In this document: positions 1 through 23,830 of the stretch, piece by piece | Position numbering within the stretch: position 1 is the first letter of the stretch | How the letters are laid out: every line of letters begins with the position of its first letter | Origin: a virus | Strand: one strand, 5' to 3' | DNA length: 23,830 nucleotides | Virus record (IMG/VR): IMGVR_UViG_3300025586_000117 | Span: 1-23,830 of that record | The notes under the pieces: model-generated | Databases searched by the model: none | What the model was told of the DNA's origin: nothing | What the model saw: the letters and a program-made list of their open reading frames with translations, nothing else | Made by a program: the position numbers and the translations under genes

Positions 1-1
1 C

Positions 2-70
2 ATTAAGCCCGAAGCTCAAAATGACGTTTTAAAGCCAGTTAAAGAGCCAATCAATACTAAACAGCCCTAA
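2..70 (+). CDS. C-terminal end of an unknown gene (cut by window edge)
   Basis: The frame starting at base 2 is open from the window edge and ends with TAA at 68-70. It encodes only 22 residues, rich in Lys, Pro and Glu (ending KEPINTKQP). The next gene begins 4 bases later, so it is probably part of the same transcription unit. A charged Pro/Lys tail is too little to assign a function. Confidence 0.4.
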   Translation: MKPEAQNDVLKPVKEPINTKQP

Positions 71-74
71 ATAT

Positions 75-346
75 ATGAATAAATGTTTACAATGTAATAG
101 CTCTATAAGTGATAAAGCCAAGTATTGCTCTGATAAGTGCCGTATGGCTTTTACCCGAACAAGCAACCCGAACAGATTAACCCGAACAAGCTAGATAGAC
201 CATTGACTATTAACGAGAAGAAGGGCATAACACAATATGGTATATGTCATAACTGCAAGAAGGAAGTCAGCCACCTTATATGTATATGTAGAGACTGCAC
301 CACTAAAGGAATTACACATAAGAGCCTACACATAGATAATTGTTAG
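75..346 (+). CDS. Small Cys-rich (zinc-finger-like) protein split by a -1 frame change
   Basis: ATG at 75 opens a frame that encodes two CxxC-type pairs (KCLQC and KYCSDKC) and the ending CRMAF, then drifts into a short tail and stops at 192-194. A second frame, open from 137 to a stop at 344-346, continues with YPNKQPEQINPNKLDRPLT, then CHNC and CICRDC pairs. Joined after CRMAF, the two make one sensible 90-residue protein with two zinc-binding-like Cys clusters around a PNKQPEQ linker. The joint lies at the TTTT run at 149-152, where one extra T would restore the frame and where a Phe codon TTT could re-pair one base back. A short tandem repeat, ACCCGAACAAGC, lies at 153-191. The function is unknown; similar small KYCSDKCRMA proteins occur in phage and plasmid contigs. 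It could be a disrupted gene, a sequencing error or real frameshifting. Confidence 0.5.
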
Positions 347-376
347 ACCACCCCATAGGCACGACCCCGCCCCCCG
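347..376. other. C-rich island in an AT-rich spacer
   Basis: This stretch contains CCACCCC, GACCCC and GCCCCCC runs, so the minus strand has three G-tracts of four to six G. That contrasts sharply with the very AT-rich DNA on both sides. It could form a loose G-quadruplex on the minus strand, but one loop would be about ten bases, so it is not a canonical motif. Confidence 0.3.
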
Positions 377-406
377 TTGATTGATATATATATATTACTA
401 TACAAT
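377..406 (+). promoter_or_regulatory. Possible sigma70-type promoter for the gene at 445
   Basis: TTGATT at 377-382 is followed after 18 bases by TACAAT at 401-406. Both hexamers match the consensus at four or five positions, and a start near 413 would give a leader of about 30 bases. The AT-rich spacer makes chance matches likely. Confidence 0.3.
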
Positions 407-444
407 AATTTTTTCAGTAAAATAAAGAACACAATAATACATTT

Positions 445-627
445 ATGTCAATAGAAATTAATATGATTAATTTTCCAATAGAGATAAAAAAGATAAAATA
501 TGGAATAGAAATATCGTATAACGGTAATTCTCGTAAAATATACGATTATCAGAAATTGAACGCTGAGGCAATAGTTGAAATAATTAACCTTTTAATAGGT
601 GGGAAATGGGAAATGTGTTATAATTAA
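445..627 (+). CDS. Small hypothetical protein (60 aa)
   Basis: This is a complete ATG-to-TAA frame after a 98-base spacer with a possible promoter. The protein is Ile-, Lys- and Asn-rich. The pattern KIKYGIEISYNGNSRKIYDYQKLNAEAIVEII suggests beta hairpins followed by an amphipathic helix, and it may be a small regulatory or accessory protein. There is no signal peptide, membrane segment or metal-binding motif. No Shine-Dalgarno sequence is visible; the upstream bases are A/T-rich, as for most genes here. A strong -10 element for the next transcript lies inside its last codons (619-624). I do not recognise a family. Confidence 0.5.
   Translation: MSIEINMINFPIEIKKIKYGIEISYNGNSRKIYDYQKLNAEAIVEIINLLIGGKWEMCYN
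616..624 (+). promoter_or_regulatory. Extended -10 promoter for the HNH-terminase transcript
   Basis: TGTTATAAT at 616-624 is an exact extended -10 element (TGnTATAAT). No good -35 lies at the normal spacing, which is typical of extended -10 promoters. Transcription would begin near 631, just ahead of the inverted repeats at 640-710, so the leader RNA would be about 80 bases. Confidence 0.45.
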
Positions 628-639
628 AATAAAAAGATT

Positions 640-710
640 AAGTATTTTATTGGGAGTAGTAGTAATCGTAGTGGGTAACTATTATTTCCAATAAAACACT
701 TTTACCCACT
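640..710 (+). promoter_or_regulatory. Leader with two mutually exclusive hairpins ahead of the HNH gene
   Basis: Stem 1 pairs AAGTATTTTATTGG (640-653) with CCAATAAAACACTT (688-701): 13 of 14 pairs, with one A-C mismatch. Stem 2 pairs AGTGGGTAA (670-678) with TTACCCACT (702-710): 9 of 9. The arms alternate (1-2-1'-2'), and no bases separate 701 from 702, so a full pseudoknot is sterically unlikely and the stems should compete. Stem 2 ends on the base before the ATG at 711 and would hide the ribosome binding region, while stem 1 would leave it open. Confidence 0.55.
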
Positions 711-1187
711 ATGATTAAGAAGTGTTATTGCGGTAGGGAATTTATTACCTATCCATCAAAAATTAAATTAGGTCGTGGAAAGTATTGTAGTAAAGAATGT
801 TGCTTAAAAGTAACCAACAAGGTTTTAGAGAAGAATGGAAAGAAAACACGATTTACTAAGGGACAAAACGCTTGGAATAGAAAAGAATTTGTTATTACCA
901 AGGGAAGATTGAACGGCAAGAGATATAAGTTAATCTATAAGCCAGAACATCCATTTGCGACAAGAAAAGGATATGTTAGAGAACACAGACTTATAATGGA
1001 AGAGCATATAGGAAGATATTTAACTAAAAACGAGGTCGTACATCATAAAGACGGAGATACATTAAATAATAATATAAATAATTTAGAGTTACTAAGCGGG
1101 AGCGAACATCGTCGTTTACATTTAAAAGACAATGTTCACAAACGCTGGGAAGGATACGAATCCCGCTCTACTGCCCTATGCAAATAG
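711..1187 (+). CDS. HNH homing-type endonuclease (158 aa)
   Basis: This is probably a free-standing homing nuclease. The N-terminus has a small Cys cluster (C5, C7, C26, C30, C31) that may bind zinc. The HNH core spans about residues 90-138: REHRLIMEEHIGRYL, then VVHHKDGDTLNNNINNLELL with H111, H112 and D114, and the closing SEHRRLH. This fits the HNH_3-type family of phage endonucleases. Its stop (TAG 1185-1187) overlaps the apparent terminase start (ATG 1178-1180), so the two genes are translationally coupled. It follows the competing-hairpin leader at 640-710. The terminase P-loop about 90 bases downstream is broken by a frame change, which may be linked to past homing at that site. DNA target and activity are inferred from the family. 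Confidence 0.85.
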   Translation: MIKKCYCGREFITYPSKIKLGRGKYCSKECCLKVTNKVLEKNGKKTRFTKGQNAWNRKEFVITKGRLNGKRYKLIYKPEHPFATRKGYVREHRLIMEEHIGRYLTKNEVVHHKDGDTLNNNINNLELLSGSEHRRLHLKDNVHKRWEGYESRSTALCK

Positions 1188-2661
1188 AAATAAAACCTAC
1201 CATAAAGCAAGACCTCGCTTGGTCTGCTTTACAAGATAGTATAATTAAATATATAGGTTTTGGCGGTGGAGCGGGAGGTTGAATGGCGGAAAGAGTTGGC
1301 TTGGAGCAGAATGGCTTACAACTAATTGTCACTTCTATCCAGGTTCACGTTGGTTTATTGGCAGAAATGAGTTGAGTCGTTTGATGAAGAGTTCTTTTAT
1401 AACATTTGAGAAGGTGTGTACTTTTCACGGAATTAGTCGTGATAGTTGGAAATTAAACGGACAATACAACTATATTGAGTTTGTGAGTGGTATGGCTAAG
1501 GGAAGTCGAATAGACCTCTTAGACCTCAAGTATCAGCCTTCAGACCCTATGTATGAACGACTAGGGTCACTTGAATATACTGGTGGTTGGATAGAAGAAG
1601 CTGGTGAGATAGATTTTATGGCATTTGATGTCTTAAAGTCCCGTATAGGTCGTCATAGAAACGATGACTATAAGCTAACCCCAGCCAAAATGCTTATTAC
1701 CTTCAACCCTAAGAAAAACTGGTTATATCAACTATTCTACAAACCCAAGAGAGATAGAACCTTACCTAAAGAATATGAGTTCATTCAGTCCTTATATGGA
1801 GATAATCCATTTACAGCTAAGACTTATGGAGAGGATTTGAAAGAAATTAAGGACAAAGCTACTAAACAGCGTCTTATGTTTGGAAACTGGGATTATGAAG
1901 ACAGTTCCAAAGCTATATGTAATTATGACGCTTTAGTAGATGTATTTAGTAATACGATTAATAAGACAGAAGACAAATATCTTTTAGTAGATATCGCAGA
2001 TGACGGCTCAGACAAGACCGTCTTCTCATTCTGGGAAGGACTAGAAGAATATCGCAGAGAGTCATTTGAACACCTAACCACAGAACCGATTATAGACAAG
2101 ATACGTGAGTATGCTAGAGATGACCGTATCCCTTACTCTCACGTAGCTGTAGATGCCATAGGAGTAGGGACGGGTGTAGCTAATAGCTCAATGTTAGACG
2201 GGATTATAGGCTTTAAAAGCTCTTTTTCAGCTATTAAGACAGACGACAACATAGTCAGACTTCCAAATGTCTCTTATACGAAGAACGCTCCTCTTGTATC
2301 TAACTACAAGAACTTAAGAGTTCAATGTATCTATACACTTGGAGAGCTTGTCAACAATCATAAAATCGCAAGCCAAATGGAAGGCAAGTTAAAGGACGAA
2401 ATTATTGAAGAGTTATCAGTTTATAAAGACACTACTAAAGACGATAACAAGCGAATGGCGACCACAAAAGACGAAGTTAAAGAGTTAATAGCTCGTAGCC
2501 CAGACGCTTCAGATTGTTGGCTCATGAGAATGTATTTTATAATTAAGGGCAAGATGTTAACCGACCAACCTCTAGAAAGTTCGTTCGCAACAAACTCTCA
2601 AAGTGAAATTTTTGATAAAAATGAAGAATCTAATAAAACTAAAATAAATTCTAACAAATGA
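1178..2661 (+). CDS. terL: Terminase large subunit, with a frame change inside the P-loop
   Basis: This is the ATP-driven DNA-packaging motor and headful nuclease, acting at the portal. ATG 1178 opens 34 codons ending GFGGGAGG and then TGA (1280-1282). The rest of the protein runs from 1279 in the -1 frame, beginning LNGGKSWLGAEW. Together they give a P-loop, but with extra bases: removing the eight bases 1280-1287 would give GGGAGGGKSWLG in one frame. Numbering from 1279, a Walker B-like GGWIEEAGE lies at 102-110 and the coupling motif TFNP at 141-144. Nuclease aspartates appear in LLVDIADDGSD (D238), VAVDAIG (D292) and SPDASDCW (about 412-419). Everything after 1279 is intact for 460 codons, so selection has kept it. 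Either a recent indel, an assembly error, recoding or a TTG restart at 1279 explains the split. Family identity is secure; the start is not. Confidence 0.85.
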
Positions 2662-2673
2662 TGGGGAAAAAAT

Positions 2674-3132
2674 ATGAACAACGAAGGAAAAAATAAAACT
2701 TGGTGGATATTCCCACTAATAGCCGTACTAGTTCTTGGAGGAATTAGTGGATTTATAGGTTGGAATCTACAGAAAAACATAGAGCCAGATTTGACTAGTG
2801 TTATTGTCGGTGGAGAATATCACGCTACTTCAACAGCAAAAATGTCTGGTGTATTAGCAAAGGCAGCTGAATTTAACCAACTAATTAAAACAGCTGAATA
2901 TAGTTCAGTTACATTAGGTTCAATTATAGTCGCTTCAACAACAGCACACGCAATGAATATCTATAATGCCACATCAACCGATGCTCTTGTTAATGGTGAC
3001 GCAACATTCATAACAAGATTGTCGTCATCAACTCCACGAGGAACATACACCTACGATATAGCCCTTGATGATGGGTTAGTTGTCCAGTTACAAGCAGGTT
3101 ATACAGGCGATTACGTCGTGACATATAGGTAG
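2674..3132 (+). CDS. Membrane-anchored small beta-rich protein (152 aa)
   Basis: ATG 2674 follows a GGGG-containing weak binding site, 12 bases after the terminase stop. Residues about 10-31 (WWIFPLIAVLVLGGISGFIG) form one hydrophobic segment after a Lys-containing start, so it is a signal anchor or signal peptide. The remainder has alternating short strands, with HATSTAKMSGVLAKA, SSVTLGSIIVASTTAHAMNIYNATSTD and a closing GTYTYDIALDDGLVVQLQAGYTGDYVVTYR. The ending resembles small beta-sandwich virion decoration modules. A membrane anchor between terminase and portal genes is unusual for a capsid component. It may be a host-surface or exclusion protein, or a virion protein that carries a cell-derived signal. 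I do not recognise a named family. Confidence 0.65.
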   Translation: MNNEGKNKTWWIFPLIAVLVLGGISGFIGWNLQKNIEPDLTSVIVGGEYHATSTAKMSGVLAKAAEFNQLIKTAEYSSVTLGSIIVASTTAHAMNIYNATSTDALVNGDATFITRLSSSTPRGTYTYDIALDDGLVVQLQAGYTGDYVVTYR

Positions 3133-3149
3133 AAATTAATAAATAAATT

Positions 3150-4979
3150 ATGGATGATATAAGTATAAGTGATTTAGTCAGGGATATGGAGCAAAATGAT
3201 ATCTCTGGCAAAACAACTATTGGAAAATATGTAAAGTTCAGTCAACGTGAAACAATAGAAACGATTGACGCCTACTTAAATTCTAAACATATTTCTGGGG
3301 AAACCGACAGTAAAGGTAGGGAAAAACCCTTCTTTAATATCGTAACTGCTGCTCGGAACATCTGGTTCAGAGCTACCGACATAGACCGAAAGAACATCAA
3401 GATTAAAGCAACCAAAGAATCTATGCTGGGTCTGTCAATGGTAGCAACTATTAAACTTCAGGAGTGGATGCGTAAATCTGGATTTGGAATGTTCCTCAAT
3501 GACTGGGGACTTTCACTTGCGAGTTATGGTTCATCTATCCCAAAGTTTGTAGAAAAAGATGGCGAACTTACCTGTGAAACAATTCCTTGGCAAAGAATGA
3601 TAGTTGACGCAGTAGATTTTGAAAGTAATCCTCAAATTGAAAAGATATGGATGACACCCGCTCAACTTCTTAAAAAAGATTATAACCAAGAAATAGTAGA
3701 AAAACTTTTAGACGCTTTAGAGGCACGTGAAACTTCTGATGGACAGGACAAGGATAACAAAGCTGACTATATCCCAATATATGAAGTTCACGGCGAATTA
3801 TCATTAATGTATCTTACAGGAAACAAAAAAGATGAAGATGAGTATGTTCAGCAAATGCACGTCATTTCATTTCTTGAAGGAAAAGAAGAAGGAGAATGGG
3901 ACGACTACGATTTATATATGGGCAGAGAAGAAAAAAACCCTTATATGATTTCACACCTAATCCCTATTGATGGCAGGACACTCTCAATCGGTTCAGTAGA
4001 ACATCTCTTTATGGCTCAATGGATGGAAAACCACACCTCAAAGAATATCAAAGACCAACTAGACCTTGCTTCAAAGTTAATCACTCAAACAGCAGATACA
4101 AAGTTTGCTGGCAGAAATGTATTAGACTCTATTGAAACAGGCGACATACTTACTCACGGTATCAACCAGCCCCTTACACGCATAGACAACCACGCAGATA
4201 TACAAGCTCTCCAATCCTTTGGAGACCAATGGAAGAAAATAGGAAACGAAATAACTGGAGTATCAGAAGCAATGCTTGGAATGTCAGCCAAATCAGGAAC
4301 AGCTTGGCGACAAACAGAAGCTCTCCTCCAAGAGTCCCACGATTTATTTGAACAGATGACAGAAAACAAAGGACTCTATTTAAAACAAATGCTAACCGAC
4401 TACATAATCCCTCACATTAAAAAGAAAATGAACACATCAGAAGAATTATCCGAGATTTTAGAAGACCACCAAGTAGCCGCCCTAGACGCAAGATTTGTCC
4501 CGAACAAAGCTATTAAGGTAGTCAATCAGAAGATGAAAGACGCAATCCTTTCTGGCAAAGCGTTCACTGAAGAACAACAACAAGAAGAATTAGGAATTGC
4601 TACCGATACAATCCAAAACGCTTTATCCTCTATGGGTAATCAAAGATTTATCAAACCGTCAGATGTCCCTAACAAAACTTGGAAAGAAGTAATGAAAGAT
4701 TTAGAGTGGGAACTTGAATACGACATTACAGGTGAAGCAAAGGACTCACAAGCAATAATGGCAACTCTAACAACCGTTCTTCAATCACTCGCTGCTAATC
4801 CGCAAATGCTAGATGACCCTAGGGCAAAACTATTATTTTCTAAAATATTGAATGAAGCAGGTGGAGTTTCACCAGTGGAACTCGCAGGACCTGCACCAAG
4901 ACCAGCTCCCCAAGAGATGGGTAGTCCACAAAATGGACAGGTCGGAGCTAGTCAGCAACCAATGCAACCAACACAATGA
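3150..4979 (+). CDS. Portal protein (609 aa)
   Basis: The product should form the dodecameric ring at one capsid vertex, through which the terminase packages DNA and to which the tail adaptor binds. It lies directly downstream of the terminase, has typical portal length, and shows portal-like features. An N-terminal alpha/beta part includes the MIVDAVDFESNPQIEKIWM region. The stem and crown helices begin around residues 365-410 (EITGVSEAMLGMSAKSGTAW, then RQTEALLQESHDLF), followed by a helix ending HIKKKM. The C-terminus is Pro/Gln-rich and disordered (PAPRPAPQEMGSPQNG). Its TGA stop overlaps the next ATG (ATGA at 4976-4979). Assignment rests on gene order and helix pattern rather than on one diagnostic motif. 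Confidence 0.8.
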   Translation: MDDISISDLVRDMEQNDISGKTTIGKYVKFSQRETIETIDAYLNSKHISGETDSKGREKPFFNIVTAARNIWFRATDIDRKNIKIKATKESMLGLSMVATIKLQEWMRKSGFGMFLNDWGLSLASYGSSIPKFVEKDGELTCETIPWQRMIVDAVDFESNPQIEKIWMTPAQLLKKDYNQEIVEKLLDALEARETSDGQDKDNKADYIPIYEVHGELSLMYLTGNKKDEDEYVQQMHVISFLEGKEEGEWDDYDLYMGREEKNPYMISHLIPIDGRTLSIGSVEHLFMAQWMENHTSKNIKDQLDLASKLITQTADTKFAGRNVLDSIETGDILTHGINQPLTRIDNHADIQALQSFGDQWKKIGNEITGVSEAMLGMSAKSGTAWRQTEALLQESHDLFEQMTENKGLYLKQMLTDYIIPHIKKKMNTSEELSEILEDHQVAALDARFVPNKAIKVVNQKMKDAILSGKAFTEEQQQEELGIATDTIQNALSSMGNQRFIKPSDVPNKTWKEVMKDLEWELEYDITGEAKDSQAIMATLTTVLQSLAANPQMLDDPRAKLLFSKILNEAGGVSPVELAGPAPRPAPQEMGSPQNGQVGASQQPMQPTQ

Positions 4980-5566
4980 ACAAAACAGAAAAAAAGCAGA
5001 TAAAACGCAAACTACAAGACCTAAATAAAAATACAAGATTTACAACCGAAGAACTATCGCTAATCTCAAATACATTTTTTGAAAATGATGATGTGCTCAA
5101 GGCAGTCCGCAAGTTCTTCCTACAAGCTGAATTAGAACCACAAGAACAAAATATAATTGACGGACTCTCACAGCAAACAATAGCACTACTTCGCAAACAA
5201 CTACTTCCAGAGATAAACGCCGACTCACCTTTTTACCAGAACAGAGATATGTGGACATCAATCAAGACAGATGAGAAACTCGCAGAAGATGTTTACCTTG
5301 ATATGAAAGCCCAAGACATAGCTATTAGATATCTAGAAGAACAGTTTGATAGATTAATAGGAAACTTTGATGATAATACGATAAGACTAAAAGAACTTGT
5401 ATTTAACAGTAAGAAAGACCCAGATGAAGCGTTCGCTGACTTAAAAGCAAGAAACACACTTTTACTTCACATAGACGCATACATTGATGAATTAAGAGTC
5501 ATCGCAATAAACAACGCAAAGATAGACGATGACGATAAGATTAAAAAACTTGATTCGAATAAATAA
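4976..5566 (+). CDS. Unknown head-module protein (196 aa)
   Basis: The ATG overlaps the portal stop by four bases, so translation is coupled. The protein is acidic and largely helical, with KKQIKRKLQDLNKN at the start, a long helix around EDVYLDMKAQDIAIRYLEEQF, and an Asp/Lys-rich C-terminus (KIDDDDKIKKLD). There is no signal peptide, metal site or protease motif. Its place between portal and scaffold suggests a role in capsid assembly, perhaps as a portal-associated or minor head protein, but this is positional inference. I do not recognise the family. Confidence 0.6.
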   Translation: MNKTEKKQIKRKLQDLNKNTRFTTEELSLISNTFFENDDVLKAVRKFFLQAELEPQEQNIIDGLSQQTIALLRKQLLPEINADSPFYQNRDMWTSIKTDEKLAEDVYLDMKAQDIAIRYLEEQFDRLIGNFDDNTIRLKELVFNSKKDPDEAFADLKARNTLLLHIDAYIDELRVIAINNAKIDDDDKIKKLDSNK

Positions 5567-5607
5567 TCATAATTGGACAAGGAGAGTCCTTAAAATATCC
5601 TATAATT

Positions 5608-5715
5608 ATGGCAGAAAAAATTGATGACCAGAACATCTTAAAATCTGAAGTTGACGGCGAAAAGTATCCAAAGCTATTTAAAGCTACGGAACTTGCGGGC
5701 AACTATAAAATATAA
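5608..5715 (+). pseudogene. Orphan N-terminus of a scaffold-like gene, interrupted by an HNH insertion
   Basis: ATG 5608 opens 35 codons, ending NYKI and TAA at 5713-5715. Residues 11-35 (LKSEVDGEKYPKLFKATE, then LAGNYKI) resemble residues 15-46 of the scaffold-like protein at 6242 (LKEIDGEQFPKLYATTE, then SSNYKI). The DNA is identical for 11 bases, AACTATAAAAT at 5701-5711 and 6368-6378, in the same codon phase in both copies. Joining the copies there would give one in-frame scaffold gene without the HNH gene. The ORF is therefore best read as the cut-off front of an older or donor version of the scaffold gene. It could still be translated as a 35-residue peptide; TATAAT at 5601-5606 lies next to its start. 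Confidence 0.6.
5701..5711 (+). repeat. Direct repeat copy 1 flanking the HNH cassette
   Basis: AACTATAAAAT occurs here in the orphan scaffold N-terminus and again at 6368-6378 in the scaffold gene. Both copies are in the same codon phase (Asn-Tyr-Lys-Ile). The 667 bases from one copy to the next include the whole HNH gene. Confidence 0.6.
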
Positions 5716-5719
5716 ATAT

Positions 5720-6202
5720 ATGCCATCAGGAATTTACAAAAGAACACCAGAAATGAAAAAAAAGCTTTTTGTAAGTGGTGGAACTCCTTGGAATAAAGGC
5801 AAGACAGGTATCTATTCCAAAGAAACTCTTGAAAAAATAGGAAAAAATAATCCTAATTATAAGGGTGGTATTACTACAGGCGAAAAAAGGAAAGGTTATG
5901 TTGATAATTATAACCGAGATTATAGGAGAAAAATGAGAAGTAATACATTAGATATAATGGGTGGCAAATGTGTAATGTGTGGATTTAATGATTACAGAGC
6001 ATTACAGATTGACCACATAAATGGTGGTGGGAATAAAGAAAGAAATAAAAAAAAGTTCATTGGACAACAGAAAAATTATCATAAGATGGTAATAGAAAGT
6101 TTCTTAAAAAAAGAGAACAAATACCAACTTCTTTGTGCTAATTGTAATTGGATAAAAAGATGTGAAAATAAAGAAGTTAACGGCATTAAAAATAAAAAAT
6201 AA
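5720..6202 (+). CDS. HNH endonuclease with NUMOD-like N-terminus (160 aa)
   Basis: This homing-type nuclease is inserted between two copies of a scaffold 5' end. I choose ATG 5720, because the upstream TTG-started extension to 5651 only re-reads the orphan scaffold N-terminus in another frame. Residues about 22-50 (TPWNKGKTGIYSKETLEKIG, then NPNYKGG) look like the DNA-binding NUMOD3-type helix found in HNH homing enzymes. The nuclease part has C84 and C87 (CVMCG), D98-H99 (LQIDHINGGG), then C139 and C142 (LLCANCNWIKR): an HNH core with a structural four-Cys zinc site. The C-terminus is Lys/Asn-rich. Codon use is more AT-rich than in the flanking head genes, consistent with a mobile gene. Confidence 0.85.
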   Translation: MPSGIYKRTPEMKKKLFVSGGTPWNKGKTGIYSKETLEKIGKNNPNYKGGITTGEKRKGYVDNYNRDYRRKMRSNTLDIMGGKCVMCGFNDYRALQIDHINGGGNKERNKKKFIGQQKNYHKMVIESFLKKENKYQLLCANCNWIKRCENKEVNGIKNKK

Positions 6203-6212
6203 TTAATTAATT

Positions 6213-6229
6213 GGGCGAGAATAACGCCC
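6213..6229 (+). promoter_or_regulatory. Short GC hairpin ahead of the scaffold-like gene
   Basis: GGGCG (6213-6217) pairs with CGCCC (6225-6229) across the seven-base loop AGAATAA, 12 bases before ATG 6242. It stands out in AT-rich DNA. No T-run follows, so a translation or RNA-processing role is more likely than termination. Confidence 0.35.
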
Positions 6230-6241
6230 TTAAACAAATCT

Positions 6242-6814
6242 ATGACAACACAAAAAGGGATGGACACCTTAAGTCCAACAGAAGCACTTAAAGAAATAGA
6301 TGGAGAACAATTTCCAAAACTCTACGCTACAACCGAAAGGTTGGCTAAAGCAGAAGAATTAAGTTCCAACTATAAAATTCGTGCCGAAAAAGCTGAAGCC
6401 GAGAGTAAAGAACTCAAAGCTAAAGCAGAAGTAGAGCCTTCTAAAAAGCCAGAGGAGACCCCAACTCCTACAAAGGAAACGGAGACACCAACTCCTAAAA
6501 ATGACTATTCCTTACAAGATATTAGAGCTTTATCAAAAGTTCACGACGACGACGTAGAAAGAGTCACCAAGTTCGCAAAGGGCGAAGGTGTATCTGTCGC
6601 CGAAGTTATGAAAGATAAAGACCTAAAAGCTATCTTAAAGAATAGAAACGAAGAACGAAAAACAGCTAAAGCTACTTCAACTGGCAAGGGCAAACGTGGA
6701 ACTTCTAAAGTTTCAATAAAGTCCATTAAAGACAAAGCAAACAAATACGAAGATTTAGAGTCAGATGAAGATTACGACGCATTAGTTGATTCTCGTTTAA
6801 AACAGTCAAGATAG
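6242..6814 (+). CDS. Capsid scaffolding-like protein (190 aa)
   Basis: This likely internal scaffold guides capsid assembly and is then removed. It sits immediately before the major capsid gene, the usual place. The sequence is highly charged and mostly helical: a coiled-coil segment at about residues 30-62 (ATTERLAKAEELSSNYKIRA, then EKAEAESKELKAKAE), a disordered Pro/Thr/Glu linker (about 63-87), and a Lys/Arg-rich helical C-terminus that could bind the shell. ATG 6242 gives the longest form; ATG 6260 (MDTLSPTEAL) is also possible. Residues 15-46 are echoed by the orphan ORF at 5608, separated from it by an HNH gene. No protease signature is visible, so any maturation protease is elsewhere or absent. 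Confidence 0.65.
   Translation: MTTQKGMDTLSPTEALKEIDGEQFPKLYATTERLAKAEELSSNYKIRAEKAEAESKELKAKAEVEPSKKPEETPTPTKETETPTPKNDYSLQDIRALSKVHDDDVERVTKFAKGEGVSVAEVMKDKDLKAILKNRNEERKTAKATSTGKGKRGTSKVSIKSIKDKANKYEDLESDEDYDALVDSRLKQSR
6368..6378 (+). repeat. Direct repeat copy 2 flanking the HNH cassette
   Basis: This is the second AACTATAAAAT, inside the scaffold-like gene at codons 43-46. Recombination or excision between the copies would give a continuous scaffold reading frame. Confidence 0.6.
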
Positions 6815-6833
6815 AGATGGGTGCCTCAGGGTA

Positions 6834-6875
6834 AATCGTTGACTCAATCAATTAACGCTGATGGGAGCAACGATT
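6834..6875 (+). promoter_or_regulatory. Hairpin leader just ahead of the major capsid gene
   Basis: AATCGTTG (6834-6841) is a perfect complement of CAACGATT (6868-6875). The 26-base interior contains a further ATCA/TGAT pairing. The structure ends four bases before ATG 6880, so it abuts the ribosome binding region of the most heavily expressed structural gene. It may set translation rate or protect the 5' end of a processed mRNA. Confidence 0.5.
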
Positions 6876-6879
6876 AAAT

Positions 6880-7764
6880 ATGGCGAATACAATGACTTCC
6901 GCCACATATTACGAATTTACTATGCACCGACGCAAGTACAGACTTGCATCGTTTGATAAGTTACTTCGTAAGGCATTAGTGGCAGAAAAAGTTTGTACAG
7001 TTGATAGAACTGGGAATATGTATATTAACAATCCTTATGGTTCTCAACCTACAACAGTAGTACAAACACTAACAGGAACATATAGTCCAGCAACATTCAC
7101 AATCGCTGATGACAGCTTGGTTGTCACAGACGAATTTGTTGTTGGCGAACACATCTATCATCACGAAAAGGTCTTCTCAAAGTTTGACCTTTATATGAAT
7201 AGGATAGATGAGCAAAACAACTCAATTGCTACAGCATTAGACAAATGGGCATTAAACGAGCTTTGTACAAATGGTAATGGAGCTTACACAACTCCAGCAG
7301 GCGGTTTCACAACAGCAGCTAACGTTATTCCTATTTTATCCAACCTACTTTCAAAAGTAGCAGGATTCTCAAATGCTGGAAAGAATTACTACTTAGTAAT
7401 TGAAAACACAGACCTTCCAGGATTTATTCAAGCATTTGGAGCAGCAGGATTTAACACAGCAGACGCTTGGTTAAAGAACGGATACATCGGTAGCCAAATG
7501 AATATTGACTTCTACGTTGTCCGAACAGGAACATTCGCAGATGCTACTACCTCAACAGCTTCAGGAACTAAGACTTGGACTAACTCAGGACACAGAGTTT
7601 TCGGAGTTAAAGGTGCAGCAACGTATGCCGCTCCAAGAGGAGTTCATTATGACGAGTTTGGAAGAACTGGTTATACTGGTAGAGAAATATCAACCTATGG
7701 ATACTGTGGCTTTAAGCAATGGACAAGCACACAGGACTTAACCATTGATATAACATTAACATAG
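6880..7764 (+). CDS. Major capsid protein (294 aa)
   Basis: The shell-forming protein is inferred from gene order (terminase, portal, scaffold, this gene), size and composition. The N-terminus is helical (YYEFTMHRRKYRLASFDKLL), followed by a beta-rich part with TVVQTLTGTYSPATF and the helix around FDLYMNRIDEQNNSIATALD. The C-terminal half is Gly/Ala/Thr-rich with GYIGSQMNIDFYVVR, VFGVKGAATYAAPRGVHY and GREISTYGYCGF, the kind of A-domain strands seen in HK97-fold capsid proteins. Codon choice is more regular than in the neighbouring HNH genes, consistent with high expression. A leader hairpin precedes it and another hairpin follows. I do not see a named subfamily. Confidence 0.8.
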   Translation: MANTMTSATYYEFTMHRRKYRLASFDKLLRKALVAEKVCTVDRTGNMYINNPYGSQPTTVVQTLTGTYSPATFTIADDSLVVTDEFVVGEHIYHHEKVFSKFDLYMNRIDEQNNSIATALDKWALNELCTNGNGAYTTPAGGFTTAANVIPILSNLLSKVAGFSNAGKNYYLVIENTDLPGFIQAFGAAGFNTADAWLKNGYIGSQMNIDFYVVRTGTFADATTSTASGTKTWTNSGHRVFGVKGAATYAAPRGVHYDEFGRTGYTGREISTYGYCGFKQWTSTQDLTIDITLT

Positions 7765-7765
7765 A

Positions 7766-7785
7766 ACACAATTATATGATTGTGT
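7766..7785 (+). terminator. Hairpin directly after the capsid gene
   Basis: ACACAAT (7766-7772) pairs perfectly with ATTGTGT (7779-7785) across the loop TATATG, two bases after the capsid stop codon. There is no T-run, so it may be a 3'-end stabiliser or weak attenuator rather than a true terminator. It leads straight into the HNH gene. Confidence 0.4.
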
Positions 7786-7797
7786 CAAGCAATACTT

Positions 7798-8277
7798 ATG
7801 AAATATATTAAAACAGGACAAAAACGTTCAGATGCCAAGAGAAAACTAAAAATAATGGTTGATGATACTGATTATAAGTATCTTAATAGTTTTTCTTGGC
7901 AAGTAAGTAAAGAAAATACAGTAGTTGCGAGAATAAATAAAAGAACTATTCTTATGTCGCGTTTAATAATGAATGCTCCAGAAAATTTAGAGGTTGACCA
8001 TATAAGTGGGAATCGTCTAGATAATCAGCGTTCAAATCTTCGTCTTGCTACGAGTTCTCAAAATAAGATGAACCGTGGACCAAGAAAAGATAATAAATGT
8101 GGATATAAGGGAGTATCGTGGCACAAACAAAACAAGAAATGGACGTCAAGAATAATGGCTAATGGTAAATATCAGCATTTAGGTCTGTTTGATAATATAT
8201 TAGACGCAGTTGAAGCATATAATTCAGCTGCTAAAAAATATTTTAAGGAATTTGCTTGGACAAATAGTTTAAGTTAA
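7798..8277 (+). CDS. HNH endonuclease with AP2 DNA-binding domain (159 aa)
   Basis: This is the third homing-type nuclease of the head module and belongs to a different subfamily from the other two. ATG 7798 is preferred; an upstream TTG at 7780 only adds six residues that read through the post-capsid hairpin. Residues about 45-90 form the HNH core: ARINKRTILMSRLIM, then LEVDHISGNRLDNQRSNLRL, with the Asp-His pair and two Asn. Residues about 103-150 form an AP2-type DNA-binding domain (YKGVSWHKQNKKWTSRI, then YQHLGLFDNILDAVEAYNSA). HNH_3 plus AP2 is a common layout in phage and intron nucleases. The last codon overlaps the first arm of the switch-like element at 8273. It probably arrived as a mobile gene between the capsid gene and its downstream partner. 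Confidence 0.9.
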   Translation: MKYIKTGQKRSDAKRKLKIMVDDTDYKYLNSFSWQVSKENTVVARINKRTILMSRLIMNAPENLEVDHISGNRLDNQRSNLRLATSSQNKMNRGPRKDNKCGYKGVSWHKQNKKWTSRIMANGKYQHLGLFDNILDAVEAYNSAAKKYFKEFAWTNSLS

Positions 8278-8352
8278 ACTTCTTATGGGGTAAGATAAGG
8301 TGTTAAACCAATTTCACCCATCTGAAAGAAGTTTAACACCACATCTTGCCCC
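8273..8352 (+). promoter_or_regulatory. Element with two competing hairpins after the HNH gene
   Basis: One stem pairs GTTAAACTTCTT (8273-8284) with AAGAAGTTTAAC (8326-8337), 12 of 12. A second, longer stem pairs 8287-8308 with 8331-8352. It contains GGTGTTAAAC/GTTTAACACC and GGGG/CCCC, with one G-U pair and two mismatches over 22 positions. An inner TTTC/GAAA pair (8313-8316 with 8324-8327) extends the second stem. Both use GTTTAAC at 8331-8337, so only one can form. The motif GTTAAAC occurs in both 5' arms. The next ATG is 25 bases downstream. No long T-run follows. Confidence 0.6.
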
Positions 8353-8377
8353 CTAAAAGAAACTAAGCTAAACAAAT

Positions 8378-8896
8378 ATGGTTAAAACAAAAAAGAAAAC
8401 TTCCAAAAAAGTTACGAAAAAATCTCCAAAGGTTTCTAAAAAGGTTGTCGTAGAAAAGGTTATTAAGGTTGAAGTTGTTCAACCAACAGTTGAAGATGGC
8501 GATTTCAAGTTAAAGAAAGAACCTGAAGTTTTTGAGCCTCAACCAATTACAAAGGTTCCTAAAACAGAAGGCAAAACTAATAAAGAACTAATGGAAATAG
8601 CTAAAGAGCTTGGCATTAAAAATACTGCTAAGATGAATAAAGCTAGATTATTAGAAGTTATTAGTGACCCAACATCTGAAAATACAGAAACAAAACCTCT
8701 AGTAAACCCAAACGACCCTATTGATACACATCAAAACGAAGGGTATAAAAGACCTTCAGTCACAAACGTTCAACAAGTTCATACAAAGGAGCAATTCAAG
8801 GCTTTAATGGAAGGATATAAAAAACAACATCCAGAAAAATATAAGATTAAAAAGTCGTCTGGTGAGTTTGAAAGAAAATTAAAGGAGTGTATATAA
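8378..8896 (+). CDS. Lys-rich protein with a Rho-N/SAP-like segment (172 aa)
   Basis: The first 30 residues are mostly Lys, Thr, Ser and Val (KTKKKTSKKVTKKSPKVSKK), suggesting nucleic-acid contact. A Pro/Glu-rich linker follows. Residues about 65-92 (GKTNKELMEIAKELGIKN, then TAKMNKARLLEVI) match the short helix-turn-helix pattern of Rho N-terminal or SAP-type modules, which bind DNA or RNA. The C-terminus (HTKEQFKALMEGYKKQHP) is a charged helix. The position after the capsid gene is where head-completion or packaging accessory proteins often lie. It may bind packaged DNA or the capsid interior. Function is not established. Confidence 0.6.
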   Translation: MVKTKKKTSKKVTKKSPKVSKKVVVEKVIKVEVVQPTVEDGDFKLKKEPEVFEPQPITKVPKTEGKTNKELMEIAKELGIKNTAKMNKARLLEVISDPTSENTETKPLVNPNDPIDTHQNEGYKRPSVTNVQQVHTKEQFKALMEGYKKQHPEKYKIKKSSGEFERKLKECI

Positions 8897-8897
8897 T

Positions 8898-9617
8898 ATG
8901 AAGAAAAAATTAACAACTAAACAATTTGTTCTAATCGGAGTATTATCATTAGCTCTTATCGGTGGGGTTTCCATCGCAAGTGCTAACCTCTCCTTTATGG
9001 ACAGAATTGCAGACAAAGCAGGTGAGATATTAGGATTATCTTTATCAGACAAAATTGATATTCCAGTAGAAGATACACTTGCTGGTTCAGGAGGAACGTT
9101 CCAGACAGATTGGTATAAGATAGGTAATAGAGTAACTTGGATTAAAAGCGGTCAATTTTCAGACGCCACAACAACTCTATTCTCATTCTTAAACCCAGTT
9201 GACCAAGATAAAGCAACCTCAACTAGTGATGTAACTTACAACAATGCAACTCATTGGGTATCTACTTCAACAGCAGTATCAATTAACCTTGATATTACAG
9301 GAGTATCTACTTCAAGTGCAGTTATTATTTGTGGAGGAGCATCAGACCAATATTCAACACCAACTTATGAGTTATTTAATTTAACACTCGCAACTTCAAC
9401 GTTGGGTGTTTATAACAATAACCAAACCACAACCACAGATGGTATTGGTGTAGTTGGAACTGGTTCAGCAACGCAGATTTTATTAACTCACGATTACGAT
9501 TACTTCAACTGTGTAGCAACTAATGTTGGAGATGCAGATGATTTAGAAGGATTTACAAATCCTGCAAACACATTCAACGGATATTGGAGCGTAGAAGTAA
9601 TGAAGAACTTACAGTAA
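8898..9617 (+). CDS. Exported beta-rich protein (239 aa)
   Basis: A clear AAGGAG binding site at 8881-8886 precedes ATG 8898, one base after the previous stop. Residues 1-30 form a signal peptide: MKKKLTTK, then the hydrophobic FVLIGVLSLALIGGVSIASA. The mature part is Thr/Ser-rich and beta-like (FQTDWYKIGNRVTWIKSGQF, ATTTLFSFLNP, STSTAVSINLDITGVSTSS), ending YWSVEVMKNLQ. The TST motif density and the ATTTLFSFLNP pattern recall secreted proteins of CPR bacteria. It lies between head and tail genes, where a cytoplasmically assembled virion would not need an export signal. It may be a cell-surface factor, or a virion protein exposed after export. No enzyme motif is seen. Confidence 0.65.
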   Translation: MKKKLTTKQFVLIGVLSLALIGGVSIASANLSFMDRIADKAGEILGLSLSDKIDIPVEDTLAGSGGTFQTDWYKIGNRVTWIKSGQFSDATTTLFSFLNPVDQDKATSTSDVTYNNATHWVSTSTAVSINLDITGVSTSSAVIICGGASDQYSTPTYELFNLTLATSTLGVYNNNQTTTTDGIGVVGTGSATQILLTHDYDYFNCVATNVGDADDLEGFTNPANTFNGYWSVEVMKNLQ

Positions 9618-9628
9618 TTGATTATTCC

Positions 9629-9659
9629 CTTTGCCCCATTTTCCTTGTAAGGGGCAAAG
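9629..9659 (+). terminator. Perfect 9-bp hairpin between head and neck genes
   Basis: CTTTGCCCC (9629-9637) pairs exactly with GGGGCAAAG (9651-9659) across a 13-base loop. It lies 12 bases after the previous stop. Only a short TTTT occurs downstream (9667-9670), so termination would be partial. It may separate head from tail expression or act as an RNA processing site. Confidence 0.5.
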
Positions 9660-9689
9660 ATGAGCAATTTTAATTAACAAAAAAAACTT

Positions 9690-10685
9690 ATGCAGCTTTA
9701 TAATCCAATAACAAAAGATAGTATAATTTCCGAGGTTTGGCGAATTTGTGGAGCAAACGAAAATAACTACACAATCAGAGATATAATAGCCAGAGTTAAT
9801 TCAGCTTTGGACAGATATTTACATCTCGCCTTTCCAGCAGATGCCAGATGGAACTTTGACGACATAAACAAAACATCACCACCAATTGGTACTCAAAGTA
9901 TAGTATCAGGAACTAACCGATATAAGTTAAGTGCTTTTACCGAAACCCTTTTAAGTTTAATACGACTTGAAATACTTGACAGTGCTGGAGCTGGACTATT
10001 TTTAATCCCAGAAAAGATGGACGACTTAGGTAAGATTTATTCAGGAAACACAAGCGGAAGAGTGGGCGGAATAAGCTCAAATACCTTTCAAGAGTTATAT
10101 GTAAACGCCTCATCAGGCACACCAACTCACTATATTAAATATGGTGATTTTATTTATCTACGACCAAACCCAGATTATAGCGAAACAGACGGACTTCTCG
10201 CATATTTTAATAGACCAGCAAGTAAGTTTGAATTTTTGGCTGCTACTATAAGTAATGCCAGCCCAGGCGTATTAACTGACGTTGCCCACGGATTATTAGC
10301 TGACGATACGATTATGCTTGAAACTGACGGAGGACTTCCAACGGGATTAGCGGTAGATACGGTATATTACGTTAAAGAAGTATTAACAGCAAATACTCTT
10401 ACATTGGCGGCTACATTGGGCGGAACAGTAATCAACACCTCATCGGCTGGTTCAGGCATTCACTATTATGTAAAAACAAGCAAAACTCCAGGAATACCAG
10501 TAATTCATCACTCCTATTTAGCACAATACGCTTCACTTCCTTATTTAATAGAAAAGAATTTAGACCAAATGAGAACAATAGCTTCACAAATAGCGATAGG
10601 CGAAGAAGCAATTCAAGAATATTTTGCGACAAGAGATAAAGATACAAAACCAAGATTAGAAATTAGACAACAAGATAACAAATGA
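9690..10685 (+). CDS. Neck adaptor-like protein with an inserted beta module (331 aa)
   Basis: It probably joins the portal to the tail, like the tail tubular A proteins of podoviruses. The N-terminal part (SIISEVWRICGANENNYTIR, then DIIARVNSALDRYLHLAF) and the C-terminal helices (YLIEKNLDQMRTIASQIAIG) form a helical adaptor split by a beta region. Residues about 183-262 are an added module (LTDVAHGLLADDTIML, GLPTGLAVDTVYYV, ANTLTLAATLGGTVI). This HGL...TYYV pattern is common in phage tail and fibre proteins. The ATGA overlap at 10682-10685 couples it to the nozzle-like gene, as expected for paired tail proteins. The assignment is from layout and pattern, not a single motif. Confidence 0.65.
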   Translation: MQLYNPITKDSIISEVWRICGANENNYTIRDIIARVNSALDRYLHLAFPADARWNFDDINKTSPPIGTQSIVSGTNRYKLSAFTETLLSLIRLEILDSAGAGLFLIPEKMDDLGKIYSGNTSGRVGGISSNTFQELYVNASSGTPTHYIKYGDFIYLRPNPDYSETDGLLAYFNRPASKFEFLAATISNASPGVLTDVAHGLLADDTIMLETDGGLPTGLAVDTVYYVKEVLTANTLTLAATLGGTVINTSSAGSGIHYYVKTSKTPGIPVIHHSYLAQYASLPYLIEKNLDQMRTIASQIAIGEEAIQEYFATRDKDTKPRLEIRQQDNK

Positions 10686-12181
10686 AAAAAGAACAAAAAC
10701 CATTAGTTATAAGCAACCCTCAAATAGGAATAGGACCAAGTCCACATCTTGGATATGCTGATATGCGGAATATGGACATTTCAAGTATCCCAGGCATAGC
10801 AAAACTTAATAATGCTATGGACTTAAAATCAAGCACAACTGTAGTTGGAACTCCACAATGGATGGTTAGAAATCCAGCAACACCAGCAGAGGTTTATGCT
10901 TTAGATAGTGGGGGTAAAGTTTATAAGTCAGATGACAGCGGAGCAAGTTGGGCTTTAATGACGGGATTTACCTCTGGAGGACACGGCAACGGATTAGTTA
11001 TTTTTAAAAACTATTTAATAGTAGCTCGGGATGCTTTTTTAGATATATGCGGAGATGGTTCAGCGACAGGAATAACCAACGCTAACTGGTCTAACTCTTG
11101 GCAAGCGATTGATTCTGATTTATTATGGCATCCGATGATTATTTCAAAAAATGACGGCAAAATGTATGGTGGAGCAGGTAAGTATGTATTCTCATTAGAA
11201 GAGGTTGCTGGACAAACATTTGCTCCAGGAACAGGAGCGACTTTTACATATACACAAAAAGCATTAGATTTACCATCAAGATACAGGATTAAATGTTTAG
11301 ATGAATTGGGAAATAACCTGATGTGCGGAACTTGGCAAGGAGCAACTACTCCAGCCAGAATAGCTGAAATTTATCCTTGGGATAGAAGTTCAACATCTTT
11401 TGGACAACCAATAGTAATGGAAGAAAATGGAGTCCACGCTATCAAAAACATTAACCAAACATTATTCATTTTAGCAGGAACAGAAGGTAGAATTTATAGT
11501 TCTCAGGGACTTATTGCTAACCTTATCGGACAGATACCTAGGAGCATTGTAGATACTGGCGGGAGTATTCCATTGACTTACTTCCCTGGAGCTATTGCTA
11601 ATTTCAAGAGCAAGTTATTCTTCGGATTAGGTTCATCTTCAGTGATTGACGGAATGGGAACTTGGAGCTTACTTCAAACAAGCAAAGGGAATATACTCAA
11701 TTTAGAACACGGTATTAGTTCAGGTAATTGGGGAGTATCAGCAGCAATTCAGATTGGAGCAATACTTCCAATGGATACCGATAAGTTATTGGTAGGATTT
11801 AAAGACACGACTTATGGAATTGATTTAACAAACACAGCAACATTTTATACAAGTTATGCTGGTTATATTATTAGCCCATTTTATAATGTAGGAACAAATC
11901 TTAAACCAAGACAATTTTCACAATTAGAGTTTCAACTAGCTAGACTATTAAGAACTGGTGAGGGAATTAAGATAGAATATAGAACAAATTTAACAGCTTC
12001 ATTCACAGAAATTGGAACTTATATTTTTTCAGGAACTGTAACATCAACAGTTGAGATAATAAAAGCAGTTCTATCCCATAATGTTACAGCGAATATCCCA
12101 GCAAGTGAGTTTATACAAATAAAAATTAGTCCCACGGGTTCAGGAACAACTCCAGAGTGGAGAACATTAACTTTAAAATGA
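10682..12181 (+). CDS. Tail nozzle-like beta-propeller protein (499 aa)
   Basis: The protein is almost entirely beta-rich, with propeller-like repeats. These include VYALDSGGKVYKSDDSGASW (a BNR/Asp-box-like SDDSGASW), KMYGGAGKYVFSLEE and LFILAGTEGRIYSSQG. It closes with IKIEYRTNLTASFTEIGTY, a jelly-roll-like end. Its length and place after the adaptor match podovirus nozzle proteins, such as the 472-residue P22 nozzle, but this is an analogy and not a detected homology. It overlaps the previous gene by four bases and the fibre gene by four (ATGA at 12178). An alternative is a phage-encoded glycan-binding propeller. Confidence 0.6.
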   Translation: MKKEQKPLVISNPQIGIGPSPHLGYADMRNMDISSIPGIAKLNNAMDLKSSTTVVGTPQWMVRNPATPAEVYALDSGGKVYKSDDSGASWALMTGFTSGGHGNGLVIFKNYLIVARDAFLDICGDGSATGITNANWSNSWQAIDSDLLWHPMIISKNDGKMYGGAGKYVFSLEEVAGQTFAPGTGATFTYTQKALDLPSRYRIKCLDELGNNLMCGTWQGATTPARIAEIYPWDRSSTSFGQPIVMEENGVHAIKNINQTLFILAGTEGRIYSSQGLIANLIGQIPRSIVDTGGSIPLTYFPGAIANFKSKLFFGLGSSSVIDGMGTWSLLQTSKGNILNLEHGISSGNWGVSAAIQIGAILPMDTDKLLVGFKDTTYGIDLTNTATFYTSYAGYIISPFYNVGTNLKPRQFSQLEFQLARLLRTGEGIKIEYRTNLTASFTEIGTYIFSGTVTSTVEIIKAVLSHNVTANIPASEFIQIKISPTGSGTTPEWRTLTLK

Positions 12182-13770
12182 TAGAACCAAATATATTACA
12201 ACCAAACTTAATACCTATAGAATTGGAAGATATAAACATTCAAGGGGGAATGGATATTTCAGCAACACCATTGGCTAATACTCCAATTACCACAACACCA
12301 TCAAATATAGTTGTTTCTCCTAATGGTTCAGTAATCAATTTAGGTTCTTTACAATCAACAAACTTCAAGGTTGGAACGACTGGCTGGAAATTAGGAGCAG
12401 ACGGCATTATCAGAGCAGTCGGGGTTATTCTATCGGGAGATATTAAAGCAACAACAGGAAAGATTGGAGCCTTTACAATCAATGCCACAAGTATCTACAC
12501 AGGCACAGAAGACCATTCAGGATATACAGCTAATGCAGGAGACTTAACAATTTATTCCAATGGCACAGACGCTTCAATTCACGCAAAGAACTTTTACATA
12601 GATACATTGGGAGCAATAACAGCTACTGGAGTTACTCTAACAGGAGCTTTAACCACAGGAGCAGGTTCAGCAATAGATGGACAATATATAGGAGCTTTAA
12701 GTATTGTAGCGGGAAGTATTGCTAATAACACAATAACATCTGGACAAATAGCTGCCCTTACAATTACCGCTTCAGAAATAGCCAATAATACAATAACAGC
12801 AGGACAGATAACAGCTTCAACGATAACAACTTCAGAGATTTCAGGCACAGCAGGGATAGTAGGAGGACAGATAGCCAACCTAACTATCGCCGCAGGTAAC
12901 ATAACTAATCTTACAATCACAGCAGCACAGATAGCAAACGCGACTATTACTGGTGGTAAGGTTGTCCAGAATACCATTACAGGTGGAGCAACAGGAAATA
13001 TCGCTTTAACAAGTATCGTAGCTGGAAACATAGCAGCCGCAACTATCACTGGAACACAGATAGCCGCAACGACCATAGCAGCTGGTAATATCGCAGCCAA
13101 TACGATTACAGCAGACCAAATAGCCACTGGAACGATTACAGCAACGCAAATTACAGGAACTTCTTTATCAGCTATTTACGCAGATTTAGGAACAATCACA
13201 GCGGGAAATATAACATTAGATAGTTCTGGATTTATTAAAGGAGGACAGACAGCATATAATACAGGAACAGGGTTCTTTTTAGGATATGATACAGATGCTT
13301 ATAAGTTTTCAGTTGGCGACCCATCTGGAAAATATCTTGCTTGGGATGGTTCTGGTGATTTTATTGTTAATGGAATTGCTTTGGCAGAAGATGTTGAATC
13401 TGCCGCTGGTGATTTATTAGTTGTTTCTTCTGATTCAGCAACATCAACATTTTCACAATCTTATGTAAAATTAAAAGAAATTTCTATAGCTAAAAAAGGT
13501 TCATTGAGAATTAAATTTAATTTATATTATACTCCAACTGTAGGATATGCGGTTTATGGTAGAATTTATAAAAATGGAGTAGCAGTCGGAACTGAACGTT
13601 CAAATTCTTCGGCAAGTCCAGGAATCCAATATTCAGAAGATATTGATGATTTTGAAAAAGGAGATTTAGTCCAAATTTATGCACATACAAGTAGTATATA
13701 TACACAATCGGGAGTTAATAATTTTAGAATATATTCTGATGCTTATGAAGTAAGCACAGCAATATTATAA
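12178..13770 (+). CDS. Tail fibre with decapeptide repeats and a globular tip (530 aa)
   Basis: ATG 12178 overlaps the upstream stop, and I prefer it to an upstream non-ATG extension that only reads into the previous gene. Residues about 165-345 repeat a ten-residue unit of the type I-A-x-x-T-I-T-x-x-Q/E (IANNTITSGQIAALTITASE, then IANNTITAGQITASTITTSE), which should build a long trimeric beta shaft. The last 130 residues (SYVKLKEISIAKKGSLRIKF, then DIDDFEKGDLVQIYAH) look like a C1q/TNF-like or jelly-roll tip that binds the receptor. The DNA repeats also create a long open frame on the minus strand, which is a by-product. The host receptor is unknown. Confidence 0.75.
   Translation: MIEPNILQPNLIPIELEDINIQGGMDISATPLANTPITTTPSNIVVSPNGSVINLGSLQSTNFKVGTTGWKLGADGIIRAVGVILSGDIKATTGKIGAFTINATSIYTGTEDHSGYTANAGDLTIYSNGTDASIHAKNFYIDTLGAITATGVTLTGALTTGAGSAIDGQYIGALSIVAGSIANNTITSGQIAALTITASEIANNTITAGQITASTITTSEISGTAGIVGGQIANLTIAAGNITNLTITAAQIANATITGGKVVQNTITGGATGNIALTSIVAGNIAAATITGTQIAATTIAAGNIAANTITADQIATGTITATQITGTSLSAIYADLGTITAGNITLDSSGFIKGGQTAYNTGTGFFLGYDTDAYKFSVGDPSGKYLAWDGSGDFIVNGIALAEDVESAAGDLLVVSSDSATSTFSQSYVKLKEISIAKKGSLRIKFNLYYTPTVGYAVYGRIYKNGVAVGTERSNSSASPGIQYSEDIDDFEKGDLVQIYAHTSSIYTQSGVNNFRIYSDAYEVSTAIL
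12700..13150 (+). repeat. Coding tandem repeats of the fibre shaft
   Basis: The region contains imperfect 30-base units, often paired into 60-base units, encoding I-A-x-x-T-I-T-x-x-Q/E. The unit changes copy number easily by slippage or recombination, so fibre length may vary between strains. Confidence 0.65.
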
Positions 13771-13774
13771 AACT

Positions 13775-13948
13775 ATGAACATAAACATAACAATCAAAAA
13801 ACAAAATTTAATAAAAAAAATATCAGGCAAAGAAGCTCAAGAAGTCGTTCAGAAAGTAATTAACGATTGGTTCGCTAATTTAATAAATAATAAATATCAA
13901 TCTAAAAAAACATTAACTCAAAAAGTTGATGAATTAAATAAGGAATAA
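13775..13948 (+). CDS. Small hypothetical protein (57 aa)
   Basis: ATG 13775 to TAA 13946-13948 lies four bases after the fibre stop and four bases before the next start. The sequence begins MNINITIKKQNLIKKISGKE and continues AQEVVQKVINDWFANLINNK, with one amphipathic helix and a Lys-rich tail. The composition and tight packing suggest a real small gene. It may be an assembly partner or a chaperone for the fibre, as short genes behind fibre genes often are, but this is only positional. Confidence 0.5.
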   Translation: MNINITIKKQNLIKKISGKEAQEVVQKVINDWFANLINNKYQSKKTLTQKVDELNKE

Positions 13949-13952
13949 AATT

Positions 13953-14162
13953 ATGGCATTTAATTCTAGTTATTACACATCAAAACAGCAAAAGCTTCAA
14001 CAGAAACTGGCTAAAATAAAAGACCAATATGTGGTGGACTCTCTTAACTTAGCTCAGAGATTAAGCAGTGAAATACAAGAGATACAGACTGAAAATCAAG
14101 AGATTAGCAAAATAATTGAAGAAAATAAACCAGCGGAGAAACCAATAAAGAAAGGCAAATAA
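13953..14162 (+). CDS. Small coiled-coil protein (69 aa)
   Basis: An AAGGA element nine bases upstream supports ATG 13953. The protein is almost all helix: KQQKLQQKLAKIKDQYVVDS, then LAQRLSSEIQEIQTENQEIS shows heptad-like spacing of Leu and Ile, ending in a basic tail (PIKKGK). One base separates it from the next large virion-protein gene. It is probably a small structural partner or internal coiled coil. There is no membrane segment. The family is unknown to me. Confidence 0.55.
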   Translation: MAFNSSYYTSKQQKLQQKLAKIKDQYVVDSLNLAQRLSSEIQEIQTENQEISKIIEENKPAEKPIKKGK

Positions 14163-14163
14163 A

Positions 14164-16008
14164 ATGGCATTAAAAACACCAAGCGGTATGTCTGAAGAAG
14201 ACGCAATCGCTTTATCACGACAACAACAAGAACAATTAAGAGCTAATATGCCAAAAGAAAATGAATTGGTTAAACTTTCTATTGGCGAAGGAGCTTATAA
14301 ATATGGAGTTCAGCAAGGGAACACCATCAACTGGCTTGATACAGGTCAATTTATGCCTCCTCTTACTGGCGGTCCAAGAGGAGAAAGGGATTGGCAAGGC
14401 AGAACTATCGGCTCTTGGATTACGGGTGGAACGGCTGGTATTCTTGGTCAATTAGGAAGTCCATCTGCCAGAGAAATAAACGTAGCTGATTATAATTCTC
14501 TAAACTTTAGCGAAAAAAATATCGCTTCAAGTCAATTTCTTGAAATGGCGAAAGCTGGACAAGCAATTGGAGCACCAATAACTCCAATATCACCAGTAGT
14601 CCCCGATAAATTAACGCCTGAGAGTTCCATATCAGGCATACAGAGCGTGTTTGGAGCTGGTTGGCAACCATCACCTGCCTTTACCCCAGAACTTCAAGCA
14701 CAAGGCATATTTGGAGCTGTAAGGATAGCTGGAACTAACGAGGTTTATACGATAGGACCAGGCGGAAGAAAAGAAACTGCCGAAAGTTTTTTACAAAGAT
14801 TTGGAACAGCAGAACAAGAGGGAATAGTAGGAGAGATTAGTAAGGAACAAGCCCTTAAATTAGGAGTAACTGATACGGGTCAAACTCCAGTAGCCCCTCC
14901 AGGAGCAATCACTCCAGAGGATATGGAAACAACAGAACAAATAGACCTTACTGGAACAGGTGAAACAACCAATGAATATACAGCCGATACAACAAATGCT
15001 GGTATTAACAAAAACGTTGAAACATATAACGCTAGTAAGTCAGATAGAGAAAAGGAACTAGAAACAGAAGTTGGCGACATAACAACTGAAATGAAAAGTT
15101 TACTTGAAGAAGCAGATGAAGGAAGGGGAGCAGCTCAGTTAACAGCCGAAGAAAAAGAGGAAGTCAAAGCAAAACAACAAGCAACAGATGACGCTTATGC
15201 CGAATTAGAAGCAAAAGAAGCAGAAATAGGAACATTAACTGCTACTTATCAATTAAAAAATCAAGTCATTGAGGGTAAACCAATCACAATGGGTTCTATT
15301 CAGGGACAACAGGCACAAGAATACAAGATGTATTTAGCACAAAAAAACCTTTTAACTTCACAGGCATCTTCATTACAAGCCAAAGCATTCGCATTAGAAG
15401 GAAAATTAAACCGAGCACAAGATGCTGCTGACCGTAGCGTAGATTTGAAATATGCAGATATACAACAAAGATTTAACAACCAAGTAGCTCTATATGATAT
15501 AGCCAAAGGTGAATTAACCGAAGAACAAAACATACGATTAGCATCTCTTGAACAATATACAAACCAACAACAAACTATTCTTGATTATCAAATAGATGAA
15601 GAAAAAGCATTAAACAAAGAAAAACTTGATTTAATTGGGAAATATTTATTAACCAATGTTGGTTTAGGCAACACACTACAAGAAATAAACGCAGCAGCTC
15701 AAGGAACAGCTATTTATAGACAACAGACCAGATTGGCTGGTGGCGGAGGTGGTGGAGGAACAGAACCCGAGCCAGATATTACTGAACCAACAATAGAACC
15801 ATCTTTAACAGCAGCACAAGTAAGAGATATTAAGTATTTACCAGACCCACCTCAATGGTTTAGACAGAAATGGGAAAAGAAACTCGGTTGGAGAATACCA
15901 CAACCATATCCAACACGCATACAAGAAGAATGGGATAGATTAAGAACAGAACAAGGTGGTGGAGAAGATGAATTAAACCAGTTAATTAATAAATATATAA
16001 ATGGCTAA
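14164..16008 (+). CDS. Large virion protein, possible ejection or tape-measure-like protein (614 aa)
   Basis: The N-terminal part has beta segments (INWLDTGQFMPPLTGG, VRIAGTNEVYTIGPGGRKE). From about residue 290 to 525 it is highly charged and helical, with coiled-coil-like stretches (TAEEKEEVKAKQQATDDAYA, then ELEAKEAEIGTL). A run of seven Gly near residue 525 and a Pro/Glu linker precede a C-terminal domain (PQWFRQKWEKKLGWRIPQPY). No membrane segment or muralytic motif is evident. With the overlapping 729-residue gene downstream it forms a pair of very large genes after the fibre, where podoviruses keep proteins ejected with the DNA. Tape measure is a less likely alternative, because the other long-tail genes are missing. 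Confidence 0.55.
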   Translation: MALKTPSGMSEEDAIALSRQQQEQLRANMPKENELVKLSIGEGAYKYGVQQGNTINWLDTGQFMPPLTGGPRGERDWQGRTIGSWITGGTAGILGQLGSPSAREINVADYNSLNFSEKNIASSQFLEMAKAGQAIGAPITPISPVVPDKLTPESSISGIQSVFGAGWQPSPAFTPELQAQGIFGAVRIAGTNEVYTIGPGGRKETAESFLQRFGTAEQEGIVGEISKEQALKLGVTDTGQTPVAPPGAITPEDMETTEQIDLTGTGETTNEYTADTTNAGINKNVETYNASKSDREKELETEVGDITTEMKSLLEEADEGRGAAQLTAEEKEEVKAKQQATDDAYAELEAKEAEIGTLTATYQLKNQVIEGKPITMGSIQGQQAQEYKMYLAQKNLLTSQASSLQAKAFALEGKLNRAQDAADRSVDLKYADIQQRFNNQVALYDIAKGELTEEQNIRLASLEQYTNQQQTILDYQIDEEKALNKEKLDLIGKYLLTNVGLGNTLQEINAAAQGTAIYRQQTRLAGGGGGGGTEPEPDITEPTIEPSLTAAQVRDIKYLPDPPQWFRQKWEKKLGWRIPQPYPTRIQEEWDRLRTEQGGGEDELNQLINKYING

Positions 16009-18190
16009 TTTTTTCCAAAATATTTTAAAGAAAAAATCAAATATATTTTCAGATATAATTGCAGTAGCTAAACAATTTCCGTCTGCCCTGAAAGAAACTG
16101 TCGCAGAATATAAATGGCTACCAGAGGGAGCAAGACCAATCGCTAAAAAAGTTGGTGGATTTTTAGAACCAGAAACAGAAGAAGAAAAATTAACTATGAT
16201 GGCTATTGGAGCGACTGGAGGATTGACAAGGGTTGGGACAAAAGCTGCTACAAAAGTAATCCAGAAAATAGACCCAGTTCAAAGGGTAGTAAATGTTTTA
16301 AAAAGGGCAAAACCAATAAGAGCAGAACAGGAAGCACTTTACACAAAAGCAAGGGGAATTAAGCTAGCTAAATCGCTTGGCGTTGCTAAAAAGACAACTG
16401 GAGAAGCTGGTTTCTTTGCTGAAAAAGGAGCATTAAAAGGAAAACTTCCAAAAGCACAATTTGAAACAATTAGAAAAGAAATAGGACAACCAGATATTGA
16501 TGCTTTATTTAATCAAGTGAAGGAAAGTCCAAAATTAAGTGAATGGGAAAAACTACCAGCAAGAGAAGGTCTTTCTAAAATCTTTGGTGAAACAGGCGGG
16601 AATGTTCCTACTAAAAATGAAATATCTTTATTAAAAGAAGTTTTTGGTGAAGATTTTAGAAAAGTTATTTTAAACAAAAGGTCATTGCTACAGAAAATAA
16701 CAGAAGCTGGGCTTCAACTTGCCAATGTTCCTCGTTCAATAATGGCTTCATTTGATTTATCAGCTCCATTAAGACAGGGTATATTCTTTATTGGAAAACC
16801 AAAAAAGTTTTTCTCTTCTTTCGCAAAGCAATTTAAAACTTTTGCTAGTGAAAAAGCATACAAGGCATTGAATGATGAAATTGTCAGTCGTCCTACATAT
16901 AGAATAATGAGAGATAATAAACTTGCAATTACAGAATTGGGACAAGCAATGACAACAAGAGAAGAAGCATTTATGTCTAACTGGGCAGAGAAAATACCAT
17001 TAGCTGGAAGAGTTGTTAGGGCTTCTGGGAGAGCATATACTGGATTTTTAAATAAACTAAGAGCTGATGTTTTTGATGATTTTATAAGACAAGGCGAGAA
17101 GTTAGGGATAAAAGACCCAAAGTTTCTAAAGAGTGCAGCAAGTTTTGTTAATCACGCTACAGGCAGGGGTTCGCTTGGTGGTCTTGAAAAAGTGGCAGTT
17201 CCATTGAATACTTTTTTCTTTTCTCCACGACTAATAACATCAAGACTAAACCTAATCAATCCACTCTATTATACAAAATTACACCCAACAGTTAGAAAAG
17301 AAGCTATTAAATCTTTATTTACTTTCGCAGGAATTGCTGGAACAGTTGGTGGATTACTTAAAATGGGAGGGGCAGAGGTAGAAATTGACCCAAGAAACGC
17401 TGACTTTATGAAACCAAAGTTTGGCAATACAAGATATGACATTTTAGGTGGATTTCAGCAACCAATTAGATTAGCAGCACAATTAATTAGCGGAAAGATA
17501 ATTAGTTCAACTACTGGAAAAACAATTACTCTTGGAGAAGGATATAAGCCATTAACAAGAGCTGGTATTGTTGGAAGGTATCTCTCATACAAAGAAGCTC
17601 CTTTAATCTCTTTTGCTCATTCACTACTTAAAGGACAAACAGCTATTGGCGAAAAGGTAGATATCCCAACAGAAATAGTAAATAGGTTTGTTCCAATGGT
17701 TACGCAAGATATGATAGACCTCTACAAAGAAGAAGGTATAACTGGAATACCAATGGCACTTCCTGCTATATTCGGAGTTGGAGTTCAAAGTTATGGTGGA
17801 GTTGAAAGCTATAATTTAAAAGGGAAAGAATATCCAAAGTTAAACGAAGAATTAAACAGATTAAAAACAACGATAGGATTTCCAAGCACATCTGCATTTG
17901 GAACAGAATTAAGCAATAAAGAATATAAAAAATTAAGAGAGATTTCTGGGACATTAATTGCTGATATTTTAACTGGAGTTATATCAGAACCAAGTTATGT
18001 TGAATTAACTGACTATCAAAAAAAACAACTTATAAATAAAGTTGTTGATAAAATAAAAACAAAAGCAAAGGGTAAATTATTTCCAAAAAAAGATATTAAA
18101 AATAAAATAAAGAAACGAATAATTGAAAGAGGAATAGATGAAGAAGAAGCTGAAAGAATATCTGATGAGATTTTAGCCAACGAGTTTTAA
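16001..18190 (+). CDS. Large internal virion or DNA-ejection-like protein (729 aa)
   Basis: The start overlaps the previous stop by eight bases. The sequence is helical and basic with several amphipathic or hydrophobic stretches: IAKKVGGFLEPETEEEKLTM (about 48-67), KSLFTFAGIAGTVGGLLKMG (about 440-460), and a middle containing ANVPRSIMASFDLSAPLRQG, IFFIGKPKKFF and AYTGFLNKLRADVFDDFI. That middle resembles a conserved region of large podoviral ejection proteins and polyvalent proteins in metagenomic phages. The C-terminus is Lys/Glu-rich (KKDIKNKIKKRIIERGIDEE). I infer that it enters the host envelope with the DNA. It overlaps by four bases the minus-strand gene that ends at 18187. Confidence 0.6.
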   Translation: MANFFQNILKKKSNIFSDIIAVAKQFPSALKETVAEYKWLPEGARPIAKKVGGFLEPETEEEKLTMMAIGATGGLTRVGTKAATKVIQKIDPVQRVVNVLKRAKPIRAEQEALYTKARGIKLAKSLGVAKKTTGEAGFFAEKGALKGKLPKAQFETIRKEIGQPDIDALFNQVKESPKLSEWEKLPAREGLSKIFGETGGNVPTKNEISLLKEVFGEDFRKVILNKRSLLQKITEAGLQLANVPRSIMASFDLSAPLRQGIFFIGKPKKFFSSFAKQFKTFASEKAYKALNDEIVSRPTYRIMRDNKLAITELGQAMTTREEAFMSNWAEKIPLAGRVVRASGRAYTGFLNKLRADVFDDFIRQGEKLGIKDPKFLKSAASFVNHATGRGSLGGLEKVAVPLNTFFFSPRLITSRLNLINPLYYTKLHPTVRKEAIKSLFTFAGIAGTVGGLLKMGGAEVEIDPRNADFMKPKFGNTRYDILGGFQQPIRLAAQLISGKIISSTTGKTITLGEGYKPLTRAGIVGRYLSYKEAPLISFAHSLLKGQTAIGEKVDIPTEIVNRFVPMVTQDMIDLYKEEGITGIPMALPAIFGVGVQSYGGVESYNLKGKEYPKLNEELNRLKTTIGFPSTSAFGTELSNKEYKKLREISGTLIADILTGVISEPSYVELTDYQKKQLINKVVDKIKTKAKGKLFPKKDIKNKIKKRIIERGIDEEEAERISDEILANEF

Positions 18191-18345
18191 TAGATTTTAC
18201 CAGATACTCGGATAATAAAGATTACAGCAATGGCAGATAGAAGCATTCCCCATATTCCAGTTTCGCATAAAGTAGCTAAGGTGAAAATCACAAGAGCAAT
18301 AATAACTATTTCAGAAAGCGAAGGTATTTTTTTAAAAAGTTTCAT
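18187..18345 (-). CDS. Minus-strand small membrane protein (52 aa)
   Basis: This is the only gene I can support on the minus strand. ATG at 18345-18343 opens a frame that begins MKLFKKIPSLSE, is followed by two hydrophobic stretches (IVIIALVIFTLATL and IWGMLLSAIAVIFII) around CETG, and ends RVSGKIY with TAA at 18189-18187. That gives two likely membrane segments in 52 residues, with basic ends. The A/T-rich bases before the ATG resemble those before many + strand genes here. A TATAAT at 18381-18376 on the same strand would start the mRNA about 24 bases before the ATG. It could be an exclusion protein, a small holin-like or antiholin-like product, or a toxin. It ends tail-to-tail with the 729-residue gene. 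No family is recognised. Confidence 0.55.
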   Translation of the reverse strand: MKLFKKIPSLSEIVIIALVIFTLATLCETGIWGMLLSAIAVIFIIRVSGKIY

Positions 18346-18375
18346 ATATGTTTAAGTTAATTAAAAATTTTATAG

Positions 18376-18381
18376 ATTATA
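18376..18381 (-). promoter_or_regulatory. -10 element for the minus-strand membrane gene
   Basis: The minus strand reads TATAAT, an exact -10 hexamer, 30 bases before the gene's ATG. No convincing -35 is present at 16-18 bases. The same bases overlap the first arm of the large inverted-repeat region on the + strand (18379-18386). Confidence 0.35.
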
Positions 18382-18782
18382 ACTCATAGTTCTTTCTACT
18401 CTTAGTGAAACGTTCCTGTATGCTACCCCCTTAGTAGGAAAGGAAACGCAACCAAAGCCTATTGCTCGGTCTTGCTGAAGTTCTAGAAACCCATTGTATC
18501 TTGGTAGAACTTAGAACTGACTGTAAATGAGATAGCTTTTGACCCCCTCATTCCTACTTCTTAATCGCCCAATTCACTATTCAGCTTAACGATTAAGCAA
18601 TACAGATAATAACATTCTGCTATGCTATGCTACCCCTTGAGTTATCAGAGGTATCCGCACGGTAATCATCTACTTATGTCGGCATCCAGCGGAGGATTGA
18701 TGAATTAGCCTATAGCCTATCCGCCAGTTAAACGATAAATCCCCAGAAGTCGATAAACAAACTGGGGAAGTATCGACTTTTT
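18379..18782 (+). ncRNA. Putative structured non-coding RNA (about 400 nt) with terminator
   Basis: No ORF of useful length exists on either strand here, base composition is richer in G+C than the neighbouring genes, and inverted repeats nest as in a folded RNA. ATAACTCA (18379-18386) pairs with TGAGTTAT (18638-18645) and encloses two branches. Branch one is AGTAGGAA (18433-18440) with TTCCTACT (18551-18558), holding AAGTTCTA (18478-18485) with TAGAACTT (18505-18512). Branch two is CTTAATCG (18560-18567) with CGATTAAG (18590-18597). A 3' part has GCGGA (18689-18693), able to pair with TCCGC at 18654-18658 or at 18720-18724. The region ends in a terminator at 18747-18782, which fixes the + strand as the likely transcript. 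TATGCTACCCC occurs twice (18419-18429 and 18626-18636). I see no tmRNA, RNase P, group I or group II intron signature. The 5' end is uncertain. Confidence 0.5.
18747..18782 (+). terminator. Rho-independent terminator with a competing stem
   Basis: AAGTCGATA (18747-18755) pairs perfectly with TATCGACTT (18771-18779), and the T-run continues to 18782. The neighbouring CCCCAG (18741-18746) pairs with CTGGGG (18762-18767), whose 3' arm lies in the terminator loop. The arms alternate with no gap at the 5' side, so the second stem should block the terminator. This is an attenuator-like arrangement. Confidence 0.65.
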
Positions 18783-18820
18783 AATCAAATTGTAATTTAA
18801 TACTATCAGAAAAAATAAAC

Positions 18821-18866
18821 CTTGTCAAGCTTTTTTAGACAAGTAAATAATGGCTTAACAAAGCCA
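18821..18866 (+). promoter_or_regulatory. Two small hairpins ahead of the 18875 gene
   Basis: CTTGTC (18821-18826) pairs with GACAAG (18838-18843) around a T-rich loop. TGGCTT (18851-18856) pairs with AAGCCA (18861-18866) around AACA. The second ends eight bases before ATG 18875, so it may affect ribosome access. Confidence 0.4.
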
Positions 18867-18874
18867 CAAATAAT

Positions 18875-19705
18875 ATGCCAATCAACAAAGAAAATATAAG
18901 CAAGATAAAAAACTTCTTAGCTGCTACTGATGCCAAGAGCTTGGAAAAAATGAAACAACTTTTAACCTTTGTAGATGAGGATGTTTTGAGTCGTAAAGAA
19001 TTTACAGAAAACTTTGCCAAGGTCTTGAAGTTCCTTACGGGTCTTAAAGAAAAGAACCAAGGAGAGTTCACAAACCTAAATAAGAATATGTCCGACTTAT
19101 CTAAAAAGATAAAAGGAGATAATCTTAGCGACCTCACAATCACTAAGAGTGAAATCAACAAACTATTCTCTGGCTTATCAGACAAACTCGGAAAGTTAGT
19201 AGATGACAAGATTGCTTCTGTGAGAGATGGATTTGACGGAAAGGACGCTGATGAAGAGAGAGTATCCATAATAGCCTCTGAGAGGGCGTTAGAGAGCGTT
19301 ACGCCACTTATCCCTACCACAAAGGGTATAAAGCGTGATATACTTAAAATGGGTAAATTACTGCGAAAGGCTCTTAAAAAGAAATTAAAGATTTCAGATA
19401 TTATAGGTCTTAAAGAAGCATTAAAGAAACAGGGTGTTCACTCATTATCTGGTGGAAGCGGAGGAATAGGGGGAAGCATAAGATATTATGATTTATCGGC
19501 AAGTTTAGATGGAAGCACACGAACATTTACACTTCCTGCTTTCGCAAGAGTAGTTGATGTCAAATTATCTTCTGTTCCAGTTATGAGAGAGGATACCGAC
19601 TATACAATTAATGGCTCAACTTTCCAAATAACTTTCACTTCAGAAATATCTGATAACGATATTTCATCTGGTCAAAGTTGTTGGATTTTATATAGTCAGA
19701 TGTAA
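18875..19705 (+). CDS. Tail adhesin-like protein: helical stalk plus beta tip (276 aa)
   Basis: Residues about 1-190 are helical and charged (ISKIKNFLAATDAKSLEKMK, NKNMSDLSKKIKG, LRKALKKKLKISDIIGLKEA), suggesting a coiled-coil stalk. A Gly/Ser hinge (SLSGGSGGIGGSIR) leads to a compact beta module of about 70 residues: YYDLSASLDGSTRTFTLPAF, then ARVVDVKLSSVPVMREDTDY and INGSTFQITFTSEI. This tip pattern recurs in phage tail and receptor-binding proteins. Translation starts after two small hairpins. It may be an accessory fibre or the attachment base for the 827-residue fibre downstream, whose start is 10 bases after this stop. There is no signal peptide, unlike that fibre. Confidence 0.6.
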   Translation: MPINKENISKIKNFLAATDAKSLEKMKQLLTFVDEDVLSRKEFTENFAKVLKFLTGLKEKNQGEFTNLNKNMSDLSKKIKGDNLSDLTITKSEINKLFSGLSDKLGKLVDDKIASVRDGFDGKDADEERVSIIASERALESVTPLIPTTKGIKRDILKMGKLLRKALKKKLKISDIIGLKEALKKQGVHSLSGGSGGIGGSIRYYDLSASLDGSTRTFTLPAFARVVDVKLSSVPVMREDTDYTINGSTFQITFTSEISDNDISSGQSCWILYSQM

Positions 19706-19715
19706 TTAAAAACTT

Positions 19716-22199
19716 ATGAAAAAATATATCTTAATAGTAATTATAGGGTTAGTAATAGCAGGTGGTGTATCAGCAAGTTGGTGGTCTGATTTTTTTGGAA
19801 CAGAAGAATTAGGAAAAGCATCAACTATTTACCAACCAAACATTCTTCCAGAAGCCGACTCTACTTACGATTTAGGTTCTAGTGCTGTTCGTTGGGCAAA
19901 TATATATGGAGATACATTCTATGGAGATGGAAGCAACCTAACTGGCGTATCTGGAAGTGGGATAGAAAACCTAAACTCTGAAACTCTCGGCTCAATAGGA
20001 GATGTATCAACTTCAACTTTAGGATATGGACATTTGATTATGTGGAATGGAAGCACTTGGCAAGATACCGCCACTTCTTCATTAGGAATTAGCGGAACAG
20101 CAGGAAACTGGGCTACTTCTTCATCAGATTACTGGTTAACAATTCAAGACACAGCCGACTTAACCGAAGGAACTAATCTCTACTATACTCAAGCAAGAGT
20201 ATGGGACGACACTTGGGCTTCAACAACCTTAGATACTCTTTTAACTAATTCACAAACCGCTTATGCTTGGGGTGACCACGGCATCGCAGGATACGCCTCC
20301 TCAACTGGAATGTATGCTAAGTATGGAACATTAGCTGATTTACAGTTAGCAGTTTCAGATGACTTTCACAATTTAGGCGGAACAGACGCCAACACGACTT
20401 ATACAGCTGGGACAAATATCACTTTAACGGGAACTCAATTTGATGTAGATGACGCTTTTCTAAAGAATAACGCTTCTGATACGACAACTGGAGGAATTAC
20501 GATGTTAAGCGGAACGACTACAAGCTCATTTTATATTGGCAACGACCTCACAGTATCGGGCGACACCACAATAGTAGATTTATATTTAACCAATGAAATA
20601 GTTTCAGGATATACAACCACAACATTAGGACTATTCACTCAAGCAAATGGACATATAGGAGGTAATTTAACCGTAGATGGCACAGGACACGATAGCTTTT
20701 CGGACTTTGTAGCCAACGAACATTTAGATTGGACAGCTTCAGTAGGAACTATCCACTCAGATAACTACACAAATACTACTTATACAGCAGGGGACTTTGC
20801 TCATAATTCTTTAAGTGGATTAAACGATGGGGACAGTTATGAACATTTAACAGCTACACAAGTCGCAGCATTACACGCTGAAAGTCATAATATCGCTTCA
20901 CATTCTGACACCACGGCAACTGGGGCAGAGTTAGATGATTTAACAGACAACTCAATGGTTGATACTTTGCACAGACATAGTGAATTAAGTGCTTCAGATG
21001 GGACTCCTGACAGGGCTTTGGTAGTTAATGCTTCTGGGTACGTCGGCATCGGGACGACGACGCCAAATACGCTTATGGTCTTGCATGACGATTTTGGTTC
21101 AGGAATTTATGGAGATATTCTTACCTTACAAGAAAATACTGGTAATTCAGGTGCGGGAACAGGGATAAGATTTAGAACAGGCATTACTTCAGGTGGTGTT
21201 ACGGTGGCAAGAATAAAAGGACTTGATGTAGGTGGTTATGATGGAGCATTAATTTTTGAAGTTGGAAATAATTCAGGTTATTCAGATGCAACAACGGAAA
21301 TGATGCGTATTACAAACGACGGCAACGTCGGCATCGGAACGACGACAATAAATAGTAGGTTATCCATTCAAGGTGGAGGAAATGATATTCTAAACTTATT
21401 TGGAGGTACAGGAACTGAAATGGTCACGGTATTAAATGACGGCAACGTCGGCATAGGGACGGCGAGTCCTGGGTACAAATTGGAAGTGGTTGGGGGTACT
21501 CGTATATTAATAGATGCTTCGGCTCTCGAACTTACGAATACTACGGTAGGCTCTCAAGATTACATATCATTTACTGGAGATAATCGTTATTATTATCTTG
21601 GGAAAGAAAGTTCTGCTGGAGGAACTATTTTTGGAGGGACATCAGCATACGCAATGGTTATGGGTATGTATTATGCAAATTCGATACAATTTGCTACAGA
21701 TAATGTGGTTAAGGTTACAATAGACGGAACAGGCAACGTCGGCATTGGGGATACGACTCCAAGTCAGAAATTAGATGTTGCTGGAAATGTTAGAGCAGAT
21801 GATTACTTAGAATATTCAAGACCAATCCCTAAAGGAGAAGCATTGCCTATAATTATGAATATGAAAAACAAAGAAGACGGGACATTAGACCATAAAAGTT
21901 TTCCCTCATTTACTTCAAAAGAAATAGAAATTTCAGAAGTAAAAGATAAAGAAGGAAAAGTTGTAAAAGAAGCAAAAATAATAACCAAAGAGAGTGTTTC
22001 ACTATCAAGTCAGATTAAGTATCTGATTAAGGGTATGCAAGAACAACAAGAAACAATAGAAGAGTTAAAGATAAGAATAGAAGAGCTTGAAAGTTCTAAA
22101 AAAGTTATGGGAGTTGGAGATAGCTGTTCACCTTGCGAAGATTTGAATTGGCGGCAGGAGTTTATAAATTGGATTAAGAGTTATCCACTTGACAATTGA
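19716..22199 (+). CDS. Exported large fibre/adhesin with VGIGTT repeats and coiled-coil end (827 aa)
   Basis: Residues 1-20 (MKKYILIVIIGLVIAGGVSA) are a signal peptide. Next comes WWSDFFGTEELGKAST and the fibre motif ADSTYDLGSSAVRWANIYGD. Long Thr/Ser/Gly beta segments follow (NWATSSSDYW, AYAWGDHGIAGYASS, LTATQVAALHAESHNIASHS). Four VGIG motifs occur (YVGIGTTTP, NVGIGTTTI, NVGIGTASP, NVGIGDTTP). The end has ADDYLEYSRPIPKGEALPII, then a coiled coil (QIKYLIKGMQEQQETIEELK). This is like the chaperone region of S74-type fibres but without a clear self-cleavage site. Two Cys (SCSPCED) lie near the C-terminus. The protein probably binds cell surfaces. The signal peptide is puzzling for a virion part; it may be cell-displayed, or derived from a cellular adhesin. 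Confidence 0.7.
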   Translation: MKKYILIVIIGLVIAGGVSASWWSDFFGTEELGKASTIYQPNILPEADSTYDLGSSAVRWANIYGDTFYGDGSNLTGVSGSGIENLNSETLGSIGDVSTSTLGYGHLIMWNGSTWQDTATSSLGISGTAGNWATSSSDYWLTIQDTADLTEGTNLYYTQARVWDDTWASTTLDTLLTNSQTAYAWGDHGIAGYASSTGMYAKYGTLADLQLAVSDDFHNLGGTDANTTYTAGTNITLTGTQFDVDDAFLKNNASDTTTGGITMLSGTTTSSFYIGNDLTVSGDTTIVDLYLTNEIVSGYTTTTLGLFTQANGHIGGNLTVDGTGHDSFSDFVANEHLDWTASVGTIHSDNYTNTTYTAGDFAHNSLSGLNDGDSYEHLTATQVAALHAESHNIASHSDTTATGAELDDLTDNSMVDTLHRHSELSASDGTPDRALVVNASGYVGIGTTTPNTLMVLHDDFGSGIYGDILTLQENTGNSGAGTGIRFRTGITSGGVTVARIKGLDVGGYDGALIFEVGNNSGYSDATTEMMRITNDGNVGIGTTTINSRLSIQGGGNDILNLFGGTGTEMVTVLNDGNVGIGTASPGYKLEVVGGTRILIDASALELTNTTVGSQDYISFTGDNRYYYLGKESSAGGTIFGGTSAYAMVMGMYYANSIQFATDNVVKVTIDGTGNVGIGDTTPSQKLDVAGNVRADDYLEYSRPIPKGEALPIIMNMKNKEDGTLDHKSFPSFTSKEIEISEVKDKEGKVVKEAKIITKESVSLSSQIKYLIKGMQEQQETIEELKIRIEELESSKKVMGVGDSCSPCEDLNWRQEFINWIKSYPLDN
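21039..21759 (+). repeat. Four near-identical GGCAACGTCGGCAT-type coding repeats
   Basis: The DNA coding for the VGIG motifs is unusually GC-rich and conserved: at 21039-21062, 21318-21347, 21438-21466 and 21732-21759. GTCGGCAT is shared by all four, and GGCAACGTCGGCAT by the last three. Neighbouring codons for the same amino acids are AT-rich. Similarity at the DNA level beyond protein need suggests recent copying or recombination. Confidence 0.6.
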
Positions 22200-22217
22200 A
22201 TAAATTTTTGCTAAACT
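22189..22217 (+). promoter_or_regulatory. Strong sigma70-type promoter for the recombinase-lysis transcript
   Basis: TTGACA at 22189-22194 is an exact -35 element. After a 17-base spacer comes TAAACT at 22212-22217 (four of six -10 positions). It overlaps the last codons of the fibre gene. The start would be near 22224, immediately before the interleaved inverted repeats. Confidence 0.6.
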
Positions 22218-22305
22218 ATTAACAAATAACCTTGCGACATAAAACCCGATTTGTTTAATAGTTACTCGCAAGGTTCTATTAAGCCAGTCGGGTTTTGTGT
22301 TTAGC
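22210..22305 (+). promoter_or_regulatory. Leader with interleaved inverted repeats (possible pseudoknot)
   Basis: Four pairings are visible. A: 22213-22227 with 22249-22263 (14 pairs, one bulge). B: AACCTTGCGA 22228-22237 with TCGCAAGGTT 22266-22275 (10 of 10). C: AAAACCCGA 22241-22249 with TCGGGTTTT 22288-22296 (9 of 9). D: GCTAAAC 22210-22216 with GTTTAGC 22299-22305 (7 of 7). B and C alternate with connecting loops of 3, 16 and 12 bases, the layout of an H-type pseudoknot. If transcription starts near 22224, most of the 5' arms of A and D are not in the RNA and belong to the promoter DNA. C followed by GTGTTT could also act as a terminator. The recombinase ATG is eight bases after D. Confidence 0.6.
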
Positions 22306-22312
22306 CAAACAA

Positions 22313-23149
22313 ATGAATAATACATTTGCAGAGTTCAGGAAATATCTTTTAGTTTCTAAAGGTGTTTCAGACGTAACCATTCAGGGCTACGTGGGCAGTA
22401 TCAAGCCAATGTTCAGAAGAATGAAAACTCACTACCCTATTTATCCGACACACGAACAGATAACCGACTACATAGCGTGGATGTATGACCAAGAATACTC
22501 ATATCATTATATCGTAAATACAAGCCTAGCGATAGAATGGTGGACAAAGTTTCACGGATATCCAATAAAGTTAGGCAGACCACGAAAGCCAAGAACAATA
22601 ATAAAAGATGTTTTAAGTGAAGCAGAGATAACCAGAATGATAGCCATAACCAAGAATATCCGAGAGAAAGCAATAATAACCTTACTGGCTTACAGCGGGA
22701 TACGAAACAAAGAACTATGCGGATTAAGAGTATGTGATATAAACTTAGGTGATAATATGATTAGAGTGTTATCTGGAAAAGGTAGTAGAGATAGACTTAT
22801 CCACATATCAGGTGATTGCTCAAGAGTAATGCTTGAATATCTAAACCAATATCAAAGAACACCAGAAGATTATTTATTCACAACATTAGTTAGAAATGAA
22901 AAATATTCAAGTTGGGCATTAAGAAAGTTAATGAAAGTTTTATCAAATAGAGCAGACATTAGAAAAAGAGTTTATCCGCATTTATTAAGACATAGTTTAG
23001 CAGTTAATTTATTAAGGAGAGGATGTAATCTGGTATTGATACAAAGACAATTAGGACACGCTTATATCAGTTCAACAGAAATCTATATAGCGTCATTTCC
23101 TCAAAGAGTTCAGTCACAATATCACTTATTTATACCATCATATTTATGA
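22313..23149 (+). CDS. Tyrosine recombinase / integrase (278 aa)
   Basis: The enzyme cuts and rejoins DNA through a 3'-phosphotyrosine, for phage integration or dimer resolution. All catalytic positions are visible: R131 (SGIRNKEL), K156 (SGKGSRDR), H223 and R226 (HLLRH), H249 (QLGHAYI) and nucleophile Y258 (TEIYIA). Residues about 1-82 are the SAM-like core-binding domain (FAEFRKYLLVSKGVSDVTIQ). Length and layout match XerC/D-type enzymes more than large lambda-type integrases; there is no arm-binding domain. ATG 22313 is chosen because a TTG start at 22295 would read through the structured leader. A strong promoter lies upstream. The stop overlaps the next ATG (23146). Whether it integrates the phage cannot be decided, since no attachment site can be confirmed. 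Confidence 0.9.
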   Translation: MNNTFAEFRKYLLVSKGVSDVTIQGYVGSIKPMFRRMKTHYPIYPTHEQITDYIAWMYDQEYSYHYIVNTSLAIEWWTKFHGYPIKLGRPRKPRTIIKDVLSEAEITRMIAITKNIREKAIITLLAYSGIRNKELCGLRVCDINLGDNMIRVLSGKGSRDRLIHISGDCSRVMLEYLNQYQRTPEDYLFTTLVRNEKYSSWALRKLMKVLSNRADIRKRVYPHLLRHSLAVNLLRRGCNLVLIQRQLGHAYISSTEIYIASFPQRVQSQYHLFIPSYL

Positions 23150-23451
23150 AACATATAATCACAATCATAGTAATCGCAATAGCAATAATCGGATTAGTAA
23201 TTTGGTTTGCTAATAATCATTACGAGAAAATGCTTGACCCAAATAATGTTTATAGTGGAGATTTAATAAAGCCCGTAATATGCGAGGTATGCGAAGAGTG
23301 TCAGGTATGTGGGAAAATCACAGCAGATAGGATTATAAGCGACAACCCAGCAATAGACCTTCCAGATGGTCTAATAAGGTTTAAATATAAAGGACAAGAA
23401 TATACAAAGGAAGGTTTAGATGAAGCAAAAATAATAATAGATGCAAAATAA
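23146..23451 (+). CDS. Membrane-anchored Cys-rich small protein (101 aa)
   Basis: The ATG overlaps the recombinase stop by four bases. Residues 3-21 (HIITIIVIAIAIIGLVIWF) form one membrane helix, followed by a short stalk and a Cys cluster, CEVCEECQVCG (four Cys in CxxC spacing), which could bind zinc or form disulphides. The C-terminus is a small alpha/beta segment (GLIRFKYKGQEYTKEGLDEA). The position, at the start of a row of tiny membrane genes, suggests a lysis or envelope role similar to a spanin, but no spanin motif is evident. Confidence 0.6.
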   Translation: MKHIITIIVIAIAIIGLVIWFANNHYEKMLDPNNVYSGDLIKPVICEVCEECQVCGKITADRIISDNPAIDLPDGLIRFKYKGQEYTKEGLDEAKIIIDAK

Positions 23452-23537
23452 TGATTAAAATAGCAATACTATCAATAATAATACTTATGCCATTAACTTG
23501 GTATGTAGCTTATAAACAATGGAAGATGACAAAATAA
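23451..23537 (+). CDS. Micro membrane protein (28 aa)
   Basis: The ATG shares its first A with the preceding TAA stop, a tight coupling. The product MIKIAILSIIILMPLTWYVA, then YKQWKMTK is one membrane helix with a basic tail. It lies in the same run as three other small membrane proteins. Its length is below normal gene-finding limits, but start-stop overlap and hydrophobic pattern support it. Confidence 0.45.
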   Translation: MIKIAILSIIILMPLTWYVAYKQWKMTK

Positions 23538-23596
23538 AATATCACGCCTTTATAATAGTATTCATAGCATACTTATTATTTGGGACAAGTATATAA
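23519..23596 (+). CDS. Micro membrane protein (25 aa)
   Basis: ATG 23519 lies inside the previous micro-gene in another frame and reads MEDDKIKYHAFIIVFIAYLL, then FGTSI to TAA at 23594-23596. It has an acidic N-terminus and one membrane helix. The overlapping arrangement resembles nested lysis genes (Rz/Rz1-like in layout only). It could be chance. Confidence 0.35.
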   Translation: MEDDKIKYHAFIIVFIAYLLFGTSI

Positions 23597-23609
23597 AGAA
23601 AGGAAATTT

Positions 23610-23804
23610 ATGGATATAGGACAACTCGCAGAACTCGGTGGAACTGGTTTAATCGCCTTAGTTCTCTACTTAATAGTAAAAATGTTTATCAAATATCTTG
23701 AAAAAAGAGATGATAGTTTTGGAACTGTAATATCCAACCATATGAACCACAATACAGAAGCACTAACTAGACTTTTGGAATATCTTAAGAATGGGAAAAA
23801 GTAA
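23610..23804 (+). CDS. Holin-like small membrane protein (64 aa)
   Basis: GAAAGG at 23598-23603 precedes ATG 23610 at a good distance; the upstream TTG at 23580 would read through the binding site. The N-terminus MDIGQLAELGGTGLIALVLY, then LIVKMF forms one membrane helix, and the C-terminal half is a charged helix (KYLEKRDDSFGTVIS, NTEALTRLLEYLKNGKK). This matches the general form of small class III or BhlA/XhlA-type holins. It would form holes in the membrane late in infection. Function is inferred from form and place. Confidence 0.6.
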   Translation: MDIGQLAELGGTGLIALVLYLIVKMFIKYLEKRDDSFGTVISNHMNHNTEALTRLLEYLKNGKK

Positions 23805-23830
23805 GCTGTTAGTAACTTTACTATTGACAA
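23791..23830 (+). CDS. Start of an exported or membrane protein (cut by window edge)
   Basis: ATG 23791 overlaps the end of the holin-like gene by 14 bases and reads MGKSKLLVTLLLT to the window end. The basic start and hydrophobic run look like a signal peptide. In this position it could be an endolysin or another lysis gene, but the rest is not visible. Confidence 0.4.
   Translation, partial: MGKSKLLVTLLLT

Follow-up and report, generated by a model that had tools for sequence, protein, structure and literature searches.

A probable HNH homing-endonuclease insertion in phage coding sequence and the substitute gene end it appears to carry

The usual view is that a homing endonuclease gene can inhabit conserved coding sequence only with the help of an intron or intein, and otherwise lies between genes. 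Among described systems, the closest analogue of the arrangement considered here is the "hybrid gene" formed by mobile ORFs (mORFs) in fungal mitochondria, as in atp6 of Allomyces and Glomus. Such genes have been described in Allomyces macrogynus (atp6) and Glomus sp. (atp6, atp9, cox2, and nad3), and the duplicated C-termini of Glomus atp6 share 63.5% identity at the DNA level and 91% at the protein level (PMC3630166). As in the fungal genes, an endonuclease ORF lies within a gene, a foreign replacement stands in for the severed end, and the native end is orphaned in the window (the whole 23,830-nucleotide stretch of viral DNA that was analysed) and at the loci L093/L094, L085, and L062. The fungal mORFs, however, encode LAGLIDADG or GIY-YIG endonucleases, are mitochondrial, and replace C-termini only (PMC3630166), whereas the elements described here encode HNH endonucleases, occur on phage contigs, and replace either an N-terminal end (scaffold, methyltransferase) or a C-terminal one (terminase); in addition, exact empty alleles were found here. 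A preliminary description of this DNA knew of no standard name for the arrangement; there is a close precedent, at the opposite gene end and in fungal mitochondria (PMC3630166).

Phage systems offer partial likenesses. The seg and mob genes of T4-like phages are likewise phage-borne, free-standing homing endonuclease genes outside introns, with co-conversion of flanking sequence and, in several, a probable coupling of translation to the upstream gene; a term search of the review describing them found no account of a carried replacement gene end (PMC2988022). A literature search of open-access papers found no phage precedent for such a carried end. In another phage, a homing endonuclease gene divides the essential gene for a nucleotide reductase into two parts that both work, and in both cases a coding sequence is interrupted and function survives, gene continuity being predicted from sequence in ours; the reductase halves work as separate peptides, whereas here one complete gene would be rebuilt and the severed piece made redundant (PMC10448857). 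The loci reported here represent a third way into phage coding sequence, which their matched filled and empty alleles make directly testable, and they suggest a possible route to mosaic ends in phage structural and packaging genes.

All features of the window locus lie on the plus strand. An orphan ORF at 5608–5715, translated as MAEKIDDQNILKSEVDGEKYPKLFKATELAGNYKI and a stop, is the severed native front end of a putative scaffold gene. Its 35 codons run through NYKI, matching the front of the uninterrupted gene in contig L002 and the type seen uninterrupted in contig L003, and end at a TAA stop (5713–5715) that arises at the junction. The insert (5712–6378, 667 bp including one repeat copy) is missing from L002, which joins window position 5711 to 6379 with a single repeat copy. 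Repeat search and alignment to L002 place its left and right edges at two copies of the direct repeat CAACTATAAAAT, at 5700–5711, where the alignment breaks, and at 6367–6378. The preliminary description had correctly seen a repeat shared in the same codon phase, but gave its length as 11 bases; it spans 12, with 667 from start to start, and encodes NYKI in both copies. The insert comprises, in order, 8 nt, an HNH endonuclease ORF of 160 amino acids (5720–6202; ATG at 5720, 4 nt past the orphan's stop codon), a leader (6203–6241), which aligns with the leader of a homologous gene in contig L028, and a divergent front end (6242–6366), which matches L028 and does not occur in L002. The native remainder of the gene (6379–6814), identical to L002 over its full length, is now read from the ATG at 6242, and the resulting scaffold-type gene, whose N-terminus is MTTQKGMDTLSPTEALKEIDGEQFPKLYATTERLAKAEELSSNYKIRAEK, remains open in the filled allele. 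It is a putative scaffold gene by position alone, between upstream head genes and a putative major capsid gene (6880–7764); profile searches gave it no family match. The leader contains an inverted repeat, GGGCG (6213–6217) and CGCCC (6225–6229). Short inverted repeats of this kind (GGAC...GTCC, GGGCG...CGCCC, GGCG...CGCC), followed by TTAAA or TAAAA, stand upstream of scaffold-type genes at 5576–5590 and 6213–6229 of the window and at about 3856–3875 of L028.

When their translations were compared by Smith-Waterman alignment of translated flanks, the two front ends were 52% identical over 29 columns, with a local score of 72. As a control, upstream and downstream flanks from different HNH loci were paired in all combinations (4970 pairs). 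These had a 99.9% quantile of 63, and a score of 72 was not reached by any cross pair that included the window locus, so the kinship of the two N-termini that had been proposed for this locus is upheld. The replacement end differs in protein sequence as well as in DNA; it is divergent, not synonymously recoded.

The enclosed gene had been read as an HNH gene, and it does match PHROG HNH families (E 2e-12 for the best, to 4e-7). The CxxCG, DH, and LCANCNWIK residues are invariant across the window HNH and 15 relatives (16 sequences), and an HNH assignment was obtained at all four loci with duplicated gene ends. The Pfam HNH match to the window protein was sub-threshold only (E 0.1). An AlphaFold model (mean pLDDT 73.6) returned only non-significant Foldseek matches, the top ones being HNH or endonuclease VII-type nucleases, and a profile search of PDB sequences with the HNH gave no match. 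Among known phages, the window locus had no DNA match and the HNH protein had distant matches only; a known-phage HNH adjoining a portal gene (L311) showed no duplicated gene end.

The evidence comes throughout from metagenomic contigs, and a search of viral contigs with the protein of the gene starting at 6242 led to 46 loci. L002, a contig 99.6–100% identical to the window, represents the empty site. It aligns with window positions 969–5711 and 6367–8006, two stretches that overlap only by the 12-base repeat. To the right of the junction (from 6367) 1640 of 1640 bases are identical, and on the left side the two contigs differ at a handful of positions within about 1.8 kb. Its uninterrupted gene, with the front end of the orphan type, begins MAEKIDDQNILKSEVDGEKYPKLFKATELAGNYKIRAEKAEAESK. 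Deletion of one repeat-to-repeat unit from the window thus reproduces what an existing contig has at this site, with the join falling precisely on the repeat, as would be expected from the earlier proposal that removing the sequence between the repeats restores a continuous gene. The same insert is present in a second filled contig, L001, where 23 positions across 10.6 kb depart from the window sequence. Since an uninterrupted gene with the same native-type front end also occurs in the diverged relative L003 (68–78% nucleotide identity), the empty form is most likely ancestral, and the repeats, between which excision had been envisaged, therefore need not be excision sites. A single NYKIRAEK front end, with no orphan or second NYKI copy, was present in 45 of the 46 fetched relatives, a conservation that is partly ascertainment as NYKIRAEK was among the search seeds; a pair of independent conserved N-terminal genes lacking the HNH, the pattern that would have contradicted the proposed insertion, was not seen among them. 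The result is a presence/absence polymorphism at one exact site in near-identical genomes, with the window and L001 filled and L002 empty, and it has a counterpart at a terminase gene, where L093 and L210 are filled and L211 is empty.

Relatives of the HNH gene were fetched and their flanks compared, with about 97 HNH ORFs of the family having usable flanks. A duplicated gene end surrounds the HNH in 4 of these, at independent loci including the window. A tblastn-based scan for duplicated flanks missed even the window locus, which was recovered by Smith-Waterman comparison of translated flanks. Flank scores of at least 52 also occurred in 65 of 2538 non-HNH ORFs, among them shadow ORFs and real repeats. 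Raw scores therefore fail to separate HNH from other ORFs, and significance rests on the per-locus cross-flank controls and on the empty alleles. Extending the flanks to 2 kb produced no further case, and two loci with high flank scores, L079 and L283, were dropped as GC-rich low-complexity noise.

The three further loci involve the front end of a C5 DNA methyltransferase (L062) and the C-termini of terminases (L093/L094 and L085). At L062, the methyltransferase front (Pfam DNA_methylase, E 4e-7) is doubled, with MKILNLYAGIGGNRKS upstream and MKILNLYCGIGGNRKN starting the intact gene, and the first 15 codons of the two copies show 8 synonymous differences and 1 amino-acid change. A search of methyltransferase relatives gave one further filled locus, L132, and otherwise uninterrupted homologues for L062, with no near-identical empty allele. 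Separately, two tandem C5-methyltransferase-like genes with similar starts (MKILNLYSGIGGNR and MKILNLYACLGGNR) were observed at L157:1385–1990 and following.

The terminase layout is the mirror image of that in the window, the replacement preceding the HNH. In L093/L094, a terminase large subunit gene (PHROG, E 7e-15) ending in KAFRGGVVSVEI and a stop is followed by the HNH and then by the leftover KAFKGGVVSVEI, likewise closed by a stop. These two strains are 96% identical over their shared stretch, HNH included, and both ORFs are intact. In another phage, L085, the terminase (PHROG, E 5e-9) ends in KEKTFKGGVTTVNL and a stop, followed by an HNH (L085:2839–3318) whose frame continues in phase into the leftover terminase C-terminus, so that the nuclease ends in KSKEFKGGVANVNI. 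The cassettes of L094 and L085 thus share site and order (C-terminal end, HNH, leftover) in two different phages. An exact empty allele for L093/L094 is provided by L211, in which the terminase gene is uninterrupted. On the right side of the site, 2036 bp of L093 align with L211 at 100% identity; on the left side, 3504 bp of L210, which represents the same contig as L094, align at 98.7%. The filled allele has 410 bp of inserted sequence, with the repeat AAGGCGTTC at both edges. Replacement and native ends differ in 8 of the 10 codons after GCGTTC, the stop included; 7 of these changes are synonymous (counting the stop) and 1 replaces K with R.

Near-identical phages thus carry filled and empty alleles, the insert holds an HNH gene and a divergent front end and leaves an orphan behind, and the layout occurs at three other loci. 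We read the window locus as a free-standing HNH homing-endonuclease element within coding sequence that carries a substitute for the short gene end it severs, and place the probability of this reading at roughly 0.8. We postulate that the HNH protein would cut the uninterrupted gene near the NYKI|RAEK codons, that the break would be repaired from a carrier phage with copying of the element, and that the replacement end would restore the gene while leaving no intact target. Neither half-site of the filled allele should be recut, because the replacement end differs in DNA sequence. Each filled junction retains the native sequence on one side of the site and has changed sequence on the other, a pattern that fits loss of the cut site without proving it. 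Since the orphan's stop lies just before the HNH ATG, translation that begins at the old start signal of the gene is probably coupled to that of the HNH.

More broadly, phage HNH elements may constitute a natural home-and-rescue class, one that repeatedly enters conserved coding DNA of essential genes without intron or intein, a diverged replacement for the severed end, N- or C-terminal, both restoring the gene and destroying the cut site. We hold the odds of this generalisation to be about even. Such elements would parallel, in nature, the engineered drives in which a nuclease is combined with a recoded rescue. The rescue copy of HomeR (home-and-rescue) gene drives is reportedly recoded. By analogy only, the two would resemble each other in having a nuclease aimed at an essential gene that the inserted element itself then restores, while HomeR drives, unlike a phage HNH element, are CRISPR-based insect systems made by design (PMC7968924).

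The most serious alternative, which we consider possible but would not favour, is that the layout is a by-product of intercistronic homing, the replacement end being a co-conversion accident and not part of a portable unit. The donor would then have carried an HNH gene just upstream of an L028-like scaffold gene, and repair would have copied the HNH together with the adjoining gene front, with a right joint in conserved coding DNA and an illegitimate left joint within the gene of the recipient. The replacement front end and leader do find their best match in another phage's gene, that of L028: window positions 6200–6451 match L028 3845–4064 at 70% of nucleotides, and the match extends upstream of the start codon, the replacement leader and start thereby resembling the intergenic region and gene start of L028. 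Together with the empty allele L002, this match supports the earlier suggestion that the mobile gene had brought its own front end. The HNH is absent at that site in L028 and its near-identical contigs, and a search for a donor phage, in which an L028-like gene would be preceded by this HNH, found none. Also in keeping with a by-product, the HNH ORFs close tightly against the flanking gene in 4 of 4 cases, co-conversion of flanks is standard in phage homing (PMC2988022), and most HNH relatives show no duplication. With so few of the family's HNH ORFs (4 of about 97) having the layout, it may be a by-product of ordinary homing and not an evolved unit. Against this stand the recurrence of the layout, which involves three different genes and either gene end, the agreement in order and site of the terminase cassettes in two different phages, and the persistence of the layout in the L093/L094 copies, which are 96% identical with both ORFs intact. 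On the question of whether the nuclease and the gene end repeatedly move as a pair, the two-phage terminase layout leans toward yes and the low frequency toward no.

The reading of the insert as an element that brings a substitute gene end fares better against the remaining alternatives. One of these holds that the scaffold gene, or just its front, was duplicated in tandem before an HNH inserted and decay set in. This would account for the existence of two related front ends; we judge it very unlikely, since L002 and L003 have one copy, the insert's flanks are nearly identical to L002, so that the insert came as one piece, and the closest match to the second front end and its leader is in a different phage. 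Even less credible is a self-splicing intron, a bypass element, or RNA-level excision between the repeats. Removing one repeat unit would indeed leave an open, continuous gene, but the window has no Rfam match at the gathering threshold, group I introns included, and the insert brings its own start codon together with a complete front end, for which an intron would have no use. The HNH ORF does not appear to lie within a recognisable group I intron, and neither RNA splicing nor active excision has to be invoked or finds any support. Metagenomic contigs can in general be chimeric, but an assembly chimera, or two independent small genes, is the least probable reading of all. Nothing specific in its favour was found, the flanks match among two distinct filled contigs and an empty one, a repeat of 12 bases would be short for misassembly, and there is a second, unrelated filled/empty pair (L093–L094/L211).

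Two other regions of the window contain HNH-type genes. After the putative major capsid gene lies an HNH-AP2 endonuclease gene (7780–8277), which L003 lacks, joining about 7758 to 8268. This gene is intergenic and has no duplicated gene end, in contrast to the HNH insert at 5720–6202. The window's terminase gene apparently begins at ATG 1179, in an overlap with the stop codon of a further HNH ORF (711–1187). The terminase reading frame is interrupted in the Walker A region, within 1179–1300, where GGAGGT-TGAATGGC-GGAAAG is read and GGAGGTGGAAAG would keep GGGAGGGKSW open. L001 and L002 share this sequence, so the break is not a one-off error; it may be a repair scar, a frameshift signal, or the sign of a different start. 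The N-terminal half of the window terminase (1279–2661) is of the GFGGGAGG...GGKSW type, while relatives matching its C-terminal half (L003, L012, and L016) have RAGRRSGK or similar, which suggests that the window terminase is a mosaic.

Follow-up and report, generated by a model that had tools for sequence, protein, structure and literature searches.

A lineage-specific non-coding insert beside a small opposite-strand membrane ORF in a phage genome

The window (the whole stretch of virus DNA analysed here, 23,830 nucleotides) carries a non-coding insert of about 430-450 nt at 18346-18793, between two + strand genes. The insert is gene-free, it is extra with respect to syntenic relatives, and it folds better on the − strand, its proposed sense strand, than on the + strand. 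We propose that this lineage-specific sequence of about 430 nt belongs to a small − strand unit, in which its likeliest role is that of a long 5′ leader or a control region; we put the probability of this reading at about 0.4. The absence of ORFs from the insert, the excess of stems and the recurrence of an opposite-strand membrane ORF at the same position in relatives are what the analysis shows.

The junction and its extra sequence

The gap at 18191-18874 (684 nt) separates the two + strand genes and is the only one of at least 220 nt between called genes in the window. Upstream lies a virion-region gene of 729 aa (16001-18190), with a 59% identical relative in contig L002; downstream, a 276-aa gene (18875-19705) has weak homologues in G029, G017, G008 and G004. 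A preliminary description had named these neighbours as DNA-ejection and adhesin genes, which the family searches do not bear out: neither matches a family in Pfam, PHROGs or NCBIfam, and only the next gene (19716-22199) matches tail-fibre families. The same description called 18379-18782 gene-free and comparatively GC-rich. Both statements hold: there is no ORF of at least 60 aa in this region, and its GC content is 41%, against 36% in the whole window. The surrounding 18191-18874 also has no long ORF in the ORF call.

Relatives were collected through their portal and capsid genes, and the junction was compared where the counterpart of the 18875 gene was recognisable (G004, G029, G017 and G008, which are loci L010, L068, L058 and L049, respectively). 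The junction measures 684 nt in the window, 160 nt in G004, about 120 nt in G029, 12 nt in G017 and 1 nt in G008; thus, the extra sequence is lineage-specific among the phages at hand. Fetched contigs whose portal and capsid genes are near-identical to those of the window end before the region.

Elsewhere in the window, three small free-standing HNH-type ORFs lie among structural genes, at 711-1187, 5651-6202 and 7780-8277. The first and third match Pfam HNH_3; the second has no Pfam match but, judged by eye, resembles an HNH gene. Directly after the first of them, the terminase ORF at 1279 starts at an apparent Walker A motif, and the terminase gene may be interrupted; Rfam finds no group I intron. 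A tyrosine recombinase gene (22295-23149) is located among the late genes after the tail fibre, and its nearest NCBIfam model is the archaeal XerA, at 177.8 bits, below the cut-off of 220. A relative of the capsid, portal and terminase genes (L076, 4972-5820) is found on a 5.9-kb contig of an Aenigmatarchaeota MAG; since a capsid gene is present in only 1 of 156 Aenigmatarchaeota genomes, mis-binning of this contig is likely. Shine-Dalgarno-like motifs are few, standing before 4 of the 21 genes in the window and 0-4 genes per relative, which suggests that the host does not depend on such motifs.

A small opposite-strand unit

Next to the insert, the − strand carries a 52-aa ORF with one predicted membrane helix (18187-18345), whose stop overlaps that of the convergent 16001-18190 gene. 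This copy has no Pfam match. Four available loci have at least 90 nt after a homologue of the 16001 gene, and in each of them an opposite-strand ORF of 38-52 aa, beginning with ATG and encoding a membrane helix, lies right against the end of that gene: three (the window, L068 and L002/L011) were found by script and L010 by hand, the script having missed L010 since its open frame extends upstream. The ORFs in the same place are 45 aa long in L010 (8456-8592), 38 aa in L068 (4877-4993) and 42 aa in L002/L011 (10860-10988 in L011). Over 162 gene ends with a gap of at least 90 nt, the script returned three such ORFs at these junctions and only two at the other ends, about 158 in number. Identity among the small ORFs is 15-29%, too low to establish that they are homologous, and antisense frames of AT-rich sequence often appear hydrophobic. 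The predicted 52-aa protein would be holin-like in size only.

Promoter-like sites were scored against the sigma-70 consensus, which may not be that of the host. At 18828-18800, a − strand site (TTGACA-17-TAGTAT, its −10 preceded by TG) matches the consensus at 10 of 12 positions and is the only site of at least 10/12 with TG in 20 kb. An opposing + strand site (18822-18851, TTGTCA-18-AATAAT; 10/12, a consensus match only) overlaps it and is directed towards the 18875 gene; over the two lies a dyad, CTTGTC...GACAAG (18821-18843), read from the sequence as a possible operator. TATAAT is also present near 18383-18378. The genome shows no overall excess of promoter-like sites, with 59 found against 63.7 expected from shuffles. 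In G004, a 10/12 − strand promoter-like site is located directly upstream of the small ORF; in G029, none was flagged upstream of it.

We propose the following for the − strand unit. Transcription would start near 18793 from the promoter-like site at 18828-18800, and the transcript would include the whole insert (18793 to 18346) as an extended 5′ leader with several local hairpins. The same transcript would then continue into the 52-aa membrane ORF (18345-18187), and the leader may delay or tune the expression of the membrane protein. The use of this promoter, the strand, a single transcript shared by leader and ORF, and a regulatory role are what we infer.

Pairing and folding within the insert

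The region 18379-18782 contains five exact Watson-Crick stems of 8-9 bp that are mutually non-crossing. Stem A (18379-86/18638-45) is the outer one and encloses, within 18379-18645, stems B (18433-40/18551-58), C (18478-85/18505-12; high base-pair probability on both strands) and D (18560-67/18590-97); stem E (18747-55/18771-79) is separate from these four. The preliminary description had reported five nested stems of about 8 bp: the number and length of the stems stand, but they do not form a single nest. Exact stems of at least 8 bp average 1.2 in shuffled sequences, and five were reached in 1% of 300 shuffles. When only mutually compatible stems of this length are counted, none of 400 dinucleotide shuffles has five, and the maximum among 76 other 404-nt windows of the same phage is three; this compatible-stem statistic was picked post hoc, after the earlier claim had been seen, and is suggestive only. 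The excess of compatible exact stems supports some selection on pairing, whereas folding energy gives no such support.

Two further elements of the preliminary description were found again, a repeated motif and an alternative pairing of GCGGA. The motif TATGCTACCCC is present twice, at 18419-29 and 18626-36, in the two copies of an imperfect direct repeat: the first copy is AACGTTCCTGTATGCTACCCCCTTAGT (18409-18435), and the second (18611-18642) has about 5 extra bases through duplication of TATGC; both copies fall into repeat families D2 and D3. By inspection of the bases, one GCGGA (18689-93) has two alternative TCCGC partners, at 18654-58 and at 18720-24.

Towards the other end, hairpins E and F overlap within 18733-18779 and are mutually exclusive. 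Hairpin F pairs 18740-46 with 18762-68 and can be extended to 18733-46/18762-75; in hairpin E (18747-18779), the loop is 15 nt long and just 3 of the pairs are G-C. The pairing probability of F is at least 0.99 on both strands and that of E is 0.00, because F uses the same bases. A pseudoknot of E and F was considered and rejected: the connecting loops, 0-2 nt, are too short for both stems together, so the two hairpins would be alternatives. Stem lengths like those of E and F were seen in about 1 of 300 shuffles. On the + strand, a run of five U follows E and F, and a weak terminator is possible there; the terminator scan did not flag this candidate, and the one terminator-like site that it did flag in the vicinity belongs to the − strand. 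The "good" + strand terminator reported earlier is not confirmed: its stem E is outcompeted by F.

The folding energy of the whole region is not unusual, with z of −0.2 on the + strand and −0.5 on the − strand. When the boundaries suggested by the promoter-like site and the ORF are used (18346-18793), z is 0.06 on the + strand and −1.63 on the − strand, where 6% of 300 shuffles fold as well. Other 448-nt windows of the phage have a mean z of −1.05 (+) and −0.82 (−), with a standard deviation of 1.6; thus, the − strand value falls within the phage's own background. By the same method, E. coli rnpB gives −2.5 and the T4 nrdB intron region −4.2. In sliding windows, only the end near 18740-18869 folds notably well, with z of about −3 on both strands. 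Forming stems A-D costs about 10 kcal/mol relative to the minimum free energy (MFE) on the − strand and only about 3 kcal/mol on the + strand; in these fold models, the difference leans towards the + strand and against a − strand leader. The + strand is nevertheless the less supported by predicted folding energy, although A-D fit its fold slightly better.

Weighing the readings and comparison with known systems

No homologue of the insert emerged from the searches. Comparison of the region with phages and plasmids by blastn gave chance matches only; nhmmer over about 1.0 Mb of fetched loci found no homologue (best E 3.1), nor did a search of 0.77 Mb with a covariance model made from this one sequence, in which the best match beyond the sequence itself had an E of about 1, or the examination of 145 genomes of one phylum. 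In IMG/VR, pattern scans for hairpins E/F and for a 19-mer found no homologue, and the scan for the double motif gave one match, L003, which was rejected as a simple repeat array. The repeat-consensus scan gave 19 matches with similarity confined to the motif, and several of these sit directly upstream of an ATG in other phages. A 23-nt match in one of the 145 genomes (G144) was judged to be chance, and, on inspection, candidate gaps in L065, L060 and L067 were not accepted as homologous. Since no homologue was found, covariation could not be assessed.

For the leader reading we count the recurrence of the small ORF at four loci, the junction gaps, the promoter-like site in G004, the uniqueness of 18828-18800, and the − strand z of −1.6 against 0.1 on the + strand. 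Against it we count that promoter-like sites are not in excess and that G029 has none at this place, that the − strand z lies within the background, that stems A-D are costly on this strand, and that the ORFs are divergent; moreover, the leaders in relatives look very short.

An alternative that we rate almost as probable is that the insert acts as DNA, as a control region or spacer. It would then hold overlapping opposed promoters, dyads that resemble operators, and direct repeats; its stems would be incidental or would bind protein, and there would be no functional RNA. The dyads and opposed promoter-like sites at 18800-18866, the duplicated 27-32 nt repeat, the ordinary folding energy of the whole region and the lack of a homologue in any search are all consistent with this. 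However, five compatible exact stems beat all 400 shuffles, and the insert, which makes the sole gap of at least 220 nt, is large for a phage with otherwise tightly packed genes.

It is unlikely, on our estimate, that the insert is a new structured phage RNA of recent acquisition, about 430 nt long and probably of the − strand, built on a core of four compatible helices of 8 bp, with a hairpin switch at its 5′ end and no homologue described so far. A stand-alone new structured RNA of the + strand, ending in a hairpin near 18782, as the preliminary description had proposed, is rather improbable. The stem excess, the lack of an Rfam match, the U run after hairpins E and F, and a cost of A-D within about 3 kcal/mol of the + strand MFE argue for it. 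Against it, the + strand z of 0.1 compares poorly with −2.5 for rnpB and −4.2 for the nrdB intron region, the supposed terminator stem has a pairing probability of 0.00, and there is no homologue and hence no covariation. The strand itself is doubtful: the ORF of conserved position and the strongest nearby promoter-like site both belong to the − strand, and shuffled sequence folds as well as the + strand does. Finally, a mobile-element remnant or decayed gene inserted between two phage genes is about as improbable: the insert is missing from syntenic relatives, its ends pair imperfectly (21 nt, 76%) and the free-standing HNH-type genes indicate mobile elements in this phage, but DNA searches of phages, plasmids and relatives gave no match, no clear target-site duplication was seen by eye, and no decayed ORF was recognised.

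If the RNA is real, it would be an orphan in a phage group about which little is known, tied to a gene for a small membrane protein whose opposite-strand position at one virion-gene junction is repeated in relatives. If it is not, the case is a caution that nested stems seen by eye can beat shuffles without support from folding energy or homologues.

Among known RNAs, the comparison with Rfam 15 that had been suggested as a check, and in which a significant match would have refuted the claim of novelty, gave no known family (GOLLD, ROOL, OLE, introns, tmRNA and RNase P included): covariance models give nothing in the window at the gathering threshold, and at E ≤ 5 the matches are no better than chance. 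Neither a tRNA nor a tmRNA was detected in the window by ARAGORN. The earlier statement that signatures of tmRNA, RNase P and group I or II introns are lacking is borne out by ARAGORN and by Rfam at E ≤ 5. The insert recalls these introns as non-coding sequence of comparable size in a phage with HNH genes; unlike them, it lies between genes, interrupts no ORF and has no Rfam intron match at E ≤ 5. GOLLD and ROOL are both longer, as had been noted; they often occur close to tRNA islands and have covariation support (PMC12286853). The insert resembles them in being non-coding, phage-borne and a proposed multi-helix RNA, with no function assigned to any of the three; it differs in having neither an Rfam match nor covariation support and in lying in a window without tRNA. 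Attenuators end in a terminator ahead of the ORF, whereas none is evident before the ORF on the − strand of the insert. Structured 5′ leaders of the riboswitch-like or attenuator-like kind also differ from the insert, which has no matching family or conserved aptamer and whose transcript is only predicted. Like these long leaders, the insert lies between a promoter-like site and a small ORF, and it carries two mutually exclusive hairpins near its proposed 5′ end.

What the first reader, a model, noticed from the sequence alone, without database searches (positions are those of the whole stretch)
22189..22312. Promoter plus pseudoknot-type leader ahead of the recombinase
TTGACA-17-TAAACT predicts a start near 22224, just before perfect stems B (10 bp) and C (9 bp), which interleave like an H-type pseudoknot. 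Two more pairings (A and D) overlap the promoter DNA itself. Few random 100-base stretches have four long interlocked pairings. It may be a riboswitch, an attenuator, or a DNA site bound by the recombinase.
Basis: partly seen in the sequence, partly recalled or inferred. Interest (0 to 1): 0.75.

Follow-up and report, generated by a model that had tools for sequence, protein, structure and literature searches.

The report
Structured RNA leader of phage recombinase
Just ahead of a phage's DNA-recombining enzyme gene lies a promoter followed by a stretch whose RNA almost certainly folds into a long hairpin with competing pairings, and related phages carry folded leaders in the same place (one a previously undescribed RNA family), which suggests that these phages control this enzyme through the shape of its messenger RNA.

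Summary
In detail: TTGACA-17-TAAACT and perfect stems A, B, C, D lie where stated, and the clustering is far beyond local chance (0 of 5000 shuffles). The reading changes in one respect. Stem C is the core of a 25-bp hairpin (one mismatch, four G·U; MFE -36.6, z -6.2) whose apical loop contains B's 3' arm. B and this hairpin are therefore probably successive, mutually exclusive folds rather than one stable pseudoknot. Relatives decide between RNA and DNA. In seven of about 25 recombinase relatives the same slot, promoter then leader then ATG, holds a three-way-junction RNA (P1-P2-P3) whose P3 loop pairs with a segment 5-13 nt before the start codon; an eighth has the loop pairing only. Covariation is strong (17 of 23 pairs change on both sides; loop pairing). 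A model trained on five finds two held-out members and nothing else in 1.16 Mb. Rfam has no match. The window leader is not a member of that family but sits in the same slot. Best explanation: a cis-acting 5' leader that throttles recombinase translation, especially from tail-operon read-through. Trigger unknown; no experiment.

The parts
22189..22194 (+). -35 box TTGACA (inside the last codons of the tail-fibre gene)
   Evidence: sequence; TTGAC(A/T) recurs upstream of the recombinase in L271, L272, L273, L276 and L296
22212..22217 (+). -10 box TAAACT, 17-nt spacer; predicted start about 22224
   Evidence: sequence; start not mapped
22210..22216 (+). 5' arm of D (GCTAAAC), overlapping the -10 box, present only in read-through RNA; partner 22299-22305
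22214..22227 (+). 5' arm of A and its extension (AACTATTAACAAAT), overlapping -10 and start site; partner 22249-22263
22228..22237 (+). 5' arm of B (AACCTTGCGA), complementary to the apical loop of the long hairpin
   Evidence: forms first as the RNA grows
22236..22261 (+). 5' arm of the long hairpin (contains C 22241-22249)
   Evidence: MFE fold: 16 bp + 1x1 mismatch + 9 bp, four G-U pairs
22262..22275 (+). apical loop UUACUCGCAAGGUU containing B's 3' arm (22266-22275)
22276..22301 (+). 3' arm of the long hairpin (contains C' 22288-22296)
22299..22305 (+). 3' arm of D (GTTTAGC), 7 nt before the ATG
22307..22314 (+). AAACAAAT start context, complementary to 22249-22256; reaches into the ATG
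   Evidence: AAACAAAT also precedes the ATGs at 6242 and 8378
22313..23149 (+). tyrosine recombinase, 278 aa; conserved R131, K156, H223, R226, H249, Y258
   Evidence: Pfam PF00589 E 4.8e-32; alignments A1 and A2
19716..22199 (+). upstream tail-fibre gene; possible source of read-through transcripts
   Evidence: PHROG tail fibre, E 8e-10; fibre-recombinase order also seen in relatives

Best explanation
The region is the cis-acting 5' leader of the recombinase mRNA. A dedicated promoter starts RNA at about 22224. As the RNA grows, B folds first; once the 3' arm has been made, it refolds into a 25-bp hairpin between the start site and the ATG. Hairpin and side pairings (D, and 22249-22256 with the AAACAAAT-ATG context) keep ribosomes, including those finishing the fibre gene at 22199, from starting on the recombinase. 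Read-through RNA from the tail operon also carries the 5' arms of A and D, which promoter-born RNA lacks, so the two RNAs can fold differently, as in T4 genes e and I-TevI. Shown: the sequence features, their non-randomness, and the same promoter-structure-ATG layout with covarying RNA in relatives. Inferred: start site, refolding, translational effect. Unknown: what relieves the block.
For: Stems and promoter; 0/5000 shuffles, rare among control leaders; z -6.2; predicted refolding from B to the long hairpin when the 3' arm is made. Same slot in relatives: L283, L284, L285, L287, L288, L290, L323, L327 have a P3 hairpin whose loop is complementary to a segment 5-13 nt before the ATG, own loop with own leader (53 vs 29.9 +/- 4.8 matched bases, 6/100000 permutations). 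P1-P2-P3 covariation: 17/23 pairs change on both sides, 96.4% of cells paired vs 71% shuffled, 0/500; slid registers at most 6. R3 finds held-out L290 (2e-10) and L285 (7e-9), nothing else in 1.16 Mb. All 8 non-Watson-Crick cells in the hand-drawn P2/P3/PK helices are G-U (helices chosen to be paired). L296: a 16-bp perfect hairpin spanning start codon and promoter that only read-through RNA could form. L276 vs L275: leader 97% identical against 72% just upstream. T4 precedents: PMC2988022, PMC3014915.
Against: No homologue of this very leader was found, so its own pairs have no covariation. The nearest relatives (L271, L272; 64% and 62%) have promoter and only a 6-bp hairpin. Several family members have almost no spacer (10 bp in G053/G054), so the leader is dispensable. 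The long hairpin is predicted in read-through and promoter-born RNA alike, so discrimination between them by A and D is weak in the energy model. No Shine-Dalgarno sequence to sequester. No expression data.
Confidence: 0.68

Rival explanations
1. Ligand- or protein-sensing regulatory RNA: the leader, and the P1-P2-P3 leaders of relatives with conserved P2 loop (GACG/GTCG) and P2-P3 joint (GUAAU-like), bind a metabolite or the recombinase itself, as T4 gp32 binds a leader pseudoknot.
For: Conserved unpaired bases next to covarying helices in R3 members; loop partner next to the start codon; leader pseudoknot autoregulation known for T4 gene 32 (PMC3014915).
Against: The window leader lacks those conserved bases and does not match R3. 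No ligand known; no Rfam riboswitch match.
Confidence: 0.3
2. DNA site: attP or an operator bound by the recombinase; the inverted repeats are binding sites.
For: Spacer next to a tyrosine recombinase gene; several words occur in both orientations; I-TevI binds an operator overlapping its own promoter (PMC2988022).
Against: Arm spacings of 14-38+ bp, no arms around a 6-8 bp core; imperfect pairs in the hairpin are G-U apart from one mismatch; in relatives the pairing is tied to -10 box and ATG; G053/G054 have no such spacer on either side of the gene; leader not repeated in the record.
Confidence: 0.15
3. Spacer element that only separates tail operon and recombinase (mRNA end or stability hairpin), without regulating recombinase translation.
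For: Other spacers of this phage have hairpins; the one after the capsid gene is conserved with compensatory changes; L286 has a terminator-like hairpin in the recombinase slot.
Against: No U-tract after the hairpin; in relatives the paired segment sits at a nearly fixed short distance from the recombinase ATG.
Confidence: 0.15
4. Chance accumulation of inverted repeats.
For: 19-bp interleaved pairs occur somewhere in 7% of whole-window shuffles; nearest relatives lack it.
Against: 0/5000 locally, z -6.2, location between promoter and start codon, structured leaders in the same slot in relatives.
Confidence: 0.07

Closest known systems
T4 genes e and I-TevI, and Aeh1 mobE: promoter inside an inhibitory RNA hairpin (PMC2988022, PMC3014915)
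   Same: A promoter overlaps the 5' arms of pairings whose 3' arms lie at the start codon; structure differs between read-through and promoter-born RNA (clearest in relative L296).
   Different: Here the gene is a tyrosine recombinase, a 25-bp hairpin also lies downstream of the start site, and no Shine-Dalgarno sequence is involved; not demonstrated experimentally.
T4 gene 32 leader pseudoknot (autoregulation by gp32; PMC3014915)
   Same: Phage mRNA leader with interleaved pairing upstream of the initiation region of a DNA-acting protein.
   Different: In relatives the pseudoknot strand itself lies 5-13 nt before the ATG; in the window B and the long hairpin look mutually exclusive; no protein binding known.
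STAXI motif, Rfam RF01728 (PMC2864571)
   Same: Pseudoknot-containing motif near XerDC-type integrases and other DNA-handling genes.
   Different: Tandem repeats of a small pseudoknot in Enterobacteriales; no STAXI match in the window or in the relatives tested.
P1-P2-P3 recombinase leader (model R3, described here; no Rfam match)
   Same: Same slot in homologous genes: promoter, RNA structure, recombinase ATG; hairpin whose loop pairs with a flank.
   Different: The window leader lacks P2 and the junction motif and its loop partner lies on the 5' side; it does not match R3.

Membership tests
Rfam families (4227 models) | match at or above gathering score | tested here: not met
   none in the window; best local hit E 0.22, far below its cut-off
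R3 recombinase-leader RNA (this work) | match to the covariance model | tested here: not met
   window absent from hits at E <= 10 while held-out L290 and L285 hit at 2e-10 and 7e-9
R3 recombinase-leader RNA (this work) | hairpin loop complementary to a segment 5-13 nt before the recombinase ATG | tested here: not met
   window loop 22262-22275 pairs with its 5' flank 22228-22237; a looser equivalent (22249-22256 with 22307-22314) exists
T4-type promoter-in-hairpin control | 5' arm overlaps promoter or start site | tested here: met
   D 22210-22216 and A 22214-22222 overlap -10 and start region
T4-type promoter-in-hairpin control | 3' arm covers the ribosome binding site or start codon | tested here: inconclusive
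   D' ends 7 nt before the ATG; start-region pairing probability hardly differs between read-through and promoter-born RNA (mean unpaired 0.43 vs 0.49)
T4-type promoter-in-hairpin control | translation differs between the two transcripts | not testable with these tools
   needs reporters or infection data
H-type pseudoknot | two helices in interleaved order | tested here: met
   B and C
H-type pseudoknot | both helices can form at once | tested here: inconclusive
   minimal C (9 bp) could pair across a 3-nt loop; the full 25-bp hairpin overlaps B by 2 nt and leaves no connecting loops (geometry from general knowledge)
Intrinsic terminator / attenuator | G+C-rich hairpin followed by a T run | tested here: not met
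   hairpin is followed by UAGCCAAACAAAUG
Tyrosine-integrase attP core | inverted arms of about 9-13 bp around a 6-8 bp overlap | tested here: not met
   no perfect pair of 7 bp or more in the region has a spacer below 14 bp
Tyrosine-integrase attP core | core shared with a host attB or attL/attR pair | not tested
   no host or integrated copy identified
Riboswitch | ligand-dependent refolding and expression | not testable with these tools
   no ligand assay possible

The most novel reading that the evidence does not exclude
Phage tyrosine recombinases of this family are governed by a previously undescribed class of folded mRNA leaders (R3 three-way junction with a loop-to-start-codon pseudoknot, and the simpler hairpin/competitor form in the window) that sense a ligand, the recombinase itself or the origin of the transcript, and so gate recombination through RNA folding.
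Probability: 0.35. Interest if true: 0.75.

Novelty: new variant of a known kind. Interest (0 to 1): 0.55.

Why it matters
When a phage makes its recombinase is usually described through promoters and repressors. A folded leader in the recombinase mRNA, with relatives that have evolved several different structures in the same slot, would mean that this decision is also made at the RNA level. The three-way-junction family found in relatives has clear covariation and no Rfam entry, so it can be tested directly with short RNAs and reporter fusions.

Tried and rejected
Single-protein scans of viral and bacterial genome collections found no close recombinase relative; the alignment scans did. Most terminase relatives have no integrase of this kind, so they could not show the leader. 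Bacterial relatives were only about 30% identical XerC/D-like proteins and were not used. The leader has no nucleotide homologue among the loci held. MAFFT alignment of relatives' leaders misaligned the helices; covariance models were used instead. Intrinsic terminator: rejected, no U-tract. attP core: no fitting arms. Invertible promoter: rejected, the -35 box lies outside the repeats. Inversion polymorphism around the recombinase: none seen between L276, L278 and L268 or L271 and L272. Window as R3 member: rejected. tRNA-derived site: no tRNA in the window.

Full report
WHAT THE SEQUENCE SHOWS. The window is a 23,830-base virus record: terminase, portal-like, capsid and tail genes, a tail-fibre gene 19716-22199, then a 278-aa tyrosine recombinase at 22313-23149 (Pfam Phage_integrase, E 4.8e-32). 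Between them are 113 bases. TTGACA (22189-22194), 17 bases and TAAACT (22212-22217) form a consensus-like promoter that starts inside the fibre gene's last codons.

IS IT MORE THAN CHANCE? Locally yes: 0 of 5000 dinucleotide shuffles of the 135-base leader reach the interleaved-stem score, and only 3 of 402 leaders of genes in related phages (this one included) score 41 or more. Taking the whole window as the search space the claim is modest: an interleaved pair of 19 bp arises in 7% of shuffles and a cluster this dense in 2%. Thermodynamically the leader stands out (MFE -36.6 kcal/mol, z -6.2, 0 of 200 shuffles).

WHAT FOLDS. With G-U pairs allowed, C is the middle of a 16-bp helix (22236-22251/22286-22301) that after one mismatch continues for 9 bp (22253-22261/22276-22284), with a 14-base loop UUACUCGCAAGGUU. 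Ten of those loop bases are the 3' arm of B; the 5' arm of B directly precedes the hairpin and overlaps it by two bases. A full B helix and a full long hairpin cannot form together, since no bases are left to span them (inference from pseudoknot geometry). Folding of growing transcripts predicts B first (-12.3 kcal/mol until about 22288) and then a switch to the long hairpin. The interleaving is real, but 'two competing folds' is a better description than 'H-type pseudoknot'. A pseudoknot of B with only the 9-bp core of C remains possible.

RELATIVES. Alignment-based scans found about 30 recombinases of the same family (38-64% identical). Where upstream sequence and gene order could be read, the recombinase usually follows a fibre-like gene and is followed by small, often membrane-type, genes. 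Their upstream regions differ greatly. The nearest two (L271, L272) keep TTGACA and a 6-bp hairpin only. L276/L278 and L274/L275 have nested hairpins and a leader more conserved than its surroundings (97% against 72% just upstream). L286 has a terminator-like hairpin. G053/G054 have a 10-base gap and no leader. L296 has a 16-bp perfect inverted repeat whose first arm is the promoter spacer and -10 region and whose second arm follows the start codon: only RNA reading through from upstream could form that hairpin.

A CONSERVED RNA IN EIGHT RELATIVES. L283, L284, L285, L287, L288, L290, L323 and L327 carry, mostly just downstream of a -10-like box, a helix P1 and a hairpin P3 of 10-15 bp, and then, 5-13 bases before the ATG, a 6-7-base segment complementary to the P3 loop; seven of them (all but L284) also have a small hairpin P2 with loop GACG or GTCG. 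The loop/partner pairs differ in almost every leader (GTACGAA/TTCGTAC, ACACAC/GTGTGT, ATATACC/GGTATAT, CCAGAC/GTCTGG, GCGCAAT/ATTGCGC, CTATAC/GTATAG, CTACGAA/TTCGTAG, CTAGACG/CGTCTAG). Loops match their own leader: 53 bases against 29.9 +/- 4.8 when loops are dealt to other leaders, 6 of 100,000 permutations. On a structural alignment of five (A14), 17 of 23 pairs change on both sides and 96.4% of cells pair, against 71.3% in shuffles (0 of 500) and at most 6 such pairs in slid registers. That alignment was fitted to the model's structure, so these counts lean towards it; independent support is that R1 from two sequences found L327 (7e-7), R2 found L283 and L288 (about 2e-7), and R3 found L290 and L285 (2e-10, 7e-9), with no other place in 1.16 Mb of related phage sequence. 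All hits lie just upstream of the recombinase. Rfam has no match for them. L284 shares loop pairing and P3 but does not match R3.

THE WINDOW AGAINST THIS FAMILY. The window leader does not match R3 and lacks its conserved P2 and junction bases; it is not a member. It shares the slot (promoter, structure, ATG) and the principle (a hairpin whose loop has a perfect complement in the flank), though the complement lies on the 5' side. A second pairing, 22249-22256 with 22307-22314, would cover the start codon and the AAACAAAT context also seen before two other genes of this phage (6242, 8378).

HOW IT PROBABLY WORKS. Shown: features, non-randomness, position, covarying RNA leaders in homologous genes. 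Inferred: mRNA from the local promoter begins near 22224; the hairpin between that start and the ATG limits initiation and blocks ribosomes arriving from the fibre gene; read-through RNA additionally carries the A and D arms and can fold differently. T4 genes e and I-TevI work in this way (PMC2988022, PMC3014915), and L296 looks like a clean case. For the window the energy model does not show strong discrimination between the two transcripts, so that step is the weakest. Autoregulation by the recombinase or ligand sensing is open; the T4 gene 32 leader pseudoknot is the nearest precedent (PMC3014915).

WHY RNA RATHER THAN DNA. In relatives the pairing is tied to the -10 box and the ATG, imperfect pairs are G-U, and one partner sits at an almost fixed distance from the start codon. 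In the window no inverted arms flank a 6-8-base core. The recombinase has intact catalytic residues, but what it recombines is unknown; no attachment core was found.

LIMITS. Promoters are consensus matches, not mapped starts. No host was identified. A paper search found no description of such a leader, but the library is partial.

Noticed in passing
L283:3898-3971, L285:297-366, L287:3896-3969, L288:2847-2912, L290:223-288, L323:439-507, L327:433-505: Three-way-junction RNA with loop-to-start-codon pairing ahead of recombinases in seven related phages; strong covariation, no Rfam match: a candidate new RNA family.
   Followed up: yes
window 18346-18874, minus strand: About 500 bases without long ORFs; minus-strand promoter TTGACA-17-TAGTAT leads into an interleaved stem pair AAGTCGAT ACTT CCCCAG TTTGTTT ATCGACTT CTGGGG. 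Possible structured non-coding RNA; no Rfam hit.
   Followed up: partly
window 645-711: Second interleaved-stem leader in this phage, after a TATAAT-like box: TTTTATTGG/CCAATAAAA and TAGTGGGTAA/TTACCCACTA, the latter reaching the ATG of an HNH endonuclease gene (711-1187).
   Followed up: partly
L029:3270-3365: HNH gene in a related phage with a TTGACA promoter and an H-type pair AGCGGTGAG/CTCACCGCT with GCCCTCGC/GCGAGGGC before the gene: mobile genes may share this kind of leader.
   Followed up: partly
window 8268-8370; L083:7776-7893: Hairpin downstream of the capsid gene, kept in L083 with two compensatory changes; the HNH gene 7780-8277 is absent from L083 at that spot, so it looks like a recent insertion.
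   Followed up: partly
window 1265-1285: Terminase reading frame is broken at the Walker A motif: upstream frame ...GFGGGAGG ends at TGA, the downstream ORF begins TTG in another frame (NGGKSW). Same bases in L002-L005: possible frameshift or split gene.
   Followed up: no
window 21029-21784 (fibre gene); L101/L102 fibre gene: GC-rich repeats GGCAACGTCGGCATCGGGACGACG (GNVGIGTT) in an AT-rich gene, nearly identical in DNA to repeats in another phage's fibre gene: possible recombination or exchange sites.
   Followed up: no
L296:3931-3977: 16-bp perfect inverted repeat AAGAGAATCTGTAGTA/TACTACAGATTCTCTT around the recombinase ATG with the first arm inside the promoter: textbook layout for T4-type control.
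   Followed up: partly
L296:1409-2106: About ten tandem copies of a 69-bp unit, 95-98% alike, upstream of the recombinase.
   Followed up: no
G049 (L253) 2274-2765 and 6251-6736: One related phage record carries two tyrosine recombinases; only the second belongs clearly to this family.
   Followed up: no
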